Source of the DNA: Synechococcus sp. HK01-R
Lineage (GTDB): Bacteria; Cyanobacteriota; Cyanobacteriia; PCC-6307; Cyanobiaceae
Assembly: GCF_014217855.1 (NCBI RefSeq)
Contig: NZ_CP059059.1
Span: 1,054,001-1,118,000, forward strand
Direction: 5' to 3'
Length of the DNA: 64,000 nucleotides
Positions 1 to 64,000 of the stretch are shown here, one piece after another. Position numbers and translations under genes: made by a program. Each line of letters begins with the position of its first letter. Position 1 is the stretch's first letter. Below the pieces are notes generated by a model. The model ran no database searches, was not told the origin of the DNA, and saw only the letters and a list, made by a program, of their open reading frames with translations.

Positions 1-461
1 TGACCCTCGCAGCCCTTCCTTTTGCCCTCAACTTTCTGCATCCGCTGATGATGTGGGTGTTACTGGCCGCCGGTGCTTATGCACTGTTCCTGGGCATCAA
101 GGCCAAAAAAGTGCGCACTGGCACCCCGGAAGAGCGCAAAGCCCTGATCCCCGGCAAGTTCGCTCAGCGTCACTACCTCTGGGGAAGCCTGCTGCTGGTG
201 GTGATGGTGTTCGGCACCCTCGGAGGCATGGCCGTGACCTATCTCAACAACGGCAAGCTGTTCGTGGGCCCACACCTGATCGTCGGTTTGGCCATGACCG
301 GGATGATCGCAGCCGCTGCGGCGCTTTCACCGCTGATGCAGCAGGGGAATCTCTTGGCCCGCAAAGCCCATGTGGGCCTGAATATGGGCATGCTCACTCT
401 GTTCCTTTGGCAGGCCGTGAGCGGGATGGAGATCGTCAACAAGATCTGGACCAACCGCTGA
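1..461 (+). CDS. DUF4079-type membrane protein, start cut by window edge
   Basis: The frame is open from base 3 to the stop at 461. Bases 1-2 are TG followed by ACC, so the start is probably an NTG codon whose first base lies just outside the window; the first internal Met codon is at 48. The product would be about 153 residues with four hydrophobic segments (roughly residues 3-30, 57-80, 90-112, 122-146) and several histidines at membrane ends (FLHP, RHYLWG, GPHLIV, KAHVG). This fits the cyanobacterial DUF4079 family, whose function is not established. Haem binding by the histidines is conceivable but is inference only. The next gene (DUF1997) is convergent. Confidence 0.75.
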   Translation, partial: TLAALPFALNFLHPLMMWVLLAAGAYALFLGIKAKKVRTGTPEERKALIPGKFAQRHYLWGSLLLVVMVFGTLGGMAVTYLNNGKLFVGPHLIVGLAMTGMIAAAAALSPLMQQGNLLARKAHVGLNMGMLTLFLWQAVSGMEIVNKIWTNR

Positions 462-497
462 GCCGGATCAGGCTGCTACGGGAAGGCCGTCAGGGAT

Positions 498-1169
498 TCA
501 GAACGCTGCCCGCTTTCTCGGCGGGCAGACGAGTCCATGGCTGGCATGGAAATCTTCCTGCACTTTCCAGGTCAGCTTGCGTGAGATCTGGCGCACGATC
601 TGGCGCAGCAGGTGATCGCCACTCGACTGCACCAGTCCCTCAGGCAGCATCGTAATCACCTTGGGCAGCCGGATCCAAACGGAGAGATCCAGTGACCAGC
701 TGACGCTGGTGGCTTCGTTGTTGCCGTTTTTGCTGGTCTGCGGTTCCAGGTTGAGAGTCGCCTGGAAGTCAACGTCGTAGAGCTCCTGAAGGGCCGGATC
801 CGCATCGGCGAGGGGCACGGTCACGATCGCGTAAGTGCCCTCTTGCTGCGGCAGCAACCTCAGGCCGATGGTCGGTTCCACCTCAAAGCCGAAATTGCCG
901 AAGCGACCGAGGCGCAGGGCGTAGGCCTGGTTGTCGATCGCCGCGACCTCCATTGGGGCGGCACAACGTCGGAACCAGCCTTCATGCCGGTCGAGGTAGA
1001 CCGCCACCGGGTCGCGTGGGGCCAACATCTCCATGCGATCGGAGAACGTGCTCCGATAGCAGCGGACCTGGCGATCGTCGCTGTGGCGCAGGGTTTCGGC
1101 TGGAGGTCTCGCCAAAAGCAGCACGGATGAATGTCCCTCGCCGGGGACGGTCCCCGTTAGATCAACCAA
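498..1169 (-). CDS. DUF1997 family protein
   Basis: A protein of 223 residues with no membrane segment or signal peptide. From about residue 36 (VRCYRSTFSDRMEM) to the end it resembles the cyanobacterial and plastid DUF1997 family: an alpha/beta fold with the typical LRLLPQ and WIRLPKVI stretches. The function of the family is unknown; its phylogenetic range links it loosely to oxygenic phototrophs. The first 30 residues look less conserved, so the true start may be at the second in-frame Met (METLAPRD-like stretch) or another internal codon; I kept the longest reading. It lies downstream of ispH on the same strand with a 17-bp gap, so co-transcription with ispH is possible. Confidence 0.7.
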   Translation of the reverse strand: MVDLTGTVPGEGHSSVLLLARPPAETLRHSDDRQVRCYRSTFSDRMEMLAPRDPVAVYLDRHEGWFRRCAAPMEVAAIDNQAYALRLGRFGNFGFEVEPTIGLRLLPQQEGTYAIVTVPLADADPALQELYDVDFQATLNLEPQTSKNGNNEATSVSWSLDLSVWIRLPKVITMLPEGLVQSSGDHLLRQIVRQISRKLTWKVQEDFHASHGLVCPPRKRAAF

Positions 1170-1186
1170 TGTAAAGGGGCCGGGCC

Positions 1187-2383
1187 TCAGCGTTCGCTCA
1201 GAGCGATCAGACGCTGAATCACATGCTCCACGACGCGATCAGGGGTCGAGGCGCCGGAGGTGATTCCCACCTTCACGGGGCCGTCCGGCAGAAAGTTCTG
1301 TTCGCGCACCAAGTCCTGGCCCAGGGGTTTGTGCTCGATGCTGTTGTCGGCATCGATGCGCTCGGGCGTATCGATATGGAACGAGCGAATCCCGCGGCTG
1401 ATGGCGATCTCCTGAAGATGGGTGGTGTTGGAGGAGTTGTAGCCCCCGATCACCACCATCAGATCAAGGGGTTCATCCACCAGGGAGAACATGGCGTCCT
1501 GCCGCTCCTGGGTGGCATCACAAATGGTGTTGAAGGCGAGAAAGTGCTCGTTGAGGTGGGCCGGTCCGTATTTGCTGAGCATCGTGCGTTCGAACAGCCG
1601 ACCGATCTCCTCGGTTTCGCTCTTGAGCATCGTGGTTTGGTTGGCGACCCCCAGGCGCTCCAGGTCGCGATCGGGGTCAAAGCCTGGTGAACAGGCCTTG
1701 GCGAAGCGAGCCATAAAGGCGTCCCGATCGCCCTGACCGAGGATGTAATCGGCCACCATGCGGGCTTCCTCGAGATCGAGGACCACCAGATAGGTGCCGG
1801 CGAAGGAGCTGGTGGCGAGGGTTTCCTCGTGCTTCACCTTGCCGTGAATGATGGACGTGAAGGCCTGTTTCTTGTGCTTCTCCACGGTCGTCCACACCTT
1901 GGAGACCCACGGACAGGTGGTGTCCACGATGTGGCAGCCCCGTTCATTGAGCAGCTGCATCTCCTGCACCGTCGCACCGAAGGCCGGCAGGATCACCACG
2001 TCTCCTGAGGCCACTTCGGAAAAGTCCTTCACCCCTTCATCCACCGGGATGAACTGCACATTCATGTCGCGCAGGTGGTCATTGACCGAGGGGTTGTGAA
2101 TGATCTCGTTCGTGATCCACAGCCGTTCACTTGGATAGTGCCGACGGGTTTCGTAGGCCATGGCCACCGCCCGTTCCACGCCCCAACAGAATCCGAAGGC
2201 TTCGGCTAGTCGCACCGTCAGTCGGCCGTGGTTGAGGCGGTAATCGTTGTCGCGGATCGAGCCGATTAGGCCACTTTGGTAAGCCTGCTCCAGGCTGCCG
2301 GCCACCTCCTCGGCGCGACCGAAGCCCCGACGGTTGTAGCGATCGGAGTGATGCAGAGAGCGCTTGAAGGCGTGGGTATCCAT
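1187..2383 (-). CDS. ispH: 4-hydroxy-3-methylbut-2-enyl diphosphate reductase (IspH)
   Basis: Last enzyme of the MEP isoprenoid pathway: it reduces HMBPP to IPP and DMAPP with a [4Fe-4S] cluster, feeding carotenoid, phytol and quinone synthesis. The protein has 398 residues from the start MDTHAFKR at 2383, chosen because the frame upstream of it runs into the amt terminator and has no family similarity. The three cluster cysteines are visible at about residues 66 ([11 protein letters not shown]), 157 ([11 protein letters not shown]) and 288 ([12 protein letters not shown]). The N-terminal roughly 55 residues before the first cysteine motif are the long form seen in cyanobacterial and plant IspH, longer than in E. 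coli. No odd features. Confidence 0.95.
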
Positions 2384-2420
2384 GGCGCGACGTCGGCGGT
2401 GGGATGACTCTATGGGTCCA

Positions 2421-2450
2421 AAACAAAACCCGACCCCCTGAGGGGTCGGG
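2421..2450 (-). terminator. Rho-independent terminator of the ammonium transporter gene
   Basis: A perfect 9-bp inverted repeat, CCCGACCCC (2429-2437) and GGGGTCGGG (2442-2450), with a 4-base loop. Read on the minus strand the stem is followed by TTTTGTTTT. It sits 33 bp after the amt stop codon and upstream of ispH, so it should separate amt transcription from ispH. Confidence 0.85.
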
Positions 2451-2482
2451 TCGGAACGCCCAGGAGGCTGAGCCAAGCGGTC

Positions 2483-4033
<1,551 letters not shown>

Positions 4034-4117
4034 GAAAGGAGAGCAGGGCTGCAGAAAGGGCTGGACGCTGGGTCCGGCTTCCAAGCCCCAAAGTGCTCGC
4101 TTATGAACCTTTCCCTG

Positions 4118-4131
4118 GTGACGATTGCTAC
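4118..4131 (-). promoter_or_regulatory. Candidate NtcA-binding site upstream of amt1
   Basis: On the minus strand the sequence reads GTA-N8-CAC, one base from the NtcA consensus GTA-N8-TAC. It lies 85 bp upstream of the chosen amt1 start and overlaps the sfsA stop codon at 4128-4130. Ammonium transporter genes are classic NtcA targets. The -10 element at the usual distance (about 22 bp downstream) is not a clear TANNNT; TAAGCG occurs 14 bp downstream. Therefore only a moderate claim. Confidence 0.5.
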
Positions 4132-4892
4132 GGAATTGCCGATTGGTGGCTTTGAACCGGCCTGAGGCCATTCCAGAAGACCCCGTTCCGTTCGAACTGA
4201 AACGCGCAGGGAAAGACCTCCACGCCAGCACTCAGGGCCTCTCGGAAGAGCTCGCCGTAGCGGGGATCAGCACTGTCTCCCGGCGCGAACGCCGTGACAT
4301 CCGGTCGGCTCAGGCAGGGCACCAGCACGGCCCGTGCCTCCGGCGGTAGGGCGCTCAGCTCCTTCAGGTGTTTCTGCCCTCGCTCGGTCACCGTGTCGGG
4401 AAAGAGAGCTAGAGACCCCTCGCTCCAGGTGGTGTTCTTGACTTCGAGATAAATGGGGCGCTGATCCTTGGCTGTCTCGTCAGGTTGAAGCAGCAGATCA
4501 ATGCGACTGCGTTTGTCGGCTCCATAGGCGACTTCTGGCCGAATCGAGCCGATGGCCCCGAGTTGTGTGTCCAGGTGTCCCGCTTCAATCGCCGCCCGGA
4601 TCAGGCGATTGGGAAGGGCCGTGTTGATGCCCACCCAGCAGGGGCTGCCATCAGCCCCTGCGACTTCCGCCTGCTCCCAGGTCCAGGCGAGTTTGCGGGT
4701 CGGTGAGGGGGCGTAGCGCAGTCGCACGCGTCCGCCGGGATGCAGCACTCCTGTCATCGGTCCGGTGTTGGCGCAGTGGGCGGTCACCTCGCTGCCGTCA
4801 TCAAGACGCACGTCAGCGAGAAAACGCTTGTAGCGCTTCAGCAGCACGCCCTCCTGCAGGGGCTCGAATTCAAGAAGCGGTTGGCCGGGCAT
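4128..4892 (-). CDS. sfsA: SfsA family protein (DNA-binding / nuclease-like)
   Basis: A protein of 254 residues matching SfsA over its full length: N-terminal OB-like part (LKRYKRFLADVRLDDG, then AHCANTGPM) and a C-terminal nuclease-like part with the YLEVKNTTW and FPDTVTERGQKHL motifs. E. coli SfsA was named for an effect on maltose genes; the C-terminal fold is that of PD-(D/E)XK nucleases, and the E-x-K of YLEVKN is present. Its job in cyanobacteria is not known. The gene is upstream of amt1 on the same strand, with the presumed amt1 control region overlapping its last codons. Confidence 0.9.
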   Translation of the reverse strand: MPGQPLLEFEPLQEGVLLKRYKRFLADVRLDDGSEVTAHCANTGPMTGVLHPGGRVRLRYAPSPTRKLAWTWEQAEVAGADGSPCWVGINTALPNRLIRAAIEAGHLDTQLGAIGSIRPEVAYGADKRSRIDLLLQPDETAKDQRPIYLEVKNTTWSEGSLALFPDTVTERGQKHLKELSALPPEARAVLVPCLSRPDVTAFAPGDSADPRYGELFREALSAGVEVFPCAFQFERNGVFWNGLRPVQSHQSAIP

Positions 4893-5005
4893 AGCTGCGC
4901 AGCACCAGGGACGGAGATGGTGGCCATGGTGGCCCCTGGAGTGGGCCTGACAGCGCCGTGGGGTCGAGAATGCCGCGCAGTTCAGACGTGCCGGCCGGGC
5001 TGTTG

Positions 5006-6613
5006 ATGGCGAGATCCCTGAAGCGCATCGCCCTGGTGGTGACCTACGGCACCTTGCTCAGCAAGTTGGGGGGGCTGGTGCGGCAGTTGGTGATTGCCGC
5101 TGCCTTCGGGGTAGGGGCTGCCTACGACGCCTACAACTACGCCTATGTGCTCCCGGGCTTTCTGCTGATTCTTCTGGGTGGAATCAATGGCCCCTTTCAC
5201 AGCGCCATGGTGAGCGTGCTCAGCCGTCGGCCGCGGCAGGAGGGGGCTCAGATCCTCGCCACCCTCAACACGATGGTGAGCGCCGTGCTGTTGGCGGTCA
5301 CCATCGTGCTGGTGTTGGCCGCCGATCCCTTGATCACCCTTGTGGGACCTGGCCTGAGTCCCGAGCTGCACCAGAACGCCGTACTTCAGCTTCAGGTGAT
5401 GGCGCCGATGGCACTACTTGCTGGTTTGATCGGCCTGGGGTTCGGCTCACTGAATGCCGCCGATGAGTTTTGGATCCCGGCCATTTCGCCGTTGATGTCT
5501 TCCCTGGCCCTCATCCTTGGCGTTGGGCTGTTGTGGGGGCAGCTCGGTGCCTCGATCGCGAGCCCCGCCTTCGCGATCCGCGGGGGGGTGGTGCTGGCCT
5601 TTGCCACTCTGGTGGGCGCCTTGCTGCAGTGGCTTCTGCAGTTGCCGGCCCTGGCCCGCCAGGGATTGGCTCGGATGCGTTTGGTCTGGGACTGGCGGCA
5701 TCCCGGGGTTCGTGAGGTGTGGCAGGTGATGGGGCCGGCCACCCTCTCCTCGGGCATGCTCCAGATCAATGTCTTCACCGATCTGTTCTTTGCCTCCGGC
5801 ATCCTCGGCGCGGCTGCTGGTCTCGGTTACGCCAACCTGCTGGTGCAGACACCTCTGGGCCTGATCTCCAATGCCCTGCTGGTGCCGCTGCTGCCCACCT
5901 TCTCGCGTCTGACCGCTCCGGAGGATCGCGAGGCCCTGGTGGCGAGGATCCGGCAGGGTCTGATGCTTTCCACCGCTTCGATGCTGCCGTTGGGCGCTTT
6001 GTTCGTGGCCCTCGGACAGCCGATCGTCGCTCTGGTTTACGCCCGTGGTGCTTTTGACCAGCAGGCCGTCCTTTTGGTCACAGGACTTTTGATGGCCTAC
6101 GGGGTGGGGATGCCCGCCTATCTGGGGCGAGACGTGCTGGTGCGGGTCTTCTATGCCCTTGGTGACGGCACGACACCCTTCCGCCTCTCCCTGGCGGGCA
6201 TTGGCCTGAATGTGGTGTTCGACTGGTTGCTCGTTGGCGGCCCGACCCCCTGGGGGCCTCAGCTGCCTTTCAATTTCGGGGCGCCGGGCCTGGTCTTAGC
6301 CACTGTGGCGATCAACCTGATCACCTGCGCCGCTTTGGTTCTGGCCCTTCAGCAGCGTCTCGGCGGCCTGCCGTTGGACGCCTGGGGTCGGGATGGACTG
6401 CGGTTGCTGCTGGCGGCGGTGTTGGCCGGTTTGTCTGCTTGGGCGCTGAGTTCAGGCCTCGATTGGGCTCCTGATGGCATGGGTCGAATCCTGCAGGTGG
6501 CCCTATCCGGTGCGATCGGATTGGTGGTGTACGCCCTGATCGGTCAGGCCAGTGGTGTCCCGGAAGTGCGTGAGATCACGCATGGACTGATGCGTCGGTT
6601 CAATCGTCGCTGA
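5006..6613 (+). CDS. murJ: Lipid II flippase MurJ
   Basis: Polytopic membrane protein of 535 residues of the MVF/MurJ branch of the MOP exporter superfamily. It moves the peptidoglycan precursor lipid II to the outer face of the cytoplasmic membrane. About fourteen hydrophobic helices are visible, beginning with the family signature MARSLKRIALVVTYGTLLSK. Charged residues inside the first helices and the mid-protein FTDLFFASGILGAAAGLGYA stretch agree with the family. The start at 5006 is chosen by family alignment of the N-terminus; an in-frame start at 4958 would add 16 poorly conserved residues. No clear Shine-Dalgarno precedes either. The 3' end overlaps the convergent small gene by 14 bp. 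Confidence 0.93.
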   Translation: MARSLKRIALVVTYGTLLSKLGGLVRQLVIAAAFGVGAAYDAYNYAYVLPGFLLILLGGINGPFHSAMVSVLSRRPRQEGAQILATLNTMVSAVLLAVTIVLVLAADPLITLVGPGLSPELHQNAVLQLQVMAPMALLAGLIGLGFGSLNAADEFWIPAISPLMSSLALILGVGLLWGQLGASIASPAFAIRGGVVLAFATLVGALLQWLLQLPALARQGLARMRLVWDWRHPGVREVWQVMGPATLSSGMLQINVFTDLFFASGILGAAAGLGYANLLVQTPLGLISNALLVPLLPTFSRLTAPEDREALVARIRQGLMLSTASMLPLGALFVALGQPIVALVYARGAFDQQAVLLVTGLLMAYGVGMPAYLGRDVLVRVFYALGDGTTPFRLSLAGIGLNVVFDWLLVGGPTPWGPQLPFNFGAPGLVLATVAINLITCAALVLALQQRLGGLPLDAWGRDGLRLLLAAVLAGLSAWALSSGLDWAPDGMGRILQVALSGAIGLVVYALIGQASGVPEVREITHGLMRRFNRR

Positions 6614-6863
6614 GCCGAACCTCCCGCTCCTCCCGCACCTGGATCGGAAGCTCCAGTTGCTGACGGCCCACCACCTGCGGTCCTTGGACGGAGAGGATTC
6701 TTGCTTCGATCCCGAATTCGCGGAACGCGGTATCCAGTTCTTGGATCAACGCTTTCTCCACCTGGGCCTCAGCGTCGACCACTTTGCCGATCAGCCGCTC
6801 GCCCAGCCGGCCAATCCGTTGGCGCACCACTTCACGTGCGTTGGTGACCTCAATGATCAGCAC
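6600..6863 (-). CDS. Small conserved protein of unknown function
   Basis: An 87-residue soluble protein I do not recognise by name. It is rich in charged residues, begins MLIIEVTNAREVVRQRIG and has an amphipathic helix-like stretch in the middle (AEAQVEKALIQELD). No Cys or His pairs or membrane segments. It is the last of three minus-strand small genes (7439, 7179, 6863) that read as one unit towards murJ, and its 3' end overlaps murJ by 14 bp. Codon use is like its neighbours, so I accept it as a real gene. Function unknown. Confidence 0.6.
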   Translation of the reverse strand: MLIIEVTNAREVVRQRIGRLGERLIGKVVDAEAQVEKALIQELDTAFREFGIEARILSVQGPQVVGRQQLELPIQVREEREVRLSDD

Positions 6864-6888
6864 GGGACCTCCCGGGATGGCAGCAACC

Positions 6889-7179
6889 TTATCGGCAGTA
6901 CTCCTCCAGGATCTCCTCGAGATCGCGGAGTTGTGCGGCTGGCATCAGCCTGGCGAGGGGGAGCCTGGTGCTGCCGCCGCCGATGGGCACCTGCACGGCT
7001 TCAAGGGCCTGACGGGCCGCTACAGCAGCGCCCTGGTCCATGCGAGCGCTGCATTCAATGGCCAGGGCCTCGGCGAGTCCGGCATCGCCGAGATACAGAT
7101 GCCAGTTGGCGATCTGCAAATAGAGACGGTCGCTCAGGCTGTTACTGAGATCCCGCAGGGATGCGGCGTCAAGGCTCAT
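6889..7179 (-). CDS. DUF3181 family protein
   Basis: A 96-residue protein of the cyanobacterial DUF3181 family, whose function is unknown. Typical stretches are LSDRLYLQIANWHLYLGDAGLAEALA near residues 16-40 (an N-terminal helical part) and the C-terminal LRDLEEILEEYC. Its start codon overlaps the stop of the upstream two-helix membrane protein (ATGA, 7176-7179), indicating translational coupling. The gap to the downstream 87-residue gene is 25 bp. Confidence 0.8.
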   Translation of the reverse strand: MSLDAASLRDLSNSLSDRLYLQIANWHLYLGDAGLAEALAIECSARMDQGAAVAARQALEAVQVPIGGGSTRLPLARLMPAAQLRDLEEILEEYCR

Positions 7180-7439
7180 GGTCCTGGAGGGGCAGAGGGC
7201 TGGTCTTCAGAGGCTGGTCGCATCTTGATCAGCACACCGAGTTGCACCACCAGGATCGCCAGCCAGAACTCGCTGAACAGGTTGAGGTGCTCCCAGGGGT
7301 GGCGCATCTGCTGAACGAACCAAAGGCCGCTGTTGACGGCCGCGAAAACCATGGCGTGCAGGCACAGGTTCACAATCCGATTGAAATGCCTGTAGGTCGG
7401 GTCCGTGGGATCAGCAGGGCCGTACCAGCGGATAGGCAT
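7176..7439 (-). CDS. Small two-helix membrane protein
   Basis: An 87-residue protein with two predicted membrane helices, around residues 23-42 (IVNLCLHAMVFAAVNSGLWF) and 57-72 (FWLAILVVQLGVLI), separated by a short polar loop. The N-terminus (MPIRWYGPADPTDPTYR) is hydrophilic. It is probably conserved among picocyanobacteria, but I cannot name a family. It overlaps the DUF3181 gene by 4 bp and is the first gene of this three-gene unit; its promoter must lie between 7439 and the tRNA at 7563. Confidence 0.65.
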   Translation of the reverse strand: MPIRWYGPADPTDPTYRHFNRIVNLCLHAMVFAAVNSGLWFVQQMRHPWEHLNLFSEFWLAILVVQLGVLIKMRPASEDQPSAPPGP

Positions 7440-7562
7440 GGAGCTTCCCGTGACGATGCGTTGATTCTGGCGCCCGGGCTGTTGCTTCCAGTCGATGGGC
7501 TCCCAGTCGATGTGCCCCAGTTGACGAAGGGTGCCTCGATAGGGTCAGATGGTTGGGCGCAA

Positions 7563-7636
7563 GCGCTTGTAGCTCAGCGGATTAGAGCATCTGACTACGG
7601 ATCAGAGGGTCGGGAGTTCGAATCTCTCCAGGCGCG
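7563..7636 (+). tRNA. tRNA-Arg (ACG)
   Basis: The cloverleaf is complete: acceptor GCGCTTG pairs with CAGGCGC, D-arm GCTC..GAGC, anticodon stem TCTGA/TCAGA with loop CTACGGA (anticodon ACG), and T-arm with GTTCGAATC. The discriminator base is G; CCA is not encoded. A terminator follows directly. Confidence 0.97.
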
Positions 7637-7643
7637 CTTCTCC

Positions 7644-7669
7644 AACTGCCTTCGGGCAGTTTTTTTTTT
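7644..7669 (+). terminator. Rho-independent terminator after tRNA-Arg
   Basis: The stem AACTGCC / GGCAGTT with a TTCG tetraloop is followed by an uninterrupted run of T to 7669. It begins 8 bases after the tRNA end and should end the tRNA transcript before glyA. Confidence 0.92.
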
Positions 7670-7723
7670 GGCTGCTCGCAGGGGTCCTATTTCCTACGAT
7701 TCGACAACAGTCGGATTGTGTCG

Positions 7724-9016
7724 ATGTCTGAACGAGCCCCTTCCAAGATCAATGTCGCTCTAGGGGAGACCGATCCCGCTATCGCAGCACTGATCGCACG
7801 GGAGCAGGACCGTCAGGAGACCCACCTCGAGCTGATCGCTTCCGAGAACTTCGCCTCCCGGGCCGTGATGGAGGCTCAGGGGTCGGTGCTCACCAATAAG
7901 TACGCCGAAGGCCTGCCGCACAAGCGCTACTACGGCGGCTGTGAGCATGTGGATGCGATTGAGGAGCTGGCGATCGAGCGGGCGAAGCAGCTCTTTGGTG
8001 CCGCCTGGGCGAATGTGCAGCCCCACAGCGGCGCTCAGGCCAATTTCGCCGTGTTCCTGGCCCTGCTCCAGCCCGGCGACACGATCATGGGCATGGACCT
8101 CAGCCATGGCGGCCATCTCACCCATGGGTCACCGGTGAATGTCAGTGGCAAGTGGTTCAAGGTCGTTCAGTACGGCGTTGACCGGGAGACCCAGCGTCTC
8201 GACATGGAGGCGATCCGGAAGCTTGCGCTCGAGCATCGGCCCAAGTTGATCGTTTGCGGATACTCCGCTTATCCCCGCACGATTGATTTCCCTGCTTTCC
8301 GGGCGATCGCCGATGAAGTGGGGGCCTTCCTGCTTGCCGATATGGCTCACATTGCCGGCCTCGTGGCAGCAGGTGTGCACCCCAGCCCTGTTCCCCATTG
8401 CGATGTGGTCACCACGACCACCCACAAGACCCTTCGCGGTCCCCGTGGAGGTCTGATCCTCTGCCGTGATGCCGAGTTCGCCCGTCAGTTCGATAAGGCG
8501 GTCTTCCCCGGCACCCAGGGTGGCCCGCTCGAGCATGTGATCGCCGCTAAGGCCGTGGCCTTTGGGGAAGCACTTCAGCCCGCTTTCAAGGCCTACAGCC
8601 AGCAGGTGGTGGCTAATGCACAAGCCCTCGCTGCCCGGATTCAGGAGCGGGGAATTGATGTGGTGAGCGGTGGCACTGACAATCATGTGGTGCTGCTCGA
8701 CCTGCGCAGCATCGGCATGACCGGCAAGGTGGCCGACCTGCTGGTGAGCGATGTGCACATCACCGCGAACAAGAACACCGTGCCCTTTGATCCGGAGTCC
8801 CCCTTCGTGACCAGTGGTCTACGCCTGGGCACTGCCGCTCTCACCACCAGGGGCTTTGATGCTGAGGCCTTCCGAGAGGTGGCTGATGTGATCGCTGATC
8901 GTCTGCTGAATCCCGAGGACGACGCCATCCAGGCCCGGTGTTTGGAGCGGGTCCGTGACCTCTGCTTGCGTTTCCCGCTCTATGGCGGAGTCGCTGTTGC
9001 ACCGGCGCTTGCCTGA
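7724..9016 (+). CDS. glyA: Serine hydroxymethyltransferase
   Basis: PLP enzyme that interconverts serine and glycine and charges tetrahydrofolate with a one-carbon unit; in cyanobacteria it also acts at the end of photorespiration. The 430-residue protein contains the [11 protein letters not shown]-terminal signature, the substrate-loop [13 protein letters not shown], and the PLP lysine in [15 protein letters not shown]. The ATG at 7724 is preferred over the in-frame GTG at 7718 because the family N-terminus is short and variable. No frameshift or odd composition. Confidence 0.97.
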
Positions 9017-9085
9017 CTGTCCCAAATGGTCTTGGAGCCTGGGCATGGACCTGCCTAGGATTTTTCCATTCGATCCCTTTTCGGG

Positions 9086-10288
9086 GTGATTCCCTCCGCG
9101 GAGCTTCCTGTGACCCTCGCGAGCAGCCCCCTCGCAGTCGCCGTGGCGAGCTTCGTGATGGCTGCGGGCATCACCACGATCATTGTTCCTCGGGTGCGGG
9201 CTCTAGGACTGCATTTCGGCCTCACCGATCAGCCCGATCCGCGCAAGCAGCACTCCACCCCGATGGTTCGTCTCGGTGGGGTGGCCATGGTGATTGGTTT
9301 CGCCCTCGCTCTCGCGGTGACCTGGGGGCTGGGGGGCTTTGGCCTGCTCGCTCCGGAACGAGATCAACTGATCTGGACCACCCTGGCGGGTTCCCTTTGC
9401 TTTTTTGTGATCGGCCTGGCCGATGACCTCTTTGCTCTTTCCCCCTGGCCCAGGCTCGCGGGGCAGGTGGCTGTCGCCGTCGTCGTCTGGTCCCAGGGGG
9501 TGAGGATCGGTGCCATCGATTTCCCCTGGCTGATCGATGGCGGCACGCCTCTTGTACTGCCCGATCTGCTCAGCCTCGCGGCCACAGTGATCTGGCTTGT
9601 GGGTATCACCAACGCGATCAATTGGCTTGATGGCCTCGACGGCCTGGCCGCTGGGGTGGCGGGTATTGCCGCCGTTGGCCTGGTGTCCGTCAGCTTCTCG
9701 CTCCATCAGGTGGCCGCTGGTTTCTTAGCGGCTGCTCTGGCTGGCTCCTGCCTCGGCTTTCTTCGCCACAACTTCAATCCCGCCCGCATTTTCATGGGGG
9801 ATGGAGGGTCTTATTTCCTCGGCTTCACCCTTGCAGCGATCAGCATTGTGGGGCCGGCCAAAGGCATCACGACCGTCAGCTTGCTGCTTCCCCTGCTCAT
9901 CCTGTCCCTCCCTCTGGCCGACATGAGCGCCGTGATCATGGGGCGTCTCCGGGAGGGGCGCTCGCCTTTCTACCCCGATCGACGCCACCTTCATCACCGC
10001 TTACTCAGGGCCGGTTTCAGCCATCGACGGACGGTTCTCTTGATCTATGTGTTCACCCAGTGGCTTGCTGCCTTGGCCATGGTGGTTGCCAATGTGGAGC
10101 TGCGCTTCCTCTGGCTGGGCTTGGCCACAGCCATTTTGGTGGGAACCGTTGTGGTGCTGCGTCGTCGCCAGCAAGAAGAGCGAGCCGAGCTGCGCCGCTC
10201 CTCAGGTTGTGGACCCGACGACGGTGAGCGTCAGACCTGTGTGTCACCGAACTGTTCCCATGGGAACACCCCTGCGCAGCGTGGCTGA
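9086..10288 (+). CDS. MraY/WecA-family undecaprenyl-phosphate glycosyl-1-phosphate transferase
   Basis: Integral membrane protein of 400 residues with about ten helices. It contains the Asp pair of the family (GLADDLFAL), the [15 protein letters not shown] motif, the [12 protein letters not shown] metal/active-site motif and the cytosolic [15 protein letters not shown] loop that marks the WecA/TagO branch rather than MraY. It should attach a HexNAc-1-phosphate from its UDP form to undecaprenyl phosphate, starting LPS or other envelope glycan synthesis. The start at 9086 is a GTG; another GTG (VTLASSPL) 24 bp later is possible. The last 29 bp overlap cinA. The hydrophilic C-terminal tail (about residues 355-400) is not conserved in the family. 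Confidence 0.9.
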
Positions 10289-11573
10289 ACGGGACGATCA
10301 ACGGGAAGATGGCGTTGAGCTTCTTTGTGTTGGCACGGAGTTGCTGCTCGGCAACATCCTCAATGGCAATGCCCGCTGGCTGGGCGAACAGCTGGCGGCA
10401 CTCGGTTTGCCTCACTACAGGCAGTCGGTGCTTGGAGACAATCGCTCCCGTTTGATCCGCTTTGCTCAAGAGGCTGCAGAGCGCTCCAGGGTGTTGATCA
10501 CCACGGGCGGCCTTGGCCCTACGCCGGATGACCTCACGACCGAGGCATTGGCCACAGCTTTCGAGACTCCCCTGGAGGAGCGGCCCGAGGTCTGGGCCGA
10601 CATCGTCGCGAAGTGCCGCAGTCGCGGCCGCGAGCCTGGCCCGAGCCTGCGTCGTCAGGCACAACTGCCTCGAGGGGCCCAGGTGCTTCCCAATGCCACC
10701 GGTACGGCGCCAGGGATGATCTGGTCACCCCAGGAAGGATTCACGATCCTCACCTTTCCTGGTGTCCCGAGCGAGATGCGGGCGATGTGGAGTGCAACGG
10801 CAGCCCCGTGGCTGCGCGATTCCGATCTGGCCCAGGGGGTGATTGCGAGTCGCCAGTTGCATTTCTGGGGCATCGGCGAATCCAGCCTTGCCGAGCAGAT
10901 CGAGGACTTGCTGGCTGGTCGCAATCCCACCGTGGCCCCCTATGCCGGTGGCGGTGAGGTGATGCTGCGTCTCACCGCAAGGGCCCAGACCGAAGACGAG
11001 GCGTTTCGCTTGTTGGACCCCGTGGAGCAGGAGTTGTGCCGTCGCACTGGGCGACTCTGCTTTGGAGCCGATGACGACACCCTGGCCTCTGTGGTGATTG
11101 CCTCGCTTCGGGAGCGTGGGCAGACCCTGGCGGTGGCGGAATCCTGTACTGGGGGCGGCCTTGGCGCTTCCCTGACGTCTGTTCCGGGCGCATCGGAGGT
11201 GTTGCTTGGAGGCGTGATTGCCTACGCCAATCCCGTCAAGCGAGACCTGCTCTCGGTTCCTCAAGAGCTGCTCGACCGCCATGGGGCCGTCAGTGATCCA
11301 GTGGCGATTGCCATGGCGGAAGGGGTCCGTCGCTGCACTGGTGCCGACTGGGGAGTGGCGATTACTGGGATCGCCGGTCCATGTGGCGGTAGCGAGACCA
11401 AGCCGGTGGGCCTGGTGCATTTGGCCGTGGTCGGTCCTGATGGTGCCGAAAGTAGTGGCGAGCGTTTTGGTGCCAGCCAAGGTCGTGACTGGATCAGGCG
11501 GCTCAGTGTGGGAGAGGCCCTGAACCGCCTTCGCCTTCGCCTTCTCGAGAGTGCTGCTGTTGCTGACGCTTAG
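10260..11573 (+). CDS. cinA: CinA family protein (nicotinamide-nucleotide amidohydrolase type)
   Basis: A two-domain protein of 437 residues. The N-terminal MoCF-like domain ([15 protein letters not shown], then [18 protein letters not shown]) hydrolyses ADP-ribose-type substrates in characterised CinA. The C-terminal domain ([18 protein letters not shown], then [16 protein letters not shown]) is the PncC-type nicotinamide mononucleotide deamidase used in pyridine nucleotide recycling. In naturally transformable bacteria cinA is linked to competence, but nothing here shows that. The ATG at 10260 overlaps the preceding gene by 29 bp; a start at the GTG of VAERDDQR is the alternative. Confidence 0.92.
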
Positions 11574-11599
11574 GCTGATGCGCTGATCATTTGGCGGGC

Positions 11600-13024
11600 A
11601 TGAGCAGCGGCACGCTTTACGACAAGGTCTGGGAGTTGCACCGGGTGGCGGAGCTTCCCGGTGGATCCACTCAGCTCTTCATCGGTCTGCATTTGATCCA
11701 TGAAGTCACCAGCCCGCAGGCTTTTGCGGCGTTGGACGACAAGGGTCTCGCCGTGCGCTGTCCTGAGCGCACGGTTGCCACGGTGGATCACATCGTGCCA
11801 ACCACAAGCCAGGCGCGTCCGTTCGCCGATCCCCTGGCTGAAGAGATGCTCAGCACGCTTGAGCGCAACTGCGCGCGGCATGGCATCACCCTGCATGGCC
11901 TCGGCAGCGGCCGTCAGGGCATCGTGCATGTGATCGCTCCCGAGTTGGGTTTGACCCAACCCGGCATGACCGTGGCTTGCGGCGATTCCCACACCTCCAC
12001 CCATGGCGCCTTCGGTGCGATCGCTTTCGGGATCGGCACCAGTCAGGTCCGCGATGTGCTCGCCAGTCAGAGCCTGGCGATGAACAAGCTGAAGGTGCGA
12101 CGCATCTGGGTCGACAATCAGCTCAGTCCAGGCGTGTTCGCCAAGGATCTGATCCTGCATGTGATCCGCACGTTGGGTGTGAAGGCCGGTGTGGGCCATG
12201 CCTATGAGTTCGCTGGTCCAGCGATCGATGCGCTCTCCATGGAAGAGCGCATGACGCTCTGCAATATGGCGATCGAGGGTGGTGCCCGGTGTGGCTACGT
12301 GAATCCCGATCAGGTGACATTCGATTACCTCGCCGGTCGGCCAGCGGCACCCAGCGGTGATGCCTGGGAGCGTGCTGTGACCTGGTGGCGCTCACTCGCT
12401 TCCGATCAAGACGCCAGCTTTGATGATGAGGTGCGCTTCGACGCGGCTGCGATTGCGCCCACGGTGACTTGGGGGATCACCCCTGGCCAGGGCATCGGTG
12501 TGGATGAAGCGGTGCCGACCCCTGATGAGCTTCAGCCATCGGACCGACCGATTGCGGAGGAGGCCTACCGCTACATGGATCTGGCTCCAGGTCAGGCGAT
12601 TGCCGGAGTGCCGATTGATGTCTGCTTCATCGGCAGCTGCACCAATGGTCGTCTCAGCGATCTGAAGGCTGCGGCTGCGGTGGCCCGTGGACGCCATGTG
12701 GCTGAAGGCATCAAGGCGTTTGTGGTGCCTGGATCAGAGCAGGTGGCTCGGGCGGCGGAAGCGGAGGGGCTTGATGCGGTCTTCCGTGCAGCTGGTTTTG
12801 AATGGAGAGAGCCCGGCTGCTCCATGTGTCTGGCCATGAATCCTGACCGCCTGGAGGGGCGGCAGATCAGTGCAAGCTCCAGCAACCGCAACTTCAAAGG
12901 GCGCCAGGGTTCTGCCAGTGGGCGCACGCTGCTGATGAGCCCGGCGATGGTGGCCGCGGCTGCGGTGACCGGCACCGTCACGGATGTCCGCAGCCTGGTG
13001 GCAACAGACGCCGTCTCCGGCTGA
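11600..13024 (+). CDS. leuC: 3-isopropylmalate dehydratase large subunit
   Basis: Catalytic subunit of isopropylmalate isomerase in leucine synthesis, a [4Fe-4S] aconitase-family enzyme. The 474-residue protein shows the [20 protein letters not shown] active-site block near residue 130 and the three cluster cysteines, one in [10 protein letters not shown] and two in [11 protein letters not shown]. The ATG at 11600 ([11 protein letters not shown]) fits the family N-terminus; the TTG at 11591 is rejected. leuD follows after 49 bp on the same strand, as expected for the heterodimer. Confidence 0.97.
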
Positions 13025-13073
13025 GTCAAGTCTCATTTCGTTTCTTCCCCGAGTTCTCCACCCGACGCTGTCC

Positions 13074-13700
13074 ATGACCCAGTCAGGCGCCTTCCCCCAA
13101 GGCATGATCACCCAAGTGCATGGGCGTGCCTTCACCCTGCGGGGCGATGACATTGATACCGACCGAATCATTCCCGCTCGCTATCTCAAATGTGTGAGCT
13201 TCGAAGCGCTAGGCGATCAGGTGTTCGCGGACGATCGTCAGGAACTCGCTGGTGCTCACCCCTTTGATCAGCCCGAGCATGTCGGGGCAAGGATCCTTGT
13301 GGTCAACGGCAATTTTGGTTGTGGCTCCAGCCGAGAACATGCGCCTCAGGCACTGATGCGTTGGGGGATTCGTGCTGTGATCGGTGTCAGTTTTGCTGAG
13401 ATCTTTCACGGCAACTGCCTCGCTTTGGGCATTCCCTGTGCAACGGCAACACCTGATGAGGTGGTGCGCTTGCAGGCAGCGGTTGAAGCTGACCCAACGC
13501 TCGAATGGTCCCTTGATCTGGAGCGCGGCCGTTGTCAGAACGAGCGGGCGGGCGACTGGGAGGTGCGCCTGGATCCAGGAGCGCGGGAGATGCTGCTGAG
13601 CGGTCGATGGGATGCCACGTCCCAGCTTGTGGCTAGGGAGGCGGAGCTGAACGCAACGCTGCAACGGTTGCCGTATCTCAACGGTTTTCATCCCCTCTGA
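13074..13700 (+). CDS. leuD: 3-isopropylmalate dehydratase small subunit
   Basis: Swivelling-domain partner of LeuC; 208 residues. The substrate-specificity and fold motifs GDDIDTDRIIPARYL and NFGCGSSREHAPQAL are intact. The start MTQSGAFPQGMITQVHG at 13074 is preferred; an upstream in-frame start at 12984 would overlap leuC and add residues unlike the family. It probably forms one operon with leuC. Confidence 0.96.
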   Translation: MTQSGAFPQGMITQVHGRAFTLRGDDIDTDRIIPARYLKCVSFEALGDQVFADDRQELAGAHPFDQPEHVGARILVVNGNFGCGSSREHAPQALMRWGIRAVIGVSFAEIFHGNCLALGIPCATATPDEVVRLQAAVEADPTLEWSLDLERGRCQNERAGDWEVRLDPGAREMLLSGRWDATSQLVAREAELNATLQRLPYLNGFHPL

Positions 13701-13774
13701 GCACGCGGGGATGAGCCTGGGGCTGCGGACACTTGCCTGAGTGTCTATGACGGAAGGAGAGGAGTCTTCCGTCC

Positions 13775-14251
13775 ATGGCCTCCATTGCAGCCTCAGCATC
13801 TGTCCTGGCGGGGGTCTTCACCCTGGGCCTGACCGCTGTTGCACCCTTGCGCAGCGAGAGCGTGGTGCCTCTCCAGGTGCAGCCGTTCATGGCGCCCATC
13901 GAGCAGTTACTCACCGTTGGTGCTTGCCGAGCCTGTGATCTGCGTGGTGCTGATCTGCGCGGTGCTCATCTGATCGGTGTTGATCTCCGTGATGCCGATC
14001 TGCGCGCTGCCCAGCTCGCGGATGCCAACCTCGAGGGAGCTGATCTCAGTGGTGCGCGCCTCGACGGGGCTGATCTGCGTGGGGCGATGCTGACCAATGC
14101 CGAGCTCTCCGGCACGGATCTTCGCCATGCCGATCTGCGCAACGCGGTTGTGATCAATGCCTATGCACCGGGGGTGCAAACGAAGGGCATGCAGTTTGCC
14201 GGCTCCGATCTCACCGGTAGCCATCTGATTTATGGAGGTGGGCCCGACTGA
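13775..14251 (+). CDS. Exported pentapeptide-repeat protein
   Basis: A 158-residue protein with an N-terminal signal peptide (hydrophobic residues about 5-24) and then, from about residue 55, fourteen or so A(D/N)Lxx pentapeptides (CDLRGADLRGAHLIGVDLRD and on), which fold as a right-handed quadrilateral beta helix. Two cysteines (CRACDLRG) precede the repeats. Exported pentapeptide proteins are abundant in cyanobacteria, often with lumenal or periplasmic location; roles are mostly unknown. The next gene is convergent, with its stop 3 bp away. Confidence 0.85.
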   Translation: MASIAASASVLAGVFTLGLTAVAPLRSESVVPLQVQPFMAPIEQLLTVGACRACDLRGADLRGAHLIGVDLRDADLRAAQLADANLEGADLSGARLDGADLRGAMLTNAELSGTDLRHADLRNAVVINAYAPGVQTKGMQFAGSDLTGSHLIYGGGPD

Positions 14252-14254
14252 TGT

Positions 14255-17200
14255 TCAGAAGGGTCTGGCTTCCAACGTGTTCGGCAGGTTGCGCGGGGTG
14301 TAAGGGATGAAGGGCACACCGGTGCCGGTGAAATTGAAGTCATTGAGACGGAAGCGGAAGCCACCGATTCCTTCGTAGGGGTTGTAGTAGAAGCCGAAGT
14401 CATAGCTGCGCCGCTGCCAGCGCAACTCGATGTTGGAGTTGATCACGTCGCCGTAAAACTCTGAGGCTGGATCCACGTTGAGAGCCACGCCCATGTTCAG
14501 GAGCAGTGGTCCTGCGATCTGCTGGGTGATGCCAATCCCAAGAGTGCCCAGATCGATGGCCTGGTCAAAGTCGAAGGGGCTGCTTCCCTGCTTGAGCGTG
14601 CCGCCGCCGCTGACCGACAGCTGGGTGTAGTCGAGGAAGGGTTTGCTGAAGGTGCCCAGGGTGAGGGTTGGGCCGCCCGACAGACTGATCGTGTTCTGCG
14701 ATGTGCCGTTGCCGTAAGCCGCCAGCAGGGTGTTGACGTTGGTATTGAAGGTGAGGCCAGGCACAATCGCTACGGGTGAGTAGCGATAGGCCCCTTCAGG
14801 AGTAAGGGGAGCTGTTTTGCCGCGCCAGAGCGGATAGCTGCTGTTGAAGGAGCCGTAGAAATTTGCCCTCCAGAGTTCGCTCAGGTTGGTGCTCTCGAAG
14901 TCTTCGGCCTGGTAATTGCCCAGCCCGATTCGCCACAGATAGGAATTGCTGAGTTTGCCCCAGTTCACGTTGCCCTTCTGTTCGGCGAAGCCGCCGAACG
15001 CCGAATACACATCGGTTTCGCCTAAGGAACCGTTCCAGGTCCGGTAGCGATAGGCGCCGAAGAAGCGGGTGGTGAATTCCCCGATCCAAGGAAGCGTGAA
15101 GTTGTTTTTGATGCTTCCCCAATAGCGACTGCCATTGGCGATGTTCTGAGGGCTGAAGGTGCTGATGTCGGCGTTGACCGTGGTGTCCCAACCCCAGAGC
15201 TGGCCATTCAGCTCGGCTTCCAGTCCAAACAAATCGCCGATGGTGGTGGGCTGAGTCACATCGCCGCTGTCGACGGAGGAGCCCGGTGCCACGTAGCTGT
15301 TGGTCTGGCCATCAATGGCCCGCTGCACCAGAAACTGCGGTTGCAGGCTCAGGGTGTAGTCACTGCTGAGTTCGATCGGCTTGAGGTTTTTGCCGATGAA
15401 GAATCCATCACGGTCTTCATTGTCGATGCCGAACACCCAGCGATTCTCAATCTCCTCCTCCTTCTGAATGCGTTGGGTGCGGCTCACTGGAATCGGGAGC
15501 CGTTCCTCGACAATCAAACGGTTGCGATCGCTTTGGATCACGATGTCGCCATTGGGCTGTTCCCTGGCAATGACGTTGTCTGCATCGATGCGGGTCTGGG
15601 CTGGTGTGAACGGGTCATTGCTGAAACCCATGCGATCGGCTTGCCAGCCTTCTGGGGTCACGCGGACCCGTGCCGCCTGAATGCGCCAGCGACTGATCTC
15701 TCCGGTGACCAGCTGGGTACGGCCCATCTGATTGAGCTGGCTAGCGCGCACGCCGCCGTAGTCGTTGGTTTCCTCTACAGCGCTGTTTTGCACAGTGCCG
15801 GGCACCCCGAGGCGACGTTCGACCGTGAGTGCTTGTTGGAACTGGATGCTGCTGATTCGCTGGTCGATGGCTGCGATCGCTCTGGCCCTCTCTGCTTCCT
15901 GTTCTGAAAGGGACAGCTTGGAGGTCTCGCTCTGAGCCAGACGGGTGACCGGTGGCTGGGCAGCGGTTGGGGTTGGGTTGCCCAAGGTGATGTCATCCAG
16001 CAGCTCGTTCAGGCTCTGCGGTGGTACGCGACTGGCGCGGTCAGGGTCGGGACAGCCCAGGGGTGGCGGTACCACCGCCTGTTCCGGCGCTGCAGGATCC
16101 TGGCCCCAGCGGTAGCGCACCCCGACTAGATAAGCGTTGCTGCCCTCCCTGACACCGCTGTAGGTGCCGAAGGCGCCGGAACGGTGGTGGATCCTGCCCA
16201 CCACTGAGAGCTCGGGAGAGACGGCGGCCTCGAGTTCAAAGGCCAGGTAATTGAGCAGCTGCGCGTAGTTCTCCCGGTAGGTGCGCTCGTAGTTGCTGAC
16301 GGAGGTGTTGTAGCTGATGCCCTCGACAAATCCGAAGCTCAGCCAGGGTTGCAGCCAGAGCCGCGCCCCTAGGCCGAGGATCCCTTCAGCAAAGGTCTGA
16401 TCAGGCGTGTCGGCATAGGGCACGGATTGGTTGAATTGGCCGCCTTTCTGGCTGTAGGCGTGGTGGCCAAACAGGTCGGCCTCCAGTTCCAGCGATAGGG
16501 GGCCTGCCCGCCAGATGCGCTTCTGAAGACTCAGGCCGAGCAGGTATTCCGGTCGCATCCTTCCGTTGAAGAGGAAGGTATCGCCGAAGTTGGAATCGAT
16601 CATCTGCCCACCCCAGGCCGTCACAGCCCAGGGATGGGGATGCCAGGGGGGGACCGGGGGCAGCACTGGCGGGCAGGCCATCCCTGCATCGGCGGGTTTG
16701 TTGTTGGGTTGTGCCGCATCGGGCACCTGCCATTCCTGTGCCGGCGGGAGTTCCACGTCCCAAAAGCCGCTGCCGTCACCCTGGGGGCTGATCCGCTCGG
16801 GGGTGCTTGCCTCCAATTCGATGCCGAGGGCTGTGGGGAACCCCAGACCGCTGCTTTCAATGACCGGCAGGAGGCGCGACGTGCCAGTTGATCGATCCGT
16901 GGGCTTCTCCGCAGGCTTGGGGTTGGCTCCGCCGTAGGGGTTGAGATCGATGGCGGCGCTGTCGAGATCCAGGACGCCGTACACGTCTTCCAGCTCGCCC
17001 TCGCCCTGGATCAGGCTGAAGCGAAGCGTGCTGGCCTGGAAATACTGCGCACCCTTGCGATAACGAACGCTGCCACGGGCGAACAGGGTGTTGAAGTTGC
17101 TGTCGAACTCGATGCGGTCCGCCTGCAGGACTCCGCCGTTGAGGACGGCCCGTACGTTGCCCTCGGCGATGAACAGGTTTCTGCGCGAGTCGTAGCTCTG

Positions 17201-17407
17201 TTGATCAGCCTTGAGCTTGATCTCCAGCGGTGGACGGGGAGGTTGCTCCGAGTCTTTTGTGCTGCCGGCTGACTTGCTTTCCGTGGGCGCAGGCGTCTTT
17301 GCCGCCGCTGGCGAGATCGGGCTGATCAGGGAGCCCAGGAGCACAAGCGTGTAAAAGTGCCTGGCCAGCAGGCCTGAATGACCGGATGTGACGTTGCGAG
17401 CCGGCAA
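14255..17407 (-). CDS. LptD/OstA-like outer-membrane protein (DUF3769 type)
   Basis: A 1050-residue protein. Residues about 18-37 form a signal peptide (ending SPAAAK). Residues about 60-130 resemble the OstA/LptA-like beta-jellyroll domain (LKADQQSYDSRRNLFIAEGN, then LQADRIEFDSNFNT). The long remainder is rich in alternating beta strands with aromatic girdle residues and ends in Phe, as outer-membrane barrels do. This matches the cyanobacterial LptD-like DUF3769 proteins, presumed to insert lipopolysaccharide into the outer membrane; the assignment is by architecture. A Pro-rich insert (about residues 215-260) separates parts of the barrel. It reads towards the pentapeptide gene; psbI is upstream on the same strand. 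Confidence 0.85.
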   Translation of the reverse strand: MPARNVTSGHSGLLARHFYTLVLLGSLISPISPAAAKTPAPTESKSAGSTKDSEQPPRPPLEIKLKADQQSYDSRRNLFIAEGNVRAVLNGGVLQADRIEFDSNFNTLFARGSVRYRKGAQYFQASTLRFSLIQGEGELEDVYGVLDLDSAAIDLNPYGGANPKPAEKPTDRSTGTSRLLPVIESSGLGFPTALGIELEASTPERISPQGDGSGFWDVELPPAQEWQVPDAAQPNNKPADAGMACPPVLPPVPPWHPHPWAVTAWGGQMIDSNFGDTFLFNGRMRPEYLLGLSLQKRIWRAGPLSLELEADLFGHHAYSQKGGQFNQSVPYADTPDQTFAEGILGLGARLWLQPWLSFGFVEGISYNTSVSNYERTYRENYAQLLNYLAFELEAAVSPELSVVGRIHHRSGAFGTYSGVREGSNAYLVGVRYRWGQDPAAPEQAVVPPPLGCPDPDRASRVPPQSLNELLDDITLGNPTPTAAQPPVTRLAQSETSKLSLSEQEAERARAIAAIDQRISSIQFQQALTVERRLGVPGTVQNSAVEETNDYGGVRASQLNQMGRTQLVTGEISRWRIQAARVRVTPEGWQADRMGFSNDPFTPAQTRIDADNVIAREQPNGDIVIQSDRNRLIVEERLPIPVSRTQRIQKEEEIENRWVFGIDNEDRDGFFIGKNLKPIELSSDYTLSLQPQFLVQRAIDGQTNSYVAPGSSVDSGDVTQPTTIGDLFGLEAELNGQLWGWDTTVNADISTFSPQNIANGSRYWGSIKNNFTLPWIGEFTTRFFGAYRYRTWNGSLGETDVYSAFGGFAEQKGNVNWGKLSNSYLWRIGLGNYQAEDFESTNLSELWRANFYGSFNSSYPLWRGKTAPLTPEGAYRYSPVAIVPGLTFNTNVNTLLAAYGNGTSQNTISLSGGPTLTLGTFSKPFLDYTQLSVSGGGTLKQGSSPFDFDQAIDLGTLGIGITQQIAGPLLLNMGVALNVDPASEFYGDVINSNIELRWQRRSYDFGFYYNPYEGIGGFRFRLNDFNFTGTGVPFIPYTPRNLPNTLEARPF

Positions 17408-17515
17408 GCGCTGCTGCTGCTGTGGCCGCTGATCTTGCCACGCGCAGCACGCTCAACTCTGCAGATGTTGTCCAGTGTCTGGCGTGACTGAACGCGCGGT
17501 CAGCCGACTCTGGAT

Positions 17516-17635
17516 TCAGTCTTCGAGGTCCTTGCGGCTGGGGGTGCGGCTGGGATCGCTCGCCAGGAAGCCGAACACGAAGATCCCGAGGAAGAAGAAG
17601 ACGACCGAGTAAACGGAGATCTTGAGGGCAAGCAT
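17516..17635 (-). CDS. psbI: Photosystem II reaction center protein I
   Basis: A 39-residue protein, [15 protein letters not shown] at the start and [14 protein letters not shown] at the end, which is the near-invariant PsbI sequence. One membrane helix (about residues 4-24). PsbI binds next to the D1 protein and CP43 and helps early assembly of photosystem II. The start is 61 bp from the divergent mannosidase start at 17697, so both promoters must share that short interval or overlap coding sequence. Confidence 0.97.
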
Positions 17636-17696
17636 GGAGACCGACCGGCGTCTGGGACAGCGCCATCATCCTATGGGGCAATGTTTGGTGATCACG

Positions 17697-20600
17697 ATGC
17701 AAACCCAGCTCCAGGCCCGGCGATTGGGGTGGATTGAAACGTTTCGAAGCCGCTCGCGTCTGGATCTGATCGGTCATTGGCTGCGCAGCGATGCCCCAGA
17801 ACGGGGCCCTGCTTTGGAGGATCCATGGGGGCGTGAGCACCGTCCCGACTGGGTGCAGCGGGGGTTGCTCGTCTGGCCGAGAGGTGGAGTTTGGAGGCGA
17901 CTGCGACAGGAGATCCGCTGCCCGCCTGCCTGGCGGGATTGCACGGGAGCCCAGGCGCGTCTGGTCTTGAGCTGGTGGGCTGATGCCGTGCGCATCTGGG
18001 TGGACGGTCAGCTCGTCCATGAGGGCGACCTCTTCGATACCCGCTGTCGCTGGCCGATTCCCTCGGTCTGGTTGGCCGGCAGGCCGATCGTTCTGGAGCT
18101 GGAATTGCGCAGCCCTCTCCACGACGACGGTGCCCTGATCAGCAGTGCCATCGTTCTTGAGCCAGAGACGTCGTCGGCAGCCGATGGGGCGGAACGGCTG
18201 TTGCTGCCTCAGGCCCTGGATTTAGCGCTCGCGGCCTCTCCGGCAGGGCCTGAGCAAGAGGCCGAGACAGGGTTGCCGGAGTCATGTCTGGATCTGGATC
18301 CCCTGCAGGACGCCGCGGCTGAGGCGGTGGCGGATGCGTTGAGGCGGCTCGCTCCTGCGGCCGGCCAGGTGCATTGGTTTGGTCACGCTCATCTCGATCT
18401 CGCCTGGCTCTGGCCGGTGGCCGACACCTGGGAGGCCGCAGAGCGCACCTTCCGCTCTGCTCTTGCCTTGATGGAGCGATTCCCTGATCTGCATTTCGCC
18501 CACTCCACTCCTGCCCTCTATGCATGGCTCGAGCGCTTTCGTCCGGCTTTATTCGCCAGGATCCAGGCCGCCAGTTCGGCTGGCCGCTGGGAACCGATCA
18601 ATGGCCCCTGGGTCGAGACCGACTGCGTGCTGATTGGCACGGCGTCGCTGCGGCGCCAATTCGCATTGGGCCAGGCCTACAGCCATCGAGCGTTCCCCGA
18701 CTGGCGCCATGAGCTGGCCTGGCTTCCCGACAGTTTCGGCTTTGCCGCCGGCCTGCCGGCGATTGCGGCCATGGAGGGGGTGCGGTGGTTCTGTACGCAC
18801 AAACTGGCCTGGAATGCCTCGAACCCCTTCCCCCATCGCCTGTTTCGCTGGCGAAGCAGGGGTGCGGCTGAGGTGCTGGCGTTGATGTTGCCGCCGATCG
18901 GCACCGATGGTGACCCTGGGGCCATTCAGGCGGAACAGCGTGCCTTCGAAGCGGCCACAGCGTTAGACCAGGCCCTCTGGATTCCAGGGGTGGGTGACCA
19001 CGGTGGTGGTCCCACCGCTGAAATGCTCGAGCAGTTGCAGCTTTGGGAGGGGCATCCCCAGGTTTCGGCCCGGCGGCCAGGCAGTCTCCGTGACTACCTG
19101 CAGGGGTTGGAGGCTCACATGGAGAGCCTGCCGGTCTGGCGGGATGAGTTGTATCTGGAACTTCACCGGGGCTGCCCCACCAGCCGTCCGGATCAGAAGC
19201 GCCACAACCGCAGCCTGGAGCGGCTGCTCAGAGAGGCGGATCTGGTGGCTGCATTGCTGAGCGCAGGGTTCAATGCTCGAGCTGGTGCCGGCGCCCGCGC
19301 TGCTACTGACTGGCGACCGCTTCTGTTTCAGCAATTTCACGACATCCTTCCTGGTACGTCGATTCCGGAGGTGTTTGAGCAGGCTGAACCCGTCTGGCGG
19401 GCTTCGCGGCGGCAGGCCCTGCGCCAGCGCAATCAGGGATTACGCGACTTGCTCGGGCTTGCTTCTGGAGAGAACCGCTGGTGCTGGGTTGGTTTGCAGC
19501 CGCTGGCGCGCTGGTCACCTCTGCTGCGCCTGCCCCGGGGGCACTGGACCCATGCCGGTCAGGCGTTGGCTGTTCAGGATGCGCCCACCGGTGGCAGCTG
19601 GGTGCAGCTGCCCTGCCAGGAGGGGGTCGCGGCGGTTGCGCTCGAGCACGTGCCGCTCGAAAAGGCTGCTTTGCCCCAACAGGCTGCTGTCTTGAAACAA
19701 CCGCCAGTGCGGGGCGCTGTGCAAGTGACCACCCTCCCAGGGGGTGGTTGGCGGATCTGCAACGGCTTGGTCTCCGCCGAGATCGATGCCTCTGGACTCC
19801 GCCAGCTCAGGGATGCGGCTGGTGCTCCGCAGCTGTCCGCCCCGCTGGAGTTCCGCCGTTTTGGTGATCACGGCGAGTTTTGGGATGCCTGGGATCTGGC
19901 GGCTGACTACCGGGAGCACCCCCTGCCTCTCGAGGGGCCGCTTGATCCGCCTGAACTCGTCGAATCGGGGCCGCTGCTGGCCCGTTGCCTGTGGCGTTGT
20001 AACGCCGGTGCGAGTCAGATCCGAGTGGATCTGCAGCTCCGTGCCGATCACCCTTGGATTGAGATCACCTGCAGCATTGACTGGTGTCAGACCCATGAGC
20101 TGCTGCGCCTGGAGCTTCCCCTGGCCAGCGAAGCCGTCCGCTGGGCTGCGGACACCAGCGGCGGGGTCCTTGAGCGGCCGGCTTTGGCTCAGACCGCCAG
20201 GGAGCAGGCCCGTTGGGAGGTGCCGGTGATCTCCTGGCTAGCGAGCCAGGCGGCAGCTCCAGCAGGGGGGCTCGCGGTGCTGCTGGATGGTCCGCAGGGG
20301 GTGGACCTGGTGCCGGATCGGCTTGGCGTTTCCCTGCTGCGCGGCCCTACCTGGCCGGATCCCTCGGCGGATCGGGGCTGGCATCGCCAACGGCTTGCGC
20401 TCATGCCGGTTCCGGAGGGCTGGGAGCGAGGCGCTGTTCCCCAGGCGGCCCTCGCCTTTCGTGAAACCGGTTGGTGGGGCAAAGCGACTACAGCAAGAGA
20501 CCAACGTCTGTTGCCGGGCCTTCCGCCGGGGTTGGTGCCGATTGCCCTCACCAGCGAAGCCCCAGAGGGTTCTGTGCGTCTTCAGGTCCACAACCCCGGT

Positions 20601-20750
20601 GGTCGCCGCCAGCAATGGAAGCTGCCGCAAGACGCCGGCTGGACTGTTCGATCCTGTGGTTCCAGCGATGGAGATGGCGAATGGGGTGAAGCCATCTCAG
20701 TCAGGCCGGGAGCGCTGGTGGATCTTGAGCTCCGCCGTTCCGACCCCTGA
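17697..20750 (+). CDS. Alpha-mannosidase, glycoside hydrolase family 38
   Basis: A large protein of 1017 residues. The GH38 catalytic domain is recognised by VHWFGHAHLDLAWLWPV (zinc His and Asp, about residue 230), the LAWLPDSFGFAAGLPAI block, the HRGCPTSRPDQKRHNR block and LFQQFHDILPGTSIPEVF (about residue 545). Beta-sandwich domains follow to the end. It should release alpha-mannose from glycans; with no signal peptide it probably acts in the cytoplasm, in recycling of oligosaccharides. The ATG at 17697 (MQTQLQARR) is preferred to the in-frame starts at 17622 and 17634, which overlap psbI. It stops 7 bp before the convergent psbN stop. Confidence 0.93.
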   Translation: MQTQLQARRLGWIETFRSRSRLDLIGHWLRSDAPERGPALEDPWGREHRPDWVQRGLLVWPRGGVWRRLRQEIRCPPAWRDCTGAQARLVLSWWADAVRIWVDGQLVHEGDLFDTRCRWPIPSVWLAGRPIVLELELRSPLHDDGALISSAIVLEPETSSAADGAERLLLPQALDLALAASPAGPEQEAETGLPESCLDLDPLQDAAAEAVADALRRLAPAAGQVHWFGHAHLDLAWLWPVADTWEAAERTFRSALALMERFPDLHFAHSTPALYAWLERFRPALFARIQAASSAGRWEPINGPWVETDCVLIGTASLRRQFALGQAYSHRAFPDWRHELAWLPDSFGFAAGLPAIAAMEGVRWFCTHKLAWNASNPFPHRLFRWRSRGAAEVLALMLPPIGTDGDPGAIQAEQRAFEAATALDQALWIPGVGDHGGGPTAEMLEQLQLWEGHPQVSARRPGSLRDYLQGLEAHMESLPVWRDELYLELHRGCPTSRPDQKRHNRSLERLLREADLVAALLSAGFNARAGAGARAATDWRPLLFQQFHDILPGTSIPEVFEQAEPVWRASRRQALRQRNQGLRDLLGLASGENRWCWVGLQPLARWSPLLRLPRGHWTHAGQALAVQDAPTGGSWVQLPCQEGVAAVALEHVPLEKAALPQQAAVLKQPPVRGAVQVTTLPGGGWRICNGLVSAEIDASGLRQLRDAAGAPQLSAPLEFRRFGDHGEFWDAWDLAADYREHPLPLEGPLDPPELVESGPLLARCLWRCNAGASQIRVDLQLRADHPWIEITCSIDWCQTHELLRLELPLASEAVRWAADTSGGVLERPALAQTAREQARWEVPVISWLASQAAAPAGGLAVLLDGPQGVDLVPDRLGVSLLRGPTWPDPSADRGWHRQRLALMPVPEGWERGAVPQAALAFRETGWWGKATTARDQRLLPGLPPGLVPIALTSEAPEGSVRLQVHNPGGRRQQWKLPQDAGWTVRSCGSSDGDGEWGEAISVRPGALVDLELRRSDP

Positions 20751-20757
20751 GCGGGCT

Positions 20758-20898
20758 TCAGTCGTCGTGATCGTCGAAGGGATCGTCCAGCTGCTTTGAG
20801 GGAGGTCCAAAGGCTGTGTAGACGCCGAACCCGGTCAGCCCGAGCAATACGGCCAGCACGGCGATCGCCACGGAAAGGGCCGGGGAGGAGGTTTCCAT
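20758..20898 (-). CDS. psbN: PsbN protein
   Basis: A 46-residue protein, METSSPALSVAIAVLAVLLG with the LTGFGVYTAFGPPSKQL core, diagnostic of PsbN. One membrane helix near the N-terminus. PsbN is not a subunit of mature photosystem II but is needed for its assembly and repair. The start at 20898 is fixed by family length; the longer in-frame reading to 20964 is not used. It is divergent from psbH, the usual arrangement in cyanobacteria and plastids. Confidence 0.97.
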   Translation of the reverse strand: METSSPALSVAIAVLAVLLGLTGFGVYTAFGPPSKQLDDPFDDHDD

Positions 20899-20981
20899 CA
20901 CATCTCTCGACAGGTTCGGCCCGATCAGGACCGTGGCCCCTACAGTATCGAGACTGAACCTCACCCGAGACCAAGCCCGCC

Positions 20982-21182
20982 ATGGCTCAACGCACTCGTC
21001 TGGGAGATCTCCTCCGTCCCCTCAACTCTGAGTACGGCAAGGTGGTGCCCGGCTGGGGAACCACTCCTGTGATGGGCGTGTTCATGGCCCTGTTCCTGGT
21101 CTTCCTACTGGTGATCCTGCAGCTGTACAACAAGTCCCTGATCCTCGAGGGCATCAACGTCAACTGGAACGGTCTCGGCTGA
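20982..21182 (+). CDS. psbH: Photosystem II phosphoprotein PsbH
   Basis: A 66-residue protein ([20 protein letters not shown]) with a soluble N-terminal arm and one membrane helix (about residues 29-47), ending [18 protein letters not shown]. PsbH sits beside CP47 and stabilises the acceptor side of photosystem II. It lacks the long N-terminal phosphorylation region of plant PsbH, as in other cyanobacteria. The 83-bp gap to psbN must hold divergent promoters; TACAGT at 20941-20946 is a possible -10 for psbH. tatA follows after 9 bp. Confidence 0.97.
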
Positions 21183-21191
21183 GGAAAGCCC

Positions 21192-21503
21192 ATGAATGTC
21201 TTCGGCATCGGCCTCCCTGAGATGGCCGTCATTGGTGCTGTGGCCCTGCTTGTGTTTGGGCCCAAGCGCCTGCCGGAGCTGGGGCGGACCCTGGGCAAAA
21301 CCCTCAAGGGTTTTCAGTCTGCTTCCAAGGAATTCGAGCGAGAGATCAACAAGGCGATGGCTGAGCCAGAGCTGCCTGAAGCTGGCGAAGTGAACGATGT
21401 GAAGGTGATCCCTAGCACCGCCTCAGTGGATAGCGCCTCTCCCGACATCGCCTCTGCCGACATCGCCTCTTCCGACATCAAGGCCTCCAATCCTGAGCTC
21501 TGA
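21192..21503 (+). CDS. tatA: TatA/E-type twin-arginine translocase subunit
   Basis: A 103-residue protein with one N-terminal helix followed by the amphipathic helix signature FGPKRLPELGRTLGKTLKGF, the hallmark of TatA/TatE/TatB pore proteins, which move folded proteins across thylakoid or cytoplasmic membranes. The C-terminal tail (about residues 55-103) is low complexity, with a DIAS-type motif repeated (SPDIASADIASSDIKAS). It is only 9 bp after psbH and shares one base with pth (TGATG at 21501-21505), so psbH-tatA-pth-DUF3146 look like one transcript. Confidence 0.9.
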   Translation: MNVFGIGLPEMAVIGAVALLVFGPKRLPELGRTLGKTLKGFQSASKEFEREINKAMAEPELPEAGEVNDVKVIPSTASVDSASPDIASADIASSDIKASNPEL

Positions 21504-22120
21504 TGGATCGGGGCCAATTGCGCCTCGTCGTCGGTCTCGGTAACCCCGGAGATCGCTACGCGGGCACGCGTCACAATGTTGGCTTCATGGCCCTCGAGGC
21601 CATGGCTCGCCGCGAGGGCACTCGCTTCCGTTCCATGCCCAAGCTGCATGGGGAGCTGGCTGAGCTTGGCCTTGGGGCCGAGCGTCTGCGCCTGCTGATG
21701 CCGCAGACCTTCATGAACGACAGCGGTCGGGCGATCCGTGCTGCCCTCGATTGGTTCGATCTAGACGTGAACCAGTTGCTGGTGGTCGTCGACGACATGG
21801 ATCTGCCTCTGGGAAGACTGCGGCTGCGGGCCAAGGGCAGTGCCGGTGGTCATAACGGGCTGCGCAGCACGATTCAGCATCTGGGCACCCAGGACTTCGC
21901 CCGCTTGAAGATCGGCATCGGTGCCCCTGGTCGCACCCCCGAGGAGCGGCGCGCCCGCACGGTGTCGCATGTGTTGGGCAGCTTCAGCAAAGAGGAACAG
22001 CCGCTCCTGGAGACCGTTCTTGATGCGGTGCTCAAGGGGCTCGATTTGATCCAGCGTCAGGGTCTGGAGAAGGCTGGGAACCAGCTCAATGGTCTCCAGC
22101 TCGCGGAGACGGACGCATGA
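21503..22120 (+). CDS. pth: Peptidyl-tRNA hydrolase
   Basis: A 205-residue enzyme that frees tRNA from prematurely released peptidyl-tRNAs. Family motifs are intact: VVGLGNPGDRYAGTRHNVGF with the catalytic His and the Asn pair, PQTFMNDSGRAI, VDDMDLPLGRLRLRAKGSAG and GHNGLRS. It starts on the last base of the tatA stop codon and its own stop overlaps the DUF3146 start (ATGA), pointing to coupled translation. Confidence 0.97.
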   Translation: MDRGQLRLVVGLGNPGDRYAGTRHNVGFMALEAMARREGTRFRSMPKLHGELAELGLGAERLRLLMPQTFMNDSGRAIRAALDWFDLDVNQLLVVVDDMDLPLGRLRLRAKGSAGGHNGLRSTIQHLGTQDFARLKIGIGAPGRTPEERRARTVSHVLGSFSKEEQPLLETVLDAVLKGLDLIQRQGLEKAGNQLNGLQLAETDA

Positions 22121-22374
22121 GTCCGCTGCCTGTGACAACGGCCCATCTCAGGGTGTTGCGTCAGAGCTTTCAGGAGCAATGTCTGGAGGGGGAGGTGCAA
22201 GCTGGCGGATTTGCTTGGCAGTTCTGCTGGGCCTTTGATCGCGGTGAGCTGACGGTGGAGCCATCCCTCGGCAGGGCCTTGATCCAGGACGCTCTCCAGC
22301 GATTTCTGGTCAAGGCTGACTATCACCTCGAGCCTGGCGGCGATTACACCTTCACCGTTCGGGCGCGATTTTGA
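22117..22374 (+). CDS. DUF3146 family protein
   Basis: An 85-residue soluble protein of the cyanobacterial DUF3146 family, function unknown. It contains the typical FAWQFCWAFDRGELTVEP stretch and ends DYTFTVRARF. Its start overlaps pth by 4 bp; its 3' end overlaps the convergent YqgF-fold gene by 31 bp, so the two transcripts should overlap. Confidence 0.8.
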   Translation: MSPLPVTTAHLRVLRQSFQEQCLEGEVQAGGFAWQFCWAFDRGELTVEPSLGRALIQDALQRFLVKADYHLEPGGDYTFTVRARF

Positions 22375-22796
22375 ATCGGTGGAGGGCAGGTCCATTCCAG
22401 GGGCCGGCCGAGGTGGTCTTCGAGCATCACCAGAGCAGCGATGGCATCCAGCTCCACAGGGGGCAGGTCGAGCCCGCGAGGCAGCAAGCGTCTCCAGCCT
22501 TGCGGTGGCCATAGCTGCCAATAACGTTCTCTCGCTCGCAGGGTGGTGCCCCGCTCGTCCATGAGCTCAGGTTCCAGCTGCAGTTGCTCCTGCAGACGTT
22601 CACGCCAGAGGCTGCTGCCGGTGCCATTGCCAAGAAGGACCTGATCGATCGGACTGCTGCTGCTCCAGTGCCGGATCTGATCGAGCACTGTGTCGACTGG
22701 ATACACGCCTGATGCAATCACCTGGTGGCGTTCCTTGTCGCAGAGCACCAGGCCGCATTTGCTGCGGCCAGGGTCGATGGCCAGGAGCCGTGCCAT
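22344..22796 (-). CDS. YqgF/RuvX-fold (RNase H-like) protein
   Basis: A 150-residue protein starting MARLLAIDPGRSKCGLVLCD, the glycine-rich first strand of RNase H-like resolvase folds with the first catalytic Asp. LLGNGTGSSLWRERLQ and the C-terminal ELDAIAALVMLEDHL carry further acidic residues. In this size range it is the cyanobacterial relative of YqgF (pre-16S rRNA maturation) rather than a proven Holliday junction resolvase. It starts directly after the DUF3084 stop (TAAATG), so it is probably the last gene of the ntcA-DUF3084 unit. Confidence 0.8.
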   Translation of the reverse strand: MARLLAIDPGRSKCGLVLCDKERHQVIASGVYPVDTVLDQIRHWSSSSPIDQVLLGNGTGSSLWRERLQEQLQLEPELMDERGTTLRARERYWQLWPPQGWRRLLPRGLDLPPVELDAIAALVMLEDHLGRPLEWTCPPPIQNRARTVKV

Positions 22797-24002
22797 TTAG
22801 GTGGGGCCTGAGACCTGGCCTGGGCGCACCCCATTGACGGGGCGCAGCTCCACGACGATCGGGTCTGCGGTGTCGCTGCTGCGCAGGGCCACGACCTCAA
22901 GCTCAACGCGGGATGGTGCTCGGCTCAGGAGCTGTTGGCCCAGGCTATTCAGGGCTGTCGCGTCAAACTGAAGTCCCTGACTGAGGGATCCCCGGCGCTG
23001 GACCTCCGCGAGGGCGGAGGCGAGCAGGAGGTTGAGCCGATTGCGTACGGCTTGTCCTTCCGTTTCCTGGCGTTCGATGGAGGTGCGGGCCAGCACGTCG
23101 CCGGTTTTCACGATGCGGGTGTTCGGACGAGCTTCAGGGAAGGCATACACCACCTTTTCGCCCAGCAGAACATTCGCTGCCGAGCGCACATTCACCACCC
23201 AGGTGCCCGGTTGGCGGATGGTTTTTTCAAGTCGTTCGATGTCGCTGCGCGGCACCAGCAGGATCTGTCGATCGGGTTTTACCCCAGGGAGGACCTGCTG
23301 GTAGGCCTGCAGGTTCGCTTCCCGCAGCAGCTGATCAATCACCTGTTTCGCCTGTCTGGGGTTGTCGAGTCGCAGGGTGGCGGTGGCCAGGGGCTGGCCG
23401 CTGCTCAGCACCACGTTCCCCTGCCGCAGTGCGAGCACGTTTTTCTCGAGTTGGCGCAGCTCCGCTTCACCGTTGCTGATGCGCTGCCGCACGCTGGCCA
23501 GCTCCGCTTCGGTGCGTCGGATTTCCGCATCCCGAGCCTGCACGTCGCGACTGAGGCGAGCCCGTTCTGCTTCCAGACGTTCCCGCTGCTGGTTGAGGGG
23601 AACCAAGGCCTGGCGCAAGGTCTCTGCCTTTGCTTTCGCTTCCGCAAGATCCCGTCGTGTGCGTTCCCGTTGCTCCTGGGCTTGCGCCAGTTCTCGGGTG
23701 GCTTCCTTCTGGGCTCTGCGGCTGCTCTCAAGGGCCGTGCGGCTGTCATTCAGCCGCTTCTGCAAGGCATCCAGTTCAAAGAGGCCCACGCGAAGCTGGC
23801 GGCTTACCAGCAGCATCAGCCCAAGGGACAGCGCTGAGATCAGGCTCCCTGTGAGCACCGTGATCAGCACGGCGGTGCGGCGGGGGCGCATGCCCAGCAG
23901 GCTGAGTCGGGCCTTCCCGACCCTGGAGCCGAGTCGATCCCCCAGGGTGGCGAGCACGCCACCGAGCACAAGCAGGGAGAGGATCAGCAGCCAGCCGGTC
24001 AC
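22797..24002 (-). CDS. DUF3084 coiled-coil membrane protein
   Basis: A 401-residue protein of the cyanobacterial DUF3084 family. Two N-terminal membrane helices (about residues 3-21 and 43-68) are followed by a long coiled coil (about 75-195, RRAQKEATRELAQAQEQRER) and a globular C-terminal domain (about 200-400). The function is unknown; the layout suggests an envelope-anchored scaffold. It lies 63 bp downstream of ntcA on the same strand and adjoins the YqgF-fold gene without a gap. Whether it is part of the nitrogen response is untested inference. Confidence 0.85.
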   Translation of the reverse strand: MTGWLLILSLLVLGGVLATLGDRLGSRVGKARLSLLGMRPRRTAVLITVLTGSLISALSLGLMLLVSRQLRVGLFELDALQKRLNDSRTALESSRRAQKEATRELAQAQEQRERTRRDLAEAKAKAETLRQALVPLNQQRERLEAERARLSRDVQARDAEIRRTEAELASVRQRISNGEAELRQLEKNVLALRQGNVVLSSGQPLATATLRLDNPRQAKQVIDQLLREANLQAYQQVLPGVKPDRQILLVPRSDIERLEKTIRQPGTWVVNVRSAANVLLGEKVVYAFPEARPNTRIVKTGDVLARTSIERQETEGQAVRNRLNLLLASALAEVQRRGSLSQGLQFDATALNSLGQQLLSRAPSRVELEVVALRSSDTADPIVVELRPVNGVRPGQVSGPT

Positions 24003-24065
24003 GAATTCAAGGGCGAGGGAAGGCGAGCTGAGGCCGTCCGGGCTCCATCTTCTCCCGTGACCCGC

Positions 24066-24815
24066 TCAGCTGAAGCGTTTCGCCAGGGCGATTGGATCGA
24101 GCACCGTGATTTTCTTGCGGTCGATCTCCACCAGACCAGAGATGCGCAGATCCCCGAGCAGGCGCGTAATCGTGACCCGGGTGGAGCCGATGGCCTCGGC
24201 GATCGACTGGTGCGAGAGGCGCAGGTCAATGGTGATTCCCGTATCGCCAGGCACTCCGAAGTCACGGCAGAGCACCAACAGAAAACTCACCAGGCGGGAC
24301 GACATGTCGCGATGGGTGAGGGTTTCGATCATGGTCTCGGTTTGCAGGATCCGGCTCGAGAGACCCTGCAGCAGGAGCAGGCCAACACCGGTATCGGCTT
24401 CAATCGCCTGGCGCACCGAGGCAGCTGGAGCTGTGACCATCTCCACGCGGGTGAAGGCCACGGAGTGATAGAAGCGATCGGATCGGTGGCCGGTCAGCAG
24501 GGACAGCACGCCGAACAAGCTGTTTTCCCTCAGCAGAGCCACGGTGATTTCCTCCCCGGACTCGTAGACCCTGGAGAGGCGAACCGCCCCGCGCCTGATC
24601 AGATAAACCCGTTCAGCGGGATCGCCGGGGAAGAAAATCGTCTTGCCGCGTTCCACCAGCTCCGTGCTCGCGCCTTCGAGATCACGGATCACTTCCAGCA
24701 GCGTGCGTGCGTTGGCTGCCGGAGCGTTCGCCAGGGTGACTCCTGCTCCGGCACTGGCCGTCACGGAGGCGGTCTGCGGTGAATATCGGCTGAAGCCGCG
24801 TGTGGCTCCGACCAT
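24066..24815 (-). CDS. ntcA: Global nitrogen regulator NtcA
   Basis: CRP/FNR-family activator that binds 2-oxoglutarate and turns on nitrogen assimilation genes. The 249-residue protein has the cyclic-nucleotide-like beta-barrel ([37 protein letters not shown]), the dimer helix and a C-terminal helix-turn-helix with the near-invariant recognition sequence [20 protein letters not shown]. It is about 25 residues longer at the N-terminus than the Anabaena or Synechocystis protein; the [14 protein letters not shown] leader is, as I recall, the marine picocyanobacterial form. An NtcA-type promoter precedes it, implying autoregulation. Confidence 0.98.
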
Positions 24816-24836
24816 GGCGGCTTTGCAGTTGGCAGG

Positions 24837-24878
24837 ACGCTACGGATGGTCCTGGCTCCACCTTGTAGCAACCCACAC
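24837..24878 (-). promoter_or_regulatory. NtcA-activated promoter of ntcA
   Basis: On the minus strand the sequence reads GTG-N8-TAC (24878 to 24865), then exactly 22 bases, then TAGCGT (24842 to 24837). The consensus for NtcA-activated promoters is GTA-N8-TAC, 20-24 bases, TANNNT, so site, spacing and -10 match with one base changed in the first half-site. The -10 is 21 bp upstream of the ntcA start codon, giving a very short leader. The site lies between the rph stop (24884) and ntcA. Positive autoregulation of ntcA is known in other cyanobacteria. Confidence 0.75.
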
Positions 24879-24883
24879 GAAAT

Positions 24884-25618
24884 TCAGCGTTGAGTCAGGG
24901 CGCTGCGTTGGTGCTGCATTAACTCCGTCAGGCCTGGTTCGGCGAGGTCCAGGAGGCCGTTGAGGGCGCTGCGACTGAACGGAGCCCCCTCCGCTGTGCC
25001 CTGCAGCTCCAGCAGACGCCCTTCGCCGTCCATCACCACATTCAGGTCCACGTCGGCCCGGCTGTCTTCGCTGTAGTCCAAGTCGAGCAGGGGGGTTCCC
25101 TGCACTAAACCCACGGAGACGGCCGCCACCTGCTGGCGGACCGGTTGACGCGTGATGACCCCGTTCGTCAGGAGTTGGTTGCAGGCGTGCTGAAGCGCAA
25201 TCCAAGCGCCGGTGATCGAGGCCGTGCGCGTGCCTGCATCGGCCTGGATCACATCGCAATCGATCAGCAACGTGTTTTCACCCAGAGCTTCCATGTCGAG
25301 GCAGGCCCTGAGGCTGCGGCCGATCAGGCGCTGGATCTCCTGAGTGCGACCCGAAAGTTTGAGCAGCTCCCGGTTCTGGCGTTCGGGAGTGGAACCAGGA
25401 AGCAGCCTGTATTCAGCACTAAGCCAGCCTTTCCCTTCCCCCTGACGCCAGCGCGGGACACCTTGTTCATGGCTGACGCTGCAGAGCACGGCGGTGCGGC
25501 CCGTGCGCACGATCAGGGAGCTGATGGCAAAGCCCATTGGATCCCACTCGATCGCGAAGGGGCGCAGTGCGGCGGCATGGCGACCGTCGTGACGGAGTGG
25601 GGGCTGGTGGCTGCTCAT
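24884..25618 (-). CDS. rph: Ribonuclease PH
   Basis: A 244-residue phosphorolytic 3' exonuclease that trims tRNA 3' ends. Family motifs: TAVLCSVSHEQGVPRW, the LPGSTPERQNRE loop, the GRSLRACLDMEALGENTL core and DADVIQADAGTRTASITGA-like catalytic block (seen as CDVIQADAGTRT). The start MSSHQPPLRHDGR at 25618 fits the family (RPDGR-like N-terminus); the longer frame to 25663 is not needed. Its stop lies 6 bp before the NtcA box of ntcA. Confidence 0.95.
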   Translation of the reverse strand: MSSHQPPLRHDGRHAAALRPFAIEWDPMGFAISSLIVRTGRTAVLCSVSHEQGVPRWRQGEGKGWLSAEYRLLPGSTPERQNRELLKLSGRTQEIQRLIGRSLRACLDMEALGENTLLIDCDVIQADAGTRTASITGAWIALQHACNQLLTNGVITRQPVRQQVAAVSVGLVQGTPLLDLDYSEDSRADVDLNVVMDGEGRLLELQGTAEGAPFSRSALNGLLDLAEPGLTELMQHQRSALTQR

Positions 25619-25771
25619 CAACCGCAGAAGCGCTGCCATTGAGCCTGACAGGGCGGGTGTCACCAGCAGGCGGGGCGCTCAAACACCATCAGTGGTGTGT
25701 CAGGGGCTTGTGAGCTGCGACTCCGGCGCTAGATTTTGCTTCTGCCGGCATGCCGGCCGTGTGAGGAATCA

Positions 25772-26380
25772 ATGACCGCCAGCCTGAGCTCCAGCCATCG
25801 CCCTGCCGATCCGCGCACTGCGGATCACCGGGCACTGGAGCGAGCGGGTCTACGGCCCTTGCCCCCTGTGCCACCCCGGGCACCCCTCCATCTGGTGGCT
25901 GCCGAGGGTCAGCTGCAGGTGCATACCGCCCCCTACCGCGGCAGTTTTTCCAATGTGCTCAGTCAAGCGTTGCGTGCTGCCGGTCTGGGCAGTCGTGTGC
26001 TGGTGGTGCAGTTCCTGAAGGGAGGGGTCGACCAGGGTCCGGAGCGGCGTCTGACGCTCTGCGGTCGGCTCGGCTGGTTACGGCCTGCTGTCTCCACTTG
26101 CCTCGATGGGCCTGCCGCTGACCAGGGTCAGGCTGTGCAGGAGGCGGTGGAGGAGGTCTGGCAGGTCTGCCGACGTGAGCTGCTGGCTGGCGAGCTCGAT
26201 CAGCTGGTGCTTGATGAGCTGGGGCTGGCCATTGCCCTGGGCTACCTCAGCGAGGAGGAGGTGCGTGCGACTCTGGAGCGCCGCCCCGGCTCGGTGGACG
26301 TGATTGTCACCGGACCCTCCATCCCCGAGTTCTTGATGGGGCTTGCCGATCAGGTCACTGAACTGCGTCGAGGCTTCTGA
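25772..26380 (+). CDS. CobO/BtuR-like P-loop protein without a Walker A motif
   Basis: A 202-residue protein whose order of blocks matches corrinoid adenosyltransferases of the CobO/BtuR family: a strand-loop-helix (VHTAPYRGSFSNVLSQALRA), VLVVQFLKGG with DQGPER, and the Walker-B-like LVLDELGLAIALGYLSEEEV followed by a VDVIVTGP strand. The usual G-K-G-K-T-T phosphate loop is replaced by YRGSFSNV, so ATP binding in the normal way is unlikely. I therefore call it a degenerate relative, not a proven enzyme. The start at 25772 has a good Shine-Dalgarno (GAGGAA). It shares one base with dcd (TGATG), so both are translated together. Confidence 0.75.
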   Translation: MTASLSSSHRPADPRTADHRALERAGLRPLPPVPPRAPLHLVAAEGQLQVHTAPYRGSFSNVLSQALRAAGLGSRVLVVQFLKGGVDQGPERRLTLCGRLGWLRPAVSTCLDGPAADQGQAVQEAVEEVWQVCRRELLAGELDQLVLDELGLAIALGYLSEEEVRATLERRPGSVDVIVTGPSIPEFLMGLADQVTELRRGF

Positions 26381-26973
26381 TGCTCAAGAACGATCGCTGG
26401 ATTACTGAACAAGCTCAGGCCGGCATGCTTGAGCCCTTCCAGGCGGGGCTGGTCCGTCACCTAGAGCCGGATCAAAAGCAGCGCCCGGTGCTCAGTTTCG
26501 GTTGTTCGTCCTATGGCTACGACCTGCGCCTGTCACCTCAGGAATTCCTGATCTTCAAGCACGTGCCGGGCACGGTGATGAATCCCAAGCGATTCAATCC
26601 GGCCAATCTGGAGCCCACTGAACTTCACCACGATGAGGATGGTGATTACTTCATCCTCCCTGCCCATTCCTACGGGCTTGGTGTGGCCCTCGAAAAGATG
26701 AAGGTGCCCGCGAACATCACGGTGATTTGTCTTGGCAAGAGCACCTATGCGCGCCTGGGAATCATCGTGAACACCACCCCGGCGGAAGCGAGCTGGGAGG
26801 GACATCTCACCCTGGAATTCAGCAACAGTTCCGGTGCTGATTGCCGCATCTATGCCAATGAGGGCATCTGTCAGCTTCTCTTCTTTGAAGGTGATCCCTG
26901 CGACACCACCTACAGCGACCGCCAAGGCAAATACCAGCATCAACCGGAGCGAGTGACGCTGGCGAAGGTGTGA
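26380..26973 (+). CDS. dcd: dCTP deaminase
   Basis: A 197-residue enzyme that converts dCTP to dUTP, the first step in making dUMP for thymidylate. Family motifs: SSYGYDLRLS, KSTYARLGIIVNTTPAEASWEGHLTLE with the catalytic Glu, and the C-terminal SDRQGKYQHQ. Start overlaps the preceding stop by one base. The convergent neighbour is thyX, so two consecutive steps of dTMP synthesis sit side by side. Confidence 0.97.
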   Translation: MLKNDRWITEQAQAGMLEPFQAGLVRHLEPDQKQRPVLSFGCSSYGYDLRLSPQEFLIFKHVPGTVMNPKRFNPANLEPTELHHDEDGDYFILPAHSYGLGVALEKMKVPANITVICLGKSTYARLGIIVNTTPAEASWEGHLTLEFSNSSGADCRIYANEGICQLLFFEGDPCDTTYSDRQGKYQHQPERVTLAKV

Positions 26974-26989
26974 TCAGGGATCAACCTGA

Positions 26990-27715
26990 TCAGGGCGCCA
27001 GCCTTGCTTTATGGAGGCGACTCTTTTCGTACCAGGCTGCGAATTCAGGGGCCCATTCCTGCAGGTGCGGCCACATCAGGTCGCACAGTTCGCGGATTTC
27101 CTGCTGAGCATCGAGCTTGGCGCGGAGGTCCATGAAGTGCAGGAAAGCTCGCAGGCTGAAGCTCACCACGAAGTGCTGGCGGTAATCAAAGGGCAGGATC
27201 CCGCGCGCGTGTTCTTCCGCGAAGCCTGCCTGGAGAAGATCCCGATAGCGGGCAGCAGCCTGCTGGCAAAGCTCCAGATCCTGGCGGCGCAGATCTTCGC
27301 TGTAGTGATACTTCTTGCCTTGACGATCGCTGTAATCCCCCACCGGCCGGAGGTAAAACACCTCCTCGAGGGGGAGCTCGCCGTTGGCGGCTTTACAGAT
27401 GCGATCGCCGGTGTAGCGCATCGACTGCACGTCGAAGCTCACACCCACCCGGTGGGTGCGGGCCTGTTGCATCACCGAGTGGGGGAACCAGCCCACGTTG
27501 AGCACGATCTGGGCATGTTCGAGCGGTCCGTAATGGCCTCGCTCGCCCGCCAAGAGCCGTTTGACGCAGATTTCTCCGGCCCGCGTTTCATCCGGCCATT
27601 GATCCCGATCAGCGGCTACGAAACCTTCGCTGTAGTCCTGGTGCATGCCGGCATACACACACTGCTGAGGGTTGGGTGTCGCGGCAATCAGGTCGACCCG
27701 GAAGCGGGGATCCAT
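26990..27715 (-). CDS. thyX: FAD-dependent thymidylate synthase
   Basis: A 241-residue flavin enzyme that methylates dUMP to dTMP using methylene-tetrahydrofolate and NAD(P)H. The signature region reads ARTHRVGVSFDVQSMRY, a variant of the usual RHR-x7-S motif: the first Arg is displaced and there is one extra residue before the MRY end. Flanking blocks (GHYGPLEHAQIVLNV; ILPFDYRQHFVVSFSLRAFLHF) are clear. The start MDPRFRVDL at 27715 gives the family N-terminus. No thyA is visible in this window. The txlA-like gene lies 86 bp upstream on the same strand. Confidence 0.95.
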   Translation of the reverse strand: MDPRFRVDLIAATPNPQQCVYAGMHQDYSEGFVAADRDQWPDETRAGEICVKRLLAGERGHYGPLEHAQIVLNVGWFPHSVMQQARTHRVGVSFDVQSMRYTGDRICKAANGELPLEEVFYLRPVGDYSDRQGKKYHYSEDLRRQDLELCQQAAARYRDLLQAGFAEEHARGILPFDYRQHFVVSFSLRAFLHFMDLRAKLDAQQEIRELCDLMWPHLQEWAPEFAAWYEKSRLHKARLAP

Positions 27716-27801
27716 GGCGGGCGTCAGGTCGGAGTGAACGGTTGTGGGCTGATCATGGCCGGTTCGCGCCTGGATGGCCGCCCTTCATGAAGGCTCAGGT
27801 C

Positions 27802-28362
27802 TCAGGAATGGCTGCGCGGACCGGGGCTGCTGACCAGGGAGCTGGCTGTCGTTTCGCTGGCGGTGAGTGCCGAGAGGCTGCCGATGCCGGCCAGCTGTGG
27901 GAGCTTCGTGTTGTCGATCAGAGCGTTGCTGATGGCCTCCAACTGGGCAGCGCTACGCACCCCCAGGGAGCGGCCCCGCAGGCTCCCGTCAGCGGCGAAC
28001 AGATTCAGTTGAGGGATGCCATTGACCTCGTAGCGATCAATGAGGTCTTGCCAGCGAGGGTTCTCGATGTTGACCAGCACCACGTTCATGCGGCCATTGG
28101 TGCGGCGTTCGGTCTCCAGCATCGCTGGAGCCATTTCCCGACAGGCTTCACACCAATCGGCGTAGAACTCGAGCATCGTCGGCTTCTGATTGCTGAGTGC
28201 TTGCTCGGGGGGCAGAGAGCGTCGCGCCAGCTGATCCATCGGCGACTCCACGCTCAGGCCATTGCGAAGCAGAAACAGGATCAGCGCCAGTGCGATGGCA
28301 CCGATCACAAGCAGGACCTTCTGGCCGGCGGAGAGGCTGGCGGATGGTGCGCTGCCGGTCAT
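27802..28362 (-). CDS. Membrane-anchored thioredoxin-like protein (TxlA/HCF164 type)
   Basis: A 186-residue protein with one N-terminal membrane anchor (about residues 13-32) and a thioredoxin domain with the active-site WCEAC in LEFYADWCEACREMAP and the cis-Pro strand NGIPQLNLF. This is the layout of TxlA and its plastid relative HCF164, which face the thylakoid lumen or periplasm and deliver reducing power for cytochrome b6f and cytochrome c maturation. The C-terminal 35 residues are low complexity (Ser/Thr rich). The start at 28362 (MTGSAPSASLS) is preferred to 28410. Confidence 0.88.
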   Translation of the reverse strand: MTGSAPSASLSAGQKVLLVIGAIALALILFLLRNGLSVESPMDQLARRSLPPEQALSNQKPTMLEFYADWCEACREMAPAMLETERRTNGRMNVVLVNIENPRWQDLIDRYEVNGIPQLNLFAADGSLRGRSLGVRSAAQLEAISNALIDNTKLPQLAGIGSLSALTASETTASSLVSSPGPRSHS

Positions 28363-28484
28363 GCCTCGAGCGATGGACGCTTCGCCACTCTGGCAGGACT
28401 CCCGCGTCAACGTTGCTAGTTTGAACGCGGCTTTCTGGCTGTTGCGGCGCTCTGCCGGATGACCCGAGTCCTGATGTTCTCCTG

Positions 28485-29015
28485 ATGGCTCTGCTGCGTT
28501 TCCTGGCCCTGCCGTTCCGCGCGCCGCTGTTGCTGGTGTTGTTCGTGGTGGCGATCCTGCTTGGTCACCACTGGACCATCTTTCAGCAGGACTTGATGAA
28601 TGATCGGGGGATTGACCCTCAGCTGTTCTGGACCGTGGAGGTGGTTCAGGCTCTGGTGGTGGTGGTGGTCTGCACGATGCCCGATCTGCTGCTTCGGCAG
28701 GTGTCGATGTTGATGGCCTCCAGCCGGGTGATCAGTCTTGTGGTCACCCTCCTGCTGGTGATCACCGGTGGCTTGTATGTGCTGCAGCTGAGCCTGCTCT
28801 CCGATGTGCTGATCCTGTCCTCGGCGGTCTTGTTGGCCCGCCTGGATCTCACGCGCATCAAGGTGGTGCCACCGCCGGTTGTGATGGCCGCCTGGATGTC
28901 CGTGATCGTGCTCTGCGGGGTGTGGCTCGGCCACGTGCTGCCCAATCCATTTGCGATTAGTCCCCTGGGGGCCGAAGCGCTTCGCTTCTTGTACACCCCT
29001 GGTCTGCCGGCTTGA
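28485..29015 (+). CDS. Conserved polytopic membrane protein, unknown function
   Basis: A 176-residue protein with about five hydrophobic helices (roughly residues 8-27, 47-67, 80-103, 104-120, 128-150). It is not a family I can name with confidence; the length and lack of charged motifs do not suggest an enzyme. The ATG at 28485 follows GTTCTCCTG with no clear Shine-Dalgarno. It is divergent from the txlA-like gene and overlaps the convergent lytic transglycosylase by 59 bp. Confidence 0.6.
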   Translation: MALLRFLALPFRAPLLLVLFVVAILLGHHWTIFQQDLMNDRGIDPQLFWTVEVVQALVVVVVCTMPDLLLRQVSMLMASSRVISLVVTLLLVITGGLYVLQLSLLSDVLILSSAVLLARLDLTRIKVVPPPVVMAAWMSVIVLCGVWLGHVLPNPFAISPLGAEALRFLYTPGLPA

Positions 29016-31008
29016 GATAGGCCCAGAGATTCCCCAGCACTTTCTTGGTGTAGAGCCGAGTTTCTGGATAGGGGATCCGCTCAACCCAGAGCTCCGGGTC
29101 GCGTGTCAGTTCTTCGTTGCGCCAGCGGCCTGCGGCGCCTGGGCCTGCATTGTAACTGGCGATTGCCAGCCAGGCATTGCCTTGCCACTGCCGGAGCAGC
29201 TGGGCCAGGTAGCGCGCTCCAAGGCGGGCATTGGCGCTTGGCTCCTGCAGTGCCGCCTCGCTGAGGGGGGCACCGGCCAGCTCCGCCGCGGTTTCCGGCA
29301 TCAGTTGCATCAGCCCGATCGCTCCCACGGGTGAGGCCACCCCTGGTGAGAAGCGTGATTCCTGCTTGGCGATCGCCTGAAGTAACTCTCTGCGAACGCT
29401 TGCCTCCTGGCCGGCAGTCGACAGATGGTCGAGGAAGGTCTGGGGCTGCTGACTGCGATGCACCAGGGTGCGGGTGGAGCAGTCGTCAGACACCAGGCGG
29501 AGGCTGGCACGCCAGAGACGCTCGAGGCCGTTCCAGCTGTCGCCGTTGGCCAGCCGCAAGCGGCCCTCCACCACCCCTTCTTTGGCAGTGGGCGGCTGGG
29601 GATGGCGGCTCTGCCAGGTTTCAAGGGCAGTCTTGACAAGCCCCAGGCGCCAGAGCTCATCCACCTCCTGGTCGCCACTCTGCAGTGGTTGCCAGGGGTC
29701 CAGCTCCGGGGCCGAACTGGTGGCTGTATCCAGGGCTGGCAGGGGGGTGCCTTTGAGCCGATGCTCCGCCCGCCAGGTGTAGAAGCCGGGGGGATGCTCC
29801 GCCAGCAGTCGCTTCCAGATGTCTGCTGCGGCCTGAGGGCGTCCCTGTTTGCCGATCGCTAGCCCCAGCCAGAACTGCTGACGTGCCGCCAGAGGTTCCG
29901 GGAGCTGATCGGAGGGAATGCGACCGAGCCAATCTTCCGCCTGTCGCCATTGCCCTTTCAGCAGAGCCTCCCGGGCAAGATCCCATTGCAACTGCCAGAT
30001 GGCGGGATGTTGGGGCCAGCGACTCAGCACCGCGGCCCCATCATGGCGACGACCCAGACGGACCTCGGCAGCGGCCACATCGGCGGAGCGATTGCGAACT
30101 GCTTTAGGGATCGCCTCCAACAGCGCGGTATCCGGTTTCAGGGGGGCGCTCAAGAGTTCCGCCGCTGCCAGGGGGATGTCGATCTCTTGCGACCCCTGCG
30201 CTGGCGTGGACTGGATCTGGCTGAGCTGCACGAGCATGGCTTCGGCAGTTCGTTGCTGTTGGGCATCTCCCTGCAGCAGCGCCCGTGCCAGAGCCAGCGC
30301 TGTGATCGGTTGAGGGGGGTGTCCGTTCAGGCAGCGCAATGCCGCAGGGCCATCGCCCAGCTCTGCGAGGCCCCGGACCAGCCACTGGCGCTCATTGGCA
30401 GTCGCTGCTGACAAGGGTGCGTTGCAGGCCCGACGCAGGAGTGCTGCAGCGCCGGGATGCCTCGGGGCCCAGCGGGCCAGGTGCAGCGCCTCGCCATCGC
30501 GGACGGCGCTGTCGAGAGCAGCGGGGTGGGTCGGTTGGCGTCGGCGCAGCTCCCGCTGGAGGGCTGGATTGGTTGCGCTGAGGTGATAGCGCGCATCGGC
30601 GCTGGCGGCGCTGTCTGGAAAGCGCTGCAACAAGTCGCGCCAGAGCCCTTGTGCTGCTTCAGAGGCCTGGCGCTGTTCGGCGGTTTGGGCCTGGCGTTGC
30701 AGGGTGACTGCCGCCAGGGGGGAGTGCCCCCAGCCCTGCCCGGCCAGCAGTCGTTGCCTGGTGCTGGCGTCGTTCACCGTTGTGCTGAGCAGCAGTGCCG
30801 CCTGGCGGCGCTGACCTGGATCGCTTGACCAGCGGTATTGGTTCCAGAGGGTGGTTCCATCGAGTTCGGGCGTGAGCCTGAGCTGCAGCTGCTGCAGGAG
30901 TGGCTGGCCCGCCAGGATCACCGCAAGGCTGGCGATCGCCGTGCCACCGATCAGCAGCAGCCCGCGGGGGGACGACTCGGACACGCCACAAGCGATGACT
31001 GCTGGCAT
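28957..31008 (-). CDS. Soluble lytic transglycosylase (SLT family)
   Basis: A 683-residue envelope enzyme. A signal or anchor helix is at about residues 16-40. A long helical superhelix with many short helical repeats runs to about residue 520. The C-terminal SLT catalytic domain carries the essential Glu in AIAKQESRFSPGVASPVGAI, followed by GLMQLMPETA and ASYNAGPGAAGRW. It cleaves peptidoglycan to 1,6-anhydroMurNAc products. The start at 31008 (MPAVIACGVSESS) is chosen because the frame further upstream is unlike the family and overlaps glmM. It is divergent from the 69-residue membrane protein, with a gap of only 21 bp. Confidence 0.92.
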   Translation of the reverse strand: MPAVIACGVSESSPRGLLLIGGTAIASLAVILAGQPLLQQLQLRLTPELDGTTLWNQYRWSSDPGQRRQAALLLSTTVNDASTRQRLLAGQGWGHSPLAAVTLQRQAQTAEQRQASEAAQGLWRDLLQRFPDSAASADARYHLSATNPALQRELRRRQPTHPAALDSAVRDGEALHLARWAPRHPGAAALLRRACNAPLSAATANERQWLVRGLAELGDGPAALRCLNGHPPQPITALALARALLQGDAQQQRTAEAMLVQLSQIQSTPAQGSQEIDIPLAAAELLSAPLKPDTALLEAIPKAVRNRSADVAAAEVRLGRRHDGAAVLSRWPQHPAIWQLQWDLAREALLKGQWRQAEDWLGRIPSDQLPEPLAARQQFWLGLAIGKQGRPQAAADIWKRLLAEHPPGFYTWRAEHRLKGTPLPALDTATSSAPELDPWQPLQSGDQEVDELWRLGLVKTALETWQSRHPQPPTAKEGVVEGRLRLANGDSWNGLERLWRASLRLVSDDCSTRTLVHRSQQPQTFLDHLSTAGQEASVRRELLQAIAKQESRFSPGVASPVGAIGLMQLMPETAAELAGAPLSEAALQEPSANARLGARYLAQLLRQWQGNAWLAIASYNAGPGAAGRWRNEELTRDPELWVERIPYPETRLYTKKVLGNLWAYLKPADQGCTRSEALRPPGD

Positions 31009-31029
31009 TCTGGGCGCAGTCAGGGACCG

Positions 31030-31239
31030 ATGGCGATGGCAGAGGATCCGCGCTGGACGCGCCCAGGACAGGGTCAGCGCCGCCGCTGCGGACTCGCCTG
31101 GTTGCTGTTGCTGCTCGTCTGGGGGTTCCGCTGGCTCTGGCCCCTCCAGTGGCTTCCCGGTTGGGTCGTGGTGGCCGTGGCGGTTTGGGCCATGCTCGAG
31201 CTGGTGGGGCTGCTGGTTGCGCCGCGGCGCTGGCGCTGA
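31030..31239 (+). CDS. Small membrane protein, unknown function
   Basis: A 69-residue protein, MAMAEDPRWTRPGQGQRRR followed by two hydrophobic segments (about residues 22-34 and 43-62) and a basic end. No family recognised. It fills the interval between the divergent lytic transglycosylase and glmM and reads in the glmM direction, 46 bp before its start. Its promoter must overlap the transglycosylase 5' end. Confidence 0.55.
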   Translation: MAMAEDPRWTRPGQGQRRRCGLAWLLLLLVWGFRWLWPLQWLPGWVVVAVAVWAMLELVGLLVAPRRWR

Positions 31240-31285
31240 GTGCATGGGCTGGGCCCCGTAATCTTGGTTGCCTTCCCTGGATCCC

Positions 31286-32683
31286 ATGGACGAGATCGCG
31301 GTTCCGCCCTTGGGCACGCCACACCCTCCCGCCCAGGTCAGCTTCGGGACCGATGGCCTGAGGGGACGGGTTGGCTCCGCGATTACCCCTGCCCTCGCCC
31401 TGCAGGTGGGCTTCTGGTGTGGACGGGTGCTGCCGCAGTCTGGTCCGGTGCTGATCGGGATGGATTCCCGCAGCAGCGGAGCCATGGTGGTGGCCGCGCT
31501 CACCGCCGGGCTGACGGCTGCCGGTCGTGAGGTTTGGACTCTCGGACTCTGTGCCACCCCCGCCGTTCCCGGACTGATTCGCCGTTGCGGTGCCGCAGGC
31601 GGCCTGATGGTCTCGGCGAGCCATAACCCCCCGCACGACAACGGCATCAAGGTGTTTGGCGCCGATGGCAGCAAGCTGCGAGCGGAGTTGCAGCAGTCGA
31701 TCGAAGCCGGACTGCGTGGTGAGCGGGATGCCGGGCCTGCCGATGGGCTGCTCAGCTGCGCAGCGGCGCACCATCGGCCGGAGTTGCTGGTTCAGTACAG
31801 GGACTCCTTGCTGGACAGTGTGGGCGGCCAGCGCTTGGACGGGGTGCCGATTGTGCTGGATCTCTGCTGGGGATCGGCGACCGCCTGCGCTGCGGATGTG
31901 TTTGCAGCCCTCGGCGCTGAGCTGACCGTGCTGCATGGTGAGCCGGATGGAGCACGGATCAATGTGAATTGCGGCTCCACGCACCTGGAGCCCCTGCTCC
32001 AGGCCGTGCTGCAGCAGAGGGCTGCCATGGGTTTTGCCTTTGATGGTGATGCTGACCGCATGCTTGCGGTGGATGGCAGAGGCCGAGTGGTCGATGGCGA
32101 CCATGTGCTTTTTCTCTGGGGGGCCGCCCTGCAGGACGCCCAGGCCTTGCCGGAGCAGCGTTTGGTCGCCACCGTGATGTCCAATCTCGGGTTTGAACGG
32201 GCCTGGCAGGCGCGGGGTGGCGTGCTTGAACGCACGCCGGTGGGTGACCAGCACGTCCATGCCGCCATGGTCAGCACGGGCGCGGCCCTCGGCGGAGAGC
32301 AGTCGGGCCACATCCTTTCCGCCGCCCATGGCCTGGCCGGTGATGGGGTGCTGACCGCTTTACAGCTCGCCAGTCTTTGTCAGGCCCGGCAGCTGACCCT
32401 GGCTGATTGGTTCGATCAGAGCTTCCAGGCCTATCCGCAGAAGCTGGTGAACGTGCGCGTTCCTGACCGAACGCGCCGCAAGGGTTGGGCTGACTGTGCA
32501 CCGCTTCAGGCTCTGGTGCTTGAGGCTGAGGCGGCCATGGCCGATCAGGGCCGGGTGCTTGTGCGGGCCAGCGGAACGGAGCCCCTGCTGCGGGTGATGG
32601 TTGAGGCAGCGGAGCAGGCTGTGGTGGAGCACTGGACGAGTCGCCTGGCTGAGGCGGCTGATCACCATCTCAACGCGGCCTGA
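31286..32683 (+). CDS. glmM: Phosphoglucosamine mutase
   Basis: A 465-residue enzyme that converts glucosamine-6-phosphate to glucosamine-1-phosphate for UDP-GlcNAc, the precursor of peptidoglycan and LPS. Landmarks: FGTDGLRGRVG at the N-terminus, the phosphoserine loop VSASHNPPHDNGIK, the metal loop FAFDGDADRMLAVD and the phosphate-binding RASGTEPLLRVM near the end. The ATG at 31286 is preferred to the TTG at 31268. Its 3' end overlaps the convergent kinase gene by 14 bp. Confidence 0.96.
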   Translation: MDEIAVPPLGTPHPPAQVSFGTDGLRGRVGSAITPALALQVGFWCGRVLPQSGPVLIGMDSRSSGAMVVAALTAGLTAAGREVWTLGLCATPAVPGLIRRCGAAGGLMVSASHNPPHDNGIKVFGADGSKLRAELQQSIEAGLRGERDAGPADGLLSCAAAHHRPELLVQYRDSLLDSVGGQRLDGVPIVLDLCWGSATACAADVFAALGAELTVLHGEPDGARINVNCGSTHLEPLLQAVLQQRAAMGFAFDGDADRMLAVDGRGRVVDGDHVLFLWGAALQDAQALPEQRLVATVMSNLGFERAWQARGGVLERTPVGDQHVHAAMVSTGAALGGEQSGHILSAAHGLAGDGVLTALQLASLCQARQLTLADWFDQSFQAYPQKLVNVRVPDRTRRKGWADCAPLQALVLEAEAAMADQGRVLVRASGTEPLLRVMVEAAEQAVVEHWTSRLAEAADHHLNAA

Positions 32684-33641
32684 GCAGCCCCTTCGCGAGG
32701 GCCAGTGCTCCGGCGCAGGCGTCGCCACCGCCCTGCTGCCAGTGCCAGCCCGGTAAGCGTTCGCCGAGAGCGTCCTCCACAAGGTCTCGCATCAGCGGCA
32801 GGTGACTGAGCACGCCGCCTCGGGGACTGATCGCAGGAGCGCTCAGCGCCAGGGTTGTGGCCACGGCCTTAACCGCTTCCGCCAGGGCCTGAGCCGAGTG
32901 CTGCACGATCCTGCGGGCGTCGTGATCCCCATGGCCGGCGGCCTCCACCACGAGCGGTGCCAGTTGGGCCAAGGCGGCCACGCTTCGCTCCGGTCGCACC
33001 ACCAGGGCCTTGATCTCTGCAGCACTGTTGCAACCCAGGGCATCCCAGAGCCGATGACGCAAGGGGGCACCGGCCATGCGGCCATCGGCCATGCGCAGGG
33101 TCAGCTGCAGTCCTTGATGGCCAAGATCGAAGGCGCTGCCGCCTCCATCCAGCATCCAGCCCCAGCCACCACTGCGGGCCTCAACGCCTTGGTCATCCCT
33201 GCCGACGGCGATCATGCCGGTGCCACTGATCAGCACGATGCCTGGGCGATTCGGGAAGGCGCCGTGCAGGGCGGTGCGCTCATCACCGGTGGCCAGACAA
33301 TGCTCCGCCGGCAGTCCAAGGGCTGCAGCCATCAGTGCTTGGGCTCGCCCCTGCAGGGCGGTTCCCTGCTCCAGGCCGCTGGCGCCGATCACCGCAGCGA
33401 GCGGCGCTGCCGTTGACGGCAGACCCGCCGCTGCCCTGGCGGCGGTCAGGCTGCTGTTGATGGCAGCGATGAAGCGGGCTTCACCGTGTTCAGCCTCAAG
33501 GTGGCTGACACCAGACCCCTCGCCATCTCCAAGCGTTGGCTCGTCGAGGCCGTCGCTGGGGTTGGTTGGGTCCCAGCGCAACAGCCGGCAGCGGCAGGTG
33601 GTTTGGCCTGCATCGAAGCCGGCCACAAAGAGGGGACTCAT
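32670..33641 (-). CDS. BadF/BcrA-type ATPase, N-acetylglucosamine-kinase-like
   Basis: A 323-residue protein of the ASKHA fold: the phosphate-1 loop FVAGFDAGQTTCRCRL at the N-terminus, LISGTGMIAVGRDDQG (phosphate-2) and SGGWGWMLDGGGSAFDLGHQG, the block shared by BadF-type ATPases and eukaryotic-type GlcNAc kinases. A sugar kinase role (GlcNAc or a related amino sugar) is the likeliest reading and fits the convergent neighbour glmM, but substrate is inference. The start at 33641 makes a 4-bp overlap with the upstream IctB-like gene (ATGA). Confidence 0.8.
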   Translation of the reverse strand: MSPLFVAGFDAGQTTCRCRLLRWDPTNPSDGLDEPTLGDGEGSGVSHLEAEHGEARFIAAINSSLTAARAAAGLPSTAAPLAAVIGASGLEQGTALQGRAQALMAAALGLPAEHCLATGDERTALHGAFPNRPGIVLISGTGMIAVGRDDQGVEARSGGWGWMLDGGGSAFDLGHQGLQLTLRMADGRMAGAPLRHRLWDALGCNSAAEIKALVVRPERSVAALAQLAPLVVEAAGHGDHDARRIVQHSAQALAEAVKAVATTLALSAPAISPRGGVLSHLPLMRDLVEDALGERLPGWHWQQGGGDACAGALALAKGLLRPR

Positions 33642-34948
33642 CCGTCGCTGGGCTCTGCCGTCAGGGGCTGCGCCAGGGTCGCCAGACAGAACCAACCGAT
33701 GATCTGCACCTCCGGTCGGAAGAAGATCGTGTCGGTGGCGCCCTGTACCAAAAGGCCGGCGATGGCCGCCAGGGCCGCCAGGCGGGGCAGGCTGAGGTTG
33801 CCGCGCTCCCGCAGTCCGATCAGGCCCTGCTGCAGGCTGCTCCAGGCCAGGCCAAGGCAGGTGATCAGGCCGGGAACACCGGTCTCAACCAGGATCTCGA
33901 GGGGCACCGAGTAGGCGCTCAGGGCATTGAATTTGGGTTGTTGGTAGAGGGGGTAGATGCTGTTGAAAGCGGCATTGCCAGGGCCAATGCCGATCCAGGG
34001 GCGGTCTTGGATCATGTCGATTGCGGCGAGCCAGACGTTGATCCGGAAGTTGTTGGAGCTGTCGCCACGGCCGGCCAGCAGGCTCACCACCCGGGTGCGG
34101 ATCGGCTCGATCTGGGTGGCGGCGATGGCGATGGCCAGTCCGGCCAGCACGAGCAGGGCCAGGGGCAGCAGCCTGCGCCAGAGGGCAGGCCAGTCGCGGA
34201 TCGCCCGCAGCAGCAGCAGCAGCACGAACAGCCCTAGTGCAGCGAGCATGCCCAGCCAGCCACCGCGGCTGTAGCTGAACAGGGTGGCTGCGCTGCCCAG
34301 CAGGAGGCAGCAAGCGGCGAAGAGCCGCTGCCCCCAGCCGCGCCAGCGGATCAGGGCCACAGCGGCGATCGGCAGGATTGGCACCAGATAGCCAGCCAGC
34401 AGGTTGGGATTGCCCAAGGGGCCGTAGATGCGGATCGTTCCTTCGGCCACGGAATTGGGATCGGCCCAGCGGGCGAGTTCTTCGGTTGGGCCATAGAGCT
34501 GACGCAGGGCGATCACGCTGCTCACCAGTTCTCCGGCCAGCAGGGCCGCCACGAGTCGGTCCCACCAGGCCGGCTGGCTTGCCAGCAGCTGTCGCATCAG
34601 GGCGTACACGCCCAGATAGCTGAGCAGTTTGGCCAAGCCTTTGGCGGCAGCCATCGGCACCGGTGAGAGACCCGTGGCCAGGACTGCGATGCCCAGGAAG
34701 AGCAGCAACCAGCCGCTGATGGAGCCAATCCGTCCGGAGGGGGTGCATGCGGCCCAGAGCAGCCACAGCGCTCCGGCGCTCAGGACTACCAGGCCGAGGC
34801 CGGTTCTGCTGATCAGGGGTAGGCCCGCGAGTAGGGCGATCAGGATCAGACCCGCCCAGGTGCTCAGCCGTTGCCTGAGGGCATGGCTGCTGGGAAGCAG
34901 GCCCTGCCAGCGCAGGAGCAGAGGAGTCGGGGCCGCAGCCTCAGCCAT
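33638..34948 (-). CDS. IctB / O-antigen-ligase-family membrane protein
   Basis: A 436-residue polytopic membrane protein with about ten to twelve helices and a large extracytoplasmic loop. The conserved [29 protein letters not shown] and [10 protein letters not shown] blocks are those of the IctB branch of the Wzy/WaaL (O-antigen ligase) superfamily. IctB was once proposed as a bicarbonate transporter; by fold, a glycan ligase or polymerase role is more natural, and this entry does not decide. The start at 34948 ([14 protein letters not shown]) overlaps trmB by 8 bp. It is coupled to the downstream kinase gene by a 4-bp overlap. Confidence 0.88.
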
Positions 34949-35657
34949 CGGGGGTGCCTGGGGTGTCGTCTGCCGGATTATCGACCCGTTCCCAGGCGGT
35001 TTCGAGTGCCTCCCGCCCGGGCAGTGGGCGATCGTTGCGACGGAACAGTGCCCGGTAAACCGGCAGGTCCTGGGCAAGCACGTAGCGCTCCCGTTCGGTG
35101 GCGACGGGTAGGGGATTATCTCCGCGCCAGGGCCTTGCATCCTCTGGAGGCCTGGAGAAGACCCCGGACAGCTCCGTGAGCTGCACCATCGGTTCAATCA
35201 CTTCGAGAACATCGCTCTGCAGGAACAACTCCCGGCCGGGGGCGAGGGCCGCGGCGATGGCAAGCAGCAGCGACGGTTGCAGCACCCGTCGCTTGCGATG
35301 GCGCTTTTTGAACCATGGGTCGGGGAACTGGATCGAGACCCGCTGCAGGCGGTCGCTCGCTAGTGCGCCAAGCCAGCCCTCCAGGCTGACGTTGGCGTTG
35401 CAGAAGAGGAAATGAAGGTTGCCCAGCTCCAGCTGTTGGCATTCGCGCTGGGCGGCGTCCACGAGGGGCCGTCGAATCTCCACGCCCAGATGATTCCAGT
35501 GCGGTTGCACGGCGGCGAGATCGAGCAGGAAGCGACCGCGGGCACAACCGATGTCGAGGTGAATCGGCTGCAGGGGATCGTTGAAGAGCTCGGTGGGACC
35601 AGGCAGCTCACGGGGCAGCTGGAAGAACCGGCTGAGGGGATTGACGTGCTGACGCAT
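34941..35657 (-). CDS. trmB: tRNA (guanine-N7-)-methyltransferase
   Basis: A 238-residue SAM-dependent enzyme that makes m7G46 in tRNA. Class I methyltransferase motif [15 protein letters not shown], the [11 protein letters not shown] second motif, and the TrmB signature [16 protein letters not shown] are intact. Start overlaps the FIST gene stop by one base and its end overlaps the IctB-like gene by 8 bp; all four genes (FIST, trmB, IctB-like, kinase) form an unbroken overlapping chain. Confidence 0.96.
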
Positions 35658-36919
35658 CAGACGTTGAGAGGGGCATGTCGCAGAAGCCCCCAGCAGGCGG
35701 TGTAGCCGTGGAGGTGGGTGCTGCCGCCGAGGGGACCGATCTCGCCGTTGCAGAAGGCGCCGGCGATGGGCAGATCGGCCATCACGCTGCGGGCGATCGA
35801 GACATCCCCGTCGGCGCAGCCAAAGAGCCCGCTGCCGCGGCCCAGGCAGGCGAACAGTAGGCCCATGAGCGGGGCACTCTCGCAGCGTTCGCGGGCCGCG
35901 CAGAGCAGCTGACTGGCCTCCTGGCGGGAGGCATTGGCTTCCCGCAGCTGAAACTGCACGTTTTGTCCGGGGCGCACCCGCTCCGCCACCGCGACAGCGC
36001 CGTTGCGGGGATCCACGCCGATCAGATTGCGCACCAGGAAGGCGCTGCCTGGCCCAGCGTCGTTCTGATGACCGACCACCCAGTCACGACGTTCGACACC
36101 AAGGAAGAGGGAATCCTTGGCCTGTTCCCGCTCCTCGTCGGAGAGATCGGCCAGCACCCGCTGCAGGCAGTCCACAGGGCTAGCACTGGTGTTGTTGGCA
36201 CTGAGCTGCAGGAGCACATTGCGGTGCGACTGCTCGATGGCAAACACCGGCCCAATCGGCCGGCAGCCCTGGGCGACCACCGGTTCGAGGGTCCAATCAC
36301 CACCGATGCCGAGCCCGATCGCTCCATTGCAAACCTGGTCACCGATCAGCAGGGAGCCATGGGGAGCGTTGTGGGGCGCAGCGATGCCGCCGATGCAATC
36401 CGCCCCGGCATAGGCATAGTCGCGACCGCTGATGAGATCGTTGATGCCACTGCTGCCTGGATCGACCAGCAGCAGCATCGAGCGCGTGGTCGCGGGGTCG
36501 AGATCAAACCATTCCTGCCACCGCTCGGCGGGGCCATCGAGATCCGGCAGTGTCTCGGTGGTGACGGCAAAAGGCTTGAGGATGGCCCCCGGCAGGTTGA
36601 GCAGGGTCACGCTGAGGGCTGCACTGCGCTCAAGCTCTGAGGCCTGGCCACTTCGGTCTGTGCCGACGACTCCACCCCCGGTGCAGCCCAGCCAGTGCTC
36701 CGCCTTCAAACGCTCCCTCAGCAGTGGCAGCAGGCGGGGGAGGTCACTGGCGAAATGACTGGACACAAAGACAAGCGCCAGATCAGCTGAAGCACTGCCC
36801 AGCTCTTCTGCCACCTGTTTCACGGCCGCGTCCAGGGAGGTCTGGCTCGAGAGGGCCGTGCGGCATCGGGCCTGCGCAGCGGGCGAGCGGAACCAGTTGA
36901 GCGGCGAAAACGGCGTCAT
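35657..36919 (-). CDS. FIST-domain protein
   Basis: A 420-residue protein with FIST N (about residues 40-225, [24 protein letters not shown]) and FIST C domains (about 235-400, ending [12 protein letters not shown]-like [13 protein letters not shown] and [10 protein letters not shown]). FIST modules are presumed small-ligand sensors, usually in signalling proteins; this one stands alone with no kinase or receiver attached, the usual cyanobacterial form. First gene of a four-gene overlapping chain. Its start is 46 bp from the divergent DUF3177 gene. Confidence 0.88.
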
Positions 36920-36965
36920 AAATCGGACCCTACCAACGGCGGCGGTCCTTGCGCCGGCGTCGATA

Positions 36966-37601
36966 ATGGCGCCTTCCCGAACCTTCCTGGTGCCTGATCT
37001 TCCCTATCGCAGCCTGGTCTGGCTCACCTACAGGCTGGGGGCCACCTTCGCCTTCGGTGTGCCGCTCCTGCTCCTGATCTGGGCGGCCGTGCGCCGGGAG
37101 GGGGCGATGGTGCGCCTGCTCACGATTTACTGGAAGGTGGCCAGCCTGATGGCAATCAGTCTGCTGCTGCTCACCGATCAACGGCCCCTCGGCTACATCG
37201 TTCTCTTCATCGCGCCGATTCTCATGTTGGTGTCGGTGTGGTTCTGGGTGGATCTGAATGAGGAGCTGGCGGATCTGCCCCCTTGGCGTCCGCTGCCGCT
37301 CACTGTGCGGGTCTGGCGCTGGGCCCTGAGTGGCTTCGCTGTGCTGGCGACGCTGATGGCCGCCAGCAGTCTTCCTTGCAGTCGTGTGTTGGCGACTGCG
37401 GATTGCAAGGCATGGCTGGAGGCGCCCCAGGGGCTGCACCGGGTGGTGGAGCGATTGTTTGATTTCGTCTTCGGCGGGCAGTGGACGGAGGCTGTGGCCG
37501 CTTTTGTTGGTTACGTCGTGCTGGTGGCTTACCTGGTGGGCTTGATCCAGTGGCTGCTGGTGCGCTTGCCAAAGCAGGGGCGGGTCGCTGGTGAGTTCTG
37601 A
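36966..37601 (+). CDS. DUF3177 family membrane protein
   Basis: A 211-residue protein with about five membrane helices; the N-terminus LPYRSLVWLTYRLGATFAFG and the mid-region LLTDQRPLGYIVLFIAPILM match the cyanobacterial DUF3177 family, function unknown. The start at 36966 (MAPSRTFLVPDL) is preferred to the upstream 36858, which would overlap the divergent FIST gene. The last 11 bp overlap the following gene. Confidence 0.82.
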   Translation: MAPSRTFLVPDLPYRSLVWLTYRLGATFAFGVPLLLLIWAAVRREGAMVRLLTIYWKVASLMAISLLLLTDQRPLGYIVLFIAPILMLVSVWFWVDLNEELADLPPWRPLPLTVRVWRWALSGFAVLATLMAASSLPCSRVLATADCKAWLEAPQGLHRVVERLFDFVFGGQWTEAVAAFVGYVVLVAYLVGLIQWLLVRLPKQGRVAGEF

Positions 37602-37899
37602 ACTGCTGCAAACGCTCGAGTCAATCAGCCGCGAGCGGCCGGATCGGGTCGTGCGTCTCAGGGGGATGGTGACGGCCGCTGATGGGGGGGCTGAGCCCCT
37701 GGAGGTTTTGATCTTTCGCGGTTTCAGCAGCTGCACGACGCATCCCACCGCCTTCGATCCCGATCAGAGCGTGCTGCCTGATGGAGCCAGCATCCAACAC
37801 GCCGATCTCCTGCAAGGGCCCCTCAACCCGCTCCAGGAACAGCTGCTCCTAGAGGGGGTGCCTCCGGAAAGGCTGCTGGACCCTTTGGCCTGGGGTTGA
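37591..37899 (+). CDS. Conserved soluble protein, unknown function
   Basis: A 102-residue protein starting from a GTG inside the DUF3177 gene. The core VVRLRGMVTAADGGAEPLEV and LIFRGFSSCTTHPTAFDPDQ looks like a conserved cyanobacterial/plastid-type domain, but I cannot name a function. No membrane segment or Cys pair. Coupled to DUF3177 by an 11-bp overlap, and 27 bp before the convergent ileS stop. Confidence 0.7.
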   Translation: MSSELLQTLESISRERPDRVVRLRGMVTAADGGAEPLEVLIFRGFSSCTTHPTAFDPDQSVLPDGASIQHADLLQGPLNPLQEQLLLEGVPPERLLDPLAWG

Positions 37900-37926
37900 G
37901 TGAAGGGTGCTGGAGCGACGGGTGAA

Positions 37927-40833
37927 TTAGCGCCGTTCCAGCACGGCTACGCAGCGGCCGCAGAGGCTGGGGTGGGCACTGTGTTGGCCGATATCGCCTT
38001 CGTAATGCCAGCAGCGCTCGCATTTCTCGCCGCGGGCGCGGGCGACTTCGATCACAGCGAGGTCACTGTTGTCGCTGGCCAGCAGCTCTGCCCAGGGTTC
38101 ACCCCCGAGTTGCAGTTGGGAGACCAGCAGCCAATCCCGCAATCCATCGACCTCCGGATCACCGTGATTGGCCAGCCAGGACAGCGCGGACTGGAGCGTT
38201 TCGGAGCAGGCGTCGATTCGCACGGATGCCTCCAGGGAAGCCCCCAACTCCTGACGGCCGCGGCAACCCTCCAGCACCCGGTTCACGGCACTGCGCAGAT
38301 CGCGCAGCTGTTGCATCGGTGCTTGCAGGCTGTCATCGCGCCAGCTCTCTGGCACCACGGGCCAGCCACGACGGAAGACGGAGTCGTCCTTCACCGGATA
38401 GGGCAGGTTCTGCCAGATGTCTTCGGCCATGTGGCAGAGAACGGGCGCGATCGCTCCGGCGAGTCCTTCGATGATCAGAGCCATCACCGTCTGGCAGCTG
38501 CGCCGCCGCCTGTCGTTCGGTGCGCTGACGTAGAGCCTGTCCTTGGCGATGTCGAGGTAGAAGTTGGAGAGATCGGCAACGCAGTAGTTCTGCAGGATCT
38601 GGAAGAAGCGGAAGAACTCGTAGCGTTCGAAGGCTTCGCTGATCTCATCAAGCACCACGGCGGTGCGCTGGAGCATCCAGCGATCCAGGAGCGGTAGCTC
38701 CTCCACTGGCATGCCATCGCGGGCGGGATCGAAGTCGTGGAGGTTGCCAAGCAGATAGCGAGCGGTGTTGCGCACCTTGCGGTACACATCGGCCAGTTGG
38801 CGCAAAATTCCGGCACCGATCGGCACGTCGGCGGAATAGTCGACGGAGCTCACCCAGAGGCGCAGCACGTCGGCGCCGTAGGGAGGTTCCTGTTTCTGGT
38901 TCTTTCCACCCTCGATGATCACCATCGGATCCACGACATTGCCGAGGGATTTGCTCATCTTGCGGCCCTTCTCGTCCAGGGCGAATCCGTGGGTGAGCAC
39001 CGTCCGGTAAGGGGCATGGCCATTTACCGCCACGGAGGTGAGCAGGGAGCTTTGGAACCAGCCGCGGTGCTGATCCGATCCCTCCAGGTAGAGATCGGCC
39101 GGATAGCTGAGACGATCGCGCTGACTGGCAACGGCGGCCCAGCTGGAGCCGGAGTCAAACCACACATCCATCGTGTCGGTGCCCTTGCGCCATTGGTCTG
39201 CCTCGCCCTGATGGCTTTGGGGGAGTAGCTCGGATTCGTCTTTCTCCCACCAAACGTCGGCACCGTGTTCGGCGATCAGTGCCTGGATGTGCGCAATGGA
39301 GTCGGCGTTGAGCAGTACATCGCCACGACTGCGGTGATAAAAAACCGGGATTGGCACACCCCAGGTGCGCTGACGGGAGATGCACCAGTCACCCCGTTCC
39401 GCCACCATCGATTCGATCCGGTTGCGGCCGGAAGCCGGCAGCCATTCCACCGCGTCGATCGCGGCGAGGGCTTCGCTGCGGAATCCCTCCACGGAGGCGA
39501 ACCATTGTTCGGTTGCGCGGAAGATTGTCGGCTTCTTGGTGCGCCAGTCGTAGGGATAGCGGTGGCCGTAGCTCTCGTGCAGCAGCAGCGCACCGGAGGC
39601 CTCGAGGGCTTCGATGATTGCCGGGTTGGCGTCTTTGAGCACGTTCAGGCCCGCAAAGGGGCCGGCCTCCTCCGTCAGGGTGCCGGCTTCATCGACGGGG
39701 CACAGCACGGGCAGGCCGTGCTTGCGGCCGGTGTTGAAGTCATCAACGCCATGGCCAGGGGCCGTGTGCACAAGACCTGTGCCCGATTCGGTGGTGATGT
39801 AGTCGCCACCGATGACCACCGGGCTCTGACGCTCGAATAAGGGGTGGCGGTAGCTGAGACCCGCCAGCAGGGCGCCTTTCACGACCGCTTTGGTCTGAAG
39901 TGGGCGCTCGAGTTTGCTGGCCAGGGTTTCGCGTAATTCGGCTGCCACGACCAGCAGTCGGCCACTGCCGTCATCGGCTAGGCAGTACTCGAGCCGATCA
40001 TTCACCGACACCGCCAGGTTGGCGGGCAGCGTCCAGGGTGTGGTGGTCCAGATCGCCACCTGCAGGGTGCTCTGCAGGCTGTCCCCATCAGCGGGTAGAT
40101 CAACGCCCTGGTCCTGCAGTGCCGCACGAAGCTGCTGCGGTGCCTCCACAGCAGGGAACGCCACATAGACGCTCGGGCTGGTGTGACCGTCTGGATATTC
40201 CAGCTCCGCTTCCGCCAGGGCGGTACGGGAGCTGGGGCTCCAGTGCACCGGCTTGAGGCCTCGATAGATGTGGCCCTTCAGAGCCATGCTGCCGAACACC
40301 TCGATCTGAGCGGCCTCGTACTCCTTCTGGAGGGTCAGATAGGGGTTGTCCCAGTCGGCCCAGATCCCCCAGCGCTTGAAGCCGGCCATCTGGCCATCCA
40401 CCTGTTTGCGGGCGTAGGCGGCTGCTTTCTTGCGCAGTTTGAGGGGGGTCAGTGCCTGGCGCTGCTCCTGGTCCATCGCCTGAAGCACCTTGAGCTCGAT
40501 CGGCAGGCCGTGGCAGTCCCAGCCGGGCACGAAGCGCACTTGGCGGCCCTGCATCAGCCGGTGCTTGTTGATGATGTCCTTCAGCACCTTGTTGAGGGCA
40601 TGGCCCATGTGCAGGGCCCCGTTGGCGTAGGGCGGCCCGTCGTGCAGGGTGAACACCGGGCCCGGATTGTTCAGTCCCAGCTCGAGATCGATGCCTCGCT
40701 CGCGCCAGAGGGCTTGAAGTTCCGGCTCGCGCTGGATGGCATTGGCGCGCATCCCAAAACCAGTCTCCAGCAGGTTGAGGGTGTCCTTGTAGGACGGTCG
40801 CGCATCAGCGTCAGGGCGCGTCTGCTGGGTCAC
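37927..40833 (-). CDS. ileS: Isoleucyl-tRNA synthetase
   Basis: A 968-residue class I aminoacyl-tRNA synthetase. HIGH motif in [15 protein letters not shown], the CP1 editing domain with [11 protein letters not shown], the KMSKS motif in [14 protein letters not shown] and a C-terminal zinc finger ([12 protein letters not shown], then [10 protein letters not shown]). This is the bacterial (non-mupirocin-resistant) type. Start: the GTG at 40833 ([20 protein letters not shown]) is preferred because it is close to the usual N-terminus; an in-frame ATG at 40875 would overlap the upstream gene by 20 bp. Confidence 0.97.
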
Positions 40834-40855
40834 GGTGGCGCTGCAGCAACCGGAA

Positions 40856-41479
40856 TTATCCGTCTTTGCTGGCACCTGCGGTGGATTGCGGCTCCGCTGT
40901 GGGATTTGGCTCCGCTTTGGGTTCTGGCTCCGCGGTGGGTTCTGAATCGTCTTCAGCAGACATCACTGGGGCTGATGAGGCTCCTGCATCGGCGTCCCCT
41001 GACTGTGAAGGCGTGTCCGTAGTGTCCGTCGGTGCGGCTGGCTCGGGTCTGACCCAGCGCTTGCCGCTGCGGTTGCTGCCTTCCGGGCGGTTGTCTGCCG
41101 GAGCAGCTGGTTTCAGGCTGGTGAGCGCAGTTCCGGCATTGCCGGCCAGGCGGGTGATCGCGGCGATCAGCTGCTGGAGGCTGGTGGTCCAGCGTTCGCG
41201 GGAGCCAAGCCGTTGCTGCTCCTCGGGGGTGAGTTGATTCCAACGGTTCTGGCCCACTTCCGTTCCCAGGCGTGCGATCAGCAGGGAGGCGCAGACCACG
41301 GCGAGCATCGGTGCGCCCCGTAGACGATCACTGCTGGTCACCAGGACCAGGCCAAGGAGCAGGACGACCGCTCCCCAAACCCCATCCCGGGGGCGACTCA
41401 GTTCGGTGGCCAGCAGGGGCAGCAGCAGCACCAGCAGGCCGAGGAGGAGGCAAAGGTCTCCAGTGAGAGAAGCCAGCAT
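40856..41479 (-). CDS. Ycf66-like membrane protein
   Basis: A 207-residue protein. The N-terminal 75 residues hold three hydrophobic segments ([52 protein letters not shown]) followed by [13 protein letters not shown], resembling the Ycf66 family of cyanobacteria and some plastids, function unknown. The C-terminal half is Pro/Glu/Ala-rich and disordered, with a degenerate EPxPxAEP pattern near the end. Family assignment is tentative. It lies 22 bp upstream of the chosen ileS start. Confidence 0.6.
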
Positions 41480-41534
41480 GTCGGAGAGTCGCCGCTTGGC
41501 TCCATTGTGGGTGGATGCCTAGAGTTCGTCCCTT

Positions 41535-41616
41535 GCCCATCTGGCGGAATTGGTAGACGCGCTGGTTTTAGGTACCAGTGGCTTCGGTCGTGGGGGTTCA
41601 AGTCCCCCGGTGGGCA
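41535..41616 (+). tRNA. tRNA-Leu (TAG)
   Basis: Class II tRNA with a long variable arm. Acceptor GCCCATC pairs with GGTGGGC, anticodon stem CTGGT/ACCAG with loop TTTAGGT (anticodon TAG), T-arm GGGGGTTCAAGTCCCCC, discriminator A, no encoded CCA. Confidence 0.97.
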
Positions 41617-41674
41617 TCACGAGTCCTCTAGGGTTCAGAGGGTTCGAGGCAAGGTGAGAGGGCTGGGTCCACTG

Positions 41675-42694
41675 ATGACACACGTTGTGACTCCAGCTCC
41701 TTCTGCGGCATCGCCGACTCGCTTGGCTTCAGTGCCGAAAGAGTTTCTTGATCCTCCAGCCGCCTGGAATCCAACGGTTGCCCTGTTTCTGGGCGGCTAT
41801 GCCTTGGCGGCGATCACGATCTGGGGTTGGTTTGTTGCTGGTTGGCCGCTGCCTGTGCTTTTGATCACAGGGTTTCTGGCTCTCCACCTTGAAGGCACCG
41901 TGGTGCACGACGCCTGCCATAAGGCGGCCCATCCGGTGCCTTGGATCAACCAGGCGATGGGCCATGGATCAGCCTTGCTGCTTGGTTTCAGTTTCCCTGT
42001 CTTCACTCGGGTGCACCTGCAGCATCACTCCCATGTGAACGATCCCAAGAATGATCCGGATCACATCGTGAGCACCTTCGGGCCGCTCTGGTTGATTGCT
42101 CCGCGCTTTTTCTATCACGAGCTTTTCTTTTTTCAGAGGAAGCTCTGGAAGCGCTGGGAACTGATGCAGTGGGGCTTCGAGCGGGCCGTCTTCTTCACGA
42201 TCATTGCGGCAGCGGTGAGCTTCGATTTCCTGCCCTTCATCTTCAACTGCTGGTTTGCTCCGGCGTTGATGGTGGGAGTGACTCTGGGGCTGTTCTTCGA
42301 TTACCTGCCCCATCGGCCATTTCTCTCTCGCAACCGCTGGCAGAACGCCCGGGTGTATCCAGGGCGCACCATGAATTGGTTGATCATGGGTCAGAACTAT
42401 CACCTGGTTCATCACCTCTGGCCGTCGATTCCCTGGTTTGAGTACAAACCGGCTTATGAGGCCACGAAGCCTCTTCTCGATGCGAAGCAATCACCCCAAA
42501 GGCTGGGTCTGTTTGAAACCCGTCGTGATTTCAATAACTTCCTCTACGACATCTTTCTGGGAGTGCGCAGCCACAAGTCCCATGGCAGCAAGATGCGTCC
42601 CCTGGCTCGTTTGATGCCGACGGCCCGCATGCGCCGGGGTTGGCTCAACCTTTTGCAGCGCACTGCCGTGACACCAGCACGTCGGCGTTACTGA
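41675..42694 (+). CDS. crtR: Beta-carotene hydroxylase CrtR
   Basis: A 339-residue membrane di-iron enzyme of the fatty-acid-desaturase superfamily that hydroxylates beta-carotene rings to make zeaxanthin, the main photoprotective carotenoid of marine Synechococcus. Three histidine boxes are visible: HDACHKAAH, HLQHHSH and HLVHHLWP, plus DYLPHRPF. Four or so membrane helices surround them. The start at 41675 (MTHVVTPAPSA) begins after the tRNA-Leu; earlier in-frame codons lie in the tRNA. Confidence 0.94.
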   Translation: MTHVVTPAPSAASPTRLASVPKEFLDPPAAWNPTVALFLGGYALAAITIWGWFVAGWPLPVLLITGFLALHLEGTVVHDACHKAAHPVPWINQAMGHGSALLLGFSFPVFTRVHLQHHSHVNDPKNDPDHIVSTFGPLWLIAPRFFYHELFFFQRKLWKRWELMQWGFERAVFFTIIAAAVSFDFLPFIFNCWFAPALMVGVTLGLFFDYLPHRPFLSRNRWQNARVYPGRTMNWLIMGQNYHLVHHLWPSIPWFEYKPAYEATKPLLDAKQSPQRLGLFETRRDFNNFLYDIFLGVRSHKSHGSKMRPLARLMPTARMRRGWLNLLQRTAVTPARRRY

Positions 42695-42747
42695 GCCAAC
42701 GCGCTAATGACACGCTATTGTGCCATTGGCTGGATTGACTGGCTGGT

Positions 42748-43041
42748 TCAGTCCGCCAGGATTTTTGGCACCCGGAAGAAGTCGCCTTCTCGCAAGGGCG
42801 CTTGGTTCAGCAAGTCTTCGCGCACGTCGGTGGTCTCCACCCGATCGTCACGGGTGGCATTGACCACCTCCACCGCGCGCGTGGTGGGAGCAACCCCTTC
42901 GGTGTCCACCGCTTGCAGCTGGTCGACGTAATCGAGGATGCGCTCGAGCTGACCGGTGTAGGTGGCGATGGTCTCCTCGGGAAGCTCCAGCCGTGCAAGC
43001 TGGGCCACCTTGCGCACGTCATCGGCGGTGATCTTGCTCAT
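42748..43041 (-). CDS. gatC: Asp/Glu-tRNA amidotransferase subunit C
   Basis: A 97-residue subunit of GatCAB, which amidates Glu-tRNA(Gln) (and Asp-tRNA(Asn)) in cyanobacteria. The N-terminal [20 protein letters not shown] and [19 protein letters not shown] blocks are diagnostic. The C-terminal [13 protein letters not shown] is typical. It overlaps the upstream creatininase-type gene by 4 bp. gatA and gatB are not in this window, the common dispersed arrangement in picocyanobacteria. Confidence 0.95.
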
Positions 43042-43826
43042 GCGGCGGCCAGGAACGTCTCGAGATCATCGCGCAACGCCATCGCTGCCTTGCTGAGAAA
43101 CTCAGCGCCGTGGTCTGGTTTGGCCAGATAGGGATCCGATCCCATGCGTCCATCCGGATGGCGGCGGCGGAAATCGGCTGGTCCATGGATGGCACCGCAA
43201 GGCGCCGGCTCCGGCAGGGGGCGTTGCTTTTGGATCAGGCAGTCGTGCAGGTGCAGGGTGAGGGCGATCTCGCTGGGGGTGGCGTGCTGGCCCTCCCGTT
43301 CGCCATAGAGCGCCCGAGCGTGCTGCATCACCGGGCCGGCCATAAACCAGTTCGCCAGACGGCAGCGAAGACGGGGAGCCACCGGCAGTCCTCGGCTGGC
43401 GGCGGTGCCATAGGCCTGGGCGAAGGCAGCCTTGGCCGTGGCGATGTTGCCGCCGTGCCCATTCACCACAAAGATTCGCTCGAAGCCATGGCTGGCCAGG
43501 GAGAGCACCAGGTCGTGGAGCACCGCCAGCAGGGTGCTGGGCTGGAGGCTCATGGTGCCCGCAAAGCCCAGGTGATGTTCGGCCATGCCGAAGGCTTGGG
43601 CTGGCGTCACCAGAACGCCGCTGAGGCGGCCTAGCTCCAGGGCTACCGCTTCGGCTGTGAGTGCATCGGTGCCGATGGCGCCGGTGGGGCCATGTTGTTC
43701 GGTGGATCCGAGGGGGATGATCACCCCTCGGCATTGCTGCAGATAGCTCTCCACCTCTGGCCAGCTTTGGAGGGCTAGGCGAATGGCGTCAGTGCTGGCG
43801 ACGGGACCGGGCAGGAGTGATGTCAT
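43038..43826 (-). CDS. Creatininase-family amidohydrolase
   Basis: A 262-residue protein of the creatininase / FAPy-deformylase superfamily. Metal-site motifs: [20 protein letters not shown], with Glu, His and Asp, and [13 protein letters not shown]. The mid-block [14 protein letters not shown] supplies another conserved His and Glu. Family members act on creatinine, mycofactocin and pyrimidine- or pterin-like formamides; the cyanobacterial substrate is not known to me. The start at 43826 ([12 protein letters not shown]) is preferred over 43937. It overlaps gatC by 4 bp. Confidence 0.85.
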
Positions 43827-43845
43827 CGAGCCAGTCTGAATGGCA

Positions 43846-43989
43846 TCAGTGAGCGGTGCCGTTGCCGTCGTATTGATCGGTGTTGTAGTAACCGCCCCGG
43901 GTGCCGAAGTAGAGCGTTGCGAGCACGAACAGGCCACTGCCGAAGAGCAGCACGGTGCCCAGATTGAAACCGGAAAGAGCTGCGTCCAT
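43846..43989 (-). CDS. 47-residue single-helix membrane protein
   Basis: A small protein, MDAALSGFNLGTVLLFGSGL to ...DGNGTAH, with one clear membrane helix (about residues 10-29) and a polar, Tyr/Gly/Asp-rich C-terminal tail (GGYYNTDQYDGNG). Its size and layout are those of small photosynthetic subunits, but it does not match PsbI, J, K, L, M, N, T, X, Y, Z, Psa or Pet subunits that I can recall. It reads towards the creatininase-type gene 20 bp away and lies 35 bp downstream of the queuosine-precursor transporter. Function unknown. Confidence 0.7.
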   Translation of the reverse strand: MDAALSGFNLGTVLLFGSGLFVLATLYFGTRGGYYNTDQYDGNGTAH

Positions 43990-44024
43990 CAGACATCGTC
44001 CATCTCTTTAAAGCCTGGCAGGGA

Positions 44025-44783
44025 TTAGGCGCTTGTCACGCTTCCAGTGCGCGGTTCGTCATCGAGATCGCAGCCGATTTCGCTCCCGCGCCTTGGAACG
44101 TCGAGCCATTGGCGCAGCCAGCCGGTGAGCCAGATGAAAGGCATGGTGTCGGCCAGTGCGGCAAGGGCTTTAAACAGATAGCCACTGGCAATGAACGCGC
44201 CGAGCTGAGGCAGCACCGGTTCGCCGGCGCGTACGGGCAGCACATGGGCGCCGTAGTGGCTGATCAGGACGACCGCACTGGTGTCGACCAGCTGGCTGAT
44301 CAGCGTGGAGCCGTTGTTGCGAAGCCAGAGAGCTTTGCCATTGGTGCGTTGTTTCCAAAAATGGAAGAGGCGCACATCCACGAACTGGGCCGTGAGATAA
44401 GCCGCCATGGAGGCCCCCACCGAGCCGAAGGCGAGGCGTTGAATTTCAAAGAAGGTGCCTTCCGGCGCACCGGCCAGTCCTGGCAGGAGGCCTCCCAGCC
44501 AGAGGATCAGCACCACCCAGCCATTGAGCAATAAGCCCACCCACACCACCTGGGAGGCGCGTTCCTCCCCCCAGAGCTCGCTGATCAGATCGGTGCAGAG
44601 AAACGTGATCGGGTACGGAAGGGCGCCAACGGCGACCACGATCGGCCAGGAGCCGATGTGCCCGAGTTCGAGAAACCGGGTGAGCCCAAGGATGTTGAGC
44701 ATCCCGAGGGTGCCGAGGAACAGGCCTGCCAGCACCAGGAAGCAGAGGTCGCGGCGTTGCTGGAGGGTGGCGTTGATGGGCAT
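44025..44783 (-). CDS. Queuosine precursor transporter (YhhQ/VUT family)
   Basis: A 252-residue membrane protein with about six helices and the family blocks LPYPITFLCTDLISELWGEE, VGASMAAYLTAQFVDVRLFH and LVDTSAVVLISHYG. Members import queuine or preQ0/preQ1 for tRNA queuosine modification. The C-terminal 25 residues are an unconserved polar tail. The next upstream gene, HXXEE, is 3 bp away, so both are likely in one transcript. Confidence 0.88.
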   Translation of the reverse strand: MPINATLQQRRDLCFLVLAGLFLGTLGMLNILGLTRFLELGHIGSWPIVVAVGALPYPITFLCTDLISELWGEERASQVVWVGLLLNGWVVLILWLGGLLPGLAGAPEGTFFEIQRLAFGSVGASMAAYLTAQFVDVRLFHFWKQRTNGKALWLRNNGSTLISQLVDTSAVVLISHYGAHVLPVRAGEPVLPQLGAFIASGYLFKALAALADTMPFIWLTGWLRQWLDVPRRGSEIGCDLDDEPRTGSVTSA

Positions 44784-44786
44784 GGG

Positions 44787-45269
44787 TTAGCCGAAGGCCA
44801 GCAAGGGTTTCAGTTTCAGCATCGCCACCGGGAATGCCATGAGCAGCACGGACATCGGCATCGCGAGCAACAGCGCCCTGTGGTGATGGCGAAATGCGGT
44901 GATCACACACCAGCCTCCGAGCGGTAGGAACAGGCCCAAGGCAGAGATCAGTCCGGGGGAATAGAGCCCGGTGCTGATGGTGGGAAGGATGTGGAAGCCC
45001 ACCATGTTCACCAGCATCACCCCGGGGAGTAACAGCGAGGCGGCAGGGACGCTCCAGCCCAGGCTTCCGGCCAGCAGTCCCAGGGGCACGACGCCGAATC
45101 CGTTGGTGATAAAGAAGTCGCCCCAGGTCACGGGCAGCCCCAGCACCTCCACGGCCCAGGGTTGCCAGCCGAGGTCGTATTCCTCAATCACATGCAATCC
45201 GTAGGCCAGCAGACACAGCCAGAACACCGAACGTCCCAAGGGGGAGCTGGTTGAGAAGCGTTCGTTCAT
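44787..45269 (-). CDS. HXXEE-domain membrane protein
   Basis: A 160-residue protein with about four or five helices. The HVIEEY motif near residue 26 (CLLAYGLHVIEEYDLGW) and the VNMVGFHILPTISTG block, where a second His sits in a helix, are the marks of the HXXEE family, function unknown, possibly metal-binding. The start at 45269 (MNERFSTSSP) is preferred to 45314. It is divergent from the broken mpg copy and marks the left edge of conserved chromosome before the accessory region. Confidence 0.75.
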   Translation of the reverse strand: MNERFSTSSPLGRSVFWLCLLAYGLHVIEEYDLGWQPWAVEVLGLPVTWGDFFITNGFGVVPLGLLAGSLGWSVPAASLLLPGVMLVNMVGFHILPTISTGLYSPGLISALGLFLPLGGWCVITAFRHHHRALLLAMPMSVLLMAFPVAMLKLKPLLAFG

Positions 45270-45349
45270 GGTTGAACTGAGACAGGAGGGCGGGCTGGAG
45301 AGCCTTGAAGGCATGATCGAGAGCCCTTGAGCATCTGTCCATCGCTTGC

Positions 45350-45600
45350 TCAGCCCTGCCCCACGCTTTCTTCTGCCGCCCTGCCGAGCTGGTTGCCCCC
45401 GAGCTCATCGGTTGCCTGCTGGTGAAACGCCAAATAGACGGCAGCTTGCTCTGGGGTGTGGTGGTGGAAACCGAGGCGTATTCCCAAGACGAGCCCGCCT
45501 GCCACGGCAACCGCCGCCGCTCCCCCAGCAACGAAACGCTCTTTGGCGAGCCAGGGCAGTTTTATGTCTAAGTGAGCTACGGCATTCACCACTGCGTGAA
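45350..45600 (+). pseudogene. mpg: Broken 5' copy of mpg (DNA-3-methyladenine glycosylase)
   Basis: 251 bases that align without gaps to 50293-50543, the 5' part of the mpg gene at the right edge of the island; my hand count is 21 differences. Translation gives [18 protein letters not shown] and [18 protein letters not shown], but TAT (Tyr) is changed to TAA at 45569-45571, and homology ends abruptly after HHCVK where unrelated sequence begins. No ATG, GTG or TTG is present in frame between the upstream stop at 45314 and the conserved part. It is a dead fragment, probably the original 5' end of the gene cut off by the insertion. Confidence 0.85.
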
Positions 45601-45721
45601 GCGAGCCCGTCACTCAACGACCCTTGGCTGGGCTTGAGATTGGATTGCTGCCAACGGGTCTCCCAGCCAATCGCCAAGCCACTCCCAGAAAAATCCCCCG
45701 ATTTGCACCATCCCTGGGCTG

Positions 45722-46396
45722 ATGACCCATTACCGCCAGTGCTCGGGGGGTAATCGCCACCTGTTTTCCCACAAGCTGAAGTGGCAGCGGCGGTCGGTGC
45801 AGAGTGATGTGCTGAGCGCGTGTGAAATCCAGGCGGTGCTTGCTGACCTGCAGAGCAATGAGAGCTGGTATTACCCGTTGTTTTTGCTGTGGCTCAGCAC
45901 GGGGATGCGGAATGGCGAAATCAGGGGTTTGACCTGGGATTGCATCCGCTGGGAAGAAGGTGAGCTGCTGGTCTGCAAGAGCTTGCGGCGTGATGGGTAT
46001 TGCTCAGGTCAACACAGCTGGGCAACGACGAAGACAGGCAAGGAGCGAGTAGTGCCGCTCACGCCCCTTGTGTTGGAGACCCTGAAGAAGCACCAGCAGA
46101 AGATGGGGCGACTGGGCGTGTATGAGCCCTATGGGCTTGTGTTTGTCGCTCACAGCAATCACAGCAATGTCTATGACCACCTGCTGGGTCGTGTTTGGAG
46201 GCGGTCATTGCAGCGCTGTGGCTTGAAGCCAAGGCGTCTGTATGCCCAACGCCATAGTTTTTTATCTCACGCTTTAGCGATGGCAAACTCCCCCGCTGAC
46301 TTGGCAGCTGCGGCAGGGCACTCCACCAAGATGCTGCTGGATACCTATGCCAAACCGACAGGCAGATTGAAGATGCCGAGTTGTCAGACAGCCTGA
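45722..46396 (+). pseudogene. Tyrosine recombinase catalytic domain, N-truncated and C-frameshifted
   Basis: 224 residues covering the catalytic domain only. Active-site residues: Arg in STGMRNGEIRGLTW, Lys in TTKTGKERVVPLTP, Arg in YAQRHSFLSH (Tyr takes the place of the first His of HxxR), His in AAAGHSTKMLLD and the nucleophile Tyr in LDTYAKP. The SAM-like core-binding domain expected before residue 25 is missing, and upstream sequence shows no remnant. After the Tyr the frame ends TGRLKMPSCQTA, while another frame continues with DRQIEDAELSDSLKLKMEKD to a stop at 46494; one lost base near 46356 explains this. It would be the element's integrase; activity is doubtful. Confidence 0.75.
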
Positions 46397-46494
46397 AGCT
46401 GAAAATGGAAAAAGATGTTATGAGCCAAGCTATAAGAGTGGGTGCGTCGCCAAGTGATGAAACAGAGAATGGCAATAAAAATAAGCCTGCGTGA

Positions 46495-46715
46495 TGGGCC
46501 CCTCTTGTTGGCCTTGCCTGCAGGTATTGGAGTGTCAGTAAATCCATATATTGATGCCCTGTAAAAACAACAACTTGAATAAATAATCATCGCCTGCAGT
46601 GCTCACTCGGTGGATTAAGGGGCGATCTCTGCAAGCCATAAAACAGAAGAGATGTGTTGGCTGCCAAGGGATTGGTGTCAGTGCTTCTGCGTGAGAAGAA
46701 ACAGGAGAAACTCAA
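46495..46715. other. AT-rich stretch without a gene
   Basis: Bases 46397-46494 contain the out-of-frame tail of the recombinase described above. From 46495 to 46715 I see no gene, tRNA or hairpin terminator; the stretch is visibly richer in A and T than the window. It precedes the Rep-like remnant and may hold its promoter or the element's replication origin, but no iterons or palindromes are evident. Confidence 0.5.
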
Positions 46716-47393
46716 ATGACTTCAATGAAAACTCAATATCAACAACAACAGAGACAGCAAGCCCAACGCCTCAAGCGGAATATCAAACGCCTCATCACAG
46801 GTGAGCTCCATAGCATCAATCCCTGGTGGCTCATCAGCTTCCACTACCGAGACCACCACGGCAAAGAAGATGAGTTGCTGAAGGATGTATCTGGCCTGAA
46901 GCGTAAGCTCCACCGCATCATTTGCAAGAGCCGTGATAAGAGCATCAAAGGTGCTGGTGAATACTCTTGTCCACGAATGCTGTTTTTCAACGAAACAAGC
47001 CACCAGGGCACAGGTCAGTTACATACGCACCTGATTGTGGAGAAGCTGCCAGAGAGCCTAAATAAGCAATAGGAGATGGAGCCCCTGTTTCACAAGTGAC
47101 TGCCCAGCAAGGTCAAAGCCTTGTCTAAGTGGAAATCAATAGATATTCAACGCATCAAACAAGCAGAAGATGACTACAGACGCATCAGCAGTTATTTGTG
47201 CAAGCAGACCAGCTTGGAGCTGATTTCCCTTGACCCATTCAATGGCGACCTATCACCCAGAAAAAATGAGACGAAACCAACTCACCATCACCTACCCAGA
47301 AGGAGATGCTCAGCAACTCCACCAAGCACTGCTCCTGCTGAAGATAAGTCGTTGCCTGAATATCTCAGCATTCTGCCGAAAGGCGAGTGCTGA
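46716..47393 (+). pseudogene. Rep-like (possible HUH endonuclease) gene with two in-frame stops
   Basis: One reading frame runs from 46716 (MTSMKTQYQQQQ) and is interrupted by TAG at 47070 and TGA at 47097, then continues in the same frame (LPSKVKALSKWKSIDIQRI, YRRISSYLCKQTS) to 47393. Residues on both sides of the stops read as one protein: a basic, Gln-rich start, NPWWLISFHYRDHH, CPRMLFFNETSHQGTGQLHTHLIVE (in two parts: PRMLFFNETSHQ and GQLHTHLIVEKLPE), then the Tyr-containing YRRISSYLCK. The HTH pair plus later Tyr resembles rolling-circle Rep or relaxase proteins, but this is a weak match. The last 40 codons overlap the next gene in another frame. Confidence 0.55.
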
Positions 47394-47433
47394 GAAGTTG
47401 GAGCGATTGGAGATGCAGGAGGCAGTCCAATGA
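47266..47433 (+). CDS. Tiny protein of the island, possible regulator
   Basis: A 55-residue protein from ATG 47266 (MRRNQLTITYPEGDAQQLHQ). A short N-terminal strand followed by two helices (ALLLLKISRCLNISAFCRKA; KLERLEMQE) resembles a ribbon-helix-helix protein, but the match is weak. It overlaps the end of the Rep-like frame and its stop overlaps the next start (ATGA, 47430-47433), so the two tiny genes are coupled. Earlier in-frame Met codons (47230, 47242) are possible starts. Confidence 0.5.
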   Translation: MRRNQLTITYPEGDAQQLHQALLLLKISRCLNISAFCRKASAEKLERLEMQEAVQ

Positions 47434-47588
47434 AGACCTTCACTATTCGTTTGCCTGATGTGGAGGCGGCGATGCTGGTGGAGGTGCACAAAAGGAATAA
47501 GGTATTCAAGGATCTGCAGCAGCTGTTGATCCAGCAAATCCATCAGGAATACGCCAAGACCCCAACAGGCAAAGCCTCCAAGCAATGA
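47430..47588 (+). CDS. Tiny ribbon-helix-helix-like protein of the island
   Basis: A 52-residue protein: MKTFTIRLPDVEAAMLVEVH is a typical beta strand plus first helix of Arc/CopG-type repressors, followed by NKVFKDLQQLLIQQIHQEY as a second helix and a short basic tail. Such proteins repress plasmid or element genes as dimers. It overlaps the preceding gene by 4 bp and its stop codon touches the convergent stop of the TPR gene (47588/47589). Confidence 0.6.
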   Translation: MKTFTIRLPDVEAAMLVEVHKRNKVFKDLQQLLIQQIHQEYAKTPTGKASKQ

Positions 47589-50234
47589 TCAGTAATCCTG
47601 GTATGCCTTCTCTTCCACTAGGGAAGATCCGTAGGTGGTGTTGATCTCTCTCTTGATGATTGAGCGACGATCGTTCTGTTGATAGACCGACCGAGCAAGG
47701 CGGATGAATGTTTCACCAAAGTTCTTCTGTCGCTCTTGATCCCGAATAGCATCTTCTATCAGCCAGAGGTCTTGATTGACTTCCTTGAGGCGTTGAATAA
47801 GTTTTGGATCTACCTGAAGATCCAGGGCATCCAGCGTCTGTTGAAGAGCTGATCGTTCTTTCTGGACATTCTCCAGAGCCTTTCCTTGGAGATGGTTGCT
47901 CTTGATTTGGAGAATGGTGATCTTGTCAATCAGTTCGCCAAGGGAGATGGGCGCTTGGATTTCGGTGAGTGGTTTTGGTGAGGTGGATGCCGCTTCTGCC
48001 TGCTTTGGTTGGGCGCTGCCGCTCTCTGCAGCAGAGAGCCCTGGAAACTGCTCCTGCAGTGCCTCTGCGACCCGCTCAAGCACCTCATCCCAGTTGCCTC
48101 TCTCTCTTTGGCGGAAGAGTCGCATCGAGGGATACCAGAAGGTGGTGTCGCCTTCTAAGCCCCAACGCCAATCAGGAACTTTGTGGAGGAGCAGCCAGGT
48201 GGTCTTCCCCATTCCCCCTGCCAAGTGTGCAACTGCGGTGTCGCTGGTAATGACCAGATCGCAGTTGTCAATGATGGCTGCTGTCTCTAGGAAATCCCAG
48301 GTCTCATCCACCTGTGGCTGGCAACTGACGAAACGATCCCTGAACGGACAAGTTTCTAGCTGCTCACTGCCAAAGCCCTTCTGCAGCGACAACAGGGATA
48401 TATGGCGATTCGTTGTGACAGGTGCGAAGGCTTCTAATGCCAACGAACGCCCACGCAGACCTGTTTTCTCTGTTTTTGGATTGCCTTGCCAGTTGATGCC
48501 GATGATGGGTCGCTGTTCGGTTGAAAAGATGCCCTTCCACTTGTCAATGAGTTCGTCAGTGGTTTTGATGTATGGCTCGGTGATGACGGGGTTGTCTGGG
48601 TTGACTTCTAAGTGGCGAGGAACAGATAGAAGAGGTATCCATTGCCCATCATTGATTTTGTTGGCTTGTTGTGGCGTGAGTGGTGATGGGTCAATGCCAG
48701 AGGTCTTGATGAGGCTGTGTAGCTTTGGCTGGGCACAAAATGAAACCGATGCTCCTTGTTCTCTTAGCGCAATTGCATAACGCATGAACTGAAGTGTGTC
48801 GCCAAGACCTTGCTCGCTGACAAGGAGAACTTGGCTGCTTGTATCTGGTTTCAATCCATCCCATAGGCTGCATTGGGGTTGGGCGTGTGGCTTTGATGGT
48901 GTTTTCTTTTTCTTGCTTCTCCATTCGTATTTCTCCCAGCCATTCTTGTAGTCGCCACCCAGAAGCATTGTTAGCGAAGAGTTCCAGTGAACATCTGTGT
49001 AGTTGGGCTTGAGTTGCAGGGCAGTGTTGTAGGAGGCAATGGCAGCGTCTAGGTCGCCATGGTCCTTGAGAGCATTGCCGAGGTTGTAGTGAACTTCTGG
49101 GTAGTTGGGCTTGAATTGAAGAGCAGTTTTGTAGGAGGCAATGGCAGCGTCTAGGTCGCCATGGTCCTTGAGAGCATTGCCGAGGTTGTTGTGAGCTTCT
49201 GGGTAGTTGGGCTTGAGTTGCAGGGCAGTGTTGTAGGAGGCAATGGCAGCGTCTAGGTCGCCTTGGTTCTTGAGAACATTGCCGAGGTTGTTGTGAGCTT
49301 CTGGGTAGTTGGGCTTGAGTTGCAGGGCAGTGTTGTAGGAGGCAATGGCAGCGTCTAGGTCGCCATGGTCCTTGAGAGCATTGCCGAGGTTGTAGTGAGC
49401 TTCTGGGTAGTTGGGCTTGTGTTGCAGGGCATTGTTGTAGGAGGCAATGGCAGCGTCTAGGTCGCCATGGTCCTTGAGAGCATTGCCGAGGTTGTTGTGA
49501 GCTTCTGGGTAGTTGGGCTTGAGTTGCAGGGCATTGTTGTAGGAGGCAATGGCAGCGTCTAGGTCGCCATGGTCCTTGAGAGCATTGCCGAGGTTGTTGT
49601 GAGCTTCTGGGAAGTTGGGCTTGAGTTGCAGGGCAGTGTTGTAGGAGGCAATGGCAGCGTCTAGGTCGCCATGGTCCTTGAGAGCATTGCCGAGGTTGTT
49701 GTGAGCGTCTGGGAAGTTGGGCTTGAGTTGCAGGGCAGTGTTGTAGGAGGCAATGGCAGCGTCTAGGTCGCCTTGGTCCTTGAGAGCATTGCCGAGGTTG
49801 TTGTGAGCGTCTGGGAAGTTGGGCTTGAGTTGCAGGGCAGTGTTGAAGGAGGCAATGGCAGCGTCTAGGTCGCCTTGGTCCTTGAGAGCATTGCCGAGGT
49901 TGTTGTGAGCGTCTGGGAAGTTGGGATTGAGTTGAAGAGCTTTCTTGAGAAGTTCTACGAGTTCGTCAAACCTCCCCTGCATCCCGCAGATTGCCGCCAG
50001 GTTTCCATAGACAATGTGATTGTTTGTGCCAGCGGAAATCAGGTCTTTGTAAATCGCTTCTGCTTCTTGCAGCTTGCCTTGATTGATCAGTGCAACAGCC
50101 TGCTGTTCCTTGGCAGCTTGATCAGCAGACCTCTTGGTGATTTGCTGTTTGGGGGCTGTTGCTGGCTTGGCAGCTGAGAACCCACCGCTATTCCGCTTGG
50201 GCTTGCCCACTCCAGACCACCTGCTTCCCCCCAA
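47589..50234 (-). CDS. TPR protein with glycosyltransferase-9-like and DUF6165-like parts
   Basis: An 881-residue protein in three parts. Residues about 45-430 are TPR repeats, nine of them nearly identical 34-residue units ([20 protein letters not shown], then [14 protein letters not shown]). Residues about 475-735 resemble TPR-associated GT-B (GT9-like) domains: [60 protein letters not shown] and [12 protein letters not shown]. Residues about 765-881 match the DUF6165-type tail ([20 protein letters not shown], then [20 protein letters not shown]). Proteins of this plan occur with protein- or surface-glycosylation loci in picocyanobacteria; the substrate is unknown. Composition is more AT-rich than the flanking core genes, suggesting transfer. 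Confidence 0.85.
49001..49918. repeat. Nine tandem 102-bp repeats coding TPR units
   Basis: Nine consecutive units of exactly 102 bp (918 bp in all) differ from each other at only a few positions, for example CATGGT versus TTGGTC and GAGCTTCTGGGTA versus GAGCGTCTGGGAA. Each encodes one 34-residue TPR. The nucleotide identity, including third codon positions, points to recent unequal crossing-over or slippage rather than old, selected divergence. Unit number probably varies between strains. Confidence 0.95.
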
Positions 50235-50901
50235 TCTAAGAAGCGAGAACTCTCAAGCCACTCCCATAGCCACCACCCCCACCCAAGACCCCCCAGCCCT
50301 CCCCCAGAGTTTCTTCGCCCGCCCTGCCGAGCAGGTCGCCCCAGAGCTCATCGGTTGCCTGCTGGTGAAACGCCAAACAGACGGCAGCTTGCTCTGGGGC
50401 GTGGTGGTGGAAACCGAGGCGTATTCGCAGGAGGAGCCTGCCTGCCACGGCTACCGCCGCCGCTCCCCCAGCAACGAAACGCTCTTTGGTGAGCCAGGGC
50501 GTTTTTATGTCTATGTGAGCTACGGCATCCACCACTGCGTGAATGTGGTGACCGATCGGGCGGACTGGGCCAATGGTGTGTTGCTTAGGGCCGTGGCACT
50601 GCCTGGTGAGCCTGAGCGCGTGGCAGCGGGACCTGGGCTCCTGGCCCGTCGCTTCGGGATCGACCGCCGCCATGACAGCAGCTCCGTCTGTGGGGAGAAT
50701 GACGTGTGGTTGGCGACCCGGCCTTCCGTTCTCGGTCATCCTGAGCTTGTGAGCACCACACGGATCGGCATTACCCAGGGGCAGGATCTGCTCTGGCGCT
50801 GGTACCTCAGGGGCAGCCGCAGCATCAGCCGTCGCGCCTCTGGTGATCGCATGCCTGGGAAGGCGCAGGCCTGGAGCCCGGACGGGCTGGAGTCTCCATG
50901 A
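50203..50901 (+). CDS. mpg: DNA-3-methyladenine glycosylase (Mpg/AAG family), rebuilt 5' end
   Basis: Base-excision repair glycosylase removing alkylated purines. From about 50305 the protein is a full family member: [20 protein letters not shown], the catalytic [59 protein letters not shown] and the C-terminal [12 protein letters not shown]. The start is uncertain: no ATG, GTG or TTG lies in frame between 50206 and the conserved part; the nearest is a TTG at 50203, inside the first codons of the divergent TPR gene. The first 251 conserved bases duplicate 45350-45600. Its stop overlaps pyrB by 4 bp, the ancestral arrangement. It may be poorly translated, or use a non-standard start. Confidence 0.8.
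50293..50543 (+). repeat. Right copy of the 251-bp mpg direct repeat
   Basis: Gapless match to 45350-45600 (21 differences by hand count). Left of 50293 the two copies have no similarity, and right of 50543 only this copy continues into the rest of mpg. The intact Tyr codon TAT stands here where the left copy has TAA. Confidence 0.9.
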
Positions 50902-51956
50902 GTCGCTGGACCCATCGCCACATCCTCGATCTTGCGGCCTTCTCACGGGAGGACTACGCCGCTGTCCTTGAGCTTGCCCATCGGTTCCGGTCCATGCCGG
51001 TCACCGGTGCCCGCAAGCTCCCTGCCCTGCAGGGACGCCTCGTGGCGACCCTGTTCTTTGAGCCCAGCACCCGCACGCGCAGCAGTTTCGAGCTGGCGGC
51101 TAGGCGTCTGTCTGCCGATGTGTCGAGTTTCTCGCCGGGCAGCAGTTCTCTGAGTAAGGGGGAATCGCTGCTCGACACGGCCCGCACCTACGTGGCCATG
51201 GGCGCGGATGTGCTCGTGGTGCGCCATCAGTGCACCAGTGTTCCTCAGCAGCTGGCGGAGGCGTTAGAGGCCTCTGGTGAGCGCACGGTGGTTCTCAATG
51301 GTGGTGATGGACTCCACAGCCACCCCAGCCAGGGACTGCTGGACCTTTACACCCTGGCCCATCATTTCGATCCTCTGCACCCACTGCCTGAGGCGTTGCG
51401 GGGTAAACGGATCTTGATCGTGGGCGACATCCTGCATTCGCGGGTGGCCCGCTCCAATCTCTGGGCCCTCACCGCCTGCGGTGCAGATGTGGTGCTCTGC
51501 GGCCCCCCCAGCCTTCTGCCGTCCGCTTTTGCCGGCTTCGTGGATGCGCCACCACCTGGACAGTCTGTGGACCCGGTGCGCGATCGCGGTTCCGTGACCG
51601 TGAGCCATCGGCTCGACGAGGCCTTGCCTGGTGCCGACGCCGTGATGACCCTGCGCCTGCAGAAAGAGCGCATGAGCCAGCACCTGCTCACCGATCTGGA
51701 TCGCTATCACCGCGACTATGGCCTGAGCCATGCCCGGCTCGAGCGGTGTGGCAAGCCAGTGCCGGTGCTCCACCCCGGTCCGGTGAACCGTGGGGTGGAG
51801 ATGACCGGGGCCCTGCTCGACGACACTGGCCGACACAGTGGCCGCTGTCTGGTGGAGGAGCAGGTGCGTCATGGCATCCCGATCCGGATGGCACTGCTCT
51901 ATTTGATGGCAGCTGCAGAGTCGTCCGCTGATTCGGCCCTGGCTTCGGTGGGTTGA
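50898..51956 (+). CDS. pyrB: Aspartate carbamoyltransferase catalytic subunit
   Basis: A 352-residue enzyme of pyrimidine synthesis that joins carbamoyl phosphate and aspartate. Carbamoyl phosphate motif [18 protein letters not shown], the [16 protein letters not shown] block, [13 protein letters not shown] and [13 protein letters not shown] are intact. No regulatory subunit gene (pyrI) is nearby, as in other cyanobacteria. The start overlaps the mpg stop (ATGA). The 3' end overlaps the convergent NDH-2 gene by 58 bp. Confidence 0.96.
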
Positions 51957-53410
51957 TAGCCCTGGCCTGTCATCTGATTGGAGTAATACTCCATGGCTGC
52001 TTGCAGAGCCGCATCCGGTGAGGCGATCGAGGGGCCGCTGCCGCTTTTCATCGGGAATGGTGCGTCGGGTGCATCAAGACCCATGTGCTGGCTGGGCATT
52101 CCAGTGAGCAGCATGGAGGACCGGGCCTGGGAGACCACGGCGAAGATCCACTTCAGCAGGAGGGACAGACGATTTTCCCGATCGGGCATGAAGGCCAGGT
52201 GGGCAGCAGCCCAGAGCAGCCAGCCGATGCCTCCTGAGAATTTGAAGCCGCGCAGATCGGCGACGGCATCCACTCGATCGAGCACGGCCATGCTGCCGAA
52301 GTCGAACCAGCTGAAATTGGGACGATTGGTTCCGGCGATGATCGCTGCAATGTCCTTGCCCACGAAGCCTCCTGCTTGCGTGGCCGGGCCGGCCATCCCC
52401 GGGAGTGGGTTGCCATCGCTGGTGTGCTTGTAGCAGCAGAGATCACCCACGACGCGGATCTCGGGGTGCCCTTTCACGGAGAAGTCGGGTTCCACAACCA
52501 CCCTGCCCCCACGGTCCAGTTCACACTCGATCGAGTCGGCCAGCTTGCGCCCCAGGTGGGAGGGGCGCACGCCGGCGGTCCAGATCACGGTGGCGGCCTG
52601 GAGGCGTCGATCGCCATTGGGGGTGCCAACCGTCACTTCCCCTGGTTGCATCGTCTGCACCCGACCTTTGAACAGCATCTCCACACCAAGACCCTCCAGA
52701 GTCTTCTGGGCTCGCTCCGACAGCAGTTCAGGCATGGCCCGCAACAGTCGCTCCCCAGGATCGACGAGCACGATCCTGGTTTTGGCTGGGTCCAGCTGTC
52801 TGAATTCCCGGCGCATGGCGTTGCGCATCAACTCGGAAACCGCGCCGGCCATCTCACATCCGGTGGGGCCACCACCCACAATCACAACGGTTTGAAGGAA
52901 CTGACGGGTCTGAGGGTCAGGCGTCTGCTCGGCCTGCTCCATGGCCATCAGCAACCGGCGGCGAATCTCCTCGGCGTGCTCGAGGATCTTCATCGGCGGC
53001 GCGAAGGTGCGCCAGTCTTCATGGCCGAAGAAGGTGCTGCCAGAGCCGGTGGCCAACACCAGGTGGTCGTAGCTGTAGGCCTTGCCGTTGAAGACGATCT
53101 GCTTGCCTTCTGGATTGATCTGGGTGACTTCCCCCAAGAGCACCTGCACATTGCGCTGGCGGCCGACCAGTTGGCGCAGGGGGGTCGCCACATCCCCGCG
53201 GGAGACCAGTCCGGTTGCCACCTGGTACAGGAGTGGTTGAAACAGGTTGAAGTTGCGCTTGTCGATCAGGGTGATGCGCACGTCTGCATTGGCCAGGGCT
53301 TTGCAGGCGCGCACCCCGGCAAAGCCACCGCCCACGATCACCACATGGGGGGCATGGCGAAGTCGCTCCTCAGGTGGTTCGAGCTCCAGAAAGAAATGCT
53401 CTCCAGCCAT
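51899..53410 (-). CDS. Type II NAD(P)H dehydrogenase (NDH-2)
   Basis: A 503-residue flavoprotein that passes electrons from NAD(P)H to quinone without pumping protons. The FAD-binding [18 protein letters not shown] at the N-terminus, the NAD-binding [19 protein letters not shown] at about residue 175 and [13 protein letters not shown] identify the family. A membrane-associating C-terminal part ([15 protein letters not shown]) is followed by an extra 75-residue tail rich in Ser, Ala, Pro and Met, whose last 19 codons lie antisense to pyrB. Confidence 0.94.
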
Positions 53411-53474
53411 GGGTCAAGACGCAGTAGGGCTTTCCCGAAGGGTATGGATACCCCGGCGATTTGTCCGTGGGCCG

Positions 53475-53816
53475 TCAGAGCAGTTTGAAACCTTCGAGAA
53501 GCAGGCCATACAAGAGCCCGAAGCGGCCCATGTCGAGGACTTGCAAGGCCAGGCCCCCTTGATTGAGGGGACGCCAGCTGCGCCGGAGCCTCACCATCAG
53601 TTCCAGCAGTGCCACCGTCACCAGGGCGGCGATTGGATCGAGCTGGCCGGTTGCGCCGGCGATGCTCGCCACTGAACTTCCGAAAAAAAAGCCACCCATC
53701 AAGACGATGGCCAGCAGAGAAGCGCGTCGCCAAGGATTGTCTGCCCAGGCCTCAAGACGGCTAGCCCACTCGCCCAAATTGCGCTGGAGCCTGGTGGATT
53801 GCAAACGCGCGGCCAT
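53475..53816 (-). CDS. Ycf20-like (DUF565) protein
   Basis: A 113-residue protein from MAARLQSTRLQRNLGEW. Two hydrophobic helices, SLLAIVLMGGFFFGSSVASI (about 43-62) and DPIAALVTVALLELMVRL (about 69-86), and the C-terminal FGLLYGLLLEGFKLL match the DUF565/Ycf20 family. In algae and plants Ycf20 relatives affect non-photochemical quenching; the cyanobacterial function is unknown. The start at 53816 gives the family length; in-frame starts at 53876 and 53915 are alternatives. It is 64 bp upstream of ndh on the same strand. Confidence 0.78.
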   Translation of the reverse strand: MAARLQSTRLQRNLGEWASRLEAWADNPWRRASLLAIVLMGGFFFGSSVASIAGATGQLDPIAALVTVALLELMVRLRRSWRPLNQGGLALQVLDMGRFGLLYGLLLEGFKLL

Positions 53817-53964
53817 GAAGTCGACGGCTCGAACGTCAGAAAAAAGGAGGCAGGGGGTGAACCGAACGATCCCCATCACCCGACCCGTAGCCCTGCCAAT
53901 GCCTGTATACACCATTTCTGGTGATCGTGCCGTCTTCTGGCGCTACTGATGGGGTATTGCTATG

Positions 53965-53987
53965 AAAAAGCTCGGGCGAGCCCGAGC
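53965..53987 (-). terminator. Rho-independent terminator
   Basis: The stem GCTCGGG / CCCGAGC with a 4-base loop (53970-53987) is followed on the minus strand by five T. It should end the transcript of the 66-residue gene at 54252-54052, and perhaps of the two tiny genes and tRNA-Ala upstream of it. Confidence 0.8.
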
Positions 53988-54051
53988 CGGGTGATGGGGT
54001 CTGGTGAAGGAAAGCTTGCCTAGGTCCCCTTGGCAAGGGGGGCTGAAGCAA

Positions 54052-54252
54052 TCAGTCGGAATCAGCCTTGGCTTTGCGGGACCCTTTGCCTTCGAGTAAC
54101 TCGAGAAGTGCTTCCATCTGGGCCATCACCCCGCGCACTTCACCGGCTTCGGGCAGCAGGCCATCTTCCATGACGCCCTGATGCATCTCACGAAGTTCCT
54201 GGCGGATGTAGCGCAGATGGCTCACCACCTGTTCGCGTTTCGACTGAGACAT
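54052..54252 (-). CDS. Small charged helical protein, unknown function
   Basis: A 66-residue protein, MSQSKREQVVSHLRYIRQEL through MEALLELLEGKGSRK. It reads as two long charged helices with a Gly/Pro turn (LLPEAGEVR), likely a conserved small cyanobacterial protein, but I cannot name a family. It has its own terminator at 53965. An upstream pair of tiny genes on the same strand ends 56 bp before its start. Confidence 0.65.
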   Translation of the reverse strand: MSQSKREQVVSHLRYIRQELREMHQGVMEDGLLPEAGEVRGVMAQMEALLELLEGKGSRKAKADSD

Positions 54253-54308
54253 CGGTGCGTATACCGCTCAACCTCTCTTTTACCAAATCGTCATCCCAGG
54301 CTGGTCGC

Positions 54309-54467
54309 TCAGGGCTGTCGACGCCCTTCGCTCCACTGCCCAGCAAGGGCGATCAGCGCAAAGGTCAGAAGGGCGGAGGGCCTGGCAATCACGCTCAAGG
54401 TCACCAACGCACCCAAGCCCGTCAGCAACGGGGGGCGGGGGAGCGAGCTGGGCCAGGGGCTGCTCAT
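54309..54467 (-). CDS. 52-residue membrane protein coupled to the PCP-reductase-like gene
   Basis: The frame from ATG 54467 gives MSSPWPSSLPRPPLLTGLGA and two hydrophobic stretches (LTGLGALVTLSVIA; ALLTFALIALAG), ending EGRRQP. The start overlaps the stop of the upstream gene (TCATGA, 54464-54467), a strong sign of coupling. Composition and third-position GC are those of a real gene. Family unknown; length is short enough that automatic annotation may miss it. Confidence 0.6.
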   Translation of the reverse strand: MSSPWPSSLPRPPLLTGLGALVTLSVIARPSALLTFALIALAGQWSEGRRQP

Positions 54468-54625
54468 GACTGGCCGAACCGGGCGCGGGCCTCGGCGTAG
54501 AAGGCGGCATCAATGCTGGATCGACCGCTCTCCTTGGCCATCGACTCAATGCGCTTGCGCACGGCTGGACGCACGAAGAACGGCACTTCTTTGAGAGCCT
54601 GCTCAGCGTCTGCGCTCCAGTCCAC
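54464..54625 (-). CDS. Small PCP-reductase-domain (PCP_red-like) protein
   Basis: A 53-residue protein with the block LKEVPFFVRPAVRKRIESMA followed by AAFYAEARARF. This is the small helical domain found at the C-terminus of ChlB and as a stand-alone in cyanobacteria, called PCP reductase-like. Alone it is probably a binding module rather than an enzyme. The GTG at 54625 (VDWSADAEQ) is chosen; a TTG at 54646 adjoins the tRNA-Ala 3' end. It is coupled to the 52-residue membrane protein. Confidence 0.75.
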   Translation of the reverse strand: MDWSADAEQALKEVPFFVRPAVRKRIESMAKESGRSSIDAAFYAEARARFGQS

Positions 54626-54646
54626 GTCTGGTCCTGTTGGTCTCAA

Positions 54647-54719
54647 TGGAGAATAGGGGACTCGAACCCCTGGCCTCTGCGGTGCGATCGCAGCGCTCTA
54701 CCAGCTGAGCTAATTCCCC
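54647..54719 (-). tRNA. tRNA-Ala (CGC)
   Basis: On the minus strand: acceptor GGGGAAT / ATTCTCC (one G-U pair), D-arm GCTCAGCTGGTAGAGC, anticodon stem CTGCG / CGCAG with loop ATCGCAC (anticodon CGC), T-arm GGGGTTCGAGTCCCC, discriminator A, CCA not encoded. Confidence 0.96.
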
Positions 54720-54778
54720 CCAGGCGAAAAACTAGCGTCTGAGCCCAGGCACAATGGATAGGCGCGCCAGGCGGCCCC

Positions 54779-54991
54779 ATGTCCAGTGCAGGTATCACGG
54801 AGGAACAGCTCGCCCGCTTTGATGAGGAGGGTGTTGCCGACCTGGCCAGGCGTCTGGAGGACGATGACTACGCCACCCCCTTTGCGGGTCTGGCTGACTG
54901 GCACCTGTTGCGGGCCCTCGCGATTCATCGCCCAGAGCTCACGTTTCCCTATGTGCATCTGATCGACCAGGAGCCTTTTGATGAGGACTAG
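54779..54991 (+). CDS. DUF2555 family protein
   Basis: A 70-residue soluble protein: LARFDEEGVADLARRLEDDD followed by YATPFAGLADWHLLRALA and RPELTFPYVHLIDQE, the typical DUF2555 sequence. Found throughout cyanobacteria, function unknown. It lies 5 bp before the longest reading of coaBC, so the two are probably co-transcribed. Confidence 0.85.
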   Translation: MSSAGITEEQLARFDEEGVADLARRLEDDDYATPFAGLADWHLLRALAIHRPELTFPYVHLIDQEPFDED

Positions 54992-54996
54992 TTCCC

Positions 54997-56286
54997 TTGG
55001 CTGGCACTGATGGCGTGACCTCCTCGCCTCTCCAGGGAAAGCGTCTTCTGGTCGCTGCCAGCGGAAGCATTGCAGCGGTGAAGACACCCCTGCTGGTGAG
55101 TGCCCTGGTTCGGGCCGGCGCCGAGGTGCGCTGCCTCATTACGCCCAGTGCCTCACGCCTCGTGAGCGCTACGGCGTTGGCCAGCCTCAGCCGCCATCGT
55201 TGCTATCAGGATGAAGACCAGTGGGACCCTGCAGAACCCAGGCCCCTCCATATCGCCCTGGCGGAATGGGCCGATCTTGTGATCGTTGCCCCCTTGAGCG
55301 CCACCAGCCTGGCCCGCTGGAGCCAGGGGCTGGCAGAGGGACTGCTGGCTGGGGTCCTGATCGCAACGGAGCGTCCCGTGCTCGCGGCCGCGGCCATGAA
55401 CACCGGCATGTGGAGGCACCCGGCCGTGCAGCGCAATTGGCAGGAGCTGCAGGCCCATCCCCGGGTGCTGGCTCTGGGTCCGGAATCCGGCCTGCTCGCC
55501 TGTGATCGGATCGGCGATGGGCGGATGGCCGACCCCGCGTTGATCGAGCTTGCGGCCTCCAGTGTTCTGGAACAACAGGCTGCCGGCGGGACGCTGTCTT
55601 TCGATTGGTCTGGCCGTCGGTTGCTGGTGTCAGCTGGCCCCACGCGGGAGCAGCTGGATCCAGCGCGGTTCATCAGTAATTGCAGCAGCGGTCGGATGGG
55701 CGTGCTGATCGCCCAGGCAGCTCGCCTGCGCGGAGCGGAGGTGACGCTTGTGCATGGCCCCCTCGATGTGCCGCACGCCTGGCTGGAGGGGATTGCCTGT
55801 CATCCAGTGACCAGTGCCCTCGCCATGGAGCAGGCCCTAGGGCAGCACTGGCCTTCGTCCGATGCCCTGGTGATGGCGGCCGCTGTTGCTGACTGGCGTC
55901 GACGCGGTGGCCCCTCCGGCGTCAAGCTGCCCAAGCAGGAGATGGTCGCCGATCTGTTGGCGGATCTAGAGCCAGTGCCAGATCTGCTCGCAGGGTTGAT
56001 GCAAACCCGTCGCCCTGGCCAGGTGGCTCTGGGATTCGCCGCCCTCAGTGGTGAGCCATCGGCTCTGCTCGAGCAGGCCCGGAGCAAACGTCAAGCCAAA
56101 GGTTGTGATCTGCTGTTTGCCAATCCGGTGGACCGTCCCGGCCAGGGATTTGGTGCGGTCAACAATGGTGGCTGGCTGCTCTTGCCCAAGGATCGGGTGG
56201 AGGAGTTGCCGGTCACCAGCAAATTACGGCTGGCCCACCAGCTGCTGGACAGCCTGATTCAGGCTGCAATCGAGGCGGAATCCTGA
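54997..56286 (+). CDS. coaBC: Bifunctional CoaBC (phosphopantothenoylcysteine synthetase/decarboxylase)
   Basis: A 429-residue coenzyme A enzyme. The N-terminal FMN-binding CoaC domain has VAASGSIAAVKTPLLVSAL, VIVAPLSATSLARW and the PAMNTGMW-like block AAAMNTGMWRHPAV. The C-terminal CoaB domain has LVSAGPTREQLDPARFISN, SSGRMGVLIAQ, AAAVADWR and KRQAKGCDLLFANPV. Start: TTG at 54997 or GTG at 55015 (VTSSPLQGKRL); both lack a clear Shine-Dalgarno, and the second fits family length equally well. The 3' end overlaps the convergent small gene by 28 bp. Confidence 0.94.
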   Translation: MAGTDGVTSSPLQGKRLLVAASGSIAAVKTPLLVSALVRAGAEVRCLITPSASRLVSATALASLSRHRCYQDEDQWDPAEPRPLHIALAEWADLVIVAPLSATSLARWSQGLAEGLLAGVLIATERPVLAAAAMNTGMWRHPAVQRNWQELQAHPRVLALGPESGLLACDRIGDGRMADPALIELAASSVLEQQAAGGTLSFDWSGRRLLVSAGPTREQLDPARFISNCSSGRMGVLIAQAARLRGAEVTLVHGPLDVPHAWLEGIACHPVTSALAMEQALGQHWPSSDALVMAAAVADWRRRGGPSGVKLPKQEMVADLLADLEPVPDLLAGLMQTRRPGQVALGFAALSGEPSALLEQARSKRQAKGCDLLFANPVDRPGQGFGAVNNGGWLLLPKDRVEELPVTSKLRLAHQLLDSLIQAAIEAES

Positions 56287-56555
56287 TCGAGGAGGGCGAT
56301 GAAGGTCTTCAGTTGCAGGCGGGGGATGTAGGGCCAGCCGCCACTGCGCTCCAGGGTCTGAAGGAAGCTAAACAGCTTGTTGCGGTCTTCCGGAAGGCTG
56401 CTTCGGAAGGGCCCCTCCTGGATCGTTCGATGCAGAGCCTCGAGGCTGCGAAGGATTTCGAGCAGAGCCTCCGGATCGCCATTCTCTTCAGCGGCTAGGC
56501 CTTCCAGCGCCGACAGCAGGGGGCTGAGCCTCTCCTGCAGGTCTCCCTTCGTCAT
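56259..56555 (-). CDS. Conserved helical protein next to psbO, unknown function
   Basis: A 98-residue protein from MTKGDLQERLSPLLSALEGL, all helical, ending PYIPRLQLKTFIALLDQ. The WPYIPRLQL stretch looks conserved. No family name recalled. Divergent from psbO (138 bp apart) and convergent with coaBC, overlapping its end by 28 bp. The longer frame to 56771 overlaps psbO and is rejected. Confidence 0.65.
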   Translation of the reverse strand: MTKGDLQERLSPLLSALEGLAAEENGDPEALLEILRSLEALHRTIQEGPFRSSLPEDRNKLFSFLQTLERSGGWPYIPRLQLKTFIALLDQDSASIAA

Positions 56556-56693
56556 GGTTGGGTAGGTGCTGGACACGCGGTTCGCGACGGGTTGTTGAGA
56601 GCTGCAAAAGGCTAGCCGGTTCCAGGATTTAACCCCTGTAGGATCCGCCTGATCGGTGGATACCGTCATCGTCTGGCCTTTTGGCTTTCTTCC

Positions 56694-57518
56694 ATGAGCA
56701 TCCGTCCTCTGCTGGCCTTGGTGCTGGCTCTCTGTCTCACCCTGGTCACCGCATGCAGTGGTGATGCCCAAGCGGTGGACCGTACCAATGCCACCCGTTA
56801 CGAAGACATCGTCAACACGGGCAAAGCCAATGATTGCCCGACCCTTTCTGATTCAGCTCGCGGCTCGATCAGCCTCAATGCTGGTGGCTCCTATGAGCTG
56901 CGTGGCATCTGCCTGCACCCCTCCCAGGTGTTCGTGAAGGGCGAGCCCACCAACAAGCGTCAGGAAGCTCAGTTCGTCGAGGGCAAAATCCTCACCCGCT
57001 ACACCTCAAGCCTTGATGAGGTTTACGGCACCCTGACGGTGTCCAGCGATGGACTCAGCTTCAGCGAAGAGGGTGGCATCGACTTCCAGCCGATCACCGT
57101 GTTGCTTCCTGGCGGAGAAGAGGTGCCTTTCACCTTCTCCAGCAAGAATCTCCAGGCCAAGGCTGACGGTGCTGTTCTCAACACCAGCACCGATTTCGAA
57201 GGCGCTTATCGCACCCCTAGCTACCGCACCAGCAACTTCCTCGATCCCAAGGGTCGCGCCCTGACCACCGGCGTGGAGTACGCCCAGGGTCTGGTGGCCC
57301 TCGGGGGAGATGACGACGAGCTGAAGGGTGAAAACGTCAAGCGCTACATCGACGGCACCGGCCAGATGAGCCTCTCGATCACCAAGGTCGACAGCGAAAC
57401 CGGCGAATTCGCTGGCGTGTTCACGGCGATCCAGCCTTCTGACACCGACATGGGTGGTAAGGAGCCTGTTGACGTGAAGATCAGTGGTGAGCTCTTCGGT
57501 CGCCTCGAAGAGGCCTGA
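56694..57518 (+). CDS. psbO: Photosystem II manganese-stabilizing protein PsbO
   Basis: Lumenal extrinsic subunit that protects the Mn4CaO5 cluster. The 274-residue precursor has a signal peptide with a lipobox-like LVTAC at residues 17-21, so it may be lipid-anchored as in some cyanobacteria. Mature landmarks: TRYEDIVNTGKANDCPTLSD and GSYELRGICLHPSQVFVKGE (the conserved Cys pair), then ILTRYTSSLDEVYG and the barrel strands KISGELFGRL at the end. A terminator follows. Transcription starts in the 138-bp gap to the divergent helical protein. Confidence 0.98.
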   Translation: MSIRPLLALVLALCLTLVTACSGDAQAVDRTNATRYEDIVNTGKANDCPTLSDSARGSISLNAGGSYELRGICLHPSQVFVKGEPTNKRQEAQFVEGKILTRYTSSLDEVYGTLTVSSDGLSFSEEGGIDFQPITVLLPGGEEVPFTFSSKNLQAKADGAVLNTSTDFEGAYRTPSYRTSNFLDPKGRALTTGVEYAQGLVALGGDDDELKGENVKRYIDGTGQMSLSITKVDSETGEFAGVFTAIQPSDTDMGGKEPVDVKISGELFGRLEEA

Positions 57519-57550
57519 TCGGCTGACCGCTTCCATCACAGCGACGGATC

Positions 57551-57574
57551 GGGGGGGCAAGGCCCCCCTTTTTT
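57551..57574 (+). terminator. Rho-independent terminator of psbO
   Basis: A run of G (57551-57557), a short loop and a run of C (57563-57568) form a GC stem followed by six T. It starts 33 bp after the psbO stop. Confidence 0.9.
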
Positions 57575-57624
57575 GTGCGATCTGGGAGAATCGCGCCGTT
57601 GTCTGAATCCAGCCAAGGCCTGCC

Positions 57625-58794
57625 ATGACCGCGACCTCCTCCCCCTCCCGGGCCTCCGGCGTGATCGCTCCCTACGGGGGAACTCTGGTGGACCTGATGG
57701 TTCCGGAGGCGGAGCGGGCTGCCCTGAAGGCTTCTGCCACGCGGACTCTGGAGTGTTCCGACCGCAATGCCTGCGATGTGGAATTGCTTGTGGTCGGTGG
57801 CTTCTCCCCTGAGCGGGGGTTCATGCATCAGGCCGACTACGACGCAGTGGTGGCGGGTCATCGCACCACCTCTGGCTATCTCTTCGGTTTGCCGATCGTG
57901 ATGGATACCGATCGCGACGATGTTGCTGTCGGCGACAAGGTGCTGCTGACCTACAAGGGCCAGGACCTGGCGGTGCTCACGGTTGAGGACAAGTGGGAGC
58001 CCGACAAGGTGGTTGAGGCCAAGGGTTGCTACGGCACCACCTCCATCGAGCACCCCGCCGTGCGCATGATCACGATGGAGCGCAAGCGGTTTTATCTCGG
58101 CGGTTTGATCCAGGGCCTGGAGCTGCCCAAGCGTGTGTTTCCCTGCAAGACCCCGGCGGAAGTTCGCGCCGGGCTGCCTAACGGGGAGGACGTGGTGGCG
58201 TTTCAGTGCCGCAACCCGATCCACCGAGCCCATTACGAGCTCTTCACCCGTGCGCTTCATGCCCAGAACGTGAGTGAGAACGCTGTGGTGTTGGTGCATC
58301 CCACCTGCGGTCCCACCCAGCAGGACGACATCCCTGGTGTGGTGCGCTTTCAGACCTATGAGCGCCTCGCCGCTGAGGTGAACAACGACAGCATCCGCTG
58401 GGCCTATCTGCCCTATGCCATGCATATGGCTGGCCCCCGCGAGGCCCTTCAGCACATGATCATCCGCCGCAACTACGGATGCACCCACTTCATCATTGGT
58501 CGGGATATGGCTGGCTGTAAGTCCTCACTCACCGGTGATGACTTCTATGGCCCTTACGACGCCCAGAACTTTGCCAAGGAGTGTGCAGAGGAACTGATGA
58601 TGGAAACGGTTCCGTCTCTCAACCTCGTCTACACCGAAGAGGAGGGATACGTCACCGCCGAACATGCCGAGGCTCGAGGCCTGCATGTGAAGAAGCTCAG
58701 CGGCACCCAGTTCCGCAAGATGCTCCGCAGCGGTGAGGAAATCCCCGAGTGGTTCGCCTTCCGTAGCGTTGTTGACGTGCTTCGGGCCGCCTAA
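57625..58794 (+). CDS. sat: Sulfate adenylyltransferase (ATP sulfurylase)
   Basis: A 389-residue monofunctional enzyme that makes adenosine-5'-phosphosulfate from ATP and sulfate, first step of sulfate assimilation. Blocks: YGTTSIEHPAVRMI, VVAFQCRNPIHRAHYELF with the QxRN and HxxH motifs, LVHPTCGPTQQDD, and RNYGCTHFIIGRDMAGC. No APS kinase domain is attached. Start ATG 57625; the interval to psbO contains the psbO terminator. Confidence 0.96.
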   Translation: MTATSSPSRASGVIAPYGGTLVDLMVPEAERAALKASATRTLECSDRNACDVELLVVGGFSPERGFMHQADYDAVVAGHRTTSGYLFGLPIVMDTDRDDVAVGDKVLLTYKGQDLAVLTVEDKWEPDKVVEAKGCYGTTSIEHPAVRMITMERKRFYLGGLIQGLELPKRVFPCKTPAEVRAGLPNGEDVVAFQCRNPIHRAHYELFTRALHAQNVSENAVVLVHPTCGPTQQDDIPGVVRFQTYERLAAEVNNDSIRWAYLPYAMHMAGPREALQHMIIRRNYGCTHFIIGRDMAGCKSSLTGDDFYGPYDAQNFAKECAEELMMETVPSLNLVYTEEEGYVTAEHAEARGLHVKKLSGTQFRKMLRSGEEIPEWFAFRSVVDVLRAA

Positions 58795-58840
58795 GTCCTC
58801 AGGATCCCATTAACATTCCTTCATCAGAGGCAAGACAACC

Positions 58841-60691
58841 TTGAACAAGCGCTGGCGCAACGTGGGGCTTTATGTCCTCCTGGTGGTGGTGGTGATCGTC
58901 GTTGGTACGGCGTTTCTGGATCGTCCTGATCCAGCCACTGCTGCCCGCACCCTTCGTTACAGCGACTTCGTGGAGGCGGTTCAGGAGAACCAAGTCAGTC
59001 GTGTGCTGATTTCTCCCGATCGGGGCACCGCGCAGGTGGTGGAGAACGACGGACGACGCGCTGAGGTCAACCTCGCCCCCGATAAGGATCTGCTCAAGCT
59101 GCTCACCGACCACAACGTCGATATCGCAGTGCAGCCCACCCGTCAGCCAGGTGCCTGGCAGCAGGCGGCTGGCAGTTTGGTCTTCCCCCTGCTGCTGCTG
59201 GGTGGCTTGTTCTTCCTGTTCCGCCGCGCCCAGGGTGGTGGTGGTGGCGGGAACCCCGCCATGAACTTCGGCAAGAGCAAGGCCAGGGTTCAGATGGAAC
59301 CCTCCACCCAAATCACCTTTGGTGATGTGGCTGGCATTGAAGGGGCCAAGCTCGAGCTCACCGAGGTTGTCGACTTCCTCAAGAATCCCGACCGCTTCAC
59401 TGCAGTTGGAGCCAAGATTCCCAAGGGCGTTCTGCTGGTCGGTCCTCCCGGCACCGGTAAGACTCTGTTAGCCAAGGCCGTGGCCGGTGAAGCAGGGGTT
59501 CCCTTCTTCTCGATCTCCGGCTCCGAGTTCGTCGAGATGTTCGTCGGCGTTGGTGCCAGTCGCGTGCGCGACCTGTTTGAGCAGGCGAAAAAGAATGCTC
59601 CCTGCATTGTTTTCATCGACGAGATCGATGCCGTTGGGCGTCAGCGGGGTGCAGGTCTCGGCGGTGGCAATGATGAGCGCGAGCAGACCCTCAACCAGCT
59701 GCTCACCGAAATGGATGGTTTCGAGGGCAATACCGGGATCATCATTGTGGCCGCCACAAACCGGCCGGATGTGCTGGATGCCGCTCTGATGCGTCCAGGT
59801 CGTTTCGATCGTCAGGTTGTGGTGGATCGCCCTGACTACAACGGTCGCCTGCAGATCCTCAAGGTTCATGCTCGTGGCAAGACCCTCGCCAAGGACGTCG
59901 ATCTCGACAAAGTGGCCCGCCGTACTCCCGGCTTCACCGGCGCTGACCTCTCCAACTTGCTCAATGAAGCGGCGATCCTCGCGGCCCGTCGTGAACTCAC
60001 CGAGGTCAGCAATGACGAGATCAGTGACGCGATTGAGCGTGTGATGGCTGGTCCGGAGAAGAAAGACCGGGTGATGAGCGAGCGTCGTAAGCGCCTTGTT
60101 GCGTATCACGAGGCTGGTCATGCTCTGGTTGGCGCCCTGATGCCCGACTACGACCCGGTGCAGAAGATCTCGATCATTCCTCGCGGTAATGCTGGTGGTT
60201 TGACGTTCTTCACCCCGAGTGAGGAGCGCATGGAATCCGGCCTTTATTCCCGCGCCTACCTGCAGAATCAGATGGCTGTGGCCTTAGGCGGTCGTGTCGC
60301 TGAGGAGATCGTTTACGGCGAAGACGAAGTCACCACCGGTGCCTCCAATGACCTTCAACAGGTCGCCCAGGTGGCTCGCCAGATGGTCACGCGTTTCGGC
60401 ATGAGCGACAAGCTCGGCCCGGTGGCTCTTGGTCGTGCCCAGGGAGGCATGTTCCTCGGCCGCGATATCGCCGCCGAGCGTGATTTCTCGGAAGACACTG
60501 CGGCAACGATCGATGAAGAGGTCTCTGATCTCGTTGCGGTTGCCTATCGTCGCGCCACCAAGGTGCTGAACGACAACCGCTCTGTTCTCGACGAACTGGC
60601 CGACATGCTTGTTGAGAAGGAGACGGTCGATGCGGAGGATCTGCAGGACTTGCTGATCCGTCGTGATGTGCGGGTCGCTGAGTACGTCTGA
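58841..60691 (+). CDS. ftsH: ATP-dependent zinc metalloprotease FtsH
   Basis: A 616-residue thylakoid/plasma-membrane protease. Two N-terminal helices (about residues 7-24 and 108-127) flank a lumenal domain; then the AAA+ module with Walker [13 protein letters not shown], Walker [13 protein letters not shown] and the pore motif [16 protein letters not shown]; then the zinc site HEAGHALVG and Asp in the following helices. It is closest to the FtsH2/VAR2-type that degrades photodamaged D1. Start is a TTG at 58841; no ATG or GTG fits. Its end overlaps the aldolase gene by about 26 bp. Placement after sat is not known to be functional. Confidence 0.97.
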
Positions 60692-61370
60692 CCCTGGTGT
60701 CGGGGAGGTCAGCTGCTGGCAGAGCCGGCAGGTTGATCTGATCGCCTCGTTGCGGCGGCAACCACTTCTGATGGTGGTTCGCCCTCAAGAAACAGATCTC
60801 AATCGGCCCTTGGCTGAGGCTGGTTCGTTGTGGAGGCTGCTCGAAAGCCTCGCCCTCCATGGCGTTCATCATGTGGAGGTTGCCTGGAGTCGGCACCCAC
60901 GCTGGCCGGAGCTGATCCAGGCAATTCAGCACCGCTTTCCGGCCTTTTCCCTCGGGGCTGCCTCGATCGTCTCCAGGGATGGATTGGAGTGTGCGGCCGA
61001 GCTTGGGCTCGCTTATGCGATGTCTCCTTGTTTTGATGACGATCTGATCGCCCATTCCCGCGCCCTCGGCCAGGTGCTCGTTCCTGGTGTGATGACACCC
61101 ACGGAGATTCACCGTGCTGCTTTACAGGGCTGCCGACTTGTCAAACTGTTCCCCGCAGCGGCACTGGGGATTGACTACCACCGGCAGTTGTCGGCTCCCA
61201 TGGGGGCCTTGCCGTTCATGGTCGCAGCCGGTGGGCTGCGCGTGAATCAGCTGAGCGATTGGTTGCATGCCGGCTATGACGCTATTGCGTTGGGTCGATC
61301 GGCGATCCACGCTGATTGCCTCGACCCGGTGCTGCATGCATGGCTGGAAAGCAATCGCTGGTCGACTTGA
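60666..61370 (+). CDS. KDPG/KHG aldolase-family protein
   Basis: A 234-residue class I aldolase of the Eda family. The Schiff-base Lys is in GCRLVKLFPAAALG; the catalytic Glu is in HHVEVAWSR, and the phosphate-binding block is FMVAAGGLRVNQL with GYDAIALGRSAI at the end. It should split 2-keto-3-deoxy-6-phosphogluconate or 4-hydroxy-2-oxoglutarate; marine Synechococcus has been proposed to use the Entner-Doudoroff route. Start is uncertain: ATG 60666 or GTG 60663, both inside ftsH; the first 25 residues are not conserved, so a later start is possible. Confidence 0.88.
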   Translation: MCGSLSTSDPGVGEVSCWQSRQVDLIASLRRQPLLMVVRPQETDLNRPLAEAGSLWRLLESLALHGVHHVEVAWSRHPRWPELIQAIQHRFPAFSLGAASIVSRDGLECAAELGLAYAMSPCFDDDLIAHSRALGQVLVPGVMTPTEIHRAALQGCRLVKLFPAAALGIDYHRQLSAPMGALPFMVAAGGLRVNQLSDWLHAGYDAIALGRSAIHADCLDPVLHAWLESNRWST

Positions 61371-61409
61371 GTCCCGGATGCTACAGATGAGATAGGTATT
61401 TGTGGATTC

Positions 61410-62132
61410 ATGTCTCAGCTGTCGATCAAATTGAGCGACAAGGCCGATGCTCTGATCGCTCAACTTCAGAAGGAGATCTTCAACCGTCGCCGCAAAAAGG
61501 TCACTGCTGCAGGTGTCGTGGAATCTCTTGTCGAGAGTGGTGCCCGCTCTCAGTCCGATAAGCGTTTCGCGACGTCCTGGACGAATCTGATTCAGGACAT
61601 TGAGAAGGCAGCCAAGCTTGCGAATGCCCATGGCAGCAAACCTTCATCGCTCACCGATGAAGAGTGGGTGATGGTGCTCAGTCACCGGGCCCGAGCACAG
61701 TCTTCTCCCGTGCGATCGGCGAAGACAGCTGTTGCCAAGACAGTTGTTGCGAAGACATCCGTCGCCAAGACATCCGTCGCGAAGACAGTGACTGCCAAGA
61801 AGCCAGCGGCCAAAAAGTCGGCTGTTGCAAAGACTGCTGCAAAGACTGCTGCGAAGAAACAAGTCGCTAAGAAACCAGTCGTGAAGAAGGCTGTTGCGCG
61901 GAAGGCTGTCGCGCAGAAGGCTGGTGTGGGCAGATCAGGTGCGGCGACAGCCACAACCGTCGTTTCCAAACCCAGGCCCGCTCGTCGCGCCCGCAAAACG
62001 GCTGCGGCAGGCAGCACCAGCACCTCGGTGGCCAAGCGCATGGCCAAGGCAGCGGGGCGTCTGGCCAGCGGCGGCAGCTTGCTGTCGACCACCGCTGGAA
62101 GCAACGGGATCAATTCTCCGGCCCGTAGCTAA
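61410..62132 (+). CDS. Histone-H1-like Lys/Ala-rich protein with N-terminal domain
   Basis: A 240-residue protein. Residues about 1-100 form a folded domain (MSQLSIKLSDKADALIAQLQ, KKVTAAGVVESLVESG, SLTDEEWVMVL) that could be ribbon-helix-helix-like. Residues about 105-215 are low complexity: repeats of AKT(S/V)VAKT and AKK(P/A)AAK, very rich in Lys and Ala, then RPARRARKTAAAG, ending in a Ser/Gly tail. The tail is like eukaryotic linker histones and bacterial histone-like tails, so non-specific DNA binding is the likely role. The coding repeats are imperfect at DNA level. It ends 3 bp before the convergent aroC stop. Confidence 0.75.
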   Translation: MSQLSIKLSDKADALIAQLQKEIFNRRRKKVTAAGVVESLVESGARSQSDKRFATSWTNLIQDIEKAAKLANAHGSKPSSLTDEEWVMVLSHRARAQSSPVRSAKTAVAKTVVAKTSVAKTSVAKTVTAKKPAAKKSAVAKTAAKTAAKKQVAKKPVVKKAVARKAVAQKAGVGRSGAATATTVVSKPRPARRARKTAAAGSTSTSVAKRMAKAAGRLASGGSLLSTTAGSNGINSPARS

Positions 62133-62135
62133 GCG

Positions 62136-63227
62136 TCACGCCAGCAGGCTGCACTGACCCTGTTGGCGCAAGAGGTGATCGGCTAACACCAGATTCACCA
62201 TCGCTTCCACCATCGGTACGGCCCTTGGCAGCACGCAGGGGTCGTGCCGTCCCTTTGCAGCCAGGGTCGTGGCCTGGCCGGCGGCATTGATCGTTTGTTG
62301 TTCCTTGCGGATGGTGGCGGTGGGTTTGAAGGCCACCCGGATCAGAATCGGTTCGCCGTTGCTGATGCCTCCCTGGATCCCACCGGAGTTGTTGGTGGCA
62401 GTGCGCAGGCGACCATCGTCTGTGGGCAGAAAGGCATCGTTGTGCTCGCTGCCTTTGAGCAGAGTCCCGGCGAAGCCCGATCCGATCTCGAATCCCTTCG
62501 TGGCGGGTAGCGACATCACCGCCTTAGCCAGGTCGGCCTCAAGCTTGTCGAACACCGGCATCCCCAGCCCCACAGGTGGCTGGCGCACGATGCATTCGAT
62601 CACGCCGCCACAGGAATCGCCATCCCGTCCGATCGCCTCGATCCGCTCGATCATCCGCTCGGCCATCAGCGGATCAGGGCAGCGAACGATGTTGGCCTCC
62701 ACCGCATCGGCCTGAACGCTTGCAGGATCGATGCTTGCCTCCAAATCATGGATCCGTTTCACCCAGGCGATCACTTCCGTTCCATGGGTTTTGCGAAGTA
62801 ATTGACGAGCGATCGCGCCGGCGGCCACGCGACCGATGGTTTCCCGCGCCGAAGCGCGACCGCCACCGCTCCTGGCTTGGATGCCGTATTTCGCCTGGTA
62901 GGTCGCATCGGCATGGGAGGGCCGGAAGGCCACTTCCATTTCCTTGTAGTCCTGCGGACGCTGGTCCTTGTTGCGCACCACCAAGGCAATGGGTGTTCCA
63001 AGGGTGACGCCATCCAGCAGTCCACTGAGGATCTCGACCCGGTCGTCCTCCTTGCGCGGCGTGGTGATTTTGCTCTGCCCCGGTTTACGCCGGTCGAGCT
63101 CCGCTTGGATGGCCTCAAGATCCAGTTCCAGCCTCGGTGGGCAGCCATCGACGATCACGCCGACGCCTCCCCCATGGGATTCACCGAAGCTGCTGATGCG
63201 GAAGAGATCGCCGAAACTGCTGCCCAT
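62136..63227 (-). CDS. aroC: Chorismate synthase
   Basis: A 363-residue flavin-dependent enzyme that ends the shikimate pathway. Family signatures: [20 protein letters not shown] at the N-terminus, [34 protein letters not shown], and the C-terminal [18 protein letters not shown]. Start ATG 63227; the next gene (GpgS-like) is on the same strand 37 bp upstream. The last 3-bp gap to the convergent histone-like gene leaves no room for a terminator between them. Confidence 0.97.
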
Positions 63228-63264
63228 GGGGGCTCCTTGCTAGCAAGAGCGTAAAGACTCGTCT

Positions 63265-64000
63265 TCAGGCTGCGGGTGCGGCGGCAGGCCGAGGGCGTCG
63301 AGCTGTGGCGGGACGATGGCGCAAGGTCGGCCGTTGATGCAGGGCTGTGATGCTGGAGCTCTTGATTGATCCAGCTGCTGCCAGATCGTTTTGCAACCCA
63401 TGGGTGCAGCTGACCAGACGCGACCAGCTAGGGAGCTGATGGGCGACTGGCGTCTCCATCAGCTGGTGGATTCCAGGCTTCAGCAGAGTGGCAAAGCTCT
63501 GGAGCGCGAGCTCTTCGCTGTGGCGGTCGTAGGGAAGACGATTAATCGCTGAATCCAGTCCGAACTGCCGCACCCGGTCTTCTCCCACCCTGCGGTACAG
63601 CACTTCGAGGGTGGCTAATTCTTCCGGCGCCAGGCTGCGTCCTTCATGCTCCATGACTCCGCGAAGCACGGTGCGCAGGATTTCAGCCGCCATCCGCTGC
63701 AGTCCTTCCGCAGGGGTGGCACCAAGGGTTTTGTGTTTGTGATCAAACAGTCCCAGGTCCACTTGGGCGATTCGGCTGGACGCCACGTGGCGATAAACCT
63801 CAGAGAGAAGACCGATCTCCAGCCCCCAGTCGGAGGGGATCCGCAGGTTCATGGCCAGATCGCGGCTGAAGGCGAATTCACCTGCGAGCGGGTAGCGGAA
63901 GCCCTGGAGGTAGCGCAGATAAGGCAGTGGCCCGAAGATCTGTTCCAGGCTCGCCAGCAGAGGACCAACGAACAGCCGTGTCGCACGTCCCTGCAGGGCT
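63265..64000 (-). CDS. gpgS: Glucosyl-3-phosphoglycerate synthase (GpgS) C-terminal part, cut by window edge
   Basis: The frame is open from the window edge to the stop at 63265, about 244 residues; the true start is outside. Visible blocks: PLPYLRYLQGFRYPLAGEFA, MNLRIPSDWGLEIGLLSEVY with the acidic catalytic-loop region, and DLGLFDHKHKTLG, which match GpgS-type GT-A enzymes (glycosyltransferase family 81). GpgS makes glucosyl-3-phosphoglycerate, precursor of the compatible solute glucosylglycerate made by marine picocyanobacteria. The C-terminal 30 residues are a basic/Pro-Ala-rich tail. An internal Met at 63852 is not the start, since family sequence continues upstream. Confidence 0.88.
   Translation of the reverse strand, partial: ALQGRATRLFVGPLLASLEQIFGPLPYLRYLQGFRYPLAGEFAFSRDLAMNLRIPSDWGLEIGLLSEVYRHVASSRIAQVDLGLFDHKHKTLGATPAEGLQRMAAEILRTVLRGVMEHEGRSLAPEELATLEVLYRRVGEDRVRQFGLDSAINRLPYDRHSEELALQSFATLLKPGIHQLMETPVAHQLPSWSRLVSCTHGLQNDLAAAGSIKSSSITALHQRPTLRHRPATARRPRPAAAPAA

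Follow-up and report, generated by a model that had tools for sequence, protein, structure and literature searches.

A small element at the DNA-repair gene mpg of Synechococcus sp. HK01-R that very probably integrated by replacing the 5' end of its target

SXT/R391 elements are large and conjugative, and they integrate in the 5' end of prfC with a replacement start for the gene. The tycheposons of Prochlorococcus are tyrosine-recombinase elements which carry cargo and use tRNA genes. The element described here lies in mpg of a marine-type cyanobacterium, within a window of 64,000 nucleotides of contig NZ_CP059059.1 (positions 1,054,001 to 1,118,000). It resembles SXT/R391 in its 5'-end integration and replacement start; however, it is small and no conjugation family was matched when the locus proteins were searched in Pfam. 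With tycheposons it shares a picocyanobacterial host, a tyrosine recombinase and cargo, whereas protein-coding genes serve as targets. We rejected a classification as tycheposon, the target being mpg and not one of the window's tRNA genes (at 7563, 41534 and 54647), and one as prophage or phage satellite, as the Pfam search of the locus proteins (larger ORFs) gave no phage structural or packaging genes. The dusA islands are closer. According to the accessible text of their description, an integrase-bearing island sits at the start of a conserved gene and supplies it with a new 5' end, excision rejoins the original one, the att repeat is short and conserved, and the integrases are placed in Proteobacteria (PMC4482086). 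As far as that text goes, the mpg element is similar in mechanism: a recombinase lies beside one junction, the island provides the gene's 5' end and leaves the original one stranded, both ends share a core, and empty sites hold one copy. It differs from the dusA islands in its target, in its picocyanobacterial hosts, in the size of the elements (about 3-7 kb where measured) and in that related integrases replace 3' ends elsewhere. The sequence-only reading had called the replacement of a gene's 5' end unusual. The replacement is well supported here, but this mode of integration is already known from the accessible account of the dusA islands (PMC4482086). The papers listed by searches of the open-access literature included no report of mpg as an integration target.

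Our analysis revealed the mpg 5' end twice in direct orientation (45351-45600 and 50294-50543), aligned without gaps over 250 nt at 92% with 21 differences. The repeat had earlier been given as 251 bases with 21 differences; it is direct and ungapped as stated, while the full 251 bases hold 22 differences. The left copy had been described as dead with a sharp breakpoint, and indeed it contains an in-frame stop codon and its match to mpg ends after 45600; the right copy, as was also proposed, runs on into a complete MPG domain. The G+C content of the insert is 52.3%, compared with 63.4% and 63.9% in the flanks. The features of the locus are listed below.

Features of the mpg locus (positions within the window)
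Feature	Position	Strand	Basis or remark
HXXEE-family gene, native left flank	44787..45314	-	PF13787 1.2e-7
Left copy: original mpg 5' end, cut off	45351..45600	+	in-frame TAA 45569-45571; continuous with G028 empty-site flank
attL core CACCACTGCGTGAA	45587..45600	+	common breakpoint of ten left junctions in nine genomes
Element left end (GCGAGCC...GCTGGGCTTGA...CCAAGCCACT)	45601..45710	+	type recurs in relatives
Tyrosine recombinase, catalytic domain only	45722..46396	+	PF00589 6e-16; alignment to G030 integrase
Rep pseudogene, HUH type by motif	46716..47393	+	TAG 47070-47072, TGA 47097-47099; family alignment, PHROG 3584
orf67, small conserved element ORF	47230..47433	+	with int and rep in G019, G030, G175, G132, G155
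Small ORF, homologue in G030 element	47434..47589	+	by eye
Cargo: 881-aa TPR protein, about ten 102-bp repeat units, C-terminal DUF6165	47589..50234	-	repeats and Pfam
Element-borne mpg 5' end (right copy)	50254..50543	+	repeat and G028 comparison
attR core CACCACTGCGTGAA	50530..50543	+	junction comparison
Intact hybrid mpg, its 5' end from the element and its 3' end native; provisional start codon	50254..50901	+	PF02245 8.4e-50; TIGR00567 3.1e-37
pyrB, native right flank	50898..51956	+	PF02729 1.2e-38; PF00185 2e-17

A recombinase close to the left junction had been noticed in the first reading; its domain begins 122 bp from that junction, with the amendment that the N-terminal part is missing. 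About 130 residues are deleted relative to the 357-aa integrase of G030, and the integrases of intact relatives have open frames of 354-392 codons. The Rep-like remnant was likewise borne out, as a pseudogene with two stops. In an alignment of eight Rep relatives, H99, H101, Y156 and K159 were invariant (HxH and YLxKQ), which is the HUH motif, and six of the eight matched PHROG 3584 'replication initiation protein' (best 6e-6). The predicted structure of Rep (AF2, pLDDT 78.5) gave a best Foldseek E of 0.057; its best structural match in VIA, 2x3g, reached Z 8.7 (rmsd 3.4, 113 aligned), although values of Z near 8 can arise by chance, and AAV Rep scored 7.7 and CCA-adding enzymes up to 7.3. A sequence search of the PDB with Rep returned just two unrelated matches (E 0.25 and 1.4). 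The G030 homologue of the small ORF following orf67 matched no family above cut-off. Judged by its reading frames, the window element is a fossil, with a shortened integrase and an interrupted Rep, and this copy is probably no longer mobile by itself.

Among the same-genus loci, which were inspected in 26 of 31 genomes, 14, among them G018 and G028, have a single mpg beside the usual neighbours and lack another copy at that place. A comparison with empty sites had been proposed from the sequence, and relatives were found in which one mpg at the locus borders both the vuf/HXXEE side and pyrB. The left copy together with its upstream flank aligned to the G028 empty site in one piece (87.6%, 403 columns), whereas the similarity of the right copy to G028 begins only within mpg, its upstream sequence being different from that of the native gene. 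Thus the left copy represents the 5' end that was there originally and the right one is not native, in line with the earlier proposal of an element-borne replacement.

The breakpoint is identical to the base in ten left junctions from nine genomes and at least four genera. Since the same arrangement with the same base is found in other genera, the mpg duplication is beyond chance. The GCGAGCC type of left end also occurs in G019, G030, G175, G183 (first junction) and a Lac Pavin MAG, and that of G287 is close. Other left ends are found in G217 and the second junction of G183 (GGCGGCC in both, which are sister integrases in the tree) and, of a further kind, in G025. G183 carries a tandem array of left fragment, integrase, second fragment, integrase, intact mpg and pyrB. 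The breakpoint is not constant across the whole branch, because the junction belonging to the G004 integrase (72%) lies 15-16 bp further 3', with a duplication of 867 columns. A duplication of 220-292 bp downstream was present for 12 of the 32 integrase copies compared; for the remainder the matches were shorter, longer, repeated or absent, often since an end was missing. Elements at the mpg site occur in several cyanobacterial genera, in certain cases with peptide natural product genes aboard.

Taken with the repeat, the breakpoint, the empty sites and the recurrent junctions, which are directly observed, the locus very probably reflects the entry of a 4.94-kb integrative element into mpg by site-specific recombination, with exchange of the 5' end. 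A circular element would have brought along an mpg 5' end of its own, about 290 bp long, and its tyrosine recombinase would have crossed over inside CACCACTGCGTGAA, a stretch that codes for a portion of the conserved IHHCVN motif. Integration would strand the original 5' end on the left (attL) and, on the right (attR), fuse that of the element with the native 3' part, so a full-length mpg would be preserved by this splicing. We infer that the mpg branch has a circular intermediate, at which base the crossover falls and that this recombinase was the agent.

In certain relatives, elements of this type also bear a Rep that is intact, along with a RAYT-like transposase and precursor genes of the Nif11 (prochlorosin) type. 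Outside the window, a divergent Nif11 precursor gene lies 67-116 bp upstream in 22 of 49 listed mpg copies, and one mpg island contains a LanM-type gene. A preprint by Laurenceau et al. reportedly describes an association between TnpAREP and lanthipeptides; judged by its title, it is similar to the RAYT found beside prochlorosin-type genes here. We suggest tentatively, and with somewhat less than even confidence, that mpg-integrating elements are, or were, a main vehicle by which prochlorosin-type precursors, and at times LanM, moved into and among picocyanobacteria, the mpg 5' stubs that adjoin precursor genes at other chromosomal places being their footprints. If true, this would offer a testable mechanism by which one promiscuous synthetase gained so many scattered substrates. 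The link to prochlorosin-type genes suggests a concrete way, open to testing, in which this highly varied group of peptides of unknown function could have spread. For the mpg fragments dispersed outside the mpg locus (not in the window), we give an even chance to another origin, as passengers of Nif11 gene duplication, perhaps retained as the precursor promoter overlaps the mpg start, and not as element remains. In its favour, a Nif11-type gene begins 78-87 bp from the fragment in nine of ten dispersed copies, and no integrases of the mpg-element family were found near them in the fetched stretches; against it, one of the ten (G028, 1,669,379) terminates exactly at the att core, and remains of RAYT follow four copies by tblastn and a fifth by eye.

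For the mpg locus itself, an old tandem duplication, after which one copy was cut short and unrelated insertions came between the two, is highly unlikely. Several partial mpg copies do exist in many relatives (at least two matches in 10 of 31 genomes) and some end at places other than the common breakpoint. G026, for instance, has two longer fragments, which end at query 466 and query 349, while its mpg locus lacks an integrase; this case also counts against the integration reading. The sequence-only reading had held that left fragments in genomes lacking the recombinase would indicate such a duplication. Such genomes exist (G026, G017, G008 and G025), but in all four of them RAYT and/or Nif11 genes adjoin the fragments, which we therefore take for remains of elements; the fragment of G025, furthermore, ends at the common base and is followed by a partly similar element end. 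Tandem duplication is also opposed by the single copy at 14 of the 26 inspected loci, by base-identical breakpoints across genera, mostly followed by a recognisable element end and integrase, and by the sequence upstream of the right copy, which is unlike that of the native gene.

Site-specific integration agrees with the wider integrase family, in which two further targets, uvrA and a PLD-like gene, have their 3' ends replaced. In the integrase tree, the uvrA rows (5/5) formed one clade (96/92), as did the PLD rows (10/10, 64/84; 100/96 once one row of unknown target joins) and the mpg rows (8/8, 87/83, plus two rows of unknown target); on these sequences, integrase clades follow the target gene. 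Import by homologous exchange of a 5' end from a foreign mpg with neighbouring genes, the integrase being a mere passenger, would likewise yield a hybrid gene, but it is hardly credible, as it does not account for a stranded left copy that stops at the core, for the G183 tandem array or for the equal logic at uvrA and the PLD-like gene within one integrase family. The family thus outlined comprises very small picocyanobacterial integrative elements, each equipped with a spare copy of one end of its target gene (the 5' end for mpg, the 3' end for uvrA and for the PLD-like gene). Of the three targets, mpg and uvrA function in DNA repair.

A circular-looking metagenome contig of 3,379 bp (L108), a sibling from the uvrA branch, holds an integrase, Rep, one cargo gene and a spare uvrA end including the stop codon; it speaks for integration, although its terminal repeat could alternatively come from a tandem array. 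The UvrA piece is named from NCBIfam (1.8e-156 over positions 671-942), the Pfam ABC match being weak; as the stretch covers no more than the C-terminal part, the score falls below the cut-off for the whole protein. A 3.9-kb contig of G030 (L029), considered as a possible circle, has an mpg fragment at one end and a Nif11 gene at the other. In the viral contigs, the attP pattern of an mpg-type circle had 0 matches, the G019 integrase found 0 relatives and Rep found L108 alone; the phage and plasmid collections gave 148 and 32 records, every one below 60% identity.

Four-fold sites were more alike 5' of the core in 57 of 66 within-genus and 36 of 38 cross-genus pairs (sister pairs included; the follow-up tests excluded them), with the mosaic step at the core and a pyrB control of 30 to 58%. 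We dropped this signal as support for replacement because it is equally present in empty-site control pairs (75/84). The leader CAAGCCACTCCCATAGCC was rejected as element-specific, as mpg matches start there without an island too (G002, G003, G011, G023). In G020, a locus without island, the mpg 5' match begins a few bases after the start of CAAGCCACTCCCATAGCC. An inverted repeat (CATTCAC-CACTGC-GTGAATG) at the core is only suggestive, since three control loci show arms of at least 7 bp at 0.8% of their positions. Similar CAAGCCACT sequences near both element ends, seen by eye, are candidate arm sites.

The element lies in the DNA-repair gene mpg of the window, between two direct copies of the gene's 5' end (see the table). 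Self-comparison of the window revealed 21 differences between the copies of the 250-nt repeat. The repeat had been noticed in an earlier sequence-only reading, which counted 21 differences over 251 bases; over those 251 bases the count is 22. The left copy contains an in-frame stop and its match to mpg ends at 45600, while the right copy continues into the intact MPG gene, so the description of a dead, sharply ending fragment and a full gene was borne out. The tyrosine recombinase, Rep and cargo it had placed in between were also found: the insert contains what is left of a tyrosine recombinase, a pseudogene of Rep and two small ORFs, plus an opposite-strand gene for an 881-aa TPR protein, which stands in place of the RAYT/Nif11-type cargo of relatives. 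Its G+C content was 52.3% versus 63.4% and 63.9% in the flanks. About 130 N-terminal residues of the integrase are gone relative to the 357 of G030, a related genome, and the catalytic region is kept. This copy is a dead example of the element. The TPR gene contains about 10 units of 102 bp (34-aa TPRs), the central ones 94-95% alike, and a relative of it adjoins an older mpg fragment in G019.

Positions of the features discussed
Feature	Genome or locus	Position	Strand
Left mpg copy	window	45351-45600	
Right mpg copy	window	50294-50543	
102-bp units in the TPR cargo gene	window	48885-50102	-
Stretch corresponding to the mpg start question	window	50134-50300	
Relative of the TPR gene	G019, L020	6706-7905	
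Tandem pair of mpg elements (L081, L109)	G183:C1	1858000-1884000	
PF13575 inside mpg island	G026	410.4-411.6 kb	
vuf	G026	406.7 kb	
pyrB	G026	424.6 kb	

The left copy with its upstream flank aligned to the empty mpg site of G028 at 87.6% across 403 alignment columns, whereas similarity of the right copy started only within mpg. Because only the left copy aligns together with its upstream flank, the gene's own 5' end is the left one and the element brought in the right one, as the sequence-only reading had proposed. Its expectation of empty sites in relatives also held: among 31 genomes from the genus, the locus was inspected in 26 (all but G005, G015, G016, G027 and G029), and 14 had a single mpg there with vuf close by (G028, G018, G011, G023, G020, G002, G003, G009, G014, G021, G001, G006, G024 and G007); G028 carries additional mpg fragments elsewhere. 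The vuf-mpg gap was wider in three (G010, G013, G022), and nine loci were occupied or scarred (G000, the window's genome, G019, G004, G030, G026, G017, G008, G012, G025), with G030 so counted from a stretch not reaching vuf. The G012 locus contains RAYT together with a Nif11 gene, and no second mpg piece. At least two matches to the mpg 5' end were present in 10/31 genomes. Replacement of a 5' end had been called unusual, which is correct for the place and not for the mechanism: an earlier study describes integrase islands that likewise replace the 5' end of dusA (PMC4482086). The mechanism is thus known and the place unusual. Among the open-access literature matches listed, none named mpg as an integration site or described the element family.

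Left junctions ended at the same base in G000, G019, G175, G217, G183, G030, G025, G287 and the Lac Pavin MAG (L095), as did the second, internal junction of G183; the core, where they end, showed small variants in G175, L095, G025 and G287. A GCGAGCC-type left end was common to six junctions, with G287 close to it; G217 and the second G183 junction shared a different type, and the left end of G025 was partly similar. G004 was the exception, its junction lying 15-16 bp further on. In G000 the left copy has T directly before the core, as do the empty G018 and G028, and the right copy has C, which locates the crossover within CACCACTGCGTGAA or at its end. At the core, identity at four-fold sites of mpg codons falls from about 0.7 to 0.4, and empty-site genomes show this too. 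In the tandem pair of G183, about 1.7 kb of additional sequence interrupts the first integrase.

With a threshold of E 1e-30, related integrases turned up in 21 of the 300 genomes sampled from the taxonomic family (7/59 genera); with E 0.001, they did so in 10/31 genomes of the genus, one only 27% identical. When upstream and downstream sequences were compared for 32 integrase copies, 12 had a duplication of 220-292 bp and about six a shorter or longer one; several others were part of tandem arrays or of repeats, and a further set, which includes L029, L070, L080, L083, L086 and L088, had no flanking duplication. Besides mpg, the targets were uvrA (NCBIfam UvrA, 1.8e-156) and, with PF13091 matches of 2.2e-47 and 1.6e-46 at two loci, a PLD-like gene; at both targets the 3' end is replaced. 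The integrase tree, from which the broken G022 row was excluded, follows target: five uvrA rows formed one clade (96/92), PLD comprised 10 rows (64/84), and eight mpg rows formed one clade (87/83) with two unknown-target rows inside. The PLD fragment motif lay upstream in 9/10 PLD rows; the tenth, G078a, was labelled from a 104-column match only. L089 (G165) is a composite of two element branches, in which two PLD-branch integrases flank RAYT, orf67 and a piece of the mpg 5' end that stops at the core. L079 (G132) has an mpg-branch integrase without an upstream mpg fragment, and the stretch around it holds four occurrences of an approximately 800-bp sequence (89-94%).

Integrase open frames in intact relatives spanned 354-392 codons. 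HxH and Tyr/Lys positions were invariant in the Rep family, and 6/8 members matched a replication initiation PHROG (best 6e-6). The Rep model (pLDDT 78.5) matched best 2x3g (SIRV1 ORF119, a HUH Rep; Z 8.7) and AAV Rep (Z 7.7), with unrelated proteins scoring almost as high; Foldseek alone gave no significant match for this model. The transposase of relatives was Y1_Tnp (PF01797, 1.1e-13) and RAYT-like, its NF047646 match being under the family cut-off. L108, an IMG/VR contig, has an exact terminal repeat of 127 bp, and would therefore measure 3,379 bp if circular. It carries a uvrA-branch integrase, Rep and an FkbM methyltransferase (TIGR01444), and a spare uvrA 3' end, stop codon included, adjoins the integrase. 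This layout is as expected for an excised element; a tandem array could yield the same terminal repeat.

The cargo link of mpg elements to Nif11-type genes is of real interest. In G019 the order was left mpg fragment, int, rep, orf67, RAYT, Nif11-type gene (reverse) and intact mpg, and G030 was consistent with it over two contigs. The G175 mpg element had RAYT and no Nif11 match, and neither was present in the stretches examined of G217, G183 and G287. A divergent Nif11-type start lay 67-116 bp upstream of 22 of the 49 mpg copies or fragments listed (the G183 middle fragment is counted twice). G028 holds six of the 10 fragments that are not at the mpg locus, and G026, G017, G012 and G008 hold one each; nine of these 10 had such a start at 78-87 bp. 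A Nif11 precursor of G028 was above the NCBIfam cut-off (TIGR03798). PF13575 (DUF4135), the LanM dehydratase domain, was found in 8/16 genomes searched and was absent from G000. It lies inside the mpg island of G026, 10 kb from mpg in G030, among the dispersed mpg fragments in G028, and away from mpg in G019, G004, G012, G017 and G025. Nif11 matches numbered at least 150 in G017 and at least 116 in G025, far above relatives. Prochlorosin clusters contain recombinases, integrases and transposases, according to a paper that also cites a preprint on TnpAREP (PMC10783134).

In 6/16 mpg genes, those of G028, G010, G017, G012, G030 and the Lac Pavin MAG (loci L013, L032, L021, L026, L030 and L095), no in-frame ATG, GTG or TTG occurred from the upstream stop to the conserved FFxRPA motif; ATA, ATC or CTG may therefore serve as the mpg start codon.
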